Positions 1 to 64,000 of a stretch of 64,000 bases of DNA are shown in pieces. The stretch is from Shinella kummerowiae. GTDB lineage: Bacteria; Pseudomonadota; Alphaproteobacteria; Rhizobiales; Rhizobiaceae. The notes beneath the pieces were generated by a model. It saw nothing but the letters and a program-made list of their open reading frames with translations, was not told where the DNA came from and did not search any database. The stretch's first letter is position 1, and each line of letters starts with the position of its first letter. The stretch is from the NCBI RefSeq assembly GCF_009827055.1, contig NZ_WUMK01000008.1, positions 248,001 through 312,000 of the forward strand, read 5' to 3'. The position numbers and the translations under genes are program-made.

Positions 1-1177
1 GGCGGGCGACGTCGCCCTTGATGGTGAGCCGGCGCGCCAGATCGGCGATGAGGCCGGTCTCCGCCGGACGGTCGCGAAACCCGTTGCGCGCGAGCCGGCC
101 GAGCGAAGGCAGGATGAGGTTCGATGCGATGGAATGGGGCAGGACCAGCCCCTCATGTTTGCGGTCGGCCGGCACATAGACGAGGCCGGCGGCATTCGCC
201 GCGCCGACATCCGCGGGCAAGCCGGATTTTCCGGAAACCTCCGCGCTGGAGGCCTTGGCCGGGATCGCTCCATAAAGGCCCAGCAGCAGATCTTCCTGCC
301 CCTGCCCGACAAGCCCGCCGATGCCGACGATTTCGCCGGCGCGGGCAGAGAAGGCGATGTCGCGCACGAGGCCTGCGGAAAAACCCGTAACGTCCACGCG
401 CGGCGCGCCGGGCGTGCAGGCCGGGCGCGGCGGAAAGAGGTCACCCGTCTCGCGGCCGACCATCAGGCGCACCAGCCCTTCACCATCGATACCCGATAGC
501 GACTGGTCCGCCGTGACACCGCCGTCCTTCAGCACGGTGACATGCGCGCAGAGCGCCTGCACCTCGTTGAGGCGGTGGGAAATGTAGAGAAGTGCTGTGC
601 CGCGGTCCCGCAGCATCTCGATGACGCCGGCCAGAATGCCCGCCTCATGGGCGGAAAGCGAGGAGGTCGGCTCATCGAGGATGAGCACACGCGGCTTGCG
701 GAACAGCGCCTTGGCGATCTCCACCATCTGGCGACGGCCAAGGGCGAGATCGGCAACCGGCATGTCGAGCGGCTCGGTCAACCCCACCATGGCGCAGACC
801 TCTCGCACACCACGGTGCAGGGCTGCATAGTCGATCAGGCCGAAGCGGCGCGGGAAGGCGCCGAGCCCGATGTTTTCAGCAATCGACAGGTCGGCGGTGA
901 GGCTGAGTTCCTGCTGCACCACGGCGATGCCGGCCGCGCGGGCGGTGGCCGGGCTGAAACGCCCGACCGGCCGACCGTCGACGGCAATCGCGCCGCTATC
1001 CGGCTGGAGAGCGCCGGAAAGAAGATTGATGAGTGTGGACTTTCCAGCGCCGTTCTCCCCCAGCAGGGCGTGCACCCTGCCGGGATGAAGGGCGATATCG
1101 ACGCCCTTCAGAACGGGATTGCCGAAAAATCCCTTGAACACCTGCCGGGCCTCCAGCAGGGGTTTTTTGTCCGTCAT
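1..1177 (-). CDS. Sugar ABC transporter ATP-binding protein (partial, C-terminus outside window)
   Basis: Cytoplasmic ATPase of a sugar importer of the RbsA/XylG/MglA type, which carries two nucleotide-binding domains in one chain. I translated the open frame from ATG 1177 (after a GAAGGATG ribosome site) to the window edge, about 392 residues. The first domain has Walker A GENGAGKST, a Q-loop VVQQELSL, a degenerate signature LALGRRQ as is usual in this family, and Walker B VLILDEPTSSLSA. The frame continues into a second domain that is incomplete here. It starts 20 bp after the stop of the binding-protein gene, so the two are one operon; the permease presumably lies off the left edge. The exact sugar cannot be read from the sequence. 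Confidence 0.9.
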   Translation of the reverse strand, partial: MTDKKPLLEARQVFKGFFGNPVLKGVDIALHPGRVHALLGENGAGKSTLINLLSGALQPDSGAIAVDGRPVGRFSPATARAAGIAVVQQELSLTADLSIAENIGLGAFPRRFGLIDYAALHRGVREVCAMVGLTEPLDMPVADLALGRRQMVEIAKALFRKPRVLILDEPTSSLSAHEAGILAGVIEMLRDRGTALLYISHRLNEVQALCAHVTVLKDGGVTADQSLSGIDGEGLVRLMVGRETGDLFPPRPACTPGAPRVDVTGFSAGLVRDIAFSARAGEIVGIGGLVGQGQEDLLLGLYGAIPAKASSAEVSGKSGLPADVGAANAAGLVYVPADRKHEGLVLPHSIASNLILPSLGRLARNGFRDRPAETGLIADLARRLTIKGDVAR

Positions 1178-1197
1178 GACGGCATCCTTCACGCGGA

Positions 1198-2268
1198 TTA
1201 CTGGGCGAGCAGCTTGTCGAACAGCGCCTTGTCGTAATCCGAGTAGATGTAACCGTCGGCCGGGAACTTGTCGGCACGGGCGAGGTAGCTATCGATCGTG
1301 CTGTCGTCGATGACCGGCAGCGGCACCCTGATGAAGGCCGGCACGTCCTTGCCTTCCAGCGCCTGCACGGCCGTATAGACCGAGAATGCGCCGAGCCAGT
1401 TCGGCTGCATGGTGGCCCAGCCCTTCAGGCCCTTTTCCTTCCACAGTTCGAGGAACTGGCGGGCGTTCTCGCCGGTGATCGGCACCTGCTCGCGACCCTG
1501 GCGGTCGAAGGCCATGACGGAACCGGCCGAGATTGCGCCGCCGAGCGACAGCACGCCGTCGATTTCCGGATTGGCGAAGAGCAGGCTGGTCATCGCTTCC
1601 TGTGCGGGGGCAGCGTTGTATTCGGTGTTCGTCTCGGTGATGATTTCGAGACCCGGATTGGCGTCGAGCACCGGCTGGGCACCCTTGCGGCGGTCGTCGC
1701 TGACGGAAATGCCGGCCGGGCCGTTCATGACGATGATCTTGCCCTTGCCGCCGAGCTGCTCGGACAGCCACTTGGCGGCGCCCGCACCCCATTCGGCGGA
1801 ATCGGTGTTGATCTTCGCCGTCACCTTGTCGGTGTTGACGAGGCTGTCGAAGTTGACGACGGCGATACCCTTGTCGCAGGCGTCCGAAATCACGCGGTCG
1901 AGCGCATTGGACGAGCCGGCGATGATGACGATGGCGTCGACATTGGCGTCGATCATCGACTGGATGTGCTGGATCTGCGTCTGCGCATTGCCCTGCGCGT
2001 CGGTTATCATCAGATCCTTGACCAGGCCGGCCTTCTTCAGCTCCTCAACTTCGGCGGCAATCGTGCCTTCCGTCTGCTTCATCCAGGTCGGCACGGAATA
2101 GATGTTCGCCCAACCGACCGTATAGGGCGCCTTGCGGTCGCCCTTGATGCAGTTGGCGGCGGCCGACGCCGTGCCGGTCGACAGGACGAGGAGGGCGGCG
2201 AAAGCGGCAGCACCCGCCAGAAGACGGCTGCGCAGTCCCGTGGAGAGGTGATTTTCAGAATTTTTCAT
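1198..2268 (-). CDS. Sugar ABC transporter periplasmic substrate-binding protein
   Basis: Periplasmic binding protein of the ribose/xylose type (Peripla_BP_4 family) that delivers a sugar to the importer encoded downstream. ATG 2268 is chosen over an upstream ATG at 2337 because it follows AAGGGG and begins a clear signal peptide: KNSENH, basic residues, then a long alanine/leucine core ending at TASAAA. The mature part has the family pattern, with a stretch around AIVIIAGSSNALD, then GKIIVMNGPAG and ITGENARQF. 356 residues, the usual length. First gene of the leftward operon and divergent from an IclR-type regulator, which is the likely controller. Ligand unknown. Confidence 0.9.
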   Translation of the reverse strand: MKNSENHLSTGLRSRLLAGAAAFAALLVLSTGTASAAANCIKGDRKAPYTVGWANIYSVPTWMKQTEGTIAAEVEELKKAGLVKDLMITDAQGNAQTQIQHIQSMIDANVDAIVIIAGSSNALDRVISDACDKGIAVVNFDSLVNTDKVTAKINTDSAEWGAGAAKWLSEQLGGKGKIIVMNGPAGISVSDDRRKGAQPVLDANPGLEIITETNTEYNAAPAQEAMTSLLFANPEIDGVLSLGGAISAGSVMAFDRQGREQVPITGENARQFLELWKEKGLKGWATMQPNWLGAFSVYTAVQALEGKDVPAFIRVPLPVIDDSTIDSYLARADKFPADGYIYSDYDKALFDKLLAQ

Positions 2269-2319
2269 GGCGTTCCCCTTTTTGTTCGGCCAGCGGTTAC
2301 GGGCTTGCCATCCGCTAAA

Positions 2320-2355
2320 GTCCAATATACCGTACATATGATCTAAATATTGGAC
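2320..2355. promoter_or_regulatory. Candidate operator: long dyad between transporter operon and IclR gene
   Basis: A perfect 9-bp inverted repeat, GTCCAATAT (2320-2328) and ATATTGGAC (2347-2355), is separated by 18 bp with a CATATG centre. It lies in the divergent intergenic region, 52 bp upstream of the binding-protein ATG and about 140 bp upstream of the regulator ATG. IclR proteins bind dyads as dimers or tetramers, so this is a reasonable binding site for the neighbouring regulator. The assignment is inference. Confidence 0.5.
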
Positions 2356-2492
2356 GTCGCGATCTTATGCAGATTTTCACCGCCTGCAAGAGGGGGCTGG
2401 AAATTTCATGCGGCGCGACGGAAGCCTGCGGATTGACAGATGTCACGGCGGGCGTGAGAAGCTTGGCTGACGAAGGGCAGGGACCGACAAGA

Positions 2493-3278
2493 ATGGATGC
2501 ACTTTCCGACGATGCCGGGGGAAAACGGGCCCGCGGGCTCGACCGCGCCTTCGAGATCCTCGATTTCCTGCGCCAGAAGCGCCAGGCGCTGAAACCGAAC
2601 GAGATCGCCGCGCAGATCGGCGCGCCGCGTTCATCCGTCTATGAGTTGGTGAATCTCCTGCTGCGCAACGGCATTCTGGAATTCACCGGTGGCGAGGGCC
2701 GCGTCTATCTCGGCCGCAAGCTCTACTTCCTCGGCGCTGCCTACGAGAACCATTTCGACTTCACCCGCGAATGCGAGGCGGTGCTGGAACGGCTGGCCGA
2801 CGAGACGCGCGAGACCGCGCAGTTCTGCATGCTAGACGGCAACAAATACACGGTCGTGCGCATGCGCGAGGGTGCGCGACCCTTCCGCATCTCCACGGAT
2901 GTCGGTCAGTCGGTGCCGATCCCGTGGACGGCGTCCGGCCGACTGCTCGTGGCACATATGAGCAATGAGGACATCCTGACCTTCATTCCGCCGCAGGATT
3001 TCTGCCTGCCGAGCGGCGAGTGGCTCGATCCGCAAGCCTTCCTCGCCGAGGTGCGCCAGGCCGAGCGGGACGGGCTTTTTACCTTCAACAGCATCGTCGA
3101 CAGCTTTACGCATTGCTTCGCCGTGCCGGTCACCGACGAAGAGGGCCATGTGGCGGCAACGCTCTGCCTCGTCGCACCGCGCGATGACGGGCTTGCCAAC
3201 CGCGAACGTTATCTCGACTGCCTGAAGGACGCAGCCCGCGGCCTCAGCCATGCCCCGGCGCGGCCGAAGCGGAGCTGA
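2493..3278 (+). CDS. IclR family transcriptional regulator
   Basis: DNA-binding regulator of the IclR family: an N-terminal winged helix-turn-helix (RAFEILDFLRQKRQALKPNEIAAQIGAPRSSV split across residues about 18-50) followed by a GAF-like effector domain. The C-terminal part holds family-like segments such as VPIPWTASGRLLVAHM and FAVPVTDEEGHVAATL. I chose ATG 2493 over 2367 because the extra 42 N-terminal residues look like untranslated leader and GGGCAGGGA precedes this ATG. 261 residues. Divergent from the sugar transporter operon, so it most likely represses or activates that operon and itself in response to the imported sugar or a metabolite of it (inference). Confidence 0.88.
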   Translation: MDALSDDAGGKRARGLDRAFEILDFLRQKRQALKPNEIAAQIGAPRSSVYELVNLLLRNGILEFTGGEGRVYLGRKLYFLGAAYENHFDFTRECEAVLERLADETRETAQFCMLDGNKYTVVRMREGARPFRISTDVGQSVPIPWTASGRLLVAHMSNEDILTFIPPQDFCLPSGEWLDPQAFLAEVRQAERDGLFTFNSIVDSFTHCFAVPVTDEEGHVAATLCLVAPRDDGLANRERYLDCLKDAARGLSHAPARPKRS

Positions 3279-3287
3279 AGTCCGGCG

Positions 3288-4502
3288 TCAGGGCGCCGGA
3301 TTGCATAGCCAGCGATCCATACCCGCTGCCGCCGCCCGGCCGGTCGCGAAACAGGCCGTCAGGAGATAGCCCCCGGTCGGCGCTTCCCAGTCGAGCATTT
3401 CGCCGGCGACGAAGACACCCGGCATAGATTTCAGCATATAGGCCTCGTCGATGGCATCGAAACGAATGCCGCCGGCCGACGAAATTGCCTCGGCAATCGG
3501 CCGCGGCCGAACGAGGCCGAGCGGCAAGGCCTTGATCGCGGCGGCCAGTGCTGCCGGCGCGAGGCCCGCAGCATCGGCACGGCATTCGCGCAGCAGCGCC
3601 GCCTTCACACCATCGAGCCCCACCGCCTTGCGCAGGCGCGTGGAAAAACTCGCCTTGCTCCCCTGCCGGACGAGATCCGCCGCAAGCCGTTCGGCCGAGC
3701 GCCCCGGCGCCAGATCGAGCACCAGCCTTGCCGCACCCGTTTCCTCCAGCGCATCGCGAAGCGCCGCGGCATGGGCATAGATCAGGCTGCCTTCGGCGCC
3801 GGTTTTTGCGATGACGAATTCGCCGGGGATCGTTCCGGCCGCCGATGTCGCGGTGACACCCTTGACCGGCGCACCGGCAAACCTTTCCACGAACACAGCC
3901 GACCAATCGACGTCGAAGCCACAGTTGGCCGGGCGGAGAGGCGCAATATCGACACCCTTTTCTGCAAGCTCGCCAACCCATGCGGCATCCGAGCCGAGCC
4001 GTGGCCAACTCGCCCCGCCAAGCGCCAGCAGCACGGCAGCGAAAGCCAGCACGGCCTCACCCTCCGGCGTTTCGACGAGCAGACCTTCGGACGCAAAACC
4101 CTTCCAGCGGTGACGCACGCGGATTTCGACACCCTGTTTTTCCAGCCGCGCCCGCCAGGCACGCAGCAAGGGCGAGGCCTTCATCACCGTGGGAAACACC
4201 CGGCCGGACGTGCCGACGAAGGTTTCGCTGCCGAGCGCCAGCGCCCAGGCCCGCAGATCCTCCGGTGTGAAGGCATCGAGCGCCGGGCGCAGCCGGTCAT
4301 TCGCCGCGCCGAAACGGCTGACGAAACGCGCATACGGCTCCGAATGAGTGATGTTGAGGCCCGACTTGCCGGCCAGCAGGAATTTCCGCCCGATGGTCGG
4401 CATGGCCTCCAGCACGGTCACGGCATGGCCGCGTGCGGACAGCGCGTCTGCCGCCATCAGCCCGGCCGGCCCGCCGCCGACGATCGCGATCCGCTTGCTC
4501 AT
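3288..4502 (-). CDS. FAD-dependent flavoprotein, HI0933/YhiN-like family
   Basis: Predicted cytoplasmic flavoprotein of the HI0933 family (BaiN/YhiN group; the shorter subgroup often called TIGR03862). The N-terminus is a Rossmann dinucleotide fold, IAIVGGGPAGLMAADALSA, followed by GRKFLLAGKSGLNITHSE, which is characteristic of the family. Near the C-terminus MPGVFVAGEMLDWEAPTGGY closes the FAD site. 404 residues from ATG 4502. The substrate of this subgroup is not established. It ends 9 bp from the convergent IclR gene and is divergent from the cupin gene at 4614. Confidence 0.88.
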   Translation of the reverse strand: MSKRIAIVGGGPAGLMAADALSARGHAVTVLEAMPTIGRKFLLAGKSGLNITHSEPYARFVSRFGAANDRLRPALDAFTPEDLRAWALALGSETFVGTSGRVFPTVMKASPLLRAWRARLEKQGVEIRVRHRWKGFASEGLLVETPEGEAVLAFAAVLLALGGASWPRLGSDAAWVGELAEKGVDIAPLRPANCGFDVDWSAVFVERFAGAPVKGVTATSAAGTIPGEFVIAKTGAEGSLIYAHAAALRDALEETGAARLVLDLAPGRSAERLAADLVRQGSKASFSTRLRKAVGLDGVKAALLRECRADAAGLAPAALAAAIKALPLGLVRPRPIAEAISSAGGIRFDAIDEAYMLKSMPGVFVAGEMLDWEAPTGGYLLTACFATGRAAAAGMDRWLCNPAP

Positions 4503-4613
4503 GCTGCTCCACCTTGAAAATCCTGGCCATCCTCATAAGTCGTCTCCGATGGCTGCGCCAGTGATCGCGCGCCGTCGGGCGTGTAAGGTCGCACAAACGA
4601 ATCGGAGACGGTC

Positions 4614-5018
4614 ATGGACATCAAGCGCAACGGCACCAATCCTTCGACGCCCGGCCCGGCGGATTATTTCACCGGCAATGTCCGCCTCGACACGCCGTTC
4701 AAGGCCGAGGCGCCCGGCCGCGCCGGCGGCGCGATCGTCACCTTCGAGCCCGGAGCGCGCACCGCCTGGCACACCCATCCGCTCGGCCAGCTCATCATCG
4801 TCACCACCGGCCTCGGCTGGGCGCAGCACGAGGGCGGACCGATCGAGGAAATCCGCCCCGGCGACGTCGTCTGGTTTCCACCCGGCGAAAAACACTGGCA
4901 CGGCGCCACAGACCGGACCGCAATGACCCATGTCGCCATCGCCGAGTCGCAGGACGGCTCGCCGGTGACCTGGCTGGAAAAAGTGACGGACGAACAATAC
5001 CGCGGCGGAAAGGCCTGA
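4614..5018 (+). CDS. Cupin protein resembling bacterial (R)-mandelonitrile lyases
   Basis: Small single-domain cupin of 134 residues. It carries the two cupin motifs: [10 protein letters not shown] (His53, His55, Gln59) and PGEKHWHG (His94), the metal set described for manganese-dependent cupin hydroxynitrile lyases. From memory, the spacing and surrounding residues ([48 protein letters not shown]) agree closely with the characterised Granulicella enzyme. That family cleaves or forms cyanohydrins, but its role in most bacteria is unknown and many members may do something else. No signal peptide. A single gene with its own upstream region, divergent from the flavoprotein. Confidence 0.82.
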
Positions 5019-5021
5019 CGA

Positions 5022-5486
5022 TCAATCGGCCGACGGATCGTATTTGCGTGTGAAGGGCACGCCGTTGAACGTGTGCGTACAGCAGGCGCAGCCAGGCTCC
5101 ATATGCTCGACACGCAAGTCCGGGTCGACCTGCCGTAGCCGGTTGTCCGCGTCAACGAAAAGACCACTGTAATAGGCGTTTTCGCCGATCAGCACGAACG
5201 GGCTTTTCTCCGTATCCGACCGGGCAACCATCCAGAAGATCGGCTCGGGCCTGTCGAGCCGCGCCACCGCCTCGGCATGCACGGCATCCCAATCCTCACC
5301 AAGGCGCGACAGCAGGAATTTGAAGAGCGGCGTATAATCAAGCCCGCGGCGCTGCTTGCCACGCATGGCGCCGTCATGCACCCGGTCTTCCCGGCGCCGC
5401 GACCAGCGATAGTCGCCGCCGGACCTATGAAAGACACCGCGGGTTCGCGTGTTGACGCTTCGATAAAGCGGTTTCTTTTGCCGCAT
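5022..5486 (-). CDS. Unrecognised protein with C-terminal Cys cluster
   Basis: I do not recognise this 154-residue protein. The first 45 residues are very basic (many Arg/Lys), the middle is a soluble alpha/beta-looking stretch (FWMVARSDTEKSPFVLIGENAYYSGLF split in two), and near the end is EPGCACCTHTFNG, a Cys-x-Cys-Cys group that could bind metal. No signal peptide or membrane segment. It is convergent with the cupin (3 bp gap) and lies 62 bp upstream of the end of the ABC-F gene. The start could also be a later codon, as the basic N-terminus may not be translated. Coding is supported by an open frame with plausible composition. Confidence 0.6.
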   Translation of the reverse strand: MRQKKPLYRSVNTRTRGVFHRSGGDYRWSRRREDRVHDGAMRGKQRRGLDYTPLFKFLLSRLGEDWDAVHAEAVARLDRPEPIFWMVARSDTEKSPFVLIGENAYYSGLFVDADNRLRQVDPDLRVEHMEPGCACCTHTFNGVPFTRKYDPSAD

Positions 5487-5548
5487 GTGTGCTCCAGCCG
5501 TGCGATCACACCGCGTTTTAGCGTGAAAGGCCGGCCGAAGACAGCCGG

Positions 5549-7171
5549 TCAGTTGGGCAGGCCAGGCGCCTCATGGCCGGTCTGCGCGACATATTCGGTA
5601 TAACCGCCCGGATATTGATGCACATCGTCGCCGTTGAGTTCCAGCACGCGGTTCGACAGCGCACCGAGGAAACGCCGGTCGTGCGAAACGAACAGCATCG
5701 TGCCTTCATATTCCGACAGGGCCTTGATCAGCATTTCCTTGGTGTCGAGGTCGAGATGGTTCGTCGGCTCGTCGAGGATCAAAAAGTTCGGCGGATCGAA
5801 CAGCATCGCCGCCATCACGAGACGCGCCTTCTCGCCGCCGGAAAGCACCCGGCATTTCTTCTCGACGTCATCGCCGGAAAAACCGAAGCAGCCCGCCAGC
5901 GTGCGCAACGGCCCCTGCCCTGCCCGCGGAAACTCCGCCTCCAGCCATTCGAACACCGTCAGGTCGCCGTCCAGCAGATCCATAGCATGCTGTGCAAAGT
6001 AGCCGACCTTGACGCTCGCCCCGACCGTCACGCTGCCCTCGTCCGGCGTCGCCGCGCCCGCAATGAGCTTCAGCAATGTCGACTTGCCGGCACCGTTGAT
6101 GCCCATCACGCACCAGCGCTCCTTGCGACGGATCAGGAAGCTGAAATCGCGGTAGATCGACCGGCTGCCATAGGCCTTGTTGACGTTCCTGAGATTGACA
6201 ACGTCCTCGCCGGAACGCGGCGCCGGCTGGAATTCGAACATCACCGTCTGGCGCCGGCGCGGCGGCTCGACCCGCTCGATCTTGTCGAGCTTCTTCACCC
6301 GGCTCTGCACCTGGGCGGCATGCGAGGCGCGCGCCTTGAAGCGCTCGATGAATTTGATTTCCTTGGCAAGCATCGCCTGCTGGCGCTCGAACTGCGCCTG
6401 CTGCTGCTTCTCGTTCTGCGCCCGCTGTCCCTCGTAGAAGCCGTAGTCGCCGGAATAGGTGGTCAGCGAGCCGGCGTCGATCTCGATGATCTTTGTCACG
6501 ATGCGGTTCATGAACTCACGGTCGTGCGAGGTCATCAGCAGCGCGCCGTCATAGCCCTTCAGGAACTGCTCCAGCCAGATCAGGCTTTCGAGGTCGAGAT
6601 GGTTGCTCGGCTCGTCGAGCAGCATGACGTCCGGCCGCATCAGAAGGATGCGGGCAAGCGCTACGCGCATCTTCCAGCCGCCGGAAAGCTTGCCGACGTC
6701 GCCGTCCATCATCTCCTGGCTGAAACTCAGGCCCGCCAGCACCTCGCGCGCCCGACTCTCCAGCCCATAGCCGTCGAGTTCCTCGTAACGCGCCTGCACC
6801 TCGCCATACCGCTCGATGATTGCGTCCATCTCGTCGAGCCGCTCCGGATCGACCATCGCCGCCTCGAGGTCACGCAGTTCGGCGGCCACCGTGCTCACCG
6901 GCCCCACCCCGTCCATCACCTCGGTGACGGCGCTGCGCCCGGCCATCTCGCCGACGTCCTGGCTGAAATAACCGACCGAGACATTCTTCTCGACCGAAAC
7001 CTGCCCCTCGTCTGGCGCCTCCTGCCCGGTGATCATGCGGAAAAGCGTCGTCTTGCCGGCACCGTTTGGCCCCACAAGTCCGATCTTCTCGCCACGGTTC
7101 AACGCGGCCGATGCCTCGATGAAGAGGATGCGATGGCTGTTGGACTTGCTGATGTTCTCGATGCGGATCAT
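5549..7171 (-). CDS. ABC-F family ATPase (ribosome-associated type)
   Basis: Cytoplasmic ABC-F protein with two ATP-binding domains in tandem and no membrane part. Domain 1 has Walker A GPNGAGKTT, signature LSGGWKMRVALARIL and Walker B VMLLDEPSNHLD. A charged linker rich in Gln/Lys/Arg follows (about residues 245-310), then domain 2 with GINGAGKST, LSGGEKARLVMAAML and FLILDEPTNHLD. ABC-F proteins act on the ribosomal E site and modulate elongation or resistance. ATG 7171 (MIRIENISK) is the natural start; an upstream extension to 7306 is not conserved-looking. 540 residues, close to the YbiT/YheS size, but I cannot assign the subfamily. Divergent from the RTX gene at 7433. Confidence 0.9.
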   Translation of the reverse strand: MIRIENISKSNSHRILFIEASAALNRGEKIGLVGPNGAGKTTLFRMITGQEAPDEGQVSVEKNVSVGYFSQDVGEMAGRSAVTEVMDGVGPVSTVAAELRDLEAAMVDPERLDEMDAIIERYGEVQARYEELDGYGLESRAREVLAGLSFSQEMMDGDVGKLSGGWKMRVALARILLMRPDVMLLDEPSNHLDLESLIWLEQFLKGYDGALLMTSHDREFMNRIVTKIIEIDAGSLTTYSGDYGFYEGQRAQNEKQQQAQFERQQAMLAKEIKFIERFKARASHAAQVQSRVKKLDKIERVEPPRRRQTVMFEFQPAPRSGEDVVNLRNVNKAYGSRSIYRDFSFLIRRKERWCVMGINGAGKSTLLKLIAGAATPDEGSVTVGASVKVGYFAQHAMDLLDGDLTVFEWLEAEFPRAGQGPLRTLAGCFGFSGDDVEKKCRVLSGGEKARLVMAAMLFDPPNFLILDEPTNHLDLDTKEMLIKALSEYEGTMLFVSHDRRFLGALSNRVLELNGDDVHQYPGGYTEYVAQTGHEAPGLPN

Positions 7172-7432
7172 GAAAAGCGGGCCTCGTCGTGTTCCGCGCC
7201 CTATGCCATGCCGCAGTGCAGCGAGTCCATGCCGCGGATGCAGGAAAACCGGCAAATTCAGGCTGTAGTGCCGCTCTTCGCGTTCTATCTCGCGCCAGCG
7301 GCCCATCTCGGAGGAAGGCGAGAGGCATGAGCCTCATCCATCAAAAAATGCATGTCGATGGAATAAGACGCCAAACGTCCCGTTCTTCCCTCGCAACACG
7401 GCAATGGTGCCTGTGAACCGAGGAGTTTTCAA

Positions 7433-8170
7433 ATGGTGACGAAACGCGGAAACGACGACGACAACCGGATCGTCGGCACGAACCAGACGGATTACCTCTA
7501 TGGCCGTTCGGGCGATGACCTGCTGTACGGCTATGGCGGCGACGACTTCCTCTATGGCGAGGAAGGCAATGACCGTATCGATGCCGGCAGCGGCCACAAC
7601 CAGGTCTGGGGTGGCTCGGGCAACGACCGTATCGTGTCCGGCAATGGCAACGACAAGCTGTGGGGCGGCGAGGGCGACGATGTGCTGCGCGCCGGCGACG
7701 GCAACAACCGGCTGATCCTCGACGAAGGCAACGACTACGCCGTCGCCGGCAAGGGCAGCGATTATATCAGCGGCGGCGAAGGCAATGACAGGATCTATGC
7801 CGGGGCGGGCAACGACACGCTTTCCGGCGGCGAGGGTGACGACACGATCTTCGGCCAGTCCGGCAACGATCGCATCGTCGCGCATGAAGGCAACGACGTC
7901 CTGAACGGCGGCGCCGGCAACGACCGGATGACCGGCGGCGAAGGCGCCGACCTCTTCGTCTTCAACGGCGGTCGCGACACCCTCACCGACTTCGAGAACG
8001 GCGACGACCGCATCGACGTATCGTTCTACAATCAGTTCGACAGCTATTCCAACATTCGCAGCGCCGCCAAGCAAGTCGGCACCGACGTCATCCTCCGCGC
8101 CGGCAGCGACTATCTGGTGATCGAGGACACACGCCTCAGCGAACTCAGCCACGACGACTTCAGCTGGTAA
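7433..8170 (+). CDS. RTX-type calcium-binding repeat protein, 245 aa
   Basis: Small protein made largely of glycine- and aspartate-rich nonapeptides of the GGxGxDxLx type between about residues 15 and 165 (for example GGEGNDRIYAGAGNDTL). These repeats fold as a calcium-filled parallel beta-roll. The C-terminal part (DLFVFNGGRDTLTDFENGDD and onward) is the usual end cap, and the last residues (ELSHDDFSW) resemble an uncleaved type I secretion signal. No N-terminal signal peptide. Good ribosome site GAGGAG before ATG 7433. Probably exported and Ca2+-dependent, but no type I secretion genes are in the window and there is no catalytic domain, so its role is unknown. Confidence 0.85.
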   Translation: MVTKRGNDDDNRIVGTNQTDYLYGRSGDDLLYGYGGDDFLYGEEGNDRIDAGSGHNQVWGGSGNDRIVSGNGNDKLWGGEGDDVLRAGDGNNRLILDEGNDYAVAGKGSDYISGGEGNDRIYAGAGNDTLSGGEGDDTIFGQSGNDRIVAHEGNDVLNGGAGNDRMTGGEGADLFVFNGGRDTLTDFENGDDRIDVSFYNQFDSYSNIRSAAKQVGTDVILRAGSDYLVIEDTRLSELSHDDFSW

Positions 8171-8214
8171 GGCGTCGATCGAGGCCAGCTTTGTGCACAT
8201 CCCGGAGCCAATCA

Positions 8215-8245
8215 AACGCCGCCGATCCCCCCGGCGGCGTTCGTT
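8215..8245 (+). terminator. Possible terminator after the small RTX gene
   Basis: AACGCCGCCG (8215-8224) pairs with CGGCGGCGTT (8232-8241) around a 7-nt loop, followed by the short, interrupted T tract CGTT. The stem is strong but the U tract is weak. Confidence 0.5.
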
Positions 8246-8352
8246 GACCGCAACACGGTTCCGCAAACTCAAACGCAGGCTCCCGCCAACCGCCAAGCGG
8301 CCCGGAACCCGGCTCCAAGCGCCGGCTCAATCAATTGAAAAGTTGGAATATA

Positions 8353-8442
8353 TGGCGGAGAGGGTGGGATTCGAACCCACGATACGGTTGCCCGTATGCC
8401 GCATTTCGAGTGCGGTGCTTTCGACCACTCAGCCACCTCTCC
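8353..8442 (-). tRNA. tRNA-Ser, anticodon CGA
   Basis: Read on the minus strand, a 90-nt class II tRNA. The acceptor stem GGAGAGG pairs with CCTCTCC, followed by discriminator G and an encoded CCA. The D-arm region is TGGCTGAGTGGTCGAAAGC, the anticodon arm is CCGCA-CTCGAAA-TGCGG (anticodon CGA, reads UCG), there is a long variable arm (GCATACGGGCAACCGTATC) and a T-arm GTGGG-TTCGAAT-CCCAC. The long variable arm is the hallmark of tRNA-Ser. Confidence 0.97.
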
Positions 8443-8556
8443 GCTTTGCTGGTCGGCGCTCTTCAGCGCGGGGCGGTACATAGCGGGTGTCGGACGGGCT
8501 TGCAAGGGGGCTGGAGGCCGGAATGTTCATCTATTTGTCACGGTGACGGAAATTCC

Positions 8557-8585
8557 CTTGACAGTTTTCATCGCCTCACCTATTG
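8557..8585 (+). promoter_or_regulatory. Candidate rhizobial promoter for rplU-rpmA
   Basis: CTTGAC at 8557-8562 (with TTGACA at 8558) is followed after 17 bp by CTATTG at 8580-8585, matching the rhizobial consensus CTTGAC-N17-CTATAT in 10 of 12 positions. Transcription would start near 8593, leaving a leader of about 190 nt before rplU. Confidence 0.55.
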
Positions 8586-8592
8586 CGCAAGG

Positions 8593-8786
8593 TGCAGTGG
8601 CATAGGTTTAGCCCGTGCCGCGACGCTGGTTCTTTGTGCCGCACATCCTTGGATCTTTCAAGCGTGGCACCGTGCACGGAACCATTTGGGCCGGTGATGC
8701 GCCAATGCATCGCCATAATCGACTGACAAAAAGACGGCCGTGCCTTTCCAGGGCAAAGAGCCGGCACGAACATGAAAGGATATAAA
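8593..8786 (+). other. Long 5' leader upstream of rplU
   Basis: No gene is seen in this gap between the tRNA and rplU. If the promoter at 8557 is used, about 190 nt of untranslated leader precede rplU. It contains short self-complementary segments such as GTGCC/GGCAC and CGTGCC/GGCACG, the last close to the ribosome site GAAAGGA. Ribosomal protein leaders often carry autoregulatory structures; here that is only a possibility. Confidence 0.35.
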
Positions 8787-9158
8787 ATGTTCGCAGTCAT
8801 CAAGACCGGCGGTAAGCAGTACCGCGTGGCCGCCAACGACGTTCTGACAATCGAAAAGCTGTCGGGCGACGCTGGTGCGAAGATCGAATTCACCGAAGTG
8901 CTGATGGTCGGCGTCGGTGCCGATGCGACGATTGGTGCACCCTTCGTCGAAGGCGCCATCGTCACCGCAGAAGTCGTCGAGCATGGCCGCGCCAAGAAGG
9001 TTATCGCCTTCAAGAAGCGTCGTCGCCAGAACTCGAAGCGCTCGCGCGGCCATCGTCAGCACAACACGACTGTCCGTATCATCGACATCGCCGCAGCCGG
9101 CAAGGCAAAGAAGGCTTCCAAGAAGTCTGAAGCCGCCGCTGAAGCAGCAGCCGAATAA
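8787..9158 (+). CDS. rplU: 50S ribosomal protein L21
   Basis: Large-subunit ribosomal protein bL21, which binds 23S rRNA. The sequence begins [18 protein letters not shown] and contains the conserved basic stretch [16 protein letters not shown] around residues 76-90. 123 residues; a lysine/alanine-rich tail ([15 protein letters not shown]) extends beyond the E. coli protein (103 aa), as often in rhizobia. ATG 8787 is preceded by GAAAGGA; an in-frame ATG five codons upstream overlaps that ribosome site and is rejected. First gene of the rplU-rpmA unit, 25 bp before rpmA. Confidence 0.97.
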
Positions 9159-9183
9159 TCCGGACAGGTAAAGGAGAACTCCC

Positions 9184-9453
9184 ATGGCACACAAAAAAGC
9201 TGGCGGCTCCTCGCGCAACGGTCGCGATTCCGAGTCCAAGCGCCTTGGCGTGAAGAAGTTCGGCGGCGAAGCCGTCATCGCAGGCAACATTATCGTCCGT
9301 CAGCGCGGCACGCAGTGGCATCCCGGTGCCAATGTCGGCCTGGGCAAGGATCACACGATCTTCGCTCTTACAGCTGGCAATGTGAATTTCCGTACGAAGG
9401 CCAACGGTCGCGTCTACGTGTCTGTCGCCCCGAAAGCGGAAGCAGCGGAATAA
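9184..9453 (+). CDS. rpmA: 50S ribosomal protein L27
   Basis: Ribosomal protein bL27 at the peptidyl-transferase centre. It starts [16 protein letters not shown], the typical form that needs no proteolytic trimming (unlike Firmicutes L27), and continues with LGVKKFGGE and [15 protein letters not shown]. 89 residues, normal length. The AAAGGAG ribosome site lies just before ATG 9184. Cotranscribed with rplU and followed by a strong terminator at 9531. Confidence 0.98.
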
Positions 9454-9530
9454 GCCGGTAGCGCTCTAAAACAGCCGGCGTCTCATCGACCCGGCTGGCG
9501 CTACAGGTTTCAGGCCTGAAGAAGAAAACA

Positions 9531-9564
9531 GGGGAGATGGGGCAACACCCATCTCCCCTTTTTT
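9531..9564 (+). terminator. Strong Rho-independent terminator after rpmA
   Basis: GGGGAGATGGG (9531-9541) pairs with CCCATCTCCCC (9548-9558) around loop GCAACA and is followed by six T. It separates rpmA from the GNAT genes, although the next ATG follows only 18 bp later. Confidence 0.93.
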
Positions 9565-9582
9565 GTTCTGGAGGACTGAACC

Positions 9583-10215
9583 ATGCAAACCGAATTGTTG
9601 AGAGGAGACCAATCGCGGTCTCCCAAGGAAAGGCTGAGGCCTGAACGGTCAAGGACCGATTGCCCGATCTTGCTGTCGCAGAGGCTCGTCATGAGAGCCC
9701 CGCACGAAGACGACATCGACGCCCTTGCCCATCTCGCCAACAACGCCAACATCGCCAACATGGTCGCCCGCATGCCCCACCCTTACACGGTGGCGGATGC
9801 CGCCGATTTCGTGCGACGCACACGCGCCGGCGCGATTGGCAAGTGCGTCTATGCCATTACCAAAGCCGACAACGGCGCCTTCCTCGGTTGCTGCGGTATC
9901 GAACCGCATGAGGACGGACGCACGGTCGAGCTTGGCTATTGGCTGGGCGAGCCCTACTGGAACCAGGGATACGTCACCGAAGCGGCCCACGCGCTGATCG
10001 ACATGGTCTTCCGCACCCGCGACGTCGAGCAGATCGACGCACGCTGCCGGGTCATGAACATCCCGTCGCGCCGGGTCATCCAGAAGTGCGGCTTCCAGTT
10101 CCAGGCGACTGGCATGGTGCAGAGTCTTTCGGTCGGCGGCATGGTGCCCGTCGAATGGTACAGGCTCGACCGCAAGACCTGGGTCTCGCTGAAGAGCTGG
10201 GGAGGCATGCGATGA
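9583..10215 (+). CDS. GNAT family N-acetyltransferase (RimJ/RimL-like), first of a pair
   Basis: Acetyl-CoA-dependent N-acetyltransferase of the RimJ/RimL group. After about 30 charged residues the domain begins ILLSQRLVMRAPHEDDI; the core has LGCCGIEP, ELGYWLGEPYWNQGYVTEAAHALI (acetyl-CoA loop, read in two parts) and the closing VIQKCGFQFQATGM. 210 residues. GGAGGA precedes ATG 9583. It overlaps the second GNAT gene by 4 bp (ATGA), so both are translationally coupled. The pair sits between rpmA and obgE, a placement I recall from other Rhizobiales; the substrate is unknown, and ribosomal protein or GTPase acetylation is only a guess. Confidence 0.88.
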   Translation: MQTELLRGDQSRSPKERLRPERSRTDCPILLSQRLVMRAPHEDDIDALAHLANNANIANMVARMPHPYTVADAADFVRRTRAGAIGKCVYAITKADNGAFLGCCGIEPHEDGRTVELGYWLGEPYWNQGYVTEAAHALIDMVFRTRDVEQIDARCRVMNIPSRRVIQKCGFQFQATGMVQSLSVGGMVPVEWYRLDRKTWVSLKSWGGMR

Positions 10216-10802
10216 ACGCGATGCAAACCCAGATCGACCGCGAGCGCGTCACCGGTCCCGGGCCCTGCCCGGTCGTCACGACGCCGCGTCTCGTGCTGCG
10301 CCCGCATCGCCTGTCCGATGCGGACGCGATCGCCCAGTCGCTTGCCGACTTCCAGGTCTCGCGCATGCTGGCGCGGGTGCCCGCCCCCTATGATCGGCAG
10401 GATGCGACCGAATGGCTCTCGGTCATCACGACCGATCTCTTCGAGGGCTGGGCCTTCGCCATCACCGCAGGAGACGACGTGCATATCGGCTGCGTCTCCT
10501 TCGAGCGCCGCGGCAGCGAATGGGAGCTGGGCTACTGGCTCAACCGCTTCTATTGGGCGCGCGGCTACATGAGCGAGGCGGTGCATGCGGCAACGGCCCG
10601 TTTCCTGATGCGGATGCCGGGCACGGACATCCACTCCGGCATCTTCGCCGACAATGTCGCTTCGCTGAGGGTGCAGGAAAAGACGGGCTTCCGCATCACC
10701 GGATGCAGCGATGTGTTCAGTGTCGCCCGTGGCGCGATGGTGGCGCATATCGAGACACGGCTGGAGCCGGGCGATTTCCGGCCGGCCGCACCACGGCATT
10801 GA
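10212..10802 (+). CDS. GNAT family N-acetyltransferase, second of a pair
   Basis: A second RimJ/RimL-like acetyltransferase of 196 residues. It has the same plan as its neighbour: TTPRLVLRPHRLSDADA at the start of the domain, IGCVSFERRGSEWELGYWL, YWARGYMSEAVHAAT (acetyl-CoA site), and NVASLRVQEKTGFRITG at the end. ATG 10212 overlaps the stop of the first gene (ATGA), with GGGGAGG just upstream, which fixes the start. The two proteins look like an old duplication. It ends just before a terminator hairpin at 10807. Substrate unknown. Confidence 0.88.
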   Translation: MNAMQTQIDRERVTGPGPCPVVTTPRLVLRPHRLSDADAIAQSLADFQVSRMLARVPAPYDRQDATEWLSVITTDLFEGWAFAITAGDDVHIGCVSFERRGSEWELGYWLNRFYWARGYMSEAVHAATARFLMRMPGTDIHSGIFADNVASLRVQEKTGFRITGCSDVFSVARGAMVAHIETRLEPGDFRPAAPRH

Positions 10803-10806
10803 TAGG

Positions 10807-10836
10807 AACCGGGGCGGAGAAATCCGCCCCGGTTTT
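10807..10836 (+). terminator. Terminator after the GNAT pair
   Basis: AACCGGGGCGGA (10807-10818) pairs with TCCGCCCCGGTT (10823-10834) around a GAAA tetraloop and runs into TTTTC. It lies between convergent genes and could also serve the minus-strand gene ending at 10838, though no T run follows on that strand. Confidence 0.85.
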
Positions 10837-10837
10837 C

Positions 10838-12794
<1,957 letters not shown>

Positions 12795-12795
12795 G

Positions 12796-13968
12796 ATGAC
12801 GAAAAACCGCAAACCGCTCGGAAAGTACCGCCGGATTGTGATCAAGATCGGCTCGGCCCTGCTCGTCGACCGGGCGACGGGGCTGAAAAAGGCATGGCTC
12901 GATGCCATGTGCCAGGACATTGCCGCACTGAGGGCCGGCGGCACCGAGGTGCTTGTCGTCTCCTCGGGCGCCATCGCGCTCGGCCGCTCGGTGCTGAACG
13001 TGCCCGCCGGCGTGCTGAAGCTGGAGGAGAGCCAGGCAGCGGCGGCCGTCGGCCAGATCGCGCTCGCCCGTGCCTGGTCGGAAAGCCTGTCGGCCGATGG
13101 CATCGTCGCCGGGCAGATTCTCCTGACGCTCGGCGATACGGAAGAGCGCCGCCGCTATCTCAATGCGCGCGCGACGATAAACCAGCTGCTGAAGCTCGGC
13201 GCGGTGCCGATCATCAACGAGAACGATACGGTCGCCACCACGGAAATCCGCTACGGCGACAACGACCGGCTCGCCGCCCGCGTCGCCACCATGACGGGCG
13301 CCGACCTGCTCGTGCTGCTCTCAGATATCGACGGGCTCTACACGGCCCCGCCACATCTCGACCCCGACGCACGTTTCCTCGAAACGATCGACGCGATCAC
13401 GCCTGACATCGAGGCGATGGCCGGCGGGGCGGCGTCCGAACTGTCGCGCGGCGGCATGCGCACCAAGATCGATGCCGGCAAGATCGCGACGGGCGCCGGC
13501 TGCGCCATGATCATCGCGTCGGGCAAGGTCGACCATCCGCTGCGTGCCGTCGAAGAGGGTGCCCGCTCCTCCTGGTTCGCGCCTTCCGGTTCGCCCGTGA
13601 CGGCGCGTAAAACCTGGATTGCCGGGCAGTTGCAGCCGGCCGGGCGTCTGGAGATCGATGCCGGTGCCGAAACGGCGCTCGCATCGGGCAAGAGCCTGCT
13701 GCCCGCCGGTGTGCGCGGCGTCTGGGGCTCGTTTTCGCGGGGTGACACGGTTTCGATCTATGGCACGAACGGCCGCGAGATTGCCCGTGGGCTTGCCGGC
13801 TACGATGCCGACGAAGCGCGCCTCATCGTCGGCAAGAAATCGGCGGAGATCGCGACCATTCTCGGCTATGCCGGACGCGCTGCGATGGTGCACAGGGACG
13901 ATCTCGTGGTGACCGGCCATTCCACGCCGATCGCCCAGGAGGCGGGGAAGGATTTGAGCCATGCTTGA
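12796..13968 (+). CDS. proB: Glutamate 5-kinase
   Basis: First step of proline synthesis: phosphorylates glutamate to glutamyl 5-phosphate. The N-terminal amino-acid kinase domain (about residues 10-265) has [34 protein letters not shown] and [12 protein letters not shown]; a PUA domain (about 285-365) follows, including [22 protein letters not shown] read in two halves. 390 residues. ATG 12796 lies directly after the obgE stop; the frame is open 15 codons further up inside obgE but has no reason to start there. It overlaps proA by 8 bp. Normally feedback-inhibited by proline. Confidence 0.97.
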
Positions 13969-15238
13969 TCAGGTCAAGACCGACATCGACGCCCTGATGG
14001 CCGAGATCGGCCGCAACGCCCGCGCGGCCGCCCGCCCGCTGGCCATTGCCAGCGCCGAGCAGAAGAACCGCGCGCTGGAGGCCATTGCGGCAGAGATCTT
14101 TGCCGGCCGGGAGGCCATTCTCGCGGCAAACGCCATCGACCTTGCCAATGCCAGGGAAAGCGGCGTTGCCGCCTCCTTCATCGACCGCCTGACGCTGACG
14201 CCCGAGCGCATCGAGGGCATCGCCACGGCGATCCGCGACATCGCGGACCTGAAGGATCCGGTCGGCGATATCATCGCCGAATGGGACCGTCCGAACGGCC
14301 TGCATATCGAGCGCGTGCGCACGCCGCTCGGCGTGATCGGCGTGATCTATGAAAGCCGGCCGAACGTGACGGCGGATGCCGGCGCGCTGTGCCTGAAGGC
14401 CGGCAATGCCGTCATCCTGCGTGGCGGTTCGGACAGCGTAAATTCATCGCAGGCTATCCATTCCTGCCTTGTCGCCGGCCTGAAGAGTACCGGCCTGCCG
14501 GAACATGCGATCCAGTATGTGCCGGTGACCGACCGCGCCGCCGTGGGTGCCATGCTGTCTGGCCTCAACGGATCGATCGACGTCATCGTGCCGCGCGGGG
14601 GGAAAAGCCTCGTCGCGCGGGTGCAGAGCGAGGCGCGCGTACCGGTCTTCGCCCATCTCGAAGGCCTGTGCCATATCTACGTCGACAAATCGGCCGAGCT
14701 CGGCATGGCCCAAAAGATCGTCGTCAACGCCAAGATGCGCCGCACCGGCATCTGTGGTGCTGCGGAAACGCTGCTGATCGACCGCACCGTCGCCGATACG
14801 CATCTGGCACCGCTGGTCGAGGGCCTGCGCGCCTCCGGCTGCGAAGTGCGCGCGACGGAGGAAATCCGCGCCCGCATCCCCGACCTCGTCGCGGCCACGG
14901 AAACGGACTGGTCGACGGAATATCTCGACGCCATCATTTCCGTCTCGCTGGTCGACGGCATTTCCGGCGCGATCGAGCACATCAACCGCTGGTCTTCCGC
15001 CCATACGGAAGCGGTCATCGCCGAGGATCCGGCGGTCGTCGAGCGTTTCTTCGCCGAGATCGATTCGGCGATCCTCGTGCACAACGCCTCCACGCAGTTC
15101 GCCGATGGCGGCGAGTTCGGCATGGGCGGCGAGATCGGCATCGCCACCGGCAAGATGCATGCGCGCGGCCCCGTTGGCGTCGAGCAGCTCACCTCGTTCA
15201 AATACCGGGTGCGCGGCACCGGACAGGTGCGGCCCTGA
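13961..15238 (+). CDS. proA: Glutamate-5-semialdehyde dehydrogenase (gamma-glutamyl phosphate reductase)
   Basis: Second step of proline synthesis: NADPH-dependent reduction of glutamyl 5-phosphate to the semialdehyde. Aldehyde-dehydrogenase fold with [16 protein letters not shown], the nucleotide-site stretch [15 protein letters not shown], and the catalytic cysteine in [12 protein letters not shown] (Cys265). The end carries [17 protein letters not shown] and [11 protein letters not shown], both typical. 425 residues. It starts inside the last codons of proB (ATG 13961), so proB and proA are coupled and can form the channelled complex. Confidence 0.98.
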
Positions 15239-15239
15239 G

Positions 15240-15860
15240 GTGACGTCGGACGCGGTTGCAGACCACTATCTGAAAATGCCGCATGTTGAAAAAGGCATGT
15301 CGGTCGGCCTGTTCGGCGGCTCCTTCAATCCGCCGCACCAGGGCCATGCGCTAGTCGCCGAAACGGCGCTCCGCCGCCTGGGGCTCGATCAGCTCTGGTG
15401 GATGGTGACGCCCGGCAATCCGCTGAAGGACCACCGCGAACTGGCCCCACTCGCCGAGCGTATCCGCCTGAGCGAGGCCATGGCGCCCGGCCCGCGCGTC
15501 AAGGTGACCGCCTTCGAAAAGCGGCTCGGCCAGAACTATACGGCCAAGACGTTGGAACGTGTGCAGGCGCTGAACCGCGGCGTGCACTTCGTCTGGATCA
15601 TGGGTGCCGACAATCTCAAGAATTTCCACAAGTGGCAGAACTGGCAGAAGATCGCCCGAACCTTCCCGATCGCCGTGATCGACCGTCCGGGTTCGACGCT
15701 CTCCTACCTTTCCTCGCGCATGGCAAAAACCTTCGACTATGCCCGTGTTGACGAGGAGGATGCCATGTCGCTGCCCGGTCGCCCAGCGCCCGCCTGGACC
15801 TTCATTCACGGGCCACGTTCGGGGTTAAGTTCCACAGCGTTGCGGACCGCACAGAGCTAA
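15240..15860 (+). CDS. nadD: Nicotinate-mononucleotide adenylyltransferase
   Basis: NAD synthesis enzyme that adenylates nicotinate mononucleotide. The nucleotidyltransferase motif GGSFNPPHQGH is near the N-terminus; WWMVTPGNPLK, TAKTLERV, VWIMGADNLKNFHKWQ and HGPRSGLSSTALR complete the family pattern. The start is uncertain: GTG 15240, one base after the proA stop, gives 206 residues, while ATG 15276 gives 194; neither has a strong ribosome site. Tight linkage to proBA supports the operon. The stop codon overlaps the edge of a repeat-like element at 15857. Confidence 0.93.
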   Translation: MTSDAVADHYLKMPHVEKGMSVGLFGGSFNPPHQGHALVAETALRRLGLDQLWWMVTPGNPLKDHRELAPLAERIRLSEAMAPGPRVKVTAFEKRLGQNYTAKTLERVQALNRGVHFVWIMGADNLKNFHKWQNWQKIARTFPIAVIDRPGSTLSYLSSRMAKTFDYARVDEEDAMSLPGRPAPAWTFIHGPRSGLSSTALRTAQS

Positions 15861-15963
15861 AGCATGTCCAGCCGAAGCGGCATCGCTTCGCCGTCGGATA
15901 ATGCGGTAAAAACAAAAATCTGGAGCAGCTCGGGTGTTTCGAAATTCACCGGAAATGCTCTAG
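15857..15963. repeat. Rhizobial-type intergenic element with terminal inverted repeats
   Basis: CTAAAGCATGTCC at the left end and GGAAATGCTCTAG at the right end are inverted repeats matching at 11 of 13 positions and enclose about 80 bp. The outline (AAGCATGTC start, GGTAAAAACAAAAATCTGGAGC middle, ATGCTCTAG end) resembles a dispersed intergenic repeat I recall from Rhizobium and Agrobacterium genomes. The left end includes the nadD stop codon. Only one copy is in this window. Confidence 0.5.
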
Positions 15964-15989
15964 AGAAAACCATCCATCAGAAGTACGTC

Positions 15990-16018
15990 TTGAAACTGGC
16001 ACCTATTGATGCCTACAT
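15990..16018 (+). promoter_or_regulatory. Candidate promoter for rsfS
   Basis: TTGAAA at 15990-15995, a 17-bp spacer, then CTACAT at 16013-16018. Close to the rhizobial consensus CTTGAC-N17-CTATAT. It would start transcription near 16025, upstream of all possible rsfS starts. Confidence 0.5.
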
Positions 16019-16051
16019 TTAGTATGTACCGGTCCGGTATGCCGGTACGAG

Positions 16052-16498
16052 ATGTGCTGTCCTGGTACCCAGAAAGGAACGAACCTGACAACAGTGCACG
16101 CAAAGGGAAGCGCCAAAAGCGTTTTCTCGAAAAGCCCGGGACGTGGCGACGATGCCGCCGACCGTGCGCTTCAACTGGTCCTCGCAAGCCTCGAGGACTC
16201 CAAGGCAGAAGATATCGTCAGCATCAACATTGCCGGTAAATCGGCGCTGGGCGACTACATGGTGGTCGTGTCCGGACGCTCGAACCGTCATGTCATGGCG
16301 ATCGCCGATCACCTCATTTCCGATCTCAAGGACGAAGGCCTGGGCAATGCCCGTGTCGAAGGCCTCGAGGCGGGCGACTGGGTGCTGATCGACGCGGGCG
16401 ATATCATCATCCACGTGTTCCGGCCGGAAGTCCGGGAGTTCTACAACATCGAACGGATGTGGGCAGCTCCCGAGATCGAGGACGGCACCGTACACTGA
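16052..16498 (+). CDS. rsfS: Ribosome silencing factor
   Basis: RsfS/Iojap protein that binds L14 (uL14) and blocks subunit joining in starved cells. The core is ALQLVLASLEDSKAEDIVS, ALGDYMVVVSGRSNRHVMAI, and the C-terminal GDWVLIDAGDIIIHVFRPEVREFYNIERMW read in parts. Coordinates use the first ATG, but the real start may be later: the ribosome site AAAGGA (16073-16078) is spaced correctly for a CTG at 16085 giving (M)TTVHAKGSA, and a GTG follows at 16094. The first 11 residues from ATG 16052 (MCCPGTQKGTN) do not look like family sequence. 137-148 residues depending on start. Confidence 0.93.
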   Translation: MCCPGTQKGTNLTTVHAKGSAKSVFSKSPGRGDDAADRALQLVLASLEDSKAEDIVSINIAGKSALGDYMVVVSGRSNRHVMAIADHLISDLKDEGLGNARVEGLEAGDWVLIDAGDIIIHVFRPEVREFYNIERMWAAPEIEDGTVH

Positions 16499-16626
16499 GC
16501 AATTCCGGCAAAGCGCGACGCGGCTTTGCGTCCGGAATTGCGCATCGCGATAACGCCGGGCACCTGTCCGGTGAAGAACAGGGGTGACGCGATTTCGCGC
16601 CACCGTGAACGGACAGGACGAAGGCA

Positions 16627-17109
16627 ATGCGGGTTGGACTTTTTTCGGTGGGACGGCTGAAGGCCGGCCCGGAGAAGGATCTTGCGGCCCGCTACATTGA
16701 CCGTTTCGCGAAGGCCGGTCCCGCCATCGGCCTCGAACTCGGCAAACTTGCCGAAGTCGGCGAAAGCCGCGCCGGCAATGCCGAGACGCGCAAGCGCGAG
16801 GAAGCGGCGATGCTGGAAAAGGCGCTGCCCGACGGCGCCGTGCTGATCCTGCTCGACGAGCGCGGCAAATCGCTCGATTCACCCGCCTTTGCCGATCTCA
16901 TCGCCGGTTTCCGCGACGGCGGCAAACGCGATCTGATGATCGCCATCGGCGGCGCCGACGGGCTCGATCCGGCGCTCTACGCCCGCGCCGACGCCACCCT
17001 CTGCCTCGGCAAACTCACCTGGCCGCACCAGCTCGTGCGCATTCTCCTCGCCGAGCAGCTCTATCGCGCCGTCACCATTCTGTCCGGCCACCCGTATCAC
17101 CGCAGCTGA
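16627..17109 (+). CDS. rlmH: 23S rRNA (pseudouridine1915-N3)-methyltransferase RlmH
   Basis: SPOUT-fold methyltransferase that modifies pseudouridine 1915 in helix 69 of 23S rRNA. The conserved C-terminal half carries MIAIGGADGLDPALY (knot, AdoMet site) and LTWPHQLVRILLAEQLYRA, ending HPYHRS, the typical terminal motif. 160 residues, family length. It follows rsfS after 128 bp with no terminator visible, the order seen widely in bacteria (rsfS-rlmH). Confidence 0.97.
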   Translation: MRVGLFSVGRLKAGPEKDLAARYIDRFAKAGPAIGLELGKLAEVGESRAGNAETRKREEAAMLEKALPDGAVLILLDERGKSLDSPAFADLIAGFRDGGKRDLMIAIGGADGLDPALYARADATLCLGKLTWPHQLVRILLAEQLYRAVTILSGHPYHRS

Positions 17110-17261
17110 CATGCGCAATCGCCACGCAAGGCTGGAAGCGCAGGGTGGCAGAGGCCGTATTTTTGGCGCTGTTTGTTGCCCAAGTGATTCCGTGATCGCG
17201 GGATTTCTTGGCGAAAGCGCCAAATCAGCTTAGAGCGGTGGGAACGGACGTTCGGGAGACG

Positions 17262-18692
17262 ATGAGGAAAACCGGCACAATCAACCGGGATGAAGGGTTT
17301 GGCCGCCTGCTGCGACCGGCTTTGCTTTCGGCTGCCATCATGCTGGCCATTGCACCCCATCCGATTGCCGCCGAGCCGAACGAGGCCGAGGTCACGCAGG
17401 AAAAGACCGGTTCGCTGCCGAAGGCCGAACCTGATCCGGCCGCAGCCCTGGCACTTCGCCGCGACAGCACGCGCCGGGAGCTGGAAACGCTCTCCCAGTC
17501 GATCACCGTCTCGACGGAAAAGACAAAAGCGCTGGAAGCGGAAATCGCCACGCTCGAAAAATCGCGGCAGAGCCTGCGCGAGGCGATCGTCAAATCCGCC
17601 GCCACGCGCAAGGACATGGAAGAGAAGATCCTCGCCGGCGAAAAGCGGCTGGAGGGCATGCGCGAGCGCGAGGCCGGTGTGCGCGCCTCGCTGCACGACC
17701 GTCGCGGCCTTCTGGCGGAGGTGCTGGCGGCCCTCCAGCGCATGGGCCGCAACCCGCCGCCCGCCTTGCTGGTGACGCCCGAAGACGCGCTGTCTTCCGT
17801 GCGCAGCGCCATTCTTCTTGGCGCGGTCGTGCCGGGTATCCGCAAGGAAACCAATGCGCTTGTCGACGACCTTGCAGCCCTGATGGACATCAAGAGCGAT
17901 ATCGACCGCGAAAAGACCGAGCTGACCGACGCGATGCAGGTGCGCATCGAGGAAGAGAAGCGCTCGGAGCTGCTGGTCGCCCAGAACGAGGCTCTGGCGG
18001 AAAACAACAACCGCACGCTGGCAGCCGAACGCCGGCGCGCCGGCGAACTCGCAGCCCGCGCGACCAGCCTCGAAGGCCTGATCGGCAGCCTGGAGCGCGA
18101 CATCGGCTCGGTGCGCGATGCGGCCGCCCTTGCCCGCGCCAAGGAAGAGGAACTGCGCAACCTGAGCGCGGCCGAGCGGGAGAAGGCGCGGGCCATCGCG
18201 CGCGATGCGGTGCCCGACAAAAACCGCATTGCTCCGGCATACGAATTCTCCGAACTGCAGGCAAAACTCGATTATCCCGTGGCAGGCGACGTTCTGCGCC
18301 GATTTGGCGAAGCGGACGGCACCGGCCATGATTCGCAGGGGCTGACGCTGGCCGCCAATCCGGGCGCGCTGGTCACGGCGCCGTCGGATGGCTGGATCGT
18401 CTTTGCCGGCACGTTCCGCAGTTATGGGCGCATGATCATCCTGAATGCCGGGGCGGGCTACCATCTTGTTCTCTCCGGCATGGACCGGGTGAATGTACGA
18501 GAGGGTCAATTCGTCGTGGCGGGAGAGCCGCTTGCCGTGATGGGTGAAAAAAGGGTTGCGAGTGTCAACGCTTTGACGCTGGAAACAGACAAGCCGACAC
18601 TTTACATTGAATTCCGAAAGAACGGAAAACCGGTTGATTCCCGGCCGTGGTGGTCCGCAAAATATTCTGGAAAGGCACGCAATGATACGTAG
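17262..18692 (+). CDS. EnvC-like murein hydrolase activator with degenerate LytM domain
   Basis: Secreted coiled-coil protein with a C-terminal M23/LytM domain, like EnvC, which activates amidases at the septum. The signal peptide is LLRPALLSAAIMLAIAP ending near PIAA. About residues 50-310 are heptad-like, charged coiled coil. In the LytM domain the metal ligands of active M23 enzymes are missing: GHDSQGLTLAANPG lacks HxxxD, and the final HxH position reads TLYIEFRKNGKPVD. So it should be regulatory, not catalytic. ATG 17262 follows GGGAG; the open frame extends to a TTG at 17208. 476 residues. It overlaps ctpA by 11 bp. Confidence 0.9.
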   Translation: MRKTGTINRDEGFGRLLRPALLSAAIMLAIAPHPIAAEPNEAEVTQEKTGSLPKAEPDPAAALALRRDSTRRELETLSQSITVSTEKTKALEAEIATLEKSRQSLREAIVKSAATRKDMEEKILAGEKRLEGMREREAGVRASLHDRRGLLAEVLAALQRMGRNPPPALLVTPEDALSSVRSAILLGAVVPGIRKETNALVDDLAALMDIKSDIDREKTELTDAMQVRIEEEKRSELLVAQNEALAENNNRTLAAERRRAGELAARATSLEGLIGSLERDIGSVRDAAALARAKEEELRNLSAAEREKARAIARDAVPDKNRIAPAYEFSELQAKLDYPVAGDVLRRFGEADGTGHDSQGLTLAANPGALVTAPSDGWIVFAGTFRSYGRMIILNAGAGYHLVLSGMDRVNVREGQFVVAGEPLAVMGEKRVASVNALTLETDKPTLYIEFRKNGKPVDSRPWWSAKYSGKARNDT

Positions 18693-20004
18693 GGCTTCTC
18701 TTGTTCTCGTCGGTGCACTCATGGGTGCCACGGCGATGAGCGTCATCAACACGGCAACATTGCCTGCCGAAGCCGCGGGCTCGTCGACCTACCGCGAGCT
18801 TTCCATCTTCGGTGACGTCTTCGAGCGTGTGCGCGCCCAGTATGTGACGCCGCCGAAGGAAGACCAGCTGATCGAGAATGCCATCAACGGCATGCTCACC
18901 TCGCTCGACCCGCATTCGTCCTACATGAATGCAAAGGATGCCGAGGACATGCGCACGCAGACGCGCGGTGAATTCGGCGGTCTCGGCATCGAAGTCACCA
19001 TGGAAGACGAACTCGTCAAGGTCATCACGCCGATCGACGACACGCCGGCATCCCGCGCGGGCGTTCTGGCCGGCGACTTCATTGCCAAGATCGACGGCGC
19101 GGAAGTGCGCGGCCTGAAGCTGGAAGAAGCCGTCGAAAAGATGCGTGGCGCCGTCAACACGCCGATCAAGCTGACGCTGATCCGCAAGGGCGCCGACAAG
19201 CCGATCGAACTCACCATCATGCGCGATATCATCGCCGTGAAGGCAGTGAAGTCCCGCGTCGAGGGCGATGTCGGTTACCTCCGCGTCATCTCGTTCACGG
19301 AAAAGACCTATGACGACCTCGAAGCCGCGATCGAGAAGATCAAGGAAGAGGTCCCGGCCGACAAGCTGAAGGGCTATGTGCTCGACCTGCGCCTCAACCC
19401 GGGTGGCCTGCTCGACCAGGCGATCAACGTTTCCGACGCCTTCCTGGAACGCGGCGAGGTCGTCTCGACCCGCGGCCGCAACGAGGATGAAACCCGCCGC
19501 TTCAACGCGACGCCGGGCGACATCACCGACGGCAAGCCGGTCATCGTCATGGTCAATGGCGGTTCGGCCTCGGCTTCGGAAATCGTTGCCGGCGCTCTCC
19601 AGGACCTGCGCCGCGCCACCGTGCTCGGCACGCGCTCCTTCGGCAAGGGCTCGGTCCAGACCATCATCCCGATGGGCGACGCCGGTGCGCTTCGCCTGAC
19701 GACGGCGCTCTACTACACGCCGTCGGGCAAATCGATCCAGGGCACCGGGATCACGCCGGACGTCACGGTCGAGCAGCCGCTGCCACCTGAATTGCAGGGC
19801 AAGCTGGAAGCCGCCGGCGAATCGAACCTGCGCGGCCACATCCAGGGCCAGAGCGAGACCGAATCCGGTTCGGGTTCGTCCGCCTATGTGCCGCCGGAAG
19901 CCAAGGACGACCTGCAGCTTCAGTACGCGCTGGAACTGCTGCGCGGCCAGAAGAGCGACCCGTCCTTCCCGGCCAATCCGGAAAAGGCCGAACTGAAGAA
20001 GTAA
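18682..20004 (+). CDS. ctpA: Carboxy-terminal processing protease (S41 family)
   Basis: Periplasmic serine protease of the CtpA/Prc family that cleaves envelope proteins, often those controlling murein hydrolases. An N-terminal hydrophobic segment (SLVLVGALMGATAMSVI) exports it. A PDZ domain covers about residues 90-175 (GGLGIEVTMED, ASRAGVLAGDFIAKIDG). The catalytic core has LDLRLNPGGLLDQA, NGGSASASEIVAGALQD (nucleophile Ser) and GTRSFGKGSVQT (Lys general base). 440 residues. ATG 18682 lies inside the end of the EnvC-like gene with GGAAAGG upstream. The EnvC-CtpA-YibQ order is shared by many alphaproteobacteria. Confidence 0.95.
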   Translation: MIRRASLVLVGALMGATAMSVINTATLPAEAAGSSTYRELSIFGDVFERVRAQYVTPPKEDQLIENAINGMLTSLDPHSSYMNAKDAEDMRTQTRGEFGGLGIEVTMEDELVKVITPIDDTPASRAGVLAGDFIAKIDGAEVRGLKLEEAVEKMRGAVNTPIKLTLIRKGADKPIELTIMRDIIAVKAVKSRVEGDVGYLRVISFTEKTYDDLEAAIEKIKEEVPADKLKGYVLDLRLNPGGLLDQAINVSDAFLERGEVVSTRGRNEDETRRFNATPGDITDGKPVIVMVNGGSASASEIVAGALQDLRRATVLGTRSFGKGSVQTIIPMGDAGALRLTTALYYTPSGKSIQGTGITPDVTVEQPLPPELQGKLEAAGESNLRGHIQGQSETESGSGSSAYVPPEAKDDLQLQYALELLRGQKSDPSFPANPEKAELKK

Positions 20005-20014
20005 GACGCATTCG

Positions 20015-20044
20015 CAGGGCCCGTCGCAGCGCGGGCCCTGTTTT
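20015..20044 (+). terminator. Terminator after ctpA
   Basis: CAGGGCCCG (20015-20023) pairs with CGGGCCCTG (20032-20040), loop TCGCAGCG, followed by TTTTCC. The next gene starts 33 bp later, so some read-through or a separate promoter is needed for it. Confidence 0.75.
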
Positions 20045-20076
20045 CCTCCGCACCTTCCGGCCAGCGCGGACTGACC

Positions 20077-21279
20077 TTGGGCACAGACATTCACGCACCT
20101 CTCGGCCAGGACCGCAAGGCAAGGCCAGGACCGGCGGGACCCTCACGGTTCTCCGCTGGCAATGTCGTGTTTGCCATCGCCATTGTGGGCCTCCTCGGCT
20201 TTTCCGGTTGGGCATCGCTGGCACCGAGCGGGCTGCGCACCGCGCCGCTCACCACCCTTGCTGAAGAAGCCACATCCCAGACGGCGACCGACACCAAGGC
20301 CGACCAGAAGACGGCCGATGCCACGGACGGCGTGCGCCGGGCCAATGGGCTTTCCGGCGCGCAGGTCGAGGAAACGCTGACCGACGACGGCAACATCGTG
20401 CGCAAATATTCGCCAGGCACACGCGACGGCAACGGCCCGCTGATCATCGAGGCGAACCGCATTGGCCAGGATGCGCGCACGGCGGCCTTCCCGAATGACG
20501 ACCTGCTCGAAGACACATCCGACGGCAAGATCCCGATCATCGGCCCCGACGGCACCCGTCCGATGGACCAGTATGCCCGGCCGTGGTCCGGTGCGCGCGG
20601 CACGCGTATCGCCATCGTCGTCGGCGGGCTCGGCCTCAGCCAGACGGGTACGCAGCGTGCCATCCGCCAGCTGCCGGGAGAAGTGACGCTCGCCTTTGCA
20701 GCCAGCGGCAACAGCCTGTCGCGCTGGATGCAGGAGGCGCGCCGCAAGGGTCACGAAATCCTGCTGCAAGTGCCGCTGGAGCCCTTCGACTACCCGCAAA
20801 ACGATCCGGGCCGTTACACGCTGCGCACCGATTTCAACGAGACCAAGAACCTCGCCGAACTGCATCGCGCCATGGCCCAGGTCACCAACTATACCGGTGT
20901 GGTGAACTTCCTCGGCGGCCGCTTCCTGTCCGATGCCGAGGCGCTGGAGCCGGTGATTCGCGATATCTCGAACCGTGGCCTGTTCTTCCTCGACGACGGC
21001 AGCTCGGCGCAATCGCTGTCGGGCACGATCGCCGGCGCGGTCGAGGCGCCCCATGCCTTTGCCGACCTGCAGCTCGACGCCGACCTTTCGCGCGATGCGG
21101 TGCTGAAGAAACTCGACGAACTGGAACGTATCGCACGCCGCAACGGCACGGCGATCGGCGTGGCGTCGGCCTTCGACCAAAGCGTAGACGCCATTCGCGA
21201 ATGGTGCGAGGAAGCTGGCGGTCGTGGCATCGAGATCGTCGGCGTCGCGTCGCTTGCAGCCGTTCCCGCCAGAAAATAG
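20077..21279 (+). CDS. Divergent polysaccharide deacetylase family protein (YibQ-like)
   Basis: Membrane-anchored periplasmic protein of the divergent polysaccharide deacetylase family (DUF610/YibQ), relative of carbohydrate esterase 4. A single membrane segment at about residues 28-47 (VVFAIAIVGLLGFSGWASL) is followed by an acidic, Thr-rich linker and the domain from RIAIVVGGLGLSQTGTQRAI, with EILLQVPLEPFDYPQNDPG, VVNFLGGRFLSD, LFFLDDGSSAQS and ASAFDQSVDAI. Start is TTG 20077 (MGTDIHAPLG); no ATG or GTG fits better. 400 residues. It lies next to EnvC-like and CtpA proteins, which suggests a role in peptidoglycan or surface polymer handling; the substrate is not established. Confidence 0.88.
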   Translation: MGTDIHAPLGQDRKARPGPAGPSRFSAGNVVFAIAIVGLLGFSGWASLAPSGLRTAPLTTLAEEATSQTATDTKADQKTADATDGVRRANGLSGAQVEETLTDDGNIVRKYSPGTRDGNGPLIIEANRIGQDARTAAFPNDDLLEDTSDGKIPIIGPDGTRPMDQYARPWSGARGTRIAIVVGGLGLSQTGTQRAIRQLPGEVTLAFAASGNSLSRWMQEARRKGHEILLQVPLEPFDYPQNDPGRYTLRTDFNETKNLAELHRAMAQVTNYTGVVNFLGGRFLSDAEALEPVIRDISNRGLFFLDDGSSAQSLSGTIAGAVEAPHAFADLQLDADLSRDAVLKKLDELERIARRNGTAIGVASAFDQSVDAIREWCEEAGGRGIEIVGVASLAAVPARK

Positions 21280-21288
21280 GAATTTTCG

Positions 21289-21816
21289 ATGAGCAAGGAT
21301 AAAAACAAGGTGGTTCGGGCCGAGGACCTGCCTTACCGCCCCTGCGTCGGCATCATGGTGCTGAACGCCGACAACAAGGTCTGGGCCGGCCGGCGGATCC
21401 CCGTCGGCAATTCCGAGTACGATGGTTCGCCACAGCTCTGGCAGATGCCGCAGGGCGGCATCGACAAGGACGAGGACCCGCTGGCGGCAGCCTATCGCGA
21501 ACTTTACGAAGAGACCGGCATGAAGAGCGTGTCGCTTCTTGGCGATGCGGGCCGCTGGATCAATTACGATCTGCCGACCCAGCTGATCGGCATCGGCCTC
21601 AAGGGCAAATTCCGTGGCCAGACGCAGCGCTGGTATGCCTTCCGTTTCGAAGGCGAGGAAAACGAAATCGCCATCAACCCGCCGCCCGGCGGCCATGAGG
21701 CGGAGTTCGACGCCTGGGACTGGAAGCCGATGCGCGACCTACCGGAGTTGATCGTTCCCTTCAAGCGCCAGGTCTACAAGGAGGTCGTCGCGGCCTTCGC
21801 ACATCTCGCGCCCTGA
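21289..21816 (+). CDS. rppH: RNA pyrophosphohydrolase (Nudix)
   Basis: Nudix hydrolase that removes pyrophosphate from mRNA 5' ends and starts RNase E decay. [11 protein letters not shown] at the N-terminus and [14 protein letters not shown] lead into the Nudix box ([20 protein letters not shown] and TGM, residues about 60-82). The end, [21 protein letters not shown], matches RppH/IalA proteins. 175 residues. ATG 21289 is 9 bp after the deacetylase stop, so the two are probably cotranscribed. In relatives the same protein is called invasion-associated IalA. Confidence 0.95.
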
Positions 21817-21824
21817 CGGCAAAA

Positions 21825-21855
21825 CCCTCCCCGGTACGCCGGGGAGGGGCCTTTC
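21825..21855. terminator. Terminator between rppH and the large RTX gene
   Basis: CCCTCCCCGG (21825-21834) pairs with CCGGGGAGGG (21839-21848) around TACG, followed on the plus strand by GCCTTTCTTT. It lies between convergent genes; on the minus strand the stem is followed by GTTTTGCC, so it may work both ways. Confidence 0.85.
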
Positions 21856-21867
21856 TTTGGGGGAGGA

Positions 21868-24837
21868 TCAGAGCAACCCGAAGTCGCTGGTCGTCAGCGT
21901 CTTGACGCCCTGCAGCGTCGCGACCAGTTCCAGATCGGCGTCTGTCCCCTTGCCGTCCGCATCGAACCAGAGGCGGCCATTGTCGCTTTCGAACAGGAAC
22001 GTGCCCTTCGTGCTGGTCGCGACCGGGTCGGCACCGACCACCAGCGTGACAACCGTGTCGCCGGTCGCGACACCATAGTCGCTGCGGTCGATCATCAGCT
22101 TGTCCTGGCCACGGGTGAAGTCGGTGATGACGTCACCCTCACCATCCCGGCCCGCCAGGTTGAAGACGAACTGGTCGTTGCCGGTTCCGCCGGTCAGCCA
22201 GTCGTCCCCCGCGCCGCCGACAAGAACGTCATTGCCGGCGCGCCCCTGCAACACGTCGTCGGCATCATTGCCATAGAGCGTGTTGTTGCTGGCATCACCG
22301 CGGATGTCGTCGTCTGCGCTGCTGCCGTGGATGATCTCAAAACCCTTGACGGTCAGGCCGAGGGCGAGGCCCTTGTTCTTCGCCTGGGTTTCGAGATCGA
22401 GCACGACCGAGGTCGGACCATCGTCGAACATCAGCGTATCCGTGCCCGAACCGCCGTCGAAGACGTCCTTGCCGGTGAACGCGGTGCGCACCAGCACGTC
22501 GTTTCCGGCATCGCCGAACAGCTGGTCGCTGCCCTCGCCATCTTCCAGCACGTCGTTGCCGCCTGCACCACGCAGGATGTCGTTGCCGGCATTGCCTTCC
22601 AGCCTGTCGGCAAGCGCGCCGCCGGTCACGGTGTCCTTGCCCTTGCTGCCATCGTAGTTCAGCGCCTCGAAGGCATTGAAGCTGGTCGTGCTGTCGACCG
22701 TGACCTTGCCTGTCGAGAAAGTGAAGGTGATGTCCTTCGTCTGCTCCGCGACGTCCAGGTTGAGGGTGTCGGTACCGGCACCCCCATCCGCAAGATCGCC
22801 GATGCCAGCCCCGACCGTGTCATTGCCGTTCTCGCCATAGATCTTGTCGCGGCCTCCGGTCTTGTTGAGGCCGTCGCCATAGAGCGTGTCGTTGCCTTCG
22901 CCGCCGCGCAGCGTGTCCGCACCGGCATCGCCGGAGAGGGTGTCGTTGCCCGCACCGCCGGTGAGTGCGTCGTTGCCCGCACCGCCCCGCAGATCATCGT
23001 TCAACGCACCGCCGGTGAACGTGTCGTTGCCGGTACCGCCGATGAGCGAAACGCGCTCGATGTTCTTCACCGTCACCGGCGCCCCGGTAACCGTGACGTT
23101 CGGCGACAGGTTGAAGACGATGCCCGTGGAGTATTTGCTGAAATCGATTGAGGCGGAATCCGTGCCCGTGCCGCCATCGAGCGTCAGCTTGCCGGTGGAT
23201 GCCGTGCGGTAGAAGCTGTCATTTCCCGTACCGAGATCGACAGTGTTGTGGCCAACGGATTTTGCGCTGTCGCCGACGCGGACGACGTCATTGCCATCGC
23301 CGGCGCTGATCGTGTTGGTACCGCCCTGGTCGTACAGCGTATCGTTGCCGGCACCGGAGGTCAGCTTGTCATTGCCTTCACCGCCGTCGAGCGTATCGGC
23401 GCCGGCCGTGCCGATCAGCGTGTCATTGCCGGCAAAACCGAGGAAATGCACGGCGGATGCCGAACCTACGGATTTCACGACGTCATTGCCCGAGCCGAAA
23501 GCCACTTCGATGACCTCGAAGTTGTTCAGTGTCGTTCCGTCGCTGATCTTGGCGGCGGCACCTGCGGCTTCGAAGGTCAGGCTGGTCGTCGTCGAACGGC
23601 GATCGACGGAGACATAGTCGAAATCCGCACCGCCATCCGCCTTGTCCGCACCGCCTTCGCCCAATTCCACGAAGTCATTGCCGGCACCGGCATTGACCGT
23701 ATCCTTCCCGGCGGCCGTGTCGATGATGTCGTTGCCGGCACCCGTGGTGATCACGTTGGCGCCCGAGCCGGTGGCCGTGATGGTGTAGTGCTCGAAGCCC
23801 TTGATGGTCGTGCCGCCGGCCAGCGTATTGACCACGTTCGCCGCCTTGGCCGTGAAATTGCCGGTGAACGCCTCGATGACCAGGCGGTCGCTGCCGCTGA
23901 CATCGGTGATCGTGTCCTTGCCCTCACCATAGGTGTAGGTGATCGTGTCGTTGCCGACATTGCCCTCGATGACGTCGTCGCCACGGCCACCGTCGAGGAT
24001 GTCGTCACCCGATCCGCCGTTCAGCGTGTCGTTTCCGTCTCCACCATCGATGATGTCATTGCCCGCGTCGCCATAGAGCTTGTCGTTGCCGGCGTCGCCG
24101 TTGATCAGGTCCAGACCGTCGCCGCCATAGACCGTGTCGTTGCCCGTGCCGCCGCTGATCAGGTCGGTCCCCTGGTCACCGTAGAGCTTGTCGTCACCGG
24201 CGCCACCATCGAGATAGTCGGTTCCGTAACCGCCCCGGATCGTGTCATTGCCGTCCTCACCCATCAGCATATCCATGCCTCGACCGCCGGACAGCACATC
24301 GTCACCACGCCCGCCTCTCAGCGTATCGGCATAGTTGCCGCCCGTAATGCGGTCGTTGAGATTTGTGCCGGTGATCTGGAAACTTTCGACATTCACCGCG
24401 CTGACATTGCCGGTCAGCGTTTGCGGCGAAATCCAGTCCTTGATCGTGATGTTGAGGGCGGTCGCCTGATCGGAATAGTCGATGATCATCGCATCGGTAC
24501 CCGATCCACCGTCTAGCACATCGCCGGACGCGGTCGCGAGCTTGCCGACCATCAGCATGTCACGCCCCGAGCCGCCATAAAGCTTGTCCGCCCCGGCGCC
24601 CCCATCGATGATGTCGCTACCACTGTCGCCGTAGAGCGTGTCCTTGCCCCCGTCCCCCATGATCATGTCGTCCTGGAACGAGCCGTTGACCGTATCATCG
24701 CCTTCACCGGCCATGATTGTATCACCACCCATGCCGCCATTGACCTTGTCGGCGCCTCCAAGCGCCATGATGAAATCATCCTCGAGATCGCTGCCGAGCA
24801 GAGTGTCGACGCCATCCGTACCCATTATCGTACCCAT
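21868..24837 (-). CDS. Large RTX-type calcium-binding repeat protein, 989 aa
   Basis: Protein built almost wholly of RTX nonapeptides (GGxGxDxLx), with no N-terminal signal peptide. Blocks of tandem repeats (for example residues 170-300 and 610-660) alternate with a recurring non-RTX module of 50-65 residues that begins DGGxGTD and ends with a FE/IE plus xGxGND return; I count about six (near 109, 300, 398, 553, 685, 794). The end (QFVFNLAGRDGEGDVITDF, GRLWFDADGKGTD and LTTSDFGLL) is the typical RTX C-terminal region with a likely type I secretion signal. GAGGAG precedes ATG 24837. No enzyme domain and no T1SS genes nearby. A secreted or surface calcium-binding structural protein is the best guess. 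Confidence 0.88.
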   Translation of the reverse strand: MGTIMGTDGVDTLLGSDLEDDFIMALGGADKVNGGMGGDTIMAGEGDDTVNGSFQDDMIMGDGGKDTLYGDSGSDIIDGGAGADKLYGGSGRDMLMVGKLATASGDVLDGGSGTDAMIIDYSDQATALNITIKDWISPQTLTGNVSAVNVESFQITGTNLNDRITGGNYADTLRGGRGDDVLSGGRGMDMLMGEDGNDTIRGGYGTDYLDGGAGDDKLYGDQGTDLISGGTGNDTVYGGDGLDLINGDAGNDKLYGDAGNDIIDGGDGNDTLNGGSGDDILDGGRGDDVIEGNVGNDTITYTYGEGKDTITDVSGSDRLVIEAFTGNFTAKAANVVNTLAGGTTIKGFEHYTITATGSGANVITTGAGNDIIDTAAGKDTVNAGAGNDFVELGEGGADKADGGADFDYVSVDRRSTTTSLTFEAAGAAAKISDGTTLNNFEVIEVAFGSGNDVVKSVGSASAVHFLGFAGNDTLIGTAGADTLDGGEGNDKLTSGAGNDTLYDQGGTNTISAGDGNDVVRVGDSAKSVGHNTVDLGTGNDSFYRTASTGKLTLDGGTGTDSASIDFSKYSTGIVFNLSPNVTVTGAPVTVKNIERVSLIGGTGNDTFTGGALNDDLRGGAGNDALTGGAGNDTLSGDAGADTLRGGEGNDTLYGDGLNKTGGRDKIYGENGNDTVGAGIGDLADGGAGTDTLNLDVAEQTKDITFTFSTGKVTVDSTTSFNAFEALNYDGSKGKDTVTGGALADRLEGNAGNDILRGAGGNDVLEDGEGSDQLFGDAGNDVLVRTAFTGKDVFDGGSGTDTLMFDDGPTSVVLDLETQAKNKGLALGLTVKGFEIIHGSSADDDIRGDASNNTLYGNDADDVLQGRAGNDVLVGGAGDDWLTGGTGNDQFVFNLAGRDGEGDVITDFTRGQDKLMIDRSDYGVATGDTVVTLVVGADPVATSTKGTFLFESDNGRLWFDADGKGTDADLELVATLQGVKTLTTSDFGLL

Positions 24838-25120
24838 TCGGGTCTCCTCATCGTGTGTTCTGGACGCGCGCCGGCCGCCCGCGGCCCCGATGGGGGACCA
24901 CGCCGGAATGTGTCAAAGGTCCTGGAAGGAAATGCCTCAAGCCGGGACCGGCTTCGTCCACCCAATCGAACGCTGCGGACTGCAAACGTTCTGCCGCTAT
25001 ATTCTGCAAAAAAAGCCGGGTCCCTGTTCCGTCCGGAACTGACAAGGGCGAAACGGATGGCGGACGAAGCGGCCCTGTTACCGAGGTTACAGGCGGGGCA
25101 TGCGCTATCCCGGGAACGAA
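24838..25120. other. Intergenic region upstream of the large RTX gene
   Basis: About 280 bp without a convincing gene. It should hold the RTX gene promoter on the minus strand, but I could not find a clear -35/-10 pair; AATATA near 25001 is a possible -10. A small hairpin GTTCCGTCCGGAAC lies near 25027-25040. Short open frames here have no ribosome site and look random. Confidence 0.4.
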
Positions 25121-25145
25121 AAATCCCCGGACAAGCCGGGGATTT
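25121..25145 (-). terminator. Terminator after bfr
   Basis: AAATCCCCGG and CCGGGGATTT form a perfect 10-bp stem with a 5-nt loop. Read on the minus strand it ends in five T, 42 bp beyond the bfr stop. Confidence 0.88.
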
Positions 25146-25186
25146 CGCAAAGTTGGAAACGATAAATTTTGAAGGGCTCGGAAGCG

Positions 25187-25672
25187 TTACTCGGCTTCGT
25201 TGGCCGGTGCGGCGTTGAGCTGGCCGTACTTTTCCGCGCCGAGCTTGCCGAGAAGCTCAAGCTGGGTCTCGAGGAAGTCGATATGGCCTTCCTCGTCGAT
25301 CAGAAGCTCTTCGAAAAGTTTCATGGTGACGTAGTCGCCGGCGTCATGACAGATGTCGCGCGACTTCTTGTAGGCCTTGCGGGCGTCGTATTCGCCGGCG
25401 AGGTCGGCTTCCAGCACTTCCTTGACGTTCTGGCCGATGCGAAGCGGCGCGACGGTCTGGAGGTTCGGGTGGCCTTCGAGGAAGATGATGCGGGCAACCA
25501 GCTTGTCGGCGTGCTGCATCTCTTCGATGGACTCGGCACGTTCCTTCTTGGCGAGAAGCGTGTAACCCCAGTCCTCGAGAAGGCGGTAGTGGAGCCAGTA
25601 CTGGTTGACAGCACCCAGCTCGAGATGCAGCGCTTCGTTAAGCTGCTCGATGACTTTTTTGTCGCCTTTCAA
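25187..25672 (-). CDS. bfr: Bacterioferritin
   Basis: Haem-containing 24-subunit iron store with ferroxidase activity. Four-helix ferritin fold: [20 protein letters not shown] (ferroxidase Glu), [16 protein letters not shown] (Glu and His), [18 protein letters not shown], and [18 protein letters not shown] (Glu, His). The start is probably TTG 25672 because AGGAGAG lies six bases upstream and the product then begins (M)[11 protein letters not shown], as bacterioferritins do; the upstream ATG 25696 has no ribosome site. 161 residues. The first codons overlap the end of bfd by 35 bp, so the two are coupled. Confidence 0.96.
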
Positions 25673-25949
25673 GATCCGCTCTCCTGTTTTCTTCATGGAA
25701 TTGTTTGAGGCGGGTCATGAAATCAAATATCTCGTCGCCCGTCGAGTGGCGGTCGGCGTGATACTGCTCGGTGGTGCGGACGATGATGTCCACCACGTTG
25801 GGGAAACAGCCGCAGCAGCGGCCCCGTTTTTGCATCGCGTGATAGACTTTTGCAGGCACGATAAGCTGCCAACAGTCCTCGTCGAGGAGGCTGTTGATCA
25901 CGTCGACAATGTCCTTATCGGTGATGAAGTTGCAGCTGCAAACCAGCAT
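25638..25949 (-). CDS. bfd: Bacterioferritin-associated ferredoxin-like (2Fe-2S) protein
   Basis: Small 2Fe-2S protein of the Bfd family, which reduces bacterioferritin to release iron. It starts [21 protein letters not shown], with the first cysteine pair, and has the second in [20 protein letters not shown], the C-x-C...C-x-x-C pattern of Bfd. 103 residues, about 40 longer than E. coli Bfd; the charged tail ([18 protein letters not shown]) is encoded over the start of bfr. ATG 25949 follows AGGACGA. Cotranscribed with bfr, with a candidate Irr box upstream. Confidence 0.93.
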
Positions 25950-25989
25950 TTCGTCCTGCCTGCTATACGCAAAGTACTGAGTTTCCGGC

Positions 25990-26018
25990 ATTAAGCAAAA
26001 GAGGACATTGGCTGTCAA
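25990..26018 (-). promoter_or_regulatory. Candidate promoter for bfd-bfr
   Basis: On the minus strand TTGACA (26018-26013), a 17-bp spacer and CTTAAT (25995-25990). This fits the rhizobial vegetative promoter well and lies 41 bp upstream of the bfd ATG. Confidence 0.6.
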
Positions 26019-26051
26019 GAATGAACGGGTCAGCCTTACTGACTCATTAAT

Positions 26052-26066
26052 TTAGAGTCATTCTAA
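26052..26066. promoter_or_regulatory. Candidate Irr box (iron control element)
   Basis: TTAGAGTCATTCTAA has perfect 5-bp arms TTAGA and TCTAA and differs by one base from the ICE-type motif TTAGAA-N3-TTCTAA bound by the haem-responsive regulator Irr in rhizobia. It lies 33 bp upstream of the bfd -35 box, where Irr could act. Iron storage genes are known Irr targets in this group. The motif is quoted from memory. Confidence 0.5.
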
Positions 26067-26340
26067 TCTTGAATAGAAATGTCGCCTTTTCAGAGGCTTA
26101 CGTCTTCTTGGCAAGGTCGGTACGCAAGGCCACGTGCGGCAAACTGACCGATCACGATTTGTTGCAAAAACGGCTCCGGACGACGATTTTTTGGAAAGCC
26201 CACGTCTCACGGCGCACCCGGCATAGAACCAGACCTGCCGCGCAATCCGCTCGATTTGCACGCGGGAGACAGGCAGGACATGCAAATTCAACCCTCGAAA
26301 AGCGCTGAAAATCGTCTATATGACGCTCAAAGGAGTGCCC
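26067..26340. other. Intergenic region between bfd and the metallopeptidase gene
   Basis: About 270 bp between divergent genes with no supported coding sequence. Short open frames on both strands lack ribosome sites. CTATAT at 26316-26321 could be the -10 box of the metallopeptidase gene, although the -35 position (around CTCGAA, 26294) is poor. Confidence 0.4.
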
Positions 26341-26775
26341 ATGGCCCGCATAGACCAGACCGACGATTGGCGGACGCGCCATGCCCCGACGATCAGCGCG
26401 TTCGAATCGCTGGCGCTGGAGGCCTATGGCCATCTGCCGGAAGAATTCCGCGCGCTCACCGGCAACCTCATCATCGAGATCGCCGAGTTCCCGAGCGACG
26501 ACGTCTTTGAAGACATGGCACTGGAAACGCCGTTCGACCTGCTCGGCCTGTTCGAGGGCCGCGGCATCAGCGAACGTTTTACCGTCGAGACCGGCGAAAT
26601 GCCGAACCGCATCACGCTCTATCGCCGGCCGATCCTCGACTACTGGGCGGAAAACGAAGAAACGCTGGGCGACATCATCACCCATGTGCTCATCCACGAG
26701 ATCGGCCACCATTTCGGCCTGTCCGACGACGACATGGAGCGCATCGAGGCGAGCGCAGAGATCGCGGCGGGCTAA
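26341..26775 (+). CDS. Metallopeptidase family protein (HExxH, zincin-like)
   Basis: Small protein of a zincin-like metallopeptidase family (DUF1025-type), common in actinobacteria and alphaproteobacteria. The zinc site is HEIGHHFGLSDDDME near the C-terminus (about residues 119-133): two His and a Glu from HExxH plus a downstream Asp as the probable third ligand. No signal peptide. 144 residues. AAGGAG seven bases before ATG 26341 sets the start. Natural substrate unknown. It stands alone, followed by a repeat element. Confidence 0.88.
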   Translation: MARIDQTDDWRTRHAPTISAFESLALEAYGHLPEEFRALTGNLIIEIAEFPSDDVFEDMALETPFDLLGLFEGRGISERFTVETGEMPNRITLYRRPILDYWAENEETLGDIITHVLIHEIGHHFGLSDDDMERIEASAEIAAG

Positions 26776-26817
26776 GCCGCCGCCAGTTCGCTATATAAAC
26801 GCCCTCACCTCTCGGTC

Positions 26818-26900
26818 GTCATCCTCGGGCTCGACCCGAGGATCCATTTTCTCGACATGCCGATGGATGGATGGTCGGGTCAAGCCCGGCCAAGACTATA
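26818..26900. repeat. Rhizobial palindromic intergenic repeat, copy 1
   Basis: GTCATCCTCGGGCTCGACCC begins a palindromic arm (CCTCGGGCTCGACCCGAGG), followed by a spacer and a second half, ATGGTCGGGTCAAGCCCGGC. A copy in reverse orientation is at 50811-50890. Such elements are frequent between rhizobial genes and probably fold into RNA hairpins. Confidence 0.8.
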
Positions 26901-26934
26901 GAATGGTGAGCGGGCTTGCCGCCTCATCGAACGC

Positions 26935-27141
26935 TTACTGCTCGGACAGCTTGATGTCCGGCGTGTATTCCTTGCCGGGAACGTCCTTCACCACCGCCTG
27001 GCCGCATTGCATGATCTTGGCGTCGGCATTGTAGGCATAGGTCGGCGAGCCATGCAGCTCCCAGCCCTTGTTCAGCGCCAGCGTCACCTTGTGGCAGAAC
27101 GAGGCATCGTCGGGAGCGGTCAGCAGGCGGTAGACTTTCAT
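26935..27141 (-). CDS. DUF1737 domain protein, 68 aa
   Basis: Small soluble protein of the DUF1737 family: MKVYRLLTAPDDASFCHKVT, then LNKGWELHGSPTYAYN. The fold is thought to be a compact alpha/beta domain; the function is unknown. Its ATG overlaps the stop of the CitE-like gene (ATGA at 27141-27138), so it is translated by coupling and likely serves the same process. No signal peptide or membrane segment. Confidence 0.85.
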   Translation of the reverse strand: MKVYRLLTAPDDASFCHKVTLALNKGWELHGSPTYAYNADAKIMQCGQAVVKDVPGKEYTPDIKLSEQ

Positions 27142-28049
27142 GCGTTTCTCTTTCTCTCGTTGATCAGATCGACCTTGGCGAGCAGACGCCCGGCCTGGTC
27201 GGCGTGAAGCTTTTCGACCATGCGGCCCCGCAGATCAATGACCGCCTTGCCGGCATTTTCGGGTGCGGCGAAGGCGGCGACGATGGCAAGCGCCTCCGCG
27301 GCCTCCCCCTCGGAAACCCCAAAGGCCTCGTTGGCGACGGCAATCTGGGTCGGATGAATCAGCATCTTGCCGTCGAAACCCATCTGGCTTCCCTGCCGGC
27401 ATTCCGCTTCAAGACCGTCGGTATCCGAGAAATCGTTGAAGACGGCATCGACGATATCGAGCCCCGAGGCGCGCGCCGCCACGACCACCTGCAGGAGCAG
27501 CGGAACGAGAAAAGGCCGGCCCGGAATATCGGCAATGCCGGTCTCCTTGCGCAGGTCGTTGAGCCCGACGACGAAACAATCCAGCCGGCCGCCCTGGGTG
27601 CGGCCCGTCTCGGCAATAGCCGTAAGGTTGAGCAGGCCGGCCGCCGTCTCGATCATCGCCCAGAGCCGCGGGCCGTCATCCGCACCCGCCTCGGAAAGCC
27701 AGTCGGCGACGGTCAGCACGTCCTGCGGCTCGGAAACCTTCGGCAGCAGCACGGCGTCGGGCATGCAGTCCAGCACCGCTTCGAGATCCAGCGCGCCATC
27801 CGGGCCGTCGAGCGAATTGATCCGGATGACATGTTCGCAACCGGAGGCCCGGTCGAGCCCCTTGAAGTGGTCGATGAGGGCAGCGCGCGCCTCCGCCTTC
27901 TTTTCCGGAAGGACCGAATCCTCCAGGTCGAAGATGATCGCGTCGCAATCGAGCGCGGCGGATTTGGCGAGCGCCCGCGGATTTGCGGCTGGAACGCTCA
28001 GCACCGAACGGCGCAGGCGAAGCGGATGGTGGTGCGGGGTTCTGTTCAT
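27138..28049 (-). CDS. HpcH/HpaI aldolase/citrate lyase family protein (CitE-like CoA ester lyase)
   Basis: TIM-barrel lyase of the CitE/malyl-CoA lyase group, which cleaves or forms acyl-CoA esters such as malyl-CoA or citramalyl-CoA with Mg2+. Motifs: RRSVLSVPAANPRALAKS, CDAIIFDLEDSVLPEKKAEA (metal-binding Glu/Asp region), VIRINSLDG, LWAMIETAAGLLNL (catalytic Glu), and GFDGKMLIHPTQI near the end. 303 residues from ATG 28049, preceded by GGACGG. It lacks the citrate lyase complex partners, so it is a stand-alone enzyme. Exact substrate undetermined. Coupled to the DUF1737 gene. Confidence 0.88.
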   Translation of the reverse strand: MNRTPHHHPLRLRRSVLSVPAANPRALAKSAALDCDAIIFDLEDSVLPEKKAEARAALIDHFKGLDRASGCEHVIRINSLDGPDGALDLEAVLDCMPDAVLLPKVSEPQDVLTVADWLSEAGADDGPRLWAMIETAAGLLNLTAIAETGRTQGGRLDCFVVGLNDLRKETGIADIPGRPFLVPLLLQVVVAARASGLDIVDAVFNDFSDTDGLEAECRQGSQMGFDGKMLIHPTQIAVANEAFGVSEGEAAEALAIVAAFAAPENAGKAVIDLRGRMVEKLHADQAGRLLAKVDLINERKRNA

Positions 28050-28209
28050 CCGTCCTTTTTGCCGCGCTTTGACGCAGCCGGCAAGCGCTCGCGTATCGCA
28101 CGGTCTTCGGGACGTGCGACGGGGGCGGCGGCGCAACGAATCCGGCAAATCCGGCCTTGCAATGGACAAAATCGGCCCCCACATTGCAATCTAGAGAAAG
28201 GGCAAATCC

Positions 28210-28464
28210 ATGCAGCGCATACGCTCCATCGTCTTCACCGTCCTCGCCACGCTGATCGCCGGCGCGACTTTTCTGTTCGCAGCCTCCGTCGGCCTCGCCA
28301 TCGCCGGCATTGTCGCCGTGCTGATGCTTGGCTCGATGCTTGCCGGCAAACTTCAGCCGGCCCCGGTCCGGGCAAGGGCCCGCGCGCGCAACAATCGCAC
28401 GGCCCCCGGCCAGCGCGAGCCGCGCATCTGGAACGACGGCCGCGGCACGATCATCGATCTCTAA
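28210..28464 (+). CDS. Small membrane protein, unrecognised
   Basis: 84 residues: a hydrophobic N-terminal half (SIVFTVLATLIAGATFLFAA and SVGLAIAGIVAVLMLGSMLA, one hairpin or a single long segment) followed by a basic, Arg-rich cytoplasmic or periplasmic tail ending WNDGRGTIIDL. The short conserved-looking tail recalls small rhizobial hypothetical proteins. AAAGGG precedes ATG 28210. Its own terminator follows at 28491. Function unknown. Confidence 0.7.
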   Translation: MQRIRSIVFTVLATLIAGATFLFAASVGLAIAGIVAVLMLGSMLAGKLQPAPVRARARARNNRTAPGQREPRIWNDGRGTIIDL

Positions 28465-28490
28465 GCCGTATTGCTCTCCATTCGGAGACA

Positions 28491-28517
28491 CCGGGCGCAG
28501 ACCGCGCCCGGCTTTTT
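28491..28517 (+). terminator. Terminator before leuD
   Basis: CCGGGCGC (28491-28498) pairs with GCGCCCGG (28504-28511), loop AGACC, followed by CTTTTTG. It ends the small membrane protein transcript, so leuD needs its own promoter in 28520-28600, which I could not identify. Confidence 0.85.
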
Positions 28518-28619
28518 GCGTCTGTTCAGCCCGGTTTCCCGAAGATTCTCCTTCAAATTCCCGGAAAACTGATCTAAACGCTGGACCGAAACGACATCAC
28601 CGACTTTCGAGGTATCCGC

Positions 28620-29225
28620 ATGGACAAGTTCGTCAAGCTGACCGGCGTCGCCGCGCCGCTTCCCGTCGTCAACATCGACACGGACATGATCATTCCCAAG
28701 GATTACCTCAAGACCATCAAGCGCACCGGTCTCGGCACCGGACTTTTCGCCGAGGCGCGCTACCATGAAGACGGCAGCGTCAACGAAGACTTCGTGCTGA
28801 ACAAGCCCGCCTACCAGAACGCCACGATCCTGGTTGCCGGCGACAATTTCGGCTGCGGCTCCTCGCGCGAACACGCACCGTGGGCGCTGCTCGACTTCGG
28901 CATCCGCTGCGTCATCTCCACCAGCTTCGCCGACATCTTCTACAACAACTGTTTCAAGAACGGCATCCTGCCGATCGTCGTCAGCCAGGACGACCTCGAC
29001 AAGCTGATGGACGATGCCAGCCGCGGCTCCAACGCCATCCTGACGGTCGACCTGGAAGCCCAGGAAATCACCGGTCCCGACGGCGGCCGCATCGGCTTCG
29101 AGATCGACGCCTTCCGTCGCCACTGCCTGCTGAACGGCCTGGACGACATCGGCCTGACGCTGGAAAAGGCAACGTCGATCGACAGCTTCGAAAAGCAGAA
29201 CGCCTCCTCGCGCCCCTGGGCCTGA
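28620..29225 (+). CDS. leuD: 3-isopropylmalate dehydratase small subunit
   Basis: Small (swivelling) subunit of isopropylmalate isomerase in leucine synthesis; pairs with LeuC, which is not in the window. Typical start [26 protein letters not shown], shown here in parts, then [20 protein letters not shown] (substrate-contact loop) and [18 protein letters not shown]. 201 residues, normal length. GAGG lies about eight bases upstream of ATG 28620. Followed after 4 bp by a RidA-family gene and then leuB, a leucine cluster. Confidence 0.97.
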
Positions 29226-29229
29226 GACG

Positions 29230-29610
29230 ATGCGCCGGCTGATCTCGTCCGGTTCTCCCTTCGAACTGAAGGCGGGCTATTCGCGCGCCGTCGTCCAGGG
29301 TGACTGGTGCTTCGTGTCCGGCACGACCGGTTACGACTACGCGACGATGACCATGCCCGAGAGCGTCGAAGAGCAGACGCGCCGTTGCCTCGCCACCATC
29401 GGCGAGGTTCTGGACGAAGCCGGCTTCTCCTTTGCCGAAGTCGTGCGCTGCCATTATTACGTGACCGAAGCCGCCTTCGCCGACCGCGTCTTTCCGATCC
29501 TCGGCGAGACCTTCGGCAAGATCCGCCCCGCCGCCACCATGGTCGTCTGCGACCTCATCCGGCCGGAAATGCTGATCGAAATCGAAGTCACGGCACTTCG
29601 GCAGCGCTGA
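29230..29610 (+). CDS. RidA family protein
   Basis: Member of the YjgF/YER057c/UK114 (RidA) family, trimeric proteins that hydrolyse reactive enamine/imine intermediates from PLP enzymes. Conserved parts: GDWCFVSGTTGYDY, EEQTRRCLATIGEVLDEAG, and the C-terminal IRPAATMVVCDLIRPEMLIEIE read in two; the anion-binding Arg is in KIRPAATMV. 126 residues. It starts 4 bp after leuD and lies upstream of leuB, so it is probably cotranscribed with leuD. A link to amino-acid synthesis fits RidA biology but the exact substrate is unknown. Confidence 0.93.
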   Translation: MRRLISSGSPFELKAGYSRAVVQGDWCFVSGTTGYDYATMTMPESVEEQTRRCLATIGEVLDEAGFSFAEVVRCHYYVTEAAFADRVFPILGETFGKIRPAATMVVCDLIRPEMLIEIEVTALRQR

Positions 29611-29706
29611 ATCAGTCACGCAAAAATCTTTCGTCCCGGCGATTTTCCTTGAACGGAAGTTGCGCTAAGAAGCGCGCGACCAATCCGTGACATCAAGGAA
29701 ATTGCC

Positions 29707-30816
29707 ATGACAGCGCGTACCCTCCTCCTCCTGCCCGGCGACGGCATCGGCCCGGAAGCCATGGCGGAAGTCCGCAAGATCATCGCCTATATGAACGCCG
29801 AGCTCGGCGCGGGCTTTGAGACCGACGAAGGCCTCGTCGGCGGTTCGGCCTATGACGCGCACGGCGCGGCGATCTCGGAAGGCGACATGGAGAAGGCGCT
29901 GGCCGCCGATGCCGTGCTGTTCGGCGCCGTCGGCGGCCCGAAATGGGATGCCGTACCTTACGAGGTCCGCCCGGAAGCCGGCCTGCTGCGCCTGCGCAAG
30001 GACCTCAAGCTTTTTGCGAACCTGCGCCCGGCCATCTGCTACCCGGCGCTTGCCAACGCGTCCTCGCTGAAGCCCGAACTCGTCGAAGGCCTCGACATCC
30101 TCATCGTGCGCGAGCTGACGGGTGGCGTCTATTTCGGCGAGCCGAAGGAGATCATCGACCTCGGCAACGGCCAGAAGCGCGGCATCGACACGCAGGTCTA
30201 CGACACCTACGAGATCGAGCGCATCGCCGGCGTTGCCTTTGAACTGGCCCGCACGCGCGGCAACCGCGTCTGCTCGATGGAAAAGCGCAACGTCATGAAG
30301 TCCGGCGTGCTCTGGAACCAAGTCGTGACGGAAACGCACAAGCGCGCCTATTCCGACGTGCAGCTCGAGCACATGCTGGCCGATGCCGGCGGCATGCAGC
30401 TGGTGCGTGCTCCCAAGCAGTTCGACGTCATCGTCACCGACAACCTGTTCGGCGACATGCTCTCCGACGTCGCCGCCATGCTGACCGGTTCGCTCGGCAT
30501 GCTGCCGTCCGCCTCGCTCGGCGCGCCGGATGCCAAGGGCCAGCGCAAGGCGCTCTACGAGCCCGTGCATGGCTCGGCGCCGGACATTGCGGGCAAGGGC
30601 ATCGCCAACCCGATCGCCATGATCGCCTCCTTCGCCATGTGCCTGCGCTACTCGTTCAACATGGTCGCCGAAGCCGATAACCTCGAAAAGGCGATCGCCG
30701 AGGTTCTCGACAGCGGTGTGCGCACCGGCGACATCATGTCGGAAGGCAGCCGCCAGGTCGGCACCACCGAAATGGGCGACGCCATCCTCACCGCGTTCAA
30801 GGCACTCTCGGCCTGA
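29707..30816 (+). CDS. leuB: 3-isopropylmalate dehydrogenase
   Basis: NAD-dependent oxidative decarboxylation of 3-isopropylmalate in leucine synthesis. Begins [20 protein letters not shown]; has [17 protein letters not shown] (substrate arginines), [14 protein letters not shown], VEKxNV-type segment [11 protein letters not shown], the metal aspartates in [19 protein letters not shown], and [18 protein letters not shown] (NAD site). 369 residues. Preceded by AAGGAA. A repeat element and a terminator follow before the next gene. Confidence 0.98.
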
Positions 30817-30823
30817 GAGAAAT

Positions 30824-30943
30824 CCCCCTCATCCGGCCCCTCGGGCCACCTTCTCCCCGTTGGGGAGAAGGATAAAGGATGCAACGCCTCGGATTTCCCC
30901 TTCTCCCCCGCGGGGAGAAGGTGCCGGCAGGCGGATGAGGGGG
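30824..30943. repeat. Rhizobial intergenic inverted repeat with two nested hairpins
   Basis: The ends CCCCCTCATCCG (30824-30835) and CGGATGAGGGGG (30932-30943) are perfect inverted repeats. Inside, each half carries its own hairpin: TTCTCCCC...GGGGAGAA at 30851-30869 and again at 30901-30919. This is the common CCCTCATCCGGCC...CACCTTCTCCCC repeat of rhizobia; it lies in the 3' UTR of leuB. Confidence 0.85.
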
Positions 30944-30960
30944 CAGCACCCCAACCAGCA

Positions 30961-30995
30961 AAGGCCCCCGATGCATCCGCTCCGGGGGCCTTTTT
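30961..30995 (+). terminator. Terminator after leuB
   Basis: AAGGCCCCCG (30961-30970) pairs with CGGGGGCCTT (30983-30992), loop of 12 nt, ending in a run of five T. Confidence 0.92.
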
Positions 30996-31063
30996 CGTTT
31001 CCGTCCCTTGAAAAGCCGCCTTCCGCCAACACATGGAAGCCACGCCAGTTACAAGGGATAGAT

Positions 31064-31762
31064 ATGAACCGTTCGCTCGCGACCTCATCGCTCTGGATCT
31101 TCGCCGCCACCGTCGTGCTCGTCGTGGCGCTCGTCCCGTTCGATCCGGCCATCTCGCAGCGTGCCCAGGGGCTTCCCGGTGCCGTCGTCACGTTCAACCA
31201 GCGCATCACCGATTTCGGCACCTTTGCCTGGATGATCTACGGCTCCGGATTGCTCGTCATCCTGGCCTATGTCGCCTATCGCATCAGCCGGAACGAGACG
31301 CTTACAGGCAGAACCAGGACCGCGTGGCGGCTGCCGCTCTATTTCTTCGTCACGACAGGCGCGACAAGCGCGCTCGTACATCTCTTCAAATTGATCGTCG
31401 GACGGGCACGGCCGGAGCTTTTTGCCGAGCATGGCGCCTACAGCCTGACCCCCTTTGCCTATGACAATCTCTATGCCAGCTTTCCCTCCGGCCATTCGGC
31501 CGCTGTCGGCGCCTTTTTCGGCGCGTTCTCGATGCTGGTGCCGCGCCTTCGCCCGCTCTTCCTCGTCGGCGCCCTGATGATCGGTATTTCGCGCGTCATC
31601 GTCGGCGCGCATTACCCGAGCGATGTGGCGGCGGGCCTGCTGCTCGGCCTTTGGACAGCCGTCGCGACCGCCTTCGTCTTCGCCCGCAAGGAATGGCTGT
31701 TCCGCTTCAACGAGAACGGCTGGCCGCTGCCGAAATCGCTTCTTCCCGCAAAAGCCCAATGA
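31064..31762 (+). CDS. PAP2 family phosphatase (membrane)
   Basis: Integral membrane phosphatase of the PAP2 superfamily, 232 residues with about six membrane segments. The three active-site motifs are present: KLIVGRARPE (K-x6-RP), ASFPSGHSAAVGAFF (PSGH) and SRVIVGAHYPSDVAAG (SR-x5-H-x3-D). The probable substrates are lipid phosphates such as undecaprenyl pyrophosphate, phosphatidylglycerol phosphate or lipid A phosphate; the sequence does not tell which. ATG 31064 is chosen because it starts a membrane segment after AAGGGA; the longer open frame to 30716 runs through leuB and the repeat and is not coding. Confidence 0.9.
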   Translation: MNRSLATSSLWIFAATVVLVVALVPFDPAISQRAQGLPGAVVTFNQRITDFGTFAWMIYGSGLLVILAYVAYRISRNETLTGRTRTAWRLPLYFFVTTGATSALVHLFKLIVGRARPELFAEHGAYSLTPFAYDNLYASFPSGHSAAVGAFFGAFSMLVPRLRPLFLVGALMIGISRVIVGAHYPSDVAAGLLLGLWTAVATAFVFARKEWLFRFNENGWPLPKSLLPAKAQ

Positions 31763-31765
31763 AAA

Positions 31766-31793
31766 ACCCGGCCCGTGTTGCCACGGGCCGGGT
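31766..31793 (-). terminator. Terminator of the MHS-type MFS gene
   Basis: ACCCGGCCCGTG (31766-31777) and CACGGGCCGGGT (31782-31793) form a perfect 12-bp stem, loop TTGC. On the minus strand it ends in TTTTTC; on the plus strand no T run follows. Confidence 0.9.
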
Positions 31794-31819
31794 CGCCATG
31801 ACCGATCGGAAGGGGGAGA

Positions 31820-33709
31820 TCAATCCATGGCGTGGATGTCGCGATCCTTGGTTTCCGGCAGGAACAGCAGGCCGATGACCAGCGTGATGCCTGCGAAGAC
31901 GATCGGATACCAGAGACCGTAGTAGATATCGCCCTGGGCAGCACTCATCGCGAAGGCCGTTGCCGGCAGCAGACCGCCGAACCAGCCGTTGCCGATATGG
32001 TAGGGCAACGACATGCCGGTGTAGCGGATGCGGGTCGGGAAGAGTTCGACCAAGAGGGCGGCGATCGGGCCGTAGACCATCGTGACGTAGATCACGAGGA
32101 CCGTCAGCACGGCGATGATGGTGATCCAGTTCACGCCGGCCGGATCGGCCACCATGGTGAAGGTGCCGCCGCCGGCAATGGTATAGACCGGCATGTCGGT
32201 GACACCGGCGGCTTCTTCCGCCGTCAGCAGCTTGCCTGCGACGAGATCGGCTGCCGGCATACTTGCCTTTTCACCCGCGCGGATGGCAGCAGCATCGAGC
32301 GCAAGCTCCGGGTTTGCCGCGACGAACGCGTCGAGCTTGCTGTCCGGAACCTTCGCCGCACCGCGGACCAGCGGATAGCCGGCATCGTGAAGCGCGATGT
32401 TGGTCTGCTTCTGGAAGGCACCGTCGAGCGCCTTGGCCTGGTCGCCAGCCGCAATCGCGTCATAGCTGTTGATCGTCTGTTCGCCGATCTTCACCGTTGC
32501 CGCCGTGCCGGCAGCCGCCGTAGTGACGACGTCATAGGGCACCGAGTTCTTGGTGAGGAACGAGGTCGCGATATCGCAAGAGGTGGTGAACTTCGCCGTG
32601 CCCGTCGGGTTGAACTGGAACTTGCAGTCCTCGGGGGCTGCGGTGACGGTCGCGCGGACCGTATCCTGTGCCGTTGCGAGTGCCGGGTTGCCGGCCCAGG
32701 TCAGCGCCTTGAACAGCGGGAAGTAGGTGAGCATGGCGAGCAGCAGGCCGGCCATGATGATCGGCTTGCGGCCGATCTTGTCGGACAGCCAGCCGAAGAA
32801 GACGAAGAAGCCGGTGCCAAGGAGCAGCGAGCAGGCGACCATGATATTGGCCGACTGGCCGTCCACCTTCAGCACGCCTGTCAGGAAGAACAGCGCGTAG
32901 AACTGGCCGGAATACCAAACCACGGCCTGGCCGACGACGGCGCCGAACAGCGCGAGCAGCGCGATCTTGGCGTTGCGCCACTGGCCGAAGGCTTCCGTCA
33001 GCGGTGCCTTGGAGCCCTTGCCCTCTTCCTTCATCTTCGCGAAGGCCGGCGATTCGTTCATCTTCAGACGGATCCAGACGGAAACGCCGAGCAGAACGAC
33101 CGACAGCAGGAACGGAATGCGCCAGCCCCATTCGGCAAAGGCTTCCTTGCCAACGATGAACTGCACCGCAAGGATGACCACCAGCGAGAGGAACAGGCCG
33201 AGCGTCGCCGTCGTCTGGATCCACGAGGTGAAGTAGCCGCGACGGCCCTCGGGCGCGTGTTCGGCCACGTAGGTGGCAGCGCCGCCATATTCACCGCCGA
33301 GCGCCAGGCCCTGCAGCATGCGCAGCAGGATCAGGATGATCGGAGCGGCGATACCGATGGTGGCGGCACCGGGCAGCAGGCCCACGACGAAGGTCGAGAC
33401 GCCCATGATGAGAATGGTGACGAGGAAGGTGTACTTGCGCCCGACGAGATCGCCGAGGCGGCCGAACACCAGAGCGCCGAACGGGCGCACGAGAAAGCCG
33501 GCGGCGAAGGCGAGCAGCGCGAAGATGTTGCGCGTCGTTTCCGGATACTGGCTGAAGAAGGTGGCGCCGATATAGATCGCCAGCGAACCGTAAAGATAGA
33601 AATCGTACCATTCGAAAACAGTGCCGAGCGAAGAGGCGAAGATCACCTTCTTCTGCTCACCCGTCATGGGCGCCGCTTTGGCGTTGCCCACCGTCGAAAC
33701 ATTGGCCAT
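31820..33709 (-). CDS. MFS transporter, MHS-type, with large extracytoplasmic insert
   Basis: Major facilitator of the metabolite:H+ symporter family (relatives of ProP, KgtP, ShiA). Family marks are VFEWYDFYLYGSLA near the N-terminus, FGRLGDLVGRKYTFL between segments 2 and 3, and ALGGEYGGAATYVAEHAP. Unusually, about 185 residues (roughly 340-525) lie between two membrane segments in the second half; this hydrophilic stretch has Cys362 and Cys378, which could form a disulphide outside the membrane. Total 629 residues against about 430-450 for the family. GGAGGA precedes ATG 33709. Substrate unknown; an organic acid or betaine-type solute is likely. Confidence 0.9.
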   Translation of the reverse strand: MANVSTVGNAKAAPMTGEQKKVIFASSLGTVFEWYDFYLYGSLAIYIGATFFSQYPETTRNIFALLAFAAGFLVRPFGALVFGRLGDLVGRKYTFLVTILIMGVSTFVVGLLPGAATIGIAAPIILILLRMLQGLALGGEYGGAATYVAEHAPEGRRGYFTSWIQTTATLGLFLSLVVILAVQFIVGKEAFAEWGWRIPFLLSVVLLGVSVWIRLKMNESPAFAKMKEEGKGSKAPLTEAFGQWRNAKIALLALFGAVVGQAVVWYSGQFYALFFLTGVLKVDGQSANIMVACSLLLGTGFFVFFGWLSDKIGRKPIIMAGLLLAMLTYFPLFKALTWAGNPALATAQDTVRATVTAAPEDCKFQFNPTGTAKFTTSCDIATSFLTKNSVPYDVVTTAAAGTAATVKIGEQTINSYDAIAAGDQAKALDGAFQKQTNIALHDAGYPLVRGAAKVPDSKLDAFVAANPELALDAAAIRAGEKASMPAADLVAGKLLTAEEAAGVTDMPVYTIAGGGTFTMVADPAGVNWITIIAVLTVLVIYVTMVYGPIAALLVELFPTRIRYTGMSLPYHIGNGWFGGLLPATAFAMSAAQGDIYYGLWYPIVFAGITLVIGLLFLPETKDRDIHAMD

Positions 33710-33910
33710 TTGTTTGTCCTCCACAAAAACGGCGTATCGGGGCAGCCCATGAAGGTCCGGAGTTTCTCCCAAAAAACGCCGGACGGGGTGCGCCTGATCG
33801 AAGGATGGCAGAAAACGGACTGTGATATCAGCGCTGCTTTGGGCTTATGACTTTCGGCCTACGACTTAAGTCGAGGACCAGACCGAAACACCGGATCGGG
33901 CAGGCAAGGC

Positions 33911-33938
33911 TTGACTCTTCACGAGATCAGCGTATTCA
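33911..33938 (+). promoter_or_regulatory. Candidate promoter for the leader ORF and asd
   Basis: TTGACT (33911-33916), 16-bp spacer, TATTCA (33933-33938); the -35 is preceded by C, giving the rhizobial CTTGAC. It lies 22 bp upstream of the small ORF at 33961. Confidence 0.45.
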
Positions 33939-33960
33939 GCACGCACGCAAAGGAACTGAC

Positions 33961-34080
33961 ATGAACCGCTTTGGTCTTTCCATCGCCCGCATGATCGCTC
34001 CGGCCTTCAACGCCGGACGGGTTCGCTATTGCGTATCGAATTCCAAAACACTGGCCAAAACGACGACGAAAACCGTCTGA
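33961..34080 (+). CDS. Thr/Lys-rich small ORF upstream of asd, possible leader peptide
   Basis: A 39-codon ORF with a clear ribosome site (AAAGGA, seven bases before ATG). The last twelve codons encode SKTLAKTTTKTV, five Thr and three Lys. It ends 111 bp before asd, and the gap holds two hairpins with a competing third segment. Asd supplies the branch point to lysine and threonine, so these are the residues an attenuation leader would sense. I do not recognise the protein; it may instead be a small structural protein or chance. Coding is supported by the ribosome site and by its position after a candidate promoter. Confidence 0.5.
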   Translation: MNRFGLSIARMIAPAFNAGRVRYCVSNSKTLAKTTTKTV

Positions 34081-34100
34081 CGTCTCTGGCCACCGCTCTC

Positions 34101-34165
34101 TCCCCGGTAAGGCCGGGGACCGAAACCCGCGCTTTGGCCGGCGGGTTTCCCTCCTGAACCCGCGG
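34101..34165 (+). promoter_or_regulatory. Hairpin cluster between the leader ORF and asd (possible attenuator)
   Basis: Hairpin 1 is TCCCCGG (34101-34107) with CCGGGGA (34113-34119). Hairpin 2 pairs AAACCCGC (34123-34130) with GCGGGTTT (34141-34148). The same GCGGGTT can pair instead with AACCCGC (34157-34163), so the two are exclusive. The loop of hairpin 2 (TTTGGCC, 34133-34139) is complementary to GGCCAAA (34053-34059) inside the Lys/Thr codons of the leader ORF. Only three T follow hairpin 2, so a classic terminator is not evident. Confidence 0.45.
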
Positions 34166-34191
34166 AGAGACAGAGAAAGAGAGCTTTAGAT

Positions 34192-35226
34192 ATGGGTTTC
34201 AAGATCGCAGTCGCCGGCGCGACCGGCAATGTCGGCCGCGAAATGCTGAACATCCTTTCCGAACGCGGCTTCCCGGCCGACGAGGTCGTTGCCCTGGCAT
34301 CCAGCCGCTCGCAGGGCACCGAGGTCTCCTTCGGCGACAAGACGCTGAAGGTGCAGAACCTCGAAAACTACGATTTCTCCGACACGGACATCTGCCTGAT
34401 GTCGGCTGGCGGCACGGTTTCGCAGAAGTACTCGCCGAAGATCGGCGCCCAGGGTTGCGTCGTCATCGACAATTCCTCGGCCTGGCGCTACGACGCCGAC
34501 GTTCCGCTGATCGTTCCGGAAGTGAACCCGGACGCCATCAGCCTGTTCACCCGCAAGAACATCATCGCCAATCCGAATTGCTCGACCGCCCAGCTCGTCG
34601 TCGCGCTGAAGCCGCTGCATGACCGCGCCAAGATCAAGCGCGTCGTCGTCTCGACCTATCAGTCGGTCTCCGGCGCCGGCAAGGAAGGCATGGACGAGCT
34701 CTTCCAGCAGACGCGCGCCGTCTTCGTCGCCGATCCGGTCGAATCGAAGAAGTTCACCAAGCGCATCGCCTTCAACGTCATCCCGCATATCGATAGCTTC
34801 ATGGAAGACGGCTATACGAAGGAAGAGTGGAAGGTTCTCGCCGAGACCAAGAAGATGCTCGACCCGAAGATCAAGGTGACCTGCACGGCGGTGCGCGTGC
34901 CCGTCTTCATCGGTCATTCCGAATCGGTCAACATCGAGTTCGAAAACGAGATCACGGCGGACGAAGCCCGCGAGATTCTGCGCGAGGCCCCGGGTTGCCA
35001 GGTCATCGACAAGCACGAAAACGGCGGCTACATCACGCCGTACGAATCGGCCGGTGAAGACGCCACCTACATCTCGCGCATCCGCGAGGACGCAACTGTC
35101 GAAAACGGCCTCAACATCTGGGTCGTTTCCGACAACCTGCGCAAGGGTGCCGCCCTCAACGCCATCCAGATCGCGGAGCTGCTGGTCGCCCGCGGCCTGA
35201 TCAAGGCGAAGAAGCAGGCCGCCTGA
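34192..35226 (+). CDS. asd: Aspartate-semialdehyde dehydrogenase
   Basis: Reduces aspartyl phosphate to aspartate semialdehyde, the branch point to lysine/diaminopimelate, threonine, methionine and isoleucine. Rossmann start KIAVAGATGNVGREMLNIL, ALASSRSQGTEVSF, CLMSAGGTVSQKYSP, the active-site cysteine in IIANPNCSTAQLVVAL, and the later VPVFIGHSESVNIEFE (substrate His). 344 residues. ATG 34192 has the purine-rich AGAGAG upstream. Probably cotranscribed with the small ORF at 33961. Confidence 0.98.
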   Translation: MGFKIAVAGATGNVGREMLNILSERGFPADEVVALASSRSQGTEVSFGDKTLKVQNLENYDFSDTDICLMSAGGTVSQKYSPKIGAQGCVVIDNSSAWRYDADVPLIVPEVNPDAISLFTRKNIIANPNCSTAQLVVALKPLHDRAKIKRVVVSTYQSVSGAGKEGMDELFQQTRAVFVADPVESKKFTKRIAFNVIPHIDSFMEDGYTKEEWKVLAETKKMLDPKIKVTCTAVRVPVFIGHSESVNIEFENEITADEAREILREAPGCQVIDKHENGGYITPYESAGEDATYISRIREDATVENGLNIWVVSDNLRKGAALNAIQIAELLVARGLIKAKKQAA

Positions 35227-35306
35227 TTGAACGAAATACGCGGGAAAGGGACGCCTCGTACATTTCCGTCAGAAATGGCAACGCTCCCTTAACCAAGTTT
35301 AAATAA

Positions 35307-35343
35307 AAGTCCCGGTTGTTCCGTCTGAGAACAATCGGGACTT
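35307..35343. terminator. Long hairpin after asd
   Basis: AAGTCCCGGTTGTTC (35307-35321) pairs with GAACAATCGGGACTT (35329-35343), 15 bp with one G-T pair, loop CGTCTGA. The stem could end asd transcription, but downstream on the plus strand is CGCTTTG with no T run. On the minus strand TTTTATTT follows. It may be a processing or termination structure. Confidence 0.5.
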
Positions 35344-35407
35344 CGCTTTGAAACCATCCGGCGGTGTCGCCGGACCGGCTCACAGCGAGTTGCGATGACA
35401 GGAACAG

Positions 35408-35426
35408 GGGAGCATGCCATGCTCCC
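35408..35426. promoter_or_regulatory. Perfect 19-bp palindrome in front of the transglycosylase gene
   Basis: GGGAGCATGCCATGCTCCC has 9-bp arms around a single C. It lies 31 bp upstream of the chosen start and contains an alternative ATG at 35419 whose ribosome site would be the left arm. It could be an operator or a hairpin that hides that ribosome site. Confidence 0.4.
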
Positions 35427-35457
35427 GCAGCGGATAGACGAGATCACGGGGTTTTTT

Positions 35458-36279
35458 ATGGGCATGACAAAGAGCGTGGCCACGGTGCTGGCCGTATTGA
35501 TCGGCACGGCGGCAGTGCCGGCAGCAGCAGAAGCTGCACAGTGCGGCAACGATGCCAGCGGTTTTCCGGCCTGGGTTGAATCCTTCAAGGATGAAGCCGC
35601 CGGGCGCGGCATCAGCAGTGCAACGATCAACAAGGCTTTCGCCAATGTGAGCTACGCCCGCGCAACGATCCGCGCAGACCGTGGCCAGAAGAGCTTCAAG
35701 CTCTCGCTCGACCAGTTCATGCAGAAGCGTGGCGGCAAGGCGATCATCAACCGCGGCAAGAGCCTGAAGAAGCAGAATGCCGCGCTGTTCGACCGGATCG
35801 AAGCGCGCTACGGCGTGCCGGCCGGCCCGCTGCTGGCCATCTGGGGCATGGAAACCGGTTTTGGCGGCTTCCTCGGCAAGGAACACACGATCTCGGCCGT
35901 CGCGACGCTCGCCTATGACTGCCGTCGCTCGGACTACTTCACCAACCAGCTCTACGCCACGCTGCAGCTCGTGCAGAACGGCACGCTGAGCACCTCGGCG
36001 CGTGGTGCGGCGCACGGCGAAATCGGCCAGACGCAATTCCTGCCGGCAAACGTCCTGAAATATGGCGTCGACGGTGACGGCAACGGCCGCATCGACCTCG
36101 TCGGCTCGAAGGCCGACGCGCTCGCCTCTACGGCGAACTTCCTGCGCGGCCACGGCTGGAGCGCCGGCGGCGGCTATCAGCCGGGCGAGGGCAATTTCGG
36201 CGCTCTGCAGGGCTGGAACGCGGCCAGCGTCTACCAGCGCGCGATCGCCATCATCGGCGCGGAAATCGACGGCGGCTGA
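35458..36279 (+). CDS. Lytic murein transglycosylase, MltB-like (SLT_2)
   Basis: Secreted enzyme that cleaves peptidoglycan glycan strands with 1,6-anhydro product. Signal peptide MTKSVATVLAVLIGTAAVPA; then FPAWVESFKDEAAGRGISSA and the catalytic region IEARYGVPAGPLLAIWGMET with Glu132, followed by GFGGFLG and the late GEIGQTQFLPANVLKYGVDG and DGNGRIDL. 273 residues from ATG 35458. A longer form from ATG 35419 would have a better ribosome site (GGGGAG) but puts acidic residues in front of the signal peptide. No lipobox, so it is soluble rather than a lipoprotein. Confidence 0.92.
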   Translation: MGMTKSVATVLAVLIGTAAVPAAAEAAQCGNDASGFPAWVESFKDEAAGRGISSATINKAFANVSYARATIRADRGQKSFKLSLDQFMQKRGGKAIINRGKSLKKQNAALFDRIEARYGVPAGPLLAIWGMETGFGGFLGKEHTISAVATLAYDCRRSDYFTNQLYATLQLVQNGTLSTSARGAAHGEIGQTQFLPANVLKYGVDGDGNGRIDLVGSKADALASTANFLRGHGWSAGGGYQPGEGNFGALQGWNAASVYQRAIAIIGAEIDGG

Positions 36280-36302
36280 GCCGCATCGCAATCGAACATC
36301 CG

Positions 36303-36336
36303 AAACCCGGCGCGAGGCTTCGTGCCGGGTTTTCGT
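36303..36336. terminator. Terminator between transglycosylase and carbonic anhydrase genes
   Basis: AAACCCGGCGCGA and TCGTGCCGGGTTT pair over 13 bp with one mismatch or G-T pair around a short GGCT loop. TTTTCG follows on the plus strand. The genes are convergent. Confidence 0.85.
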
Positions 36337-36978
36337 TTAAACGCTTGGGCGCAAGAAATCGCCGGTCTTGGCATCCATGACCCAAAGCTCGCCGGTCGAG
36401 ATGTCGAACCAGGCCCCGTGCAGCTGTATGCGGCCCTTCTCTTCCAGGATACGTACGCAAGGGAATGTTCTCAGATTGGCAATGGAGTTGCGGATCGAGA
36501 CGCGCTCCAGCGCGCGCTGGCGCTCCGCCTGCGTGAGGATTTCGGCGCCCTGGATCTGCTCGGCAACGGGCTTCAGCATGCCCATCCACTTGCCGATGAA
36601 GTCGCCGGGCGACAAAGGCTCTGCATCCACGCTGAGCGCTGCCGAAATACCGCCGCAGCGGCCATGGCCCATCACCACGATGTCGCTGACCTTCAGCGAC
36701 TGCACGGCGAATTCGAGCGCCGCCGAGGTCGCGTGGAATTGACCATCAGGCTCGTAGGGCGGCACGAGGTTCGCCACGTTGCGCACGACGAACAGTTCGC
36801 CCGGCCCGCTGTCGAAGATCGTTTCGGGTGCCGCGCGGGAATCACAACAGGCAATGACCAGCGTCTTCGGCTTCTGGCCGGTTTCGGCCAGCGCCCTGTA
36901 GCGCGCCGACTGTTCGGCATAGCGGCCGGACATGAAATTGCGGTAGCCGTTCAGAAGGCGATCGGGAAAGCTGTTCAT
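36337..36978 (-). CDS. Beta-class carbonic anhydrase
   Basis: Zinc enzyme interconverting CO2 and bicarbonate. Beta-class signature: IACCDSRAAPETIF with Cys44, Asp46 and Arg48, then MGHGRCGG with His105 and Cys108 as the other zinc ligands. RNVANLVPPYEPD and the dimer-helix stretch HATSAALEFAVQSLKV are also typical. 213 residues, usual length. No signal peptide, so cytoplasmic. Single gene, convergent with the transglycosylase. Confidence 0.96.
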   Translation of the reverse strand: MNSFPDRLLNGYRNFMSGRYAEQSARYRALAETGQKPKTLVIACCDSRAAPETIFDSGPGELFVVRNVANLVPPYEPDGQFHATSAALEFAVQSLKVSDIVVMGHGRCGGISAALSVDAEPLSPGDFIGKWMGMLKPVAEQIQGAEILTQAERQRALERVSIRNSIANLRTFPCVRILEEKGRIQLHGAWFDISTGELWVMDAKTGDFLRPSV

Positions 36979-37067
36979 GGTGTCGGAATACCCCCGTGTA
37001 ACGATCTACGGATGAGGCCCCATCCGGAAGTGCATAAACCACTCCGCAGGGCAGGGCGCAAGGCGCT

Positions 37068-37943
37068 TTACGGTCGTCGTGTCTGCGCCGGATGCAGGAG
37101 ACGCCGCATGTGCACCATCGCCATCGGCGTCGAAATGCTGGAGGCGTCCTGTTCCAGCGTCAATTCGTCGGCGCCGCGCTTGGCGGTGCGCGCGACGATC
37201 TCGAAAACGCTGGCCGTCGCCATCATCAGCGCGCGCTCTTCCGGCAGGTTTTCCATCAACCGGGACAGGAAGATGGCGGCAAGCAGGTCGCCGGTGCCGT
37301 TCGGCGGGCTCGGTACGAGCCGGTGTTCCGCAAGAAGCGCACTACGGCCCGACAGATAGAGATTGCCCGTGCTGCCCGCCATCAGCGGCAGCGAGGAGGT
37401 GACGAGCATGCGGGCAGGGCCGAGCGAAAGGGCCGCATCCATGATCGCATTGTTGGTCTCGAGCGGCGCACCGGCAAGCCAGGCCAGTTCGAACCGGTTG
37501 GGAGTGGCGATGGAGGCGAGCGGGATCAGCCGGTCACGGATCGCCACCGCCGTCTCTTCGGCAATATAGAGCCCGTTCTCATCGCCGCAGACCGGATCGC
37601 ACATATAGAGAAGGTCGGGATTGTCGATACGCAGACTCTCGACCAGCCGCGCCACGGCGCGCGCCTGCGCTGCACTGCCGAGATAGCCTGACAACACGGC
37701 CTTCACCTCGCCTCGCCACGGTGCACGGATGAGGTCGGCGATCATCGCATCGAAATCATCGGCCGAAATCGCCACCCGCGTCGATTTTCCGTGACCGGGG
37801 TGCCAGGGCAGGATGACCGTCGGCAGCGCCCAGACCGGGTGGCCGAGCGTTTCGAGCGCGAAGACCGCCGCACGATTGCCGACCGTGCCGCGCACCACAT
37901 GGCTCGAAATGACGATGACGGTGCCCTTGTCGCTCTCGGTCAT
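37068..37943 (-). CDS. pdxY: Pyridoxal kinase
   Basis: Ribokinase-fold kinase of the PdxY/PdxK family in the vitamin B6 salvage pathway: phosphorylates pyridoxal. VIVISSHVVRGTVGNRAAVF is the substrate-site start, followed by LPTVILPWHPGHGKS (the PdxY-type lid), LSGYLGSAAQ, YMCDPVCGDENGLYI and the catalytic anion hole PPNGTGDLLAAIFLSRL (Asp of GTGD). 291 residues. ATG 37943 has AAGGAG upstream; the open frame runs a further 24 codons up without support. Monocistronic. Confidence 0.93.
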   Translation of the reverse strand: MTESDKGTVIVISSHVVRGTVGNRAAVFALETLGHPVWALPTVILPWHPGHGKSTRVAISADDFDAMIADLIRAPWRGEVKAVLSGYLGSAAQARAVARLVESLRIDNPDLLYMCDPVCGDENGLYIAEETAVAIRDRLIPLASIATPNRFELAWLAGAPLETNNAIMDAALSLGPARMLVTSSLPLMAGSTGNLYLSGRSALLAEHRLVPSPPNGTGDLLAAIFLSRLMENLPEERALMMATASVFEIVARTAKRGADELTLEQDASSISTPMAMVHMRRLLHPAQTRRP

Positions 37944-38218
37944 GGCCTGCTCCTTCGTTCCGACCGAGTGATGACAAGAGGGTGTTTTCCTGTCAACGCC
38001 CGGCAGTCGACGCATTCATCGCTGCAGGACAGCATTAGACCGCATCCGTCGGTTTTTGGCTGCTTTTCGACGAAAAAGGCTCGATTTTACGGCAAAACGA
38101 CAGGGAAACTGACCTATCTCGGACAAAATCGATTGAATTTTCTCGCAAATGCACAAATTTCGTCGCGTGTATTTTTTCTTCTGCTAACGTCCGGCGATCG
38201 GATTCTAGGGGAAATTCC

Positions 38219-41200
38219 ATGGGTGCCAGGACCAACGTGAAACGAGAAAAACACATCGAGGCCGCAAAGGCCGCGGCCGCAGCCCTCGGCGCGAAGACGC
38301 TGAACCCGGACATTCTCTTCGGGCGCGCCAGCAAGGACGATATCGAGCATTATACCGGCGAAATGCTGGCCGCCGCCGCCGCCCATGCCATGGCCGAAAT
38401 CGAGGCCTGGGACGGCTCCGCGCCGCGCGTGACCGTCACCACGCTGCCCGACGTGACGCCGCAGGGGCAGCCGGTCTCCGTTCTCTCCGTCACCGACCGC
38501 AACCAGCCGTTCCTGTATGATTCGGTGATGGGCGAAGTGACGAGCACGCACCGCGACGTTCACCTCGCGATCCACCCGATCCTCGTGGTGACGCCGGGCG
38601 AAGCGCCGAAACTCTTCTCCCCGGACGAGGAAAGCGAACCGACACACCGCGTCAGCCATATCGAGATTCACCTCTCCGAGCTGGCACCCGCTGAGGCGGC
38701 GTCGCTTGCCGAACGTATCGGCAACGTGCTTCACCAGGTTCATGTCGCTGTCGACGACTGGCCATCCATGGTGGAAAAACTCGACAGCGCCATGGCCGAC
38801 ATGGAGCGCTATGCCAAGGCCAAGGCCGACAAGGATGAGGCACTTGCCTTCCTGACCTGGCTGCGCGGCAACAACTTCACCTTCCTCGGCATGCGCGAAT
38901 ACAGCTATTCCGGCAAGGGCGAACAGGCGACCGTCGAGCGCGGCGGCGAGGGCCTCGGCATTCTCGCCGATCCGGATGTGCGCGTGCTGCGCCTCGGCAA
39001 GGACGCCGTGACGACAACGCCGGAGATCCTCGAATTCCTCGAAGGCCCGGATCTGCTGATCGTCACCAAGGCCAATGTGAAATCCGTCGTGCACCGCCGG
39101 GCCTATATGGATTACATCGGCATCAAGCGCTTCAACGAAAAGGGCAAGGTGATCGGCGAGCTTCGCATCGTCGGCCTCTTCACCTCGACCGCCTATACCC
39201 ATGCCGCCGGCCAGATCCCGCTCCTGCGTTCCAAGGTGGCGGATGTCATCGAGCATTTCGGCTACGACCCGAAGAGCCATTCCGGCAAGATGCTGATCAA
39301 CACGCTGGAATCCTATCCGCGCGACGATCTTTTCCAGATCGATACCGGCCTGCTTGCCACGTTCTGCGAGCAGATCAACGAACTGTCCGACCGGCCGCGC
39401 ATCCGCGTTCTGCCGCGCATCGATCGTTTCGACCGCTTCGTCTCGGTCATCGTCTACGTGCCGCGCGAACAGTATGATTCCGATGTGCGCGAAAAGATCG
39501 GCAATTATCTGAAGTCGGCTTATGACGGCCGTATCTCCGCCTATTACCCGGCTTTCCCGGAAGGTGGTCTCGCCCGCGTGCACTTCATCGTCGGCCGCTC
39601 CGGCGGCAAGACGCCGCGCATCCCGCAGGCGAAACTCGAACAGGCCGTGCGCGAGATCGCCACCCGCTGGACCGATCGTTTCGAAGCACTTTCCAATGCC
39701 GATGGCCTGCGACTGGTCGCCGACCGCGGCTACCAGGAAGACTTTACGCCCGCCGAAGCACATGCCGACCTTGCCCTGATTACCACGGCGACATCGGAAA
39801 ACCCGATCAGCATCGCCTTCTACCGCAAGGCCTGGAATACGGATCTCAGCTCGGTCGAGCTAAAAATCTTCCACGCCAATGAACCGGTCTCGCTGTCGAG
39901 GCGCGTGCCCCTTCTCGAAAACCTCGGCTTCAACGTCATCAGCGAACAGACGCACGACCTGACCGTCGTGGGGCTCGACGGCGAACAGCGCCGCGTCATC
40001 CTGCACGACATGGAACTGAAGCATCGCGACGGCATCGAGATCAATCTCGCCAAGCTGAGCCCGATGCTGGAGGAAGCCTTCCTCGCTGCCTGGCACGGCG
40101 AGGTGGATGACGACGCGCTGAACCGCCTCATCCTGACCGGCGGGCTTTCCGCCCGCGAGATCATGGCGCTGCGCACCTATTCGCGTTACCTGCGCCAGAC
40201 CGGCATCGCCTATTCGCAGGGTTATATCGCCGATACGCTCAACAAGTATCCGGCGATCGCCGCCAATCTCTTCCGCCTGTTCAAAACCCGTCTCGACCCG
40301 AAATTTTCGGACCGCCAGCGCGAGAAGAAGAGCGATGAAACGGCGACAGTGATCGAAGAGGCTCTGGCCAACGTGCCGAGCCTCGACGAGGACCGGATTC
40401 TCCGCCGCTACGTCAACGCGATCCAGGCGACGCTGCGCACCAACTATTTCCAGCGCGATGCCGACGGCAAGCCGCGCAAGACGCTGGCGATCAAGCTTGA
40501 TCCGAAGCAGTTGGACGGCCTGCCGGAACCACGCCCGTTCCGCGAAATCTTCGTCTACGGCGCTGAGGTCGAGGGCGTGCACCTGCGCTTCGGCAAGGTC
40601 GCCCGCGGCGGCCTGCGCTGGTCGGACCGTGCACAGGACTACCGCACGGAAGTGCTGGGCCTCGTCAAGGCGCAGCAGGTGAAGAACTCGGTCATTGTGC
40701 CGGTCGGCGCCAAGGGCGGCTTCTATCCGAAGCAGCTTCCTGTCGGCGGTAGCCGCGACGCCATCTTCAAGGCCGGCACCGAGGCCTACAAGACCTATAT
40801 CCGCACGCTGCTTTCCGTCACCGACAACATTGTCGGCCAAGACATCGTGCCGCCGGCCGATACGGTCCGCCTCGACGGCGACGATCCCTATTTCGTCGTC
40901 GCCGCCGACAAGGGCACGGCGACCTTCTCCGACACCGCCAACGGCCTGGCGCAGGAAGCCGGTTTCTGGCTCGACGATGCTTTTGCATCGGGCGGCTCTG
41001 CTGGCTACGACCACAAGAAGATGGGCATCACCGCCCGCGGCGCCTGGGAAACCGTCAAGCGCCACTTCCGCGAGATGAACATCGACATCCAGAAGACGCC
41101 TTTCACCGTCGCCGGCGTCGGCGACATGTCGGGCGACGTCTTCGGCAACGGCATGCTGCTGTCGCGGAAAATCCGCCTGCTGGCGGCCTTCGACCATCGG

Positions 41201-43000
41201 GACATCTTCATCGATCCGTCGCCGGATACCGATACCTCCTTCGCCGAGCGCCGCCGCATGTTCGCCCTGCCGCGCTCGAGCTGGCAGGACTATGATCGCT
41301 CCGTGCTCTCCAAGGGCGCTATGATCATTCCGCGTACGGAAAAATCCGTGACGCTGACCCCCGAAGCCATGGCCGTCATCGGCATTGACAAGGCCAAGGC
41401 GACGCCGTTCGAAATCATGACGGCGATCCTGAAGGCTCCCGTCGATCTGATGTGGTTCGGCGGCATCGGCACCTATATCCGCGGCCAGAACGAGACGGAC
41501 GCGGAAGTGGGCGACCGCGCCAACGACCCGATCCGCATCGTCGCCGACGACGTGCGCGCCAAGGTGATCGGCGAGGGGGCGAACCTCGGCGTGACGCAAC
41601 GCGGCCGTATCGCCTTCGCGCTCAAGGGCGGACGCTGCAACTCCGACGCCATCGACAACTCGGCCGGCGTGAATTCGTCGGACGTCGAAGTCAACATCAA
41701 GATCGCGCTCGCCTCGGCCATGCGCGACGAGCGGCTGACGCGCGCCAAGCGCAACGTGCTGCTCGCCTCGATGACGGACGAGGTGGGCCACCTCGTGCTG
41801 CGCAACAACTACCTGCAATCGCTGGCGATTTCGCTGACGGAAAAGCAGGGCATAGCCAACCGCGCCCCGCTGACCCGCCTGATGGACCGCCTCGAAGCGG
41901 CCGGCCAGCTCAACCGCAAGGTCGAGACCCTGCCGGACGACCGGGTCGTGGCGGAACGCTACCAGGCCGGCAAGCCGCTGACGCGGCCGGAAATCGGCGT
42001 GCTGCTCTCTTACGCCAAGCTCGTGCTGTTCGACGAACTCGTGCATACCGGCCTGCCGGACGAGCCCTATTTCGAGCCGACGCTGATGAGCTACTTCCCG
42101 GCGAAGATGCAGAAGGCCTATGCGGATGACATCCGTTCGCATCGCCTGCGCCGCGAAATCATCGCCACGATCCTCGCCAACGAGGTGATCAACCGCGGCG
42201 GCCCGGCCTTCATCACCACGCTGACCGACGGCACCGGCTTCGGCCCGGCGGACGCCGTGAAGGCGGCCGTCATCGCCCGCGACGGTTACGGCCTCTCGGC
42301 GCTCTATGCCGGCGTCGATGCGCTGGACACGCTGGTCGCCGGCGCCGTGCAGAACGAACTCTATGAAGAGATCGGCCGCATCTATGCCACCGTCACCAGC
42401 CTGCTGTTGACCACCGGCGCGGTGTCTGGCCCCATGGACCAGGCGGTGCACAAGCTCAAGCAGGCGCTGAAGCAGCTTCGCCCGCATCTCTCGACGCTGA
42501 TCTCGGAAGCGGCCGGCGACGAGGCGCGCCGCAAGGCGCATGCCTATGAGGACGAGGGTGTGCCGGCGGATCTGGCGGAAGAAATCGCCACGCTCTCGAT
42601 GCTGGCCTTCGTGCCGGAGGTAATGCTGATCGCCGCGGCGACGGGCGACACGTTGGGCAAGACGGCGCAGACCTTCGCCGGCATCAGCTCGACGCTGAAT
42701 ATCGGCCGGCTGCTCGCCGCGGCAAGCCGCATCCCGACCGGCGATCTCTACGAGGCGCTCGCCCTGCAACGCAGCCTCACCGACATTGCCAATGCCCGCC
42801 GCGACCTCGCGACGGTCGTCCTGACGCGCCATAAGGGCGACAAGGCGCCGCTTGCGGCCTGGCAGCAGGCGGACGAGAAGAAGCTTGCCCGGGTGACGGC
42901 CAATCTTTCGGCCCTGACCGAGACGGGTGAAGCCACACTCGCCAAGGTGAGCGTCGCCGCAGGCGTTCTCAGCGACCTTGCACAGGAACGGGCGAAATGA
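38219..43000 (+). CDS. gdhB: NAD-specific glutamate dehydrogenase, large (about 180 kDa) class
   Basis: Giant NAD-dependent glutamate dehydrogenase of the L-GDH class (1593 residues; family 1500-1650). It catabolises glutamate to 2-oxoglutarate and ammonia. The long N-terminal half carries ACT-like regulatory segments. The catalytic part starts near EIFVYGAEVEGVHLRFGKVA and ARGGLRWSDRAQDYRTEVLG, with the active Lys in VPVGAKGGFYPKQLP, GDMSGDVFGNGMLLS, and WFGGIGTYIRG. The C-terminal region is helical. ATG 38219 follows AGGGGAAAT. Its own upstream region of about 270 bp is AT-rich; no promoter could be fixed. Long open frames on the other strand are shadows of it. Confidence 0.96.
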   Translation: MGARTNVKREKHIEAAKAAAAALGAKTLNPDILFGRASKDDIEHYTGEMLAAAAAHAMAEIEAWDGSAPRVTVTTLPDVTPQGQPVSVLSVTDRNQPFLYDSVMGEVTSTHRDVHLAIHPILVVTPGEAPKLFSPDEESEPTHRVSHIEIHLSELAPAEAASLAERIGNVLHQVHVAVDDWPSMVEKLDSAMADMERYAKAKADKDEALAFLTWLRGNNFTFLGMREYSYSGKGEQATVERGGEGLGILADPDVRVLRLGKDAVTTTPEILEFLEGPDLLIVTKANVKSVVHRRAYMDYIGIKRFNEKGKVIGELRIVGLFTSTAYTHAAGQIPLLRSKVADVIEHFGYDPKSHSGKMLINTLESYPRDDLFQIDTGLLATFCEQINELSDRPRIRVLPRIDRFDRFVSVIVYVPREQYDSDVREKIGNYLKSAYDGRISAYYPAFPEGGLARVHFIVGRSGGKTPRIPQAKLEQAVREIATRWTDRFEALSNADGLRLVADRGYQEDFTPAEAHADLALITTATSENPISIAFYRKAWNTDLSSVELKIFHANEPVSLSRRVPLLENLGFNVISEQTHDLTVVGLDGEQRRVILHDMELKHRDGIEINLAKLSPMLEEAFLAAWHGEVDDDALNRLILTGGLSAREIMALRTYSRYLRQTGIAYSQGYIADTLNKYPAIAANLFRLFKTRLDPKFSDRQREKKSDETATVIEEALANVPSLDEDRILRRYVNAIQATLRTNYFQRDADGKPRKTLAIKLDPKQLDGLPEPRPFREIFVYGAEVEGVHLRFGKVARGGLRWSDRAQDYRTEVLGLVKAQQVKNSVIVPVGAKGGFYPKQLPVGGSRDAIFKAGTEAYKTYIRTLLSVTDNIVGQDIVPPADTVRLDGDDPYFVVAADKGTATFSDTANGLAQEAGFWLDDAFASGGSAGYDHKKMGITARGAWETVKRHFREMNIDIQKTPFTVAGVGDMSGDVFGNGMLLSRKIRLLAAFDHRDIFIDPSPDTDTSFAERRRMFALPRSSWQDYDRSVLSKGAMIIPRTEKSVTLTPEAMAVIGIDKAKATPFEIMTAILKAPVDLMWFGGIGTYIRGQNETDAEVGDRANDPIRIVADDVRAKVIGEGANLGVTQRGRIAFALKGGRCNSDAIDNSAGVNSSDVEVNIKIALASAMRDERLTRAKRNVLLASMTDEVGHLVLRNNYLQSLAISLTEKQGIANRAPLTRLMDRLEAAGQLNRKVETLPDDRVVAERYQAGKPLTRPEIGVLLSYAKLVLFDELVHTGLPDEPYFEPTLMSYFPAKMQKAYADDIRSHRLRREIIATILANEVINRGGPAFITTLTDGTGFGPADAVKAAVIARDGYGLSALYAGVDALDTLVAGAVQNELYEEIGRIYATVTSLLLTTGAVSGPMDQAVHKLKQALKQLRPHLSTLISEAAGDEARRKAHAYEDEGVPADLAEEIATLSMLAFVPEVMLIAAATGDTLGKTAQTFAGISSTLNIGRLLAAASRIPTGDLYEALALQRSLTDIANARRDLATVVLTRHKGDKAPLAAWQQADEKKLARVTANLSALTETGEATLAKVSVAAGVLSDLAQERAK

Positions 43001-43089
43001 CACAGTCCTCGTACCGGCTGATGGAGCTTTGCTTCATTAGCCGGCACAGGACGGGCGCACGGTCTTCGCCCCGCGTTTGAGGAGGGGCG

Positions 43090-44469
43090 ATGACGGATAT
43101 CGTGGAAAGCCGGGAGCCGCGCGTAGGCCGCCTCGGCATTACGGGCTGGATGCTGTTCGACTGGGCGGCACAGCCCTTCTTCACGGTCATCACCACCTTC
43201 ATCTTCGGCCCCTATCTGGTCTCGCGCCTGACGGAGGATCACGCCGCCGGCCAGGCCGCCTGGAGCTACACGCTCACCATTTCCGGCATCGCCATCGCAT
43301 TGCTCGCGCCGATCATGGGCTCGATCGCCGACGCCTCCGGCGCGCGAAAACCCTGGATTGCCGTCTTTGCGGTGATCAAGATCCTGTCGCTCGCGGCACT
43401 CTGGTACGCCGCCCCCGGCAGCAGCCTGCTCTTCGCCATGGCCATGATCGTGCTGGCGACGGTGGCGGCGGAATTCTCTATCGTCTTCAACGATTCGATG
43501 ATGCCGCGCCTCGTGCGCCCGGAAGATGCCGGCCGTGTCTCGAACATCGCCTGGGGCCTCGGCTATCTCGGCGGCATGATCGTGCTGATCGCAGTCGTGG
43601 CGCTTCTTGCGGCCAATCCGGAGACGGGAAAGACCGCCATCGGTATTGCCCCCCTGTTCGGCCTCGATCCGGCAGCCGGCGAAGATGCCCGCATCACCGG
43701 GCCGATTTCGGCGCTGTGGTATCTCGTCTTCATCCTGCCGATGTTCTTCTTCACGCCGGATCAGGGCAAAGGGTTGCCGATCGCCGCTGCCGTCCGCGCC
43801 GGCCTCGCCGATCTCACCGCCACCCTGCGCGACCTGCGCGGCAAGCCGGGCATCCTGCGCTTCCTCGTCGCCCGCATGATCTACCAGGACGGCGTCAATG
43901 GCCTCCTGGCGCTCGGCGGCACGTTTGCCGCCGGCATGTTCGCCTGGCAGACCTTCGAACTCGGCATCTACGGCATCATCCTCAACGTGGTGGCCATCGG
44001 TGGCTGCCTCTATGCCAGCCGGCTGGACAAGCGCCTCGGCTCGAAAACCGTGGTGGTGATCAGCCTCGTCTGCCTGACCGTGGCGACGATCGGCATCGTC
44101 TCCACCGGACCCGGCTTCACCCTGTTCGGTCTCATTCCGCTGTCGACTGCCGATTCCGGCGGTCTTTTCGCCACCGCCGCCGAGAAAGCCTATATTCTCT
44201 ACGGCTTACTAATCGGCGTCGCCTTCGGCCCCGTCCAGGCCTCGGCCCGCTCCTATCTCGCCCAGAGCATCCATCCGGACGAAGCCGGCCGCTATTTCGG
44301 GCTCTATGCGCTCTCGGGCCGCGCCACATCCTTCCTGGCACCGCTCTCGGTCGCGCTCATCACGACGGCCACGGGCTCGGCGCGCATCGGCATGATGGCC
44401 CTCATCGTCTTCCTCGTCGTCGGCTTCCTGCTTCTGCTGCGCACGCCTTATCCTGCCAACAAGCCCTGA
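43090..44469 (+). CDS. MFS transporter, UMF1/Atg22-like family
   Basis: Major facilitator of the UMF1 family (relatives of fungal Atg22), 459 residues with about 12 membrane segments. Family-like pieces: [21 protein letters not shown] split here, [29 protein letters not shown] (amphipathic loop), and [18 protein letters not shown] with [20 protein letters not shown]. Substrate unknown; in some bacteria relatives export or take up small metabolites. GAGGGG precedes ATG 43090. It starts 89 bp after gdhB on the same strand and may be in one transcript. Confidence 0.88.
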
Positions 44470-44474
44470 AATGC

Positions 44475-44502
44475 AAAACGCCCCGCTTGCGGGGCGTTTT
44501 TT
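44475..44502. terminator. Strong bidirectional terminator between MFS and purH
   Basis: AAAACGCCCCGC and GCGGGGCGTTTT form a perfect 12-bp stem with a TT loop (44475-44500) and run into further T on the plus strand; on the minus strand GCGTTTTGC follows. The genes are convergent. Confidence 0.93.
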
Positions 44503-44524
44503 CGACTCCGGCAAAGAATCCGGC

Positions 44525-46135
44525 TCAATGCCGGAAATGTCGCATGCCTGTGAAGACCATCGCGACGCCGGCCTCATCCGCTGCCGCGATCACTTCCGCA
44601 TCGCGCATCGAGCCACCCGGCTGGATGACGGCGGTCGCACCGGCGGCGATCGCCGAAAGCAAGCCGTCGGCGAAGGGCAAAAAGGCTTCCGAGGCGACGG
44701 CCGAGCCCCGCGTCAACGGTTCGGCAAGCCCCATCGCCTTTGCAGCCTCCTCGGCCTTCAGGCCGGCGATGCGGGCGGAATCGACGCGGCTCATCTGGCC
44801 GGCCCCGATGCCCGCCGTCTGGCCGTCCTTGGCATAGACGACCGCATTCGACTTGACGTGCTTGGCGACCTTGAAGGCGAACTTCATGTCGACCAGTTCC
44901 TGCGCCGTCGGCGCCCGCTTGGTGACGACCTTGAGCTCCAGATCCTCGACCATGCCGTTGTCGCGGCTCTGCACCAGCAGACCGCCGGAGACCGTCTTGG
45001 CGGAAAGACCGGGCACGCGCGGATCGGGCAGAGCACCGGTGACCAGCAAGCGCAGGTTCGGCTTGCCGGCGATGATGGCGCGCGCCGCCTCATCCGCATC
45101 CGGCGCGATGATGACTTCGGTGAAGAGCTTGACGATTTCTTCCGCCGTCTCGCCGTCGAGCGTCGAATTGAGCGCGATGATGCCGCCGAAGGCGGAGACC
45201 GGATCGCAGGCGAGCGCCCGCGCATAGGCGTCCTTCAACGTCGTGCCGGTGGCGACGCCGCAGGGATTGGCGTGCTTGATGATCGCGCAGGCCGGACCAT
45301 TTTCCGGCAGAAACTCGGCCACCAGCTCGAAGGCAGCGTCCGTGTCGTTGATATTGTTGTAGGAAAGCTGTTTGCCCTGCAGCAGCGTCGCGGTCGCAAC
45401 CCCGGGGCGGTTCTCGCCGGTGACGTAGAAACCGGCCTTCTGATGCGGGTTTTCGCCATAGCGCATCTCTTCCTTGAGCACGCCGCCGAGCACGCGGTGG
45501 CGCGGCATGGCGATGTCGAGCGCTTCGGCAAACCAGTTGGAGATCGCCGCGTCATAGGCGGCCGTACGGGCATAGGCCTTGGCGGCGAGGCGCTGGCGAA
45601 ACGCATAGGCGGTAGAGCCATCGGCCAGTTCTTCCAGCAGGGCAGGGTAGTCGGCCGGATCGGTGACAACAGTCACATAGGCGTGGTTCTTGGCCGACGC
45701 GCGGATCATCGCCGGGCCACCAATATCGATGTTCTCGACGGTCGTCGGATAGTCACCGCCCTTGGCGCGCACCTCTTCGAACGGATAGAGATTGATAATG
45801 GCAAGGTCGATTGCGCCGATGCCGTGCGCCTTCATGGCCTCGACATGCTCCGCATCGTCGCGGATCGCCAGCAGGCCGCCATGCACGGCGGGATGCAGCG
45901 TCTTGACGCGGCCATCCATGATTTCCGGAAAGCCCGTAACCTCGGACACGTCGGTCACCGCCAGCCCGGCGTCGCTCAACGCCTTGTGGGTGCCGCCGGT
46001 CGACAGCAGGCGCACACCTTTTTCGGCAAGCGCGCGGGCGAGATCGACGATGCCCGCCTTGTCGGAGACGGAGAGAAGCGCGGTGCGCACGGCAACACGA
46101 TCGGGGGCGGGGATTTTCTTGGAAACAACGGCCAT
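44525..46135 (-). CDS. purH: Bifunctional AICAR transformylase / IMP cyclohydrolase
   Basis: Final two steps of IMP synthesis. N-terminal IMP cyclohydrolase: [35 protein letters not shown] and [19 protein letters not shown]-terminal transformylase: the catalytic Lys-His in [28 protein letters not shown], and the end stretch [20 protein letters not shown]. 536 residues from ATG 46135, as expected. It follows the heparinase-like gene and rsmB on the same strand with a gap of about 100 bp. Confidence 0.98.
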
Positions 46136-46233
46136 GGGGGGCGCTCCGTTCTGACGGCCCGGGGAAGGGGCCGGATGGACATGCGCCCGGTTATCACAGC
46201 CGTCGCACGGAGAAAACGGCAAAGGCCGTTAAT

Positions 46234-47916
46234 TCAGCGCTGTCGCACCAGCGACCACTGAACTTCGGGCATCGTATGGAGCGGCATGGTCAGCGTCAGC
46301 TGGCGTGATGCCCGCACACCGGACGGATCGGCGAAGAAGACGTCCTCGTCCTCTTCCACCGGCACATCAACACAGGTCAACGCCCAGGCTTCGCCATCCG
46401 GCGCGACCAGCCGGGTCTCGTTCGAGGACGCGCGATAGAGCTGGATGGTCGGGTGGATATGAAAACGCACCACCGCCACGCCCTTGTCGATGGCGCCGGT
46501 CGGGTCGGCCGGCCTGAAGAAACGCTCCCGGCCGCGGATCTCGTTGCCTGTCGCCGCAACAAGGATATCCCGCTCATAGAGAAGGCCGAAACGCTTCAGG
46601 TAACCGTCGTGACTGGCCGTCAGGCCATCGGCACCGGATTCGCGCTCGGTGCGGGAGACAGTGACCGTCTTGACCCCGCCGACGATGATCGGACCGAGAA
46701 AACGCGAGGTGGAAATGCGCGACGACGAGGTATCGTTCAAGGTCGCGACCGAATGGGCCGCCGTGGTGCGCGACAACTGCCGCATGGCCTCGCCGGCAAA
46801 CCGCGGCCGGCCGGAATTGACGATGAAGCGGTTTTTGCCCGACGATATCTCGATGGAGAGCGTTCCCGCAGACGCCGTCGCGGACAGGTCCACGGCTTTC
46901 AGCACGCCGGTATCCATCAGCACGACCGTCTCCTTCACCGCGAGGCGATCGTAGTTGATGGACGGGAGCGCCTTGAACGGCGCGCCACCCGTCTCGTCGT
47001 AACGCAGCGCCGACATCAGCTCGTTCGCCAACGTATAGGTCGCGCCATTGAAAAGGGCGAGCTCGCCGCCTTGATGGCGGAAGAAACGCAGCGCCGGATA
47101 GATGCGGTCGATGCAGGGGATGAGTTGTGTCGGCATATCGTGGCCGAGATTGACATAGGTCTGGCGCAGCGGCAGCAGGTCGAGCAGCAGATCGAGAGCG
47201 GCGCGAGGATTGCGCGAGCAATGGCCTCCATCGGCAAGGATCTGCCGGTCGAGTTCCTCGTCGAGATTTCGCGCGGCCTTGCGCATCCGCGAGGCGGTGG
47301 CCGGCATGGCGATGGAGGCCATGGCAAGGGCAATCCGCACCCTGAGCCGCGGTTCGCCGTCGCGCGTCGTATCGGCGACGTGCCGCAGATAACGGACCTG
47401 GAAAGCCAGGCTCTTCAGGAAGCGGCGATAGAACGGATAATCGGCATCCTTCAGCACGACCGGCGAATGGGACAACCAGGCGATGATGCGTTGCGCGGCG
47501 ACGTCCGGCCGCCAGGCGAGGCCGCCAATGACGCGGCCATGGCTTTGCAGCCAGTCGTCGACGATGAAGCGGGAGGTCTGCGCCGCCTTCTCCGGATCGA
47601 CGAGACGCATATGGCGCAGCCAGCCGAACGAATGCAGGCGGACGGCGAACTCCTCCGAGGGAAGCTCCAGCGCGAAGGGCGAATCGCCGTCGCATTCCAG
47701 AATGCGGCCCGCCAGCGGGAATCGGCCGGCAGCAATTTCTTCGCCGGCGAAGGAATCGGCCGGGTGCAGGTCGGTCGGTGCGACGACGAGGCGATCCGGC
47801 GTCCCGCCGGAAAACCGCATGGCGCTGATTCGGCCCAGAGCAAGCCGCCGCGAGAACCGGCGCCAACCCTCACGCAAATACAGATAGAGAAGCCGCTGCC
47901 GGTCGGAAAGCTGCAT
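46234..47916 (-). CDS. Heparinase II/III family protein
   Basis: 560-residue protein of the heparinase II/III-like family: a helical toroid N-terminal half (AWRPDVAAQRIIAWLSHSPV, LLLDLLPLRQTYVNLGHDMP) and a beta-sandwich C-terminal half with PSINYDRLAVKETVVLMDTG, SSGKNRFIVNSGRP and RERFFRP. Family members cleave acidic polysaccharides by elimination. This one has no signal peptide (it begins MQLSDRQRLLYLYLREGW), so it would act in the cytoplasm unless exported another way. It sits between rsmB and purH on the same strand, a linkage I recall from other Rhizobiales. Substrate unknown. Confidence 0.9.
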   Translation of the reverse strand: MQLSDRQRLLYLYLREGWRRFSRRLALGRISAMRFSGGTPDRLVVAPTDLHPADSFAGEEIAAGRFPLAGRILECDGDSPFALELPSEEFAVRLHSFGWLRHMRLVDPEKAAQTSRFIVDDWLQSHGRVIGGLAWRPDVAAQRIIAWLSHSPVVLKDADYPFYRRFLKSLAFQVRYLRHVADTTRDGEPRLRVRIALAMASIAMPATASRMRKAARNLDEELDRQILADGGHCSRNPRAALDLLLDLLPLRQTYVNLGHDMPTQLIPCIDRIYPALRFFRHQGGELALFNGATYTLANELMSALRYDETGGAPFKALPSINYDRLAVKETVVLMDTGVLKAVDLSATASAGTLSIEISSGKNRFIVNSGRPRFAGEAMRQLSRTTAAHSVATLNDTSSSRISTSRFLGPIIVGGVKTVTVSRTERESGADGLTASHDGYLKRFGLLYERDILVAATGNEIRGRERFFRPADPTGAIDKGVAVVRFHIHPTIQLYRASSNETRLVAPDGEAWALTCVDVPVEEDEDVFFADPSGVRASRQLTLTMPLHTMPEVQWSLVRQR

Positions 47917-47940
47917 GGTTAACGAATGCCTCCTTCCTAT

Positions 47941-47969
47941 AGGTAGGCTGATGCGGCAAGCCGCGTCAA
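47941..47969 (-). promoter_or_regulatory. Possible internal promoter for the heparinase-like gene
   Basis: On the minus strand TTGACG (47969-47964), 17 bp, CTACCT (47946-47941), 25 bp upstream of the ATG. Moderate match to the rhizobial consensus. Confidence 0.35.
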
Positions 47970-48028
47970 TTCATCGGCGCTGATGGACTGTTGATGACGC
48001 AGCCAGGCAGGGAGTGTCGTTCTGACCT

Positions 48029-49435
48029 TCAGCCGCCGTTTCGCAGCCGAACGGCGTAAAATCCATCCAGACCACCGGCATGTGTCTCGGTCGCCGGCAA
48101 CATGGCGGGCGTCGTGCGGAACTCGCCGCGCGGCGAGATCGCCGATTCCAGGCCGGGCCAATCGGCAGGATCGACGGGGTCAATGTGCCAGGACGGATTG
48201 TCGGCGAGAACGCGGACGACCGTCTCTTCTCCCTCGCTGGGATCGAGCGAGCAATTGGAGAACACGAGCGTGCCGCCGGGTTTTACCAGCGTCAGCGCAT
48301 GGCGCAGCAGGCGCTCCTGCAGGCGGGCAAGTTTTTCGATGTCCTCCGGACCCTTGGTCCAGAGCACGTCGGGATGGCGGCGGATCGTGCCGGTGGACGA
48401 GCAGGGCGCATCAAGCAGGACGGCGTCAAAAAGTTCGTCGGGACGGTAGTCCGCCATGTTCGCCTCCACCGCCGTCACCGGAAGCGCCAGACGCTCGAGA
48501 TTGCCGGAAAGCCGCTTCAGGCGGTTGGCGGACTGGTCGAGTGCGGTGACCGCGGCACCGGCATGCGCCAGTTGCGCGGTTTTTCCGCCGGGCGCAGCGC
48601 AGAGATCGGCCACGCGTTTACCGGCAAGATCGCCAAACAGCTTGGCCGGAATGCTGGCGGCGGCGTCCTGCACCCACCATTCACCCGCGTCAAACCCTTC
48701 AAGCGCCGGAATGGCGCCGGAGGCGGACGGCAGGCGCACGGAACCGGTGGGAAGAACCAGGCCCCCCAGCCGCGCAGCCCAACCTTCCGCATCGGATTTG
48801 ACGGTGAGGTCGATGGCAGAGGGTTCGAGCAGCGCTTCGGCAATTCGCCCAGCGTGTTCGCGTCCATAAATCTCGATAAGCCGCTGGTAGAACCACTCAG
48901 GGACGACGGCAATCGAACGGGTCGCGGTCAGATGCGAGGCCTTTTCGCGCGACAGACGGCGCAGCACGGCATTGGTGAGGCTGGCGAAACGGCGGTTTCG
49001 CGGGTCGAGCTGCGCCTGCTCGACCGCAAGGTCGACGGCGGAGTGATCTGGAACGTCGAGGTAGAGGATCTGCGCCGCGGCGACCGTCAGCACGTGCTGC
49101 AAGGCGCGGGCACCCTCCGGCAATGGCGTGCCGACCAGCGTGTCGAGGATGGTGTCGATGCGCGGGAGATGGCGCAGTGCCGTGTTGATGATGGCGCGTA
49201 CGAGCGCCCGGTCGGCGTCGTTGAGCTGCCGGTAGGCGGGGTTGCCATTCTCGGCATCGAGCATGCCGTCGAGCGGCGTCCGGCGATCGATGACGGCCGC
49301 AAGGATCTTGGCGGCCGCCTGTCGGGCGCGCAGGCCCGGCTTTTCCGGATGGCTTTCGGACGCGTCCACGGGGGCTCGCCCCTTGCCGCCGCGATGCCGA
49401 TTTGCATGTGTTCTTTGTTTTCTGTCGTCGCTCAA
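48029..49435 (-). CDS. rsmB: 16S rRNA m5C967 methyltransferase-like protein, RsmB/Sun family
   Basis: AdoMet-dependent RNA cytosine-5 methyltransferase. The N-terminal NusB-like domain (about residues 35-165) is followed by the catalytic domain: motif [17 protein letters not shown], motif [22 protein letters not shown] with catalytic Cys, and motif [16 protein letters not shown] with the second Cys. 468 residues. The start is TTG 49435, overlapping the htpX stop (TTGA), so it is coupled to htpX. The basic N-terminal tail is typical. Annotated as RsmB by similarity; the precise RNA target is inferred. Confidence 0.93.
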
Positions 49436-50397
49436 GACCAGGGACCCTTGGGTGGTTCGGAACCACCGCGTCCCCAGCCCGTCGTCGGAACGGAGCGCGA
49501 TTTGCGTGTCGCAGTATCAGCCCGGACCGGCTCCGTCGAGCGCGCTTGCATGCCGCGGGCCATTTCCTCGAGTGCCGCGATGCGGTTTTCCGTGTTCGGA
49601 TGGGTCGAAAACAGGTTGTCCATGCGCTCACCCGAGAGCGGATTGATGATGAACATATGCGCGGTTGCAGGATTGCGCTCGGCCTCGTCGTTCGGAACGC
49701 GGCCGGCGGCAATGGCGATCTTCTTGAGTGCCGAGGACAGCCAGAGCGGATTGCCGCAGATTTCCGCGCCGCGCTTGTCGGCGGAATATTCGCGTGTGCG
49801 GCTGATCGCCATCTGCACCAGCATGGCGGCAAAGGGCGCGACGATCATCGCGATCAGCACGCCAATGAAGCCGAGCGGATTGCTGTTCTCACGGTTGCCG
49901 CTGCCGCCGAAGAACATGGCGAAGTTGGCGAGCATGGAGATCGCACCGGCGATCGTCGCCGTCAGCGTCATGGTCAGCGTGTCGCGGTTCTGGATATGGG
50001 CAAGCTCGTGCGCCATCACGCCCGCCACCTCTTCGTAGCTCAGCGCCTGGAGAAGGCCGGTTGACGCGGCGACGGCAGCATTCTGCGGATTGCGGCCGGT
50101 GGCAAAGGCGTTCGGCTGCTCGCTGTTGAGGACATAGACACGCGGCATCGGCAGGCCGGCGCGTTTGGCGAGGTCACGCACGATGCCGTAATATTCCGGC
50201 GCGGAACGTTCATCGACCTCCTTGGCGCCGTACATGGACAGGACCATGCGGTCGGAGTTCCAATAGGAGAAGAAGTTCATGGCGATGGCGACGAGCAGCG
50301 CGATCATCATGCCGCCCTTGCCGCCAATGAGCAGGCCCACGCCCATGAAAAGCGCCGTCATGAAGGCGAGAAGCATGGCTGTGCGAACGATGTTCAT
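49432..50397 (-). CDS. htpX: Membrane zinc metalloprotease HtpX
   Basis: Inner-membrane M48 protease in quality control of membrane proteins. Two N-terminal membrane segments (about residues 5-40), then the catalytic domain with [34 protein letters not shown] (HExxH at residues 130-134, His and Glu for zinc) and after two more membrane segments [15 protein letters not shown] with the third ligand Glu. 321 residues; a Ser/Arg/Pro-rich tail follows the core. ATG 50397. Coupled to rsmB downstream. Often heat- or envelope-stress induced. Confidence 0.96.
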
Positions 50398-50455
50398 AGG
50401 TTTTCGGCTCCTGTCGGGTCTCGGCGCCCGCTGCTATTCCCTGTTGTCAAGGGAG

Positions 50456-50471
50456 TGTTTCACGTGAATCA
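50456..50471. other. parS-like centromere site 1 (intergenic)
   Basis: TGTTTCACGTGAATCA matches the ParB-binding consensus TGTTTCACGTGAAACA in 15 of 16 positions. It lies between the divergent htpX and DUF1674 genes, about 10.6 kb from parB. Its sequence is the exact reverse complement of the site at 54174. Confidence 0.85.
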
Positions 50472-50554
50472 CCGCTTTCCACAGTGTGATCACGCTCCTA
50501 TATGATGGTAAGCCAACAGGAATTCTTCAATATCCGGGAAGGATGCCGATTTTC

Positions 50555-50752
50555 ATGCAGAACGACAACGACAATCATTCGGACGGCCGCAAGGTGCTCT
50601 CCCCCGCCGCTCTTCGCGCCCTCCAGGAAGCCGAAGAACGGCGCAAGGCCGCGCAGCCGGTTGAACCGGCGCCCGAGGTCGGCGGCCGCGGCGGTGCGGA
50701 CCCAGCCCGTTTCGGCGATTGGGAAGTCAACGGCCGGGCGATCGATTTCTGA
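50555..50752 (+). CDS. DUF1674 domain protein (SDHAF4-like), 65 aa
   Basis: Small protein with the DUF1674 core near the C-terminus: GRGGADPARFGDWEVNGRAI DF in two pieces, preceded by a charged helix ALRALQEAEERRKAA. In eukaryotes the homologue SDHAF4 assists flavination of succinate dehydrogenase; in bacteria the role is presumed similar. ATG 50555 has AAGGA upstream; ATG 50543 is too close to that site. 65 residues. Divergent from htpX. Confidence 0.85.
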   Translation: MQNDNDNHSDGRKVLSPAALRALQEAEERRKAAQPVEPAPEVGGRGGADPARFGDWEVNGRAIDF

Positions 50753-50810
50753 GGGTGGGAATCCGGCTCAGGAATGACCCGGCCTATCGCCTCGGTCCGT
50801 TACCTCTCCC

Positions 50811-50890
50811 TCGTCATGGTCGGGCTTGACCCGACCTTCCACGCCGCACCCGCCGCATGGATCCTCGGGTCGAGCCCGAGGATGACGGAA
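50811..50890. repeat. Rhizobial palindromic intergenic repeat, copy 2 (inverted)
   Basis: Runs CGTCATGGTCGGGCTTGACC to GGGTCGAGCCCGAGGATGAC and is the reverse complement of the element at 26818-26900 apart from the spacer. It lies downstream of the DUF1674 gene. Confidence 0.8.
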
Positions 50891-50932
50891 GAGGGGAGGA
50901 GAGGATATTCCCTCAAGCAATTCTCCAAACGA

Positions 50933-50956
50933 AAACGGCGGCCTAGGCCGCCGTTT
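50933..50956 (-). terminator. Terminator after acs
   Basis: AAACGGCGGCC and GGCCGCCGTTT form an 11-bp perfect stem with a TA loop; read on the minus strand it continues TTTTCG. It lies 22 bp beyond the acs stop. Confidence 0.85.
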
Positions 50957-50978
50957 CGCATTTATCCAGCCTCTTCAA

Positions 50979-52934
<1,956 letters not shown>

Positions 52935-53058
52935 AGATTCCTCCTCACTGCGCATGGGCGGGATGCCCCATCTCCTTGGGCTCCCGCGGCTCCTGCGCCA
53001 TACATAACAGGTCAAATCCTTCGAGCAATTAGACAAAGGTCATTTGTCGCTTGAAGAA

Positions 53059-53087
53059 TTGCATTTCTGCGACAGTGAGGTTATAGA
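53059..53087 (+). promoter_or_regulatory. Candidate promoter for trcR
   Basis: TTGCAT (53059-53064), 17-bp spacer, TATAGA (53082-53087); five of six at both boxes counting the usual T-to-C tolerance. Transcription would begin near 53094, about 70 bp before the ATG. Confidence 0.6.
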
Positions 53088-53164
53088 GGGCCGAATTCCC
53101 GGAACATAGTGGTTACTACCCACGGCCCGCGACACCGGCGCGGACGCACAAGAGGACTATATCC

Positions 53165-53866
53165 ATGGCTCAACAGCTGCTTATGCCAAAGGCAACGGCC
53201 GTCTGGCTTGTTGACAACACGGCGCTGTCGTTTGACCAGATCGCCACATTCTGCAAACTGCACCCGCTCGAGGTGAAAGCGATCGCCGACGGCGAATCGG
53301 CCCAGGGCATCAAGGGCCTGGATCCGATCTCAACCGGCCAGCTTTCCCGCGACGAGATCGCCCGCGCCGAAGGCAATCCGAACCACAAGCTCAAGCTTTC
53401 CGAACCGAAGGTCCGCGTGCCGGAATCCAAGCGCAAGGGCCCGCGTTATACGCCGGTCTCCAAGCGCCAGGACCGCCCGAACGCCATCCTCTGGCTGGTG
53501 CGCAACCATGCGGAACTGAAGGACGCACAGATCTCGCGTCTCGTCGGCACGACCAAGTCGACGATCGAACAGATTCGCGAACGCACCCACTGGAACTCGA
53601 CCAACCTGACGCCGATGGATCCGGTGACGCTTGGCCTGTGCTCGCAGATCGACCTCGACCTCGAAGTCGAACGCGCATCGAAGGGCCGTCCGCTGCCGAC
53701 CGCCGCCGAACTCGGCGCGACGCTCGAATCCGCGCAGGAAACGGAAAAGCTGCCCTACGGCACCGACCGCGAGGACGAGAAGGAAATCGACGCAGACGCC
53801 GTCTTTGCCAAGCTCAAGTCACTGAAGTCGGCAACGCCCGACGAGGACGAAGACGACCGCTTCTAA
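53165..53866 (+). CDS. trcR: TrcR-type cell-cycle transcriptional regulator (DUF1013)
   Basis: DNA-binding-like protein of the DUF1013/TrcR family, restricted to alphaproteobacteria, linked in Sinorhizobium/Caulobacter studies to GcrA and CcrM-connected cell-cycle control. Starts LLMPKATAVWLVDNTALSFD and has ICF-like helix-turn-helix segments: ATFCKLHPLEVKAIADGE and AILWLVRNHAELKDAQIS with LVGTTKSTIEQIRERTHW. 233 residues with an acidic tail. AGAGGAC precedes ATG 53165. It ends before a strong terminator shared with prpE. Function taken from family knowledge. Confidence 0.92.
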   Translation: MAQQLLMPKATAVWLVDNTALSFDQIATFCKLHPLEVKAIADGESAQGIKGLDPISTGQLSRDEIARAEGNPNHKLKLSEPKVRVPESKRKGPRYTPVSKRQDRPNAILWLVRNHAELKDAQISRLVGTTKSTIEQIRERTHWNSTNLTPMDPVTLGLCSQIDLDLEVERASKGRPLPTAAELGATLESAQETEKLPYGTDREDEKEIDADAVFAKLKSLKSATPDEDEDDRF

Positions 53867-53886
53867 GCGCCGTCGCACACCAGATC

Positions 53887-53918
53887 AAAAGCCCGGGCGT
53901 TTCGCCCCCGGGCTTTTT
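53887..53918. terminator. Bidirectional terminator between trcR and prpE
   Basis: AAAGCCCGGG and CCCGGGCTTT pair over 10 bp around CGTTTCGCC, then TT and C on the plus strand; the minus strand also ends in TTTTG. Confidence 0.9.
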
Positions 53919-53939
53919 CTTTGCCTGTACGCAAGACGG

Positions 53940-55844
53940 CTAGCCGATTCGCCGTGTCGACAGCGCCCCGGCGATCTCATCGAGAACGGCCGGGTCATCG
54001 ATCGTCGCCGGCATCTTCCAATCCTCCCGGTCGGCGATCTTCTGCATGGTGCCGCGCAGGATCTTGCCCGATCGCGTTTTCGGCAGGCGCTTGACGCACA
54101 GCACCGTCTTGAAGGCCGCAACGGGACCGATGCGCTCGCGCACGAGCGTCACGACCTCCTGCTCCACAAGCGATGATTCACGTGAAACACCGCTCTTCAG
54201 GACAAGGAAGCCTGCCGGCACCTGACCCTTCAACGCATCGGCGACGCCGATCACGGCGCATTCGGCAACGTCCGGATGGCTGGCGCAGACTTCCTCCATG
54301 GCGCCCGTCGAAAGGCGATGGCCGGCGACATTGATGATATCGTCGGTCCGCGCCATGACGAAGACATATCCGTCCTCATCGAGGTAACCAGCATCGGCCG
54401 TCTTGTAGTAGCCGGGGAATTCCGAAAGGCAGGTCGCGCGGAACCGCTCGTCGGCGTTCCAGAAAGTCGGCAGGCAGCCGGGGGGCAGGGGAAGCTTGAT
54501 GGCGATATTGCCGAGCGTACCCGCCGGCACCTCATGGCCGGCATCATCAAGCACATGCAATTCATAGCCGGGCATCGGCACGGTCGGCGAGCCGTGTTTC
54601 ACAGGCAGCGGATCGAGGCCAAGCGGATTTCCGACAATCGCCCAGCCGGTCTCCGTCTGCCACCAATGATCGATCACCGGCACGCCGAGCACGCTTTCGG
54701 CCCAGCGGATCGTTTCCGGATCGGCGCGCTCGCCGGCGAGAAACAACGCCCGCAGGCTGGAGAGATCGCGCCGTTTCACGAGCACACCCTCCGGGTCCTC
54801 CTTGCGGATCGCGCGGAAGGCCGTCGGTGCCGTGAAGAGCACGGATACCTTGTACTCCTCGACGACGCGCCAGAAGGCGCCGGCATCCGGTGTACCGACA
54901 GGCTTACCCTCGTAAAGTACTGTCGTGCTGCCGTTCAGCAGCGGCCCATAGACGATGTAGGAATGGCCGACGACCCAGCCGATATCCGACGCCGCCCAAT
55001 AGACCTCGCCCGGCGCCACGCCGTAGAGCGCCCGCATCGACCAGGCGAGCGCCACCATATGCCCGCCATTGTCGCGAATGACGCCCTTCGGCTGGCCGGT
55101 CGTACCTGATGTGTAGAGAATGTAGAGCGGGTCAGTGGCGGCGAGCGACGCGCAGGAGACGGTTCGTCCGGCCGTTCGCGCCGTATCGAGGGCTTCGCCG
55201 AGATCGACGTCGCGGCCGGCCACGAGGTCTGCCGAAAGCTCCGGCCGCTGCAGCACGAGGCAATGGTCCGGCTTGTGTTTTGCAAGGCCGATTGCCGCAT
55301 CGAGCAGCGGCTTGTAGGCGATGACACGGTTGGGCTCGATGCCACAGCTCGCCGAAACGACAAGCTTTGCCGTGGAGTCGTCGATGCGCGCAGCAAGTTC
55401 ACTTGCGGCAAAACCGCCGAACACCACCGAATGGATCGCCCCGATGCGGGCGCAGGCGAGCATGGCGAAGATCGCCTCCGGGATCATCGGCATGTAGAGG
55501 ATCACGCGGTCGCCCTTCGCGACATCATGATCGACAAGCACCGCCGCCATGGCATTCACCTGCGCCAGCAGCTCGGCGTAGCTGTAGCGCGCCTTGCGAC
55601 CGGTGACCGGGCTGTCGTAAATCAGCGCCGCTTGATCGCCGCGGCCAGCCTCGACATGCCGGTCGACGCAGTTGTGGCAGGTGTTGCCGAACGCATCGGG
55701 AAACCAGCGTCCATAGACGCCCTGGTCGGCGTCGAAAATCTCCACCGGCTGCGTGAACCAGTCGATTGCCCGTGCCGCCTCCGCCCAGTAGCCCGCGCGG
55801 TCATCCTTCCAGGCCTGATAGGTCTCGGCATAATTTTTGTGCAT
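53940..55844 (-). CDS. prpE: Propionyl-CoA synthetase (acyl-CoA ligase, PrpE-type)
   Basis: AMP-forming acyl-CoA ligase for short acids, likely propionate. Shares the adenylate motifs of acs: [30 protein letters not shown] (Val in place of the Thr of Acs in the acid pocket), WWQTETGWAIVGNP, and the regulatory lysine in [13 protein letters not shown]. It has the PrpE-type start MHKNYAETYQAWKDD. 634 residues (PrpE 628-636). GGGAGGAAG precedes ATG 55844. A parS-like site lies inside its coding sequence at 54174. Confidence 0.92.
   Translation of the reverse strand: MHKNYAETYQAWKDDRAGYWAEAARAIDWFTQPVEIFDADQGVYGRWFPDAFGNTCHNCVDRHVEAGRGDQAALIYDSPVTGRKARYSYAELLAQVNAMAAVLVDHDVAKGDRVILYMPMIPEAIFAMLACARIGAIHSVVFGGFAASELAARIDDSTAKLVVSASCGIEPNRVIAYKPLLDAAIGLAKHKPDHCLVLQRPELSADLVAGRDVDLGEALDTARTAGRTVSCASLAATDPLYILYTSGTTGQPKGVIRDNGGHMVALAWSMRALYGVAPGEVYWAASDIGWVVGHSYIVYGPLLNGSTTVLYEGKPVGTPDAGAFWRVVEEYKVSVLFTAPTAFRAIRKEDPEGVLVKRRDLSSLRALFLAGERADPETIRWAESVLGVPVIDHWWQTETGWAIVGNPLGLDPLPVKHGSPTVPMPGYELHVLDDAGHEVPAGTLGNIAIKLPLPPGCLPTFWNADERFRATCLSEFPGYYKTADAGYLDEDGYVFVMARTDDIINVAGHRLSTGAMEEVCASHPDVAECAVIGVADALKGQVPAGFLVLKSGVSRESSLVEQEVVTLVRERIGPVAAFKTVLCVKRLPKTRSGKILRGTMQKIADREDWKMPATIDDPAVLDEIAGALSTRRIG
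54174..54189. other. parS-like centromere site 2 (inside prpE)
   Basis: TGATTCACGTGAAACA matches the ParB consensus in 15 of 16 positions. On the coding strand it encodes Gly-Val-Ser-Arg-Glu-Ser. It is the reverse complement of the site at 50456. Confidence 0.85.
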
Positions 55845-55971
55845 CGCTTCCTCCCGCCGGCCATATGCAGCCGGCTCCTCCAGACGGGAGAATAGGAGAG
55901 GGAGGGCTTTTCGCAAAGCCAGACGAAAGCCATAAGCGACGAAACCGCCGCTTGCGTTTCATCAAGCCGAA

Positions 55972-56631
55972 CTAGCGCGTGCCGAAAATCGCCGAGCCAA
56001 CCCGCACGCTGGTCGCGCCGAAGCCGATCGCGACCTCATAATCACCGGACATGCCCATCGACAACTTGTCGAGGCCGCAGCGCGCGGCAAGCTTGGCCAG
56101 CAGCGCAAAATGCGGCCCGGGATTTTCATCCGCCGGCGGAATGCACATCAGCCCCTCGATGACGAGGCCGAGCTCCTCGCGGCAGAGGGTAACGAAGGCG
56201 ACGGTGTCGTCCGGGGCGATGCCGGCCTTCTGCGGCTCAAGCCCGGTATTGACCTGGACATAGAGCCTGAGCGACCGACCCTGCCGCGACATCTCGGCCG
56301 CCAGCGCCCGGGCGATCTTCTCCCGGTCCACCGTCTCGATGACGTCGAACAGCGCCACCGCCTCGGCGGCCTTGTTGGATTGCAGCGGGCCGATCAGGTG
56401 AAGCTCGAGACCGGCCGTCTCCTCGCGAAGGCCGGGCCACTTGCCCTGCGCTTCCTGCACGCGGTTCTCGCCGAACACACGCTGCCCAAGCGCGATCGCC
56501 GGACGAATCGCCTCTGCATCGAAGGTCTTCGACACCGCGACGAGGCTGACCGCTTCGGGCCGCCGGCCAGCTTCCACGGCTGCCTTGCGCATATGGTTGC
56601 GAACATCTTCGAGACGGTCCTGAAGGTCCAT
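55972..56631 (-). CDS. YggS/PLPBP family pyridoxal phosphate-binding protein
   Basis: PLP homeostasis protein (YggS, PipY) with the alanine racemase-type barrel but no racemase activity. PLP lysine in SLVAVSKTFDAEAIR; then VFGENRVQEAQGKW, LHLIGPLQSNKAAEAVALFD and the end SMGMSGDYEVAIGFGATSVR. 219 residues. ATG 56631 follows GGAGAG six bases upstream; a GTG two codons earlier lies too close to that site. It is divergent from leuS. Confidence 0.93.
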   Translation of the reverse strand: MDLQDRLEDVRNHMRKAAVEAGRRPEAVSLVAVSKTFDAEAIRPAIALGQRVFGENRVQEAQGKWPGLREETAGLELHLIGPLQSNKAAEAVALFDVIETVDREKIARALAAEMSRQGRSLRLYVQVNTGLEPQKAGIAPDDTVAFVTLCREELGLVIEGLMCIPPADENPGPHFALLAKLAARCGLDKLSMGMSGDYEVAIGFGATSVRVGSAIFGTR

Positions 56632-56828
56632 GGTCACTCTCCACCAGCATCAGGCTTCGGACCTAGCGAAAATGGCGCCGCTTGCCAAGCACGGGGCGGT
56701 GCGACAAGCCCGCACGAGGCCCACGAAACTTGACGCTTCGGCGGTTTCATGATGAAGGTCTCGCCACTATATTCGCATGGGCGAACCGCCCTCCAAGACT
56801 CCCAAAAGACTTCCGGAACATCAAAGAC

Positions 56829-59459
56829 ATGGCCACCGAACGCTACAATCCGCGCGATGCCGAACCCCGCTGGCAGGCAAAATGGAACGAAGAGAACGTC
56901 TTTCTGACGCAGAACGACGATCCGCGCGAAAAGTACTACGTGCTCGAGATGTTCCCCTATCCGTCCGGCCGCATCCATATGGGCCATGTGCGCAACTATG
57001 CGATGGGCGACGTGGTTGCCCGCTACAAGCGGGCGCGCGGTTTCAACGTGCTGCATCCGATGGGCTGGGACGCCTTCGGCATGCCCGCCGAAAACGCGGC
57101 CATGCAGAACAAGGTGCACCCCAAGGGTTGGACCTACGAAAACATTGCAACGATGCGCAAGCAGCTGAAGTCGATGGGCCTGTCGCTGGACTGGTCGCGT
57201 GAATTCGCCACCTGCGACGTCGAATATTACCAGCGCCAGCAGCACCTCTTCCTCGATTTCCTGGAAAAGGGCCTGGTCTATCGCAAGCAGTCCAAGGTGA
57301 ACTGGGACCCTGTCGACCACACCGTTCTCGCCAACGAACAGGTCATCGACGGCCGCGGCTGGCGCTCCGGCGCGCTCGTCGAGCAGCGCGAGTTGACGCA
57401 ATGGTTCTTCCGCATCACCGATTTCAGCCAGGATCTGCTCGATTCGCTGGAAACGCTCGACCAGTGGCCGGAAAAGGTCCGGCTGATGCAGAAGAACTGG
57501 ATCGGCCGCTCGGAAGGCATGCTGGTGCGCTGGGAAGTGTCGAGCGGCGGCAGCCTGACGACGGAAAAAGACGTCACCGTCTACACGACGCGGCCCGACA
57601 CGCTGTTCGGCGCATCGTTCCTCGCCATTTCCGCCGATCATCCGCTGGCCAGGGAAGTCTCTGCCGCCAACCCCGAGATCATGGCGTTCTGCGAGGAATG
57701 CCGCCGCGCCGGCACATCGCTTGCCGCGCTGGAAACCGCCGAGAAGAAGGGCATGGACACCGGCATTCGCGTTCGCCATCCCTTCGACGCGAGCCTGGAA
57801 CTGCCGGTCTATGTCGCGAACTTCGTGTTGATGGACTACGGCACGGGCGCCATTTTCGGCTGCCCCTCCGGCGACCAGCGCGACCTCGATTTCGCCCGCA
57901 AATACGACCTGCCCGTCGTGCCCGTCGTCATGCCGAAGGACGGCGACGCCGCCACCTTCACGATCGGTGACGAGGCCTATGTCGGCGACGGCGTGATGAT
58001 CAATTCCCGCTTCCTCGACGGCCTTGGCACGGAAGAGGCCTTCGAAGAGGTCGCCACGCGTCTCACCGCAGCCACGCTCGGCAACGCGCCGCAGGGCGAG
58101 CGCAAGGTGAATTTCCGCCTGCGCGACTGGGGCATTTCGCGCCAGCGCTACTGGGGCTGCCCGATCCCGGTCATCCACTGCGACGATTGCGGTGTGGTGC
58201 CCGTGCCGAAGGCCGACCTGCCGGTCAAGCTGCCGGACGATGTCACCTTCGACAAGCCGGGCAATCCGCTCGACCGCCATCCGACCTGGCGCCATGTCGC
58301 CTGCCCGCATTGCGGCAAGGATGCCCGTCGCGAGACGGACACGATGGACACCTTCGTCGACTCCTCCTGGTATTACGCGCGCTTCACGGCGCCCTGGGAA
58401 AACAACCCGACCGATCCCGCCGCCGCCAATGCCTGGCTGCCGGTCGACCAGTATATCGGCGGCATCGAACACGCGATCCTGCATCTGCTCTATTCGCGCT
58501 TCTTCACCCGCGCCATGCAGGTTGCCGGCCATCTCGATATCAAGGAGCCCTTCAAGGGCCTCTTCACGCAGGGCATGGTCGTGCACGAGACCTATAGCCG
58601 CGGCGAGGGCGCCAAGCGCGAATGGGTGACGCCGGCCGAGATCCGCATCGAGGACGTGGACGGCAAGCGCAAGGCGGTGCATCTCGAATCCGGCGAAGAA
58701 ATTGCCATCGGCTCGATCGAGAAGATGTCGAAGTCCAAGAAGAACGTCGTCGATCCGGACGATATCATCGCCTCTTACGGCGCCGATACCGCCCGCTTCT
58801 TCGTGCTCTCCGATTCCCCGCCGGATCGCGATGTCATCTGGTCGGAAGCCGGCGTCGAGGGTGCAAACCGCTTCGTCCAGCGCGTCTGGCGTCTCGTCTC
58901 CGAGGCCGCACCGGTGCTGAAGACGGCCGAAAGCCGCGCTGGCACAGAAGGCGAAGCACTCGCGGTCTCGCAGGTCGCACACAAGACGCTGAAAGCCGTC
59001 CAGGCGGACTACGACAAGCTCGCCTTCAACAAGGCCGTTGCGCGCATCTACGAATTCGTCAACGCAATCGCCGCACCGCTGGCAACGGCCGCTACTGGCA
59101 ATACCTCACCGGAACTCGCTGCCGCCCTTCGCGAAGCCGTCGGCATCCTGATCCGCATCGTTGCGCCGATGACCCCGCATCTGGCGGAAGAGTGCTGGCG
59201 CGAAATCGGTAGCGAAGGCCTCGTGGCAATAACGGCGTGGCCGTCCTACGATGATCGTCTGGTCGTCGAAAACGAGATCACGCTGCCCGTGCAGATCAAC
59301 GGCAAGAAGCGCGCGGATTTGACAATCGCCCGCGATGCGGACCAGAGTGCGGTCGAAGCGGCCGTGCTGGCCCTTGATGCCGTCCAGGCCGTGCTCGCCG
59401 GTCAACGCCCCAAAAAGATCATCGTCGTACCGCAGAGGATCGTGAATGTTGTTGTCTGA
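56829..59459 (+). CDS. leuS: Leucyl-tRNA synthetase
   Basis: Class I synthetase charging tRNA-Leu. Catalytic signature [20 protein letters not shown] (HIGH variant HMGH) and [14 protein letters not shown] (KMSKS). The editing domain lies between (about residues 225-420), for example [20 protein letters not shown], and the C-terminal anticodon region ends [15 protein letters not shown]. 876 residues, normal. ATG 56829 gives [19 protein letters not shown]; the open frame runs further up but into the yggS promoter region. It overlaps lptE by 14 bp. Confidence 0.98.
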
Positions 59460-59970
59460 CGGAACCGGCCTCTCGCGGCTTGGCAAGGCGCTCGCCGGCA
59501 TCGCGCTTCTCGGCGCGCTCGCCGGATGCCAGGTGCGCCCCCTCTATTCCACAGCCGCCGGTACGGAAGGCAAACTTGCCTCCGTCTCGATTTCGGAGGC
59601 CGATGACCGCGTGGAACAGCAGGTCCGCAACGATCTGATCTTCCTCTTCGCCGGCGGCGCGGGTGAACCGCAGAACGCCCTCTATCACCTGGACCTCAAC
59701 GTCTCCGTCCGCAACATCGGCGTGCTGATCGACGTGGCCGATGACGTTCCGCGCGCCGGCCGCATCGTCGTATCGGCCGACTATAATCTTGTGAAGTCGG
59801 ACTCCGGCGAAACAATTACATCCGGCAAACGTTCGTCCGTCGCACTGGTCGATTTCCCGATCCAGGAATTCGCCAAGTTGCGGGCTGTTCGTGATGCCGA
59901 AAACCGCGCCGCACGCGAATTGGCGGAGCTGGTCCGCGCTGACGTCGCGTCGGCGCTCGGCCGTCGCTGA
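59446..59970 (+). CDS. lptE: LPS assembly lipoprotein LptE
   Basis: Outer-membrane lipoprotein that plugs LptD and delivers LPS to the cell surface. Signal peptide with lipobox LLGALAGC (Cys28), followed by QVRPLYS, the typical LptE start. 174 residues. The body is beta/alpha and not strongly conserved ([20 protein letters not shown]). It overlaps the end of leuS and precedes holA by 7 bp: the leuS-lptE-holA order seen widely in proteobacteria. Confidence 0.92.
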
Positions 59971-59977
59971 GCCGGCT

Positions 59978-61012
59978 ATGGCCGAGATCAAATCGCATGA
60001 ATTCGACGGTTTCCTGAAGCGGAAGCCTTTGCCTGCGCGGCTGTTTCTCGTCTATGGACCGGATCGGGGGCTTGTTTCGGAACGGGCCGCTGCGCTCGCC
60101 GCCGTCACCGGCATCGATCTCAAAGATGCGTTCTCCGTCGTGAAACTTGACGCCGGCGATGTCGGCAGCCAGCCTGGACGCCTCATCGACGAGATGAACG
60201 CCATCGGTCTGTTCGGCGGCGACCGTCTTGTCTGGATCCGCAATGCCGGCAGCGAAAAGGGCGTTTCCGACGCGCTGGACGTCCTGGCGCGTGCGCTGGC
60301 CGGCCCCTCCACGCTGATCATAGAGGCCGGCGATCTAAAAAAGGGCGCAGCCCTGCGCAAGGCGGCCGAATCCTCCGCCCAGGTCGTTGCCATTGCCTGC
60401 TACGCCGACGACGGCCGGGCCCTGCAGGCGCTGATAGATCAGGAACTTGCCGCAGAGAACCTGCGGATTTCCCCCGCCGCGCGTGACCGTCTCATGGAGA
60501 CCATCGGCGGTGACCGCTTGGCCTCGCGCAATGAAGTGCGCAAACTGGCGCTCTATTGCCGTGGCAAAGCACTTATCGAGGAGCAGGATGTCGAGGACAT
60601 CGTCGGGGATGCCAGCGCCATATCGACGGATGACGCCATCGACGCCATCCTCAAGGGCGACCGCGATGGCTTTCTGCACGCCATTCAGAAGATCGTGTCC
60701 TCCAAGACACCGGTCTTCCTTGTCCTGCAAGGCTGCCTACGGCAGTTCCAGCTTATGGAGCTGATGCGCGCTGAAATGGACGAAAAACGCGCGCCCGCCG
60801 CTCAGGCCATAGCAACGCACGGCCGGCATCTCCATTTTCGCCGTAAACCGATCGTGGAGAACGCGTTGAAAACCTGGAGCGGACCGGCCATCCGGCGTGA
60901 AACACAACGCCTGCAAGCCGCGATCCTGCAAAGCCGCCAGCGTGCCGCCCTAGAAGATACGATCGCCATGCAGACCATGCTGGCGACCGTGCTTCAGTCG
61001 AGCCGGCGCTGA
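59978..61012 (+). CDS. holA: DNA polymerase III delta subunit
   Basis: Clamp-loader subunit delta, which opens the beta clamp. Starts EIKSHEFDGFLKRKPLPARL, with the AAA+-like domain FLVYGPDRGLVSERAAAL and LFGGDRLVWIRNAG, then the collar region FLVLQGCLRQFQLMELMRAE. 344 residues. ATG 59978 lies 7 bp after the lptE stop. No Walker A site, as expected for delta. Confidence 0.94.
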   Translation: MAEIKSHEFDGFLKRKPLPARLFLVYGPDRGLVSERAAALAAVTGIDLKDAFSVVKLDAGDVGSQPGRLIDEMNAIGLFGGDRLVWIRNAGSEKGVSDALDVLARALAGPSTLIIEAGDLKKGAALRKAAESSAQVVAIACYADDGRALQALIDQELAAENLRISPAARDRLMETIGGDRLASRNEVRKLALYCRGKALIEEQDVEDIVGDASAISTDDAIDAILKGDRDGFLHAIQKIVSSKTPVFLVLQGCLRQFQLMELMRAEMDEKRAPAAQAIATHGRHLHFRRKPIVENALKTWSGPAIRRETQRLQAAILQSRQRAALEDTIAMQTMLATVLQSSRR

Positions 61013-61064
61013 ATCCGGCTAAGGATTTTTGAAATTAGGGAAAGGTATTGGCTTCCCGCGAGAA

Positions 61065-61955
61065 TTACCGCCGCTCGAGGAGCCGGCAGATTTCTTCTAG
61101 CTGTTCCAATGTCTTGTAGGCAATACGAAGCTGGCCGCCACCGCCCTTGTGATTGACGGTGACATCGAGGCCAAGGACGTCAGACAGCGTTCGCTCCAAT
61201 GCCAGCGTATCGGCATCCTTCTCCTCCTTGCGCGGTGTGTGCGCATGGCTCGGATCGCTCTGTGCCTTGATATCGTTCTGTGCAAGACGCTCCGTATCAC
61301 GGACGGACATGCCTTTCGCCACCACGGCCTTCGCGAGCACAATCGGGTCCGACGTCGGAATGAGCGCGCGTGCATGCCCGGCGGACAGCGTGCCCGAAGC
61401 CAGCATGTCCCGCACCGGTTCCGGTAGTTTCAGCAGGCGCAGGCTGTTTGCCACGTGGCTGCGGCTCTTGCCGATGATCTCGCCAAGATCGTTCTGCGTG
61501 TAACCGTGGTCGGCGATCAAGAGCTCATAGCCCATCGCCTCTTCCAGCGGATTGAGGTCCGAGCGCTGGACATTTTCGACGATCGCGATTTCCAGCGCCG
61601 TACGATCGTCCACGTCGCGGATGATAACCGGTATCTCGATCAGCCCTGCAAGCTGTGCCGCGCGCCAGCGACGCTCGCCAGCGATGATTTCGTAGCGGCT
61701 TTCTGCAATCGTGCGCACGACGACGGGCTGGACAATGCCGTGCTGGCGGATGGACGACGCTAGATCCTGCAATTCCGATTCGTCAAAGTAACGCCGCGGA
61801 TTGCGCGGGTTTCGACCGATGAATTCGATCGGCACAAGCCGGTCGGGATTGACGGCCGAGCGATCGCCGGCATCGGCAACCGGCACCTGGTCCATCTCCC
61901 CGATCAGTGCCGCGAGGCCGCGGCCGAGGCGCCGCTTGGAGGTATCATCGTTCAT
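61065..61955 (-). CDS. parB: Chromosome partitioning protein ParB
   Basis: CTP-dependent DNA clamp that loads at parS and organises the origin region. RRLGRGLAALIGE at the N-terminus; the CTPase domain has NPRNPRRYFDESELQDLASS, GIVQPVVVR, EIIAGERRWRAAQLAG and VENVQRSDLNPLEEAMGY; a helix-turn-helix (LGEIIGKSRSHVANSLRLLK) binds parS; the C-terminal dimer domain ends LEEICRLLERR. 296 residues. 23 bp downstream of parA. Confidence 0.98.
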   Translation of the reverse strand: MNDDTSKRRLGRGLAALIGEMDQVPVADAGDRSAVNPDRLVPIEFIGRNPRNPRRYFDESELQDLASSIRQHGIVQPVVVRTIAESRYEIIAGERRWRAAQLAGLIEIPVIIRDVDDRTALEIAIVENVQRSDLNPLEEAMGYELLIADHGYTQNDLGEIIGKSRSHVANSLRLLKLPEPVRDMLASGTLSAGHARALIPTSDPIVLAKAVVAKGMSVRDTERLAQNDIKAQSDPSHAHTPRKEEKDADTLALERTLSDVLGLDVTVNHKGGGGQLRIAYKTLEQLEEICRLLERR

Positions 61956-61978
61956 CGGTTCTACTCACGGATACTGAA

Positions 61979-62773
<795 letters not shown>

Positions 62774-62789
62774 GGACGTGCGCCAATCC

Positions 62790-63422
62790 CTAAGGTTTTC
62801 GCGAAAGGTGCGAAAGCTCGAGCACGACAGAATCCGGCTCGACAACACTGGCATGTTTTACCAGATCGAATCTCCACCGACCAAGCGCTTTATCGACCTC
62901 CCTCTGGTAATCCCGCCCTTTGTGCAGGAAAAATCGTAAATCCGCATTGCGTTCCGACCAGGGAAAGCCGAATTCCATCAGAAGATCGAGATCTGCCAGC
63001 GCGCGAGCAGAGATTGCGTCGCATTGGGGAATAACTGCCGGGGCCTCTTCGATGCGAATCGCATGGACCGAAGCACGCGCACCGGTTTCGCGAATGGCCG
63101 TTCGTAGAAAGGCGGCTTTCTTATTGTTGCTTTCGACCAGATGGACCCAGCCGTCTCCCTTCTCCGCAAGGAGAATGCCGGTCACGATGCCGGGAAAACC
63201 ACCGCCGCTGCCGAGATCAACCCATGTCCGGGCGCCCGGATGGAGCACATGAACCTGCGCGCTGTCTAGGACGTGCCGCGCCCATATTTCCGCGAGCGTT
63301 GATGGCGCCACCAGATTGATGGCCTTCGCCCATTTCTGAAAGAGCGCAACGAAGCCGTCCAGCCTTTCGACAGTTTCACGTGAAACATTCAGGCCGGCCA
63401 AATCACGAGGCAGGGATTTCAT
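62790..63422 (-). CDS. rsmG: 16S rRNA (guanine527-N7)-methyltransferase
   Basis: AdoMet enzyme that methylates G527 of 16S rRNA (GidB); loss gives low-level streptomycin resistance. [16 protein letters not shown], AdoMet loop [35 protein letters not shown] and [12 protein letters not shown]. 210 residues. Start ATG 63422 overlaps the mnmG stop (ATGA). The parS site at 63372 lies within codons of its N-terminal NVSRET motif, as in many bacteria. Confidence 0.97.
63372..63387. other. parS-like centromere site 3 (inside rsmG)
   Basis: AGTTTCACGTGAAACA matches the ParB consensus in 15 of 16 positions (first base differs). It encodes part of Asn-Val-Ser-Arg-Glu-Thr near the start of RsmG, a location of parS in many bacteria, 1.4 kb from parB. 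Confidence 0.92.
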
Positions 63423-64000
63423 ATATGGGCAGCCTTTTGCACGGCGTCCGCCGGAAGACGCTTGAGATATGCGAGAAGAAGGGTCAGCGCTGCCGGTGTC
63501 ATGCCATCGACGCGCGCCGCTTGCGAGAGGTTCGACGGTCGGGCCGCAGCCAGTTTCTGACGAAGCTCGATCGATAGGCCGGGCATCATGCTGAAATCGA
63601 AGTCATCCGGAATCCGGCGTTCCTCCTCGCGACGCGCCTCGGCTATGTCCGTCTCCTGCCGGTTCATATAAACGGCATACGTGGCCTCGATCTCGATCGC
63701 GTCACGAACGCGTGGCACAAACCCCGCCAGATCCTCCGGCCAGATTGCGGCGAGATCGGTATAGCCGATGTCGGGATAGGCCAGAAGATCATAGGCGCTG
63801 CGACGCACACCGTCAAAGTTGATCTTGATACCGTGTGTTGCCGCCTCGTTCGGCGAGAGCCTCAACATCTGCAATTTGTCGCGTGCGATCTGCATATCGC
63901 CGGACCATTGGGCAAAACGCTCCCGGCGCGGTTTGGCGACGATGCCGAGATCGATGCCGAGGGGTGTCAGCCGGGCATCGGCATTGTCGGCCCGCAACGA
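63419..64000 (-). CDS. mnmG: tRNA uridine-5-carboxymethylaminomethyl modification enzyme MnmG (C-terminal part)
   Basis: C-terminal 193 residues of MnmG/GidA, which with MnmE builds the wobble uridine modification of tRNA. Visible segment: [20 protein letters not shown], then the helical C-terminal domain with [12 protein letters not shown] and [17 protein letters not shown] (the region that contacts MnmE). The start is beyond the right edge, so the FAD-binding part is not visible. It overlaps rsmG by 4 bp. Confidence 0.97.

Follow-up and report, generated by a model that had tools for sequence, protein, structure and literature searches.

Aspartate-semialdehyde dehydrogenase (Asd) acts at the point where the routes to lysine, cell-wall diaminopimelate, threonine, methionine and isoleucine part. 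In the window, by which we mean the whole 64,000-nucleotide stretch of DNA analysed here, asd is preceded by a short open reading frame (ORF) whose end is crowded with threonine and lysine codons. The question is whether this ORF is a regulatory leader and, if it is, how it would act on asd. The host genome (6.34 Mb, 41 contigs) is Shinella-like and belongs to the Rhizobiaceae, since the nearest named relatives by Asd among the best 80 of 588 loci include Shinella fusca and Rhizobium sp. Leaf371 (95% each) and the top DNA match of the leader region in a plasmid collection (7 records) is a Shinella record. The features of the locus on which the analysis turns are as follows.

33910..33938, + strand: predicted promoter of leader and asd, with CTTGAC at 33910-33915 and TATTCA at 33933-33938, from sequence conservation
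33950..33955, + strand: leader ribosome-binding site AAGGAA; nearly all Rhizobiaceae loci have a purine-rich site in the same place
33961..34080, + strand: leader ORF of 39 codons, MNRFGLSIARMIAPAFNAGRVRYCVSNSKTLAKTTTKTV, ending in SKTLAKTTTKTV before the stop; seen in the sequence and conserved in relatives
34045..34074, + strand: cluster of Thr/Lys codons, the proposed control codons and part of segment 1; enriched over shuffled sequence
34178..34184, + strand: AGAGAGC, probable asd ribosome-binding site, a role suggested by its spacing
34192..35226, + strand: asd, aspartate-semialdehyde dehydrogenase (Pfam PF01118 and PF02774; NCBIfam NF011456 and TIGR01296, above cut-off)

Conservation of the leader ORF and its predicted promoter

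A sequence-only reading of the window had described a 39-codon ORF with a ribosome-binding site before asd and had counted five Thr and three Lys codons among its last 12. Both descriptions agree with the window sequence, in which the Thr codons are ACA, ACG (three times) and ACC and the Lys codons are all AAA. Using a leader criterion of an upstream ORF with at least six Thr+Lys in its last 12 codons, we examined the best 80 of 588 confirmed stretches encoding a relative. The window and all 80 of these fetched nearest loci carry such a leader, and its stop lies 80-128 nt upstream of asd. Nearly all of the Rhizobiaceae leaders have a possible start 36-43 codons ahead of the stop and, before that start, a purine-rich site; their N-terminal part is variable and their C-terminal end, mostly AKTTTKTV, is nearly invariant.

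In eight loci, most of them titled Agrobacterium (L044, L049, L054, L055, L065, L066, L068 and L069), one leader Thr is replaced by Ile (AKTTIKTV). Seven of the eight have a TTG start at the conserved distance, and L069 has an undetermined base there.

Across the order, 150 genomes were searched and 148 gave a strong Asd match, including the window's own; from the 147 others we read 109 loci and left out 38. A leader by the same criterion was found in 58 of these 109 further loci; their 109 reverse complements gave none, and 1090 dinucleotide shuffles gave one. The remaining 51 loci lack a leader by the Thr+Lys score. The leader-bearing loci represent 23 of the 39 families read, with family labels copied by hand from the order-wide list of Asd genomes. 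Leader ends such as KTTTKTTA, SKTTTTKTTV and KTKTTKTT are spelled with differing codons in distant taxa, so it is the amino acids, not the codons, that are conserved. Outside the order, 77 genomes had an Asd match, and a leader was present in 2 of the 28 most similar loci, which were the ones read (L199 and L220). With 58 of 109 loci inside the order and 2 of 28 outside it, the element is mainly one of this order, much of which lacks it. The sequence-only reading had staked its proposal on the ORF and its Thr/Lys codons being conserved in relatives, and on these counts they are, both among the 80 nearest loci and, relative to shuffled sequence, across the order.

Altogether, we collected 139 leader-bearing loci; a length filter removed one, and 53 of the remaining 138 formed a non-redundant set at post-stop similarity under 0.80. 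Subsets of these 53 served for covering nucleotides behind the stop (52), for blocking of a downstream segment, D (48), and for comparison with control blocking (46). Thr is the second codon before the stop in 40 of the 53 species; this and other Thr/Lys counts from the set are biased upward because leaders were called by Thr+Lys of at least six. A Shine-Dalgarno (SD)-like site from a hand-made motif list precedes a leader start in 24 of the 53. Searching the window's genome with a covariance model of the element gives a single strong place, at 91.5 bits, the next scoring 23; of 61 family genomes, the window's own included, 44 have a match at E<=0.01. An asd start lies close downstream in all ten of the best covariance-model loci read (L222, L226-L234).

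The leader is also preceded by a promoter-like site. Each of the 72 Rhizobiaceae loci examined has a TTGAC and a -10-like hexamer in front of its leader; these loci are related to one another, and the -10 was picked as the best fit. TTGAC occurs anywhere in 158 of 1440 shuffled regions. The distance from the end of the -10 to the leader stop is 136-147 nt in 71 of the loci and 129 nt in one. A generic promoter scan reported nothing at the leader region. A transcription start downstream of 34080 would have spoken against the sequence-only reading; judged by sequence, the promoter-like site is upstream of that position. Taken as a conserved sequence, the ORF is a real Thr/Lys leader before asd, and it is very probably a regulatory one.

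In one S. meliloti record (CP090106.1, L082:1367-1537), the leader is annotated as hypothetical protein LZK74_33660, with a TTG start that falls within the -35-like CTTGAC. This annotated start is probably wrong, because the conserved leader start is matched better by the ATG at 1418.

Vitreschak et al. 2004, whose subject is reportedly proteobacterial attenuators, may bear on novelty. Among the papers that our literature search listed, PMC10117765 alone was recognised as dealing with an alphaproteobacterial asd leader. The available part of this paper describes SEP5 of S. meliloti, a translated product that is "possibly a leader peptide" in post-transcriptional control, has six Thr and three Lys codons near its 3′ end and sits in the 5′-UTR of a gene named 'aspartate dehydrogenase'. 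It calls SEP5 conserved only in Sinorhizobium and also mentions the S. meliloti trp attenuator (PMC10117765). The S. meliloti asd leader in our set ends in KTTAKTTTKTV before its stop and is almost surely SEP5, because this end has the six Thr and three Lys; the leader ORF of the window is almost surely the same ORF. As far as the available part of the paper goes, the leader idea was already published for Sinorhizobium and no RNA structure was given, and what is new here, relative to the papers that our search listed, is the wider range, 23 of the 39 families read, together with the alternative pairings.

Candidate alternative pairings behind the leader stop

Four segments between the leader stop and the asd ribosome-binding site can pair with one another in alternative ways.

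34082..34091, + strand: segment 2, GTCTCTGGCC, directly after the leader stop; possible partners are B and, for Rhizobiaceae, in part the codons
34097..34107, + strand: segment A, TCTCTCCCCGG; 34097-34103 can pair with D and 34101-34107 with B
34111..34120, + strand: segment B, GGCCGGGGAC, contested by segments 2 and A
34164..34170, + strand: segment D, GGAGAGA, ahead of the asd ribosome-binding site; a possible partner of A

In the window, the possible 2:B helix has ten pairs, two of them G-U, and A:B and A:D overlap by only 3 nt. The AGAGAGC before the asd start is also able to pair with A (GCTCTCT). RNAalifold applied to 20 sequences draws 2:B, with two-sided change in 7 of 17 pairs and a small covariation term (-0.46). 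Since the helices of these segments barely vary within Rhizobiaceae, the tests were moved to the 53 non-redundant loci of the order.

We made thirteen segment comparisons on these loci, for which the p values are uncorrected and the species share ancestry. The duplex energy of A with D is better than that of shuffled A (p=1e-6) and of swapped partners (p=2.9e-3, 36/53). For A with B, the energy is better than with swaps (p=8e-5) but no better than with shuffles (p=0.44); for 2 with B it differs significantly from neither (p=0.06 vs shuffles, 0.18 vs swaps). Scored instead by the longest helix, 2 with B reaches p=0.001 against both shuffles and swaps, and A with B reaches p=0.0038 against shuffles and 0.028 against swaps; the B stretch of this longest-helix test extends into D in two short leaders, L086 and L123.

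Two further candidates were tried. A test of long segments, stop-side against start-side, did no better than swapped partners (0.457 of swaps as good), and long-segment duplexes were dropped as too diffuse and without swap support. Pairing of the codons with segment 2 is unsupported as a general feature across the order.

The position of the A:D helix recurs as well. The best helix between the stop side and the start side has its A strand at stop+17..28 and its D strand 8..33 nt ahead of the asd start in 43 of 53 loci, compared with 222 of 1060 controls in which both sides were shuffled and 405 of 1060 in which D was; this range was set after the helix positions had been seen. The helix is spelled in different ways, such as CTCTCCC/GGGAGAG, CGTCCTCC/GGGGGACG, TGCTTCCC/GGGAAGCG and ATGCTCTCCC/GGGAGAGCAT. 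With species taken singly, the longest stop-side/start-side helix reaches the 5% level in 9 of 53, the window among them. The strength of the alternative pairings lies in their recurrence, and 2:B, A:B and A:D are best regarded as candidate pairings that recur with partial support from partner swaps.

In L075 (titled Mesorhizobium microcysteis), one more hairpin, GGCGTGG..CCACGC, stands about 20-37 nt before asd. It lies between segment D and the asd ribosome site and is absent from most other loci.

Predicted switch and competing explanations

We propose a ribosome-mediated attenuator of asd that would read charged tRNA-Thr and tRNA-Lys. A ribosome would begin the leader ORF directly behind the promoter. 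If Thr or Lys were short, it would wait on the codon cluster and leave segment 2 free, segment 2 would pair with B, and A would stay open and could hold D, the purine patch before the asd ribosome-binding site. The A:D pairing would keep the asd start region more open, which is the ON state under shortage. If both amino acids were plentiful, the ribosome at the stop would cover segment 2, A would fold on B, and the free D would make the asd start less accessible, which is the OFF state. A:D would therefore favour and free D would hinder asd translation, a physiologically sensible direction, and the output would most likely be translation rather than Rho termination or mRNA decay. For an attenuator with the switch as described we see about an even chance, and for its exact output somewhat less.

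We modelled the switch by folding that leaves out pseudoknots, with B already made and D not yet made, moving the ribosome edge from the first base of the leader stop to 12 nt beyond it. The advance lowers 2:B (higher before in 41/53), a fall that is trivial because the ribosome covers segment 2. Additionally, it raises A:B, which is higher after the advance in 36 of 53 and shows the reverse in 2, and A is more exposed before the advance in 30 of 53 with the reverse in none. The shift in A exposure is 0.146 in native sequences vs 0.069 with segment 2 shuffled (p=0.0035). Among ten Rhizobiaceae-type loci modelled with the ribosome upstream, five prefer 2:B (L012, L016, L026, L062 and L074), and the other five, the window included, prefer A:B in every state. 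A local switch between 2:B and A:B is thus predicted in many species, although not clearly in the window.

The link from such a switch to asd is weak. With ribosome masks over the whole leader, the asd start did not change cleanly from the stalled to the stop state. When segment 2 or A was shuffled, the asd ribosome site kept its opening energy (p=0.52 and 0.64, respectively), so direct sequestration of this SD by 2 or A is not supported by these controls. Blocking D, in contrast to blocking a control stretch, lowers the opening energy of the asd start region, from 6.08 to 5.44 kcal/mol (p=0.0093), with lower values in 28 and higher values in 11 of 48 loci; the difference from control blocking has p=0.013 (46 loci). 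The window behaves in the opposite way, as blocking D closes its asd start region from 4.2 to 5.8 kcal/mol. We also considered a dedicated partner of free D within the asd start. This was rejected, as D shows more complementarity to shuffled starts than to the real asd start (p=7.8e-8).

The sequence-only reading had named the missing T run as its own weak point, and this is true of nearly all loci: 2 of the 53 non-redundant loci, and 3 of all 139 with a leader, have a TTTTT anywhere from the leader stop to the asd start. A terminator scan found no intrinsic terminator on the + strand at the leader. Because no T run follows, an intrinsic terminator is unlikely, and it is for this reason that we infer translation as the level of control. 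A transcription attenuator with an intrinsic terminator was rejected, there being no G+C-rich hairpin with a T run before the gene.

The same absence favours a different reading, Rho-dependent attenuation, in which the pyrimidine-rich CGTCTCTGGCC..CTCTCTCCCC behind the leader stop would be a Rho loading site and asd would be switched at elongation. Exposure of the site would be set by the position of the leader ribosome and by A:B or 2:B pairing. Segments 2 and A, both rich in C/U, are found repeatedly just after the leader stop, in a position that suits ribosome-controlled exposure, and Rho has been proposed weakly for cys leaders without terminators in the available part of PMC1262725. However, Rho alone does not explain the pairing of A with D in the asd start region, and we regard this explanation as possible though unlikely.

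Another explanation is translational coupling or re-initiation, in which the leader would serve as a landing ORF, A:D would bring the leader stop nearer to the asd start, and the codons would tune ribosome flow without any structural switch. The A:D pairing would indeed shorten the path from leader stop to asd start, and the leader is translated in S. meliloti according to the available part of PMC10117765. Covering nucleotides behind the leader stop also opens the asd ribosome site: its opening energy falls slightly when 12 or 18 nt are covered (p=0.012 and 4.5e-5), with no significant lowering for 6 nt (p=0.17), a pattern that fits a terminating ribosome better than a stalled one and counts against the proposed attenuator. 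Coupling leaves the alternative partner B unexplained, however, as well as the Thr/Lys bias relative to shuffles if the codons have no sensing role, and we consider it improbable.

The ORF could also encode a small protein acting in trans, whose Thr/Lys end would be part of the protein and not a sensor. In favour of this, the available part of PMC10117765 reports that tagged SEP5 of S. meliloti can be detected in soluble form. A functional protein would be hard to reconcile with the conservation of the last codons alone and with the varied spelling of the Thr/Lys codons in distant taxa. The leader of the window had no match in Pfam, and none of the three leaders searched against NCBIfam matched. 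We judge a protein acting in trans to be very unlikely.

This leaves the hairpins from which the attenuator had originally been argued.

34123..34148, + strand: hairpin AAACCCGC/GCGGGTTT of the sequence-only reading; not a conserved element

In the window, AAACCCGC is found at 34123-34130, GCGGGTTT at 34141-34148 and AACCCGC at 34157-34163, and the complementarities drawn, AAACCCGC:GCGGGTTT and GCGGGTTT:AACCCGC, are present. The first is the window's longest stop-side/start-side helix, which is thus not A:D. The drawn stems are not conserved: among 73 Rhizobiaceae-type loci, AAACCCGC occurs in 2 and GCGGGTTT in 3, so that the covariation sought in these stems fails for their absence from nearly all of the 73. 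A stalled ribosome had been thought to block the pairing of the loop TTTGGCC (34133-34139) with GGCCAAA (34053-34059) inside the codons; this complementarity is real in the window but not conserved, and TTTGGCC follows the leader in the window alone among the 73 loci. The stretch 34123..34148 shows no excess stability (mean z -0.29, 48 species), and the folding of the window's leader exceeds shuffles in stability by only a modest margin (z -2.03, matched by 5 of 200 shuffles). With neither a T run nor conserved stems, a classical trp-type transcription attenuator that uses AAACCCGC:GCGGGTTT or GCGGGTTT:AACCCGC as its terminator hairpin is scarcely credible, even with its complementarities present in the window. 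What survives of the original attenuator reading is the leader, its codons, the promoter-like site and candidate pairings that would exclude each other and lie where a ribosome near the end of the leader could disturb them; the drawn stems and the intrinsic terminator do not.

Relation to known leaders

Attenuators of the thrL/trpL type end in an intrinsic terminator with a U-run. The asd leader resembles them in having codons for pathway products near the end of a short leader ORF and candidate competing helices downstream, and differs in lacking a U-run terminator. The cat/erm translational attenuators likewise have a leader ORF, with an antibiotic as the inducer. The output proposed for the asd leader is also at translation start; unlike in cat/erm, direct sequestration of the ribosome-binding site is unsupported here. 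The asd RNA motif of Streptococcus (Rfam) is located upstream of asd and shares this position with our leader, which no Rfam family matches: there was none for the leader at gathering score and no + strand match in the leader region at E up to 5, where the relaxed scan gave one opposite-strand hit inside asd (E=2.1).

The sole Rfam match of the window at gathering score is a tRNA gene at 8356-8442 on the minus strand, and a search of phage sequences gave no match. Beside asd, a transporter-like ORF (31820-33772, minus strand), MFS-like by eye, has a polar stretch of more than 100 residues in mid-protein.

The nearest architecture appears, by analogy, to be that of the LEU element, which lies upstream of leuA in Actinobacteria and has a leader ORF with a run of pathway-product codons (PMC1262725). 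In the available part of that source, a possible pseudoknot of the LEU element is opposed to an alternative hairpin and the pairing reaches the downstream ribosome-binding site. The asd leader would share the product-codon ORF, the choice between a possible pseudoknot and an alternative hairpin, and a pairing that extends to the region of the downstream ribosome-binding site. It differs in amino acid, gene and phylum and is likened to LEU by architecture, not sequence; so far as the source is available, the base stem of LEU joins the codon run to the SD, whereas the asd leader would join the post-stop segment A to the patch D upstream of the SD (PMC1262725).

The asd leader is therefore ordinary in kind, and what is unusual is the lack of a terminator combined with putative competing long-range pairings. 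Since 2:B and A:D cross, the two together would form a pseudoknot. A bolder form of the proposed attenuator is that the leader is ancient within the order, has since disappeared from several families and senses Thr and Lys together, with the leader ribosome choosing between the hairpin A:B and an H-type pseudoknot 2:B+A:D that would present the asd start for translation. We hold this to be unlikely as it stands. If true, Proteobacteria would have their own equivalent of the actinobacterial LEU element, and an enzyme at the branch point of the aspartate family would be controlled without any terminator. More generally, a widespread joint Thr and Lys leader would show balancing of the aspartate pathway at the RNA level across a large order that includes nitrogen-fixing symbionts, and would extend terminator-free leader-peptide control with competing long-range pairings to Alphaproteobacteria. 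It would also turn an isolated small protein of S. meliloti into a member of a conserved, directly testable element.

In the three loci L121-L123, from one family, the element has shrunk to 72 nt before asd. B and D are near-copies there by eye (GGGGGAGAGA and CGGGGAGAGA), and A can pair with either of them, which makes these loci a clean test case for the competition.
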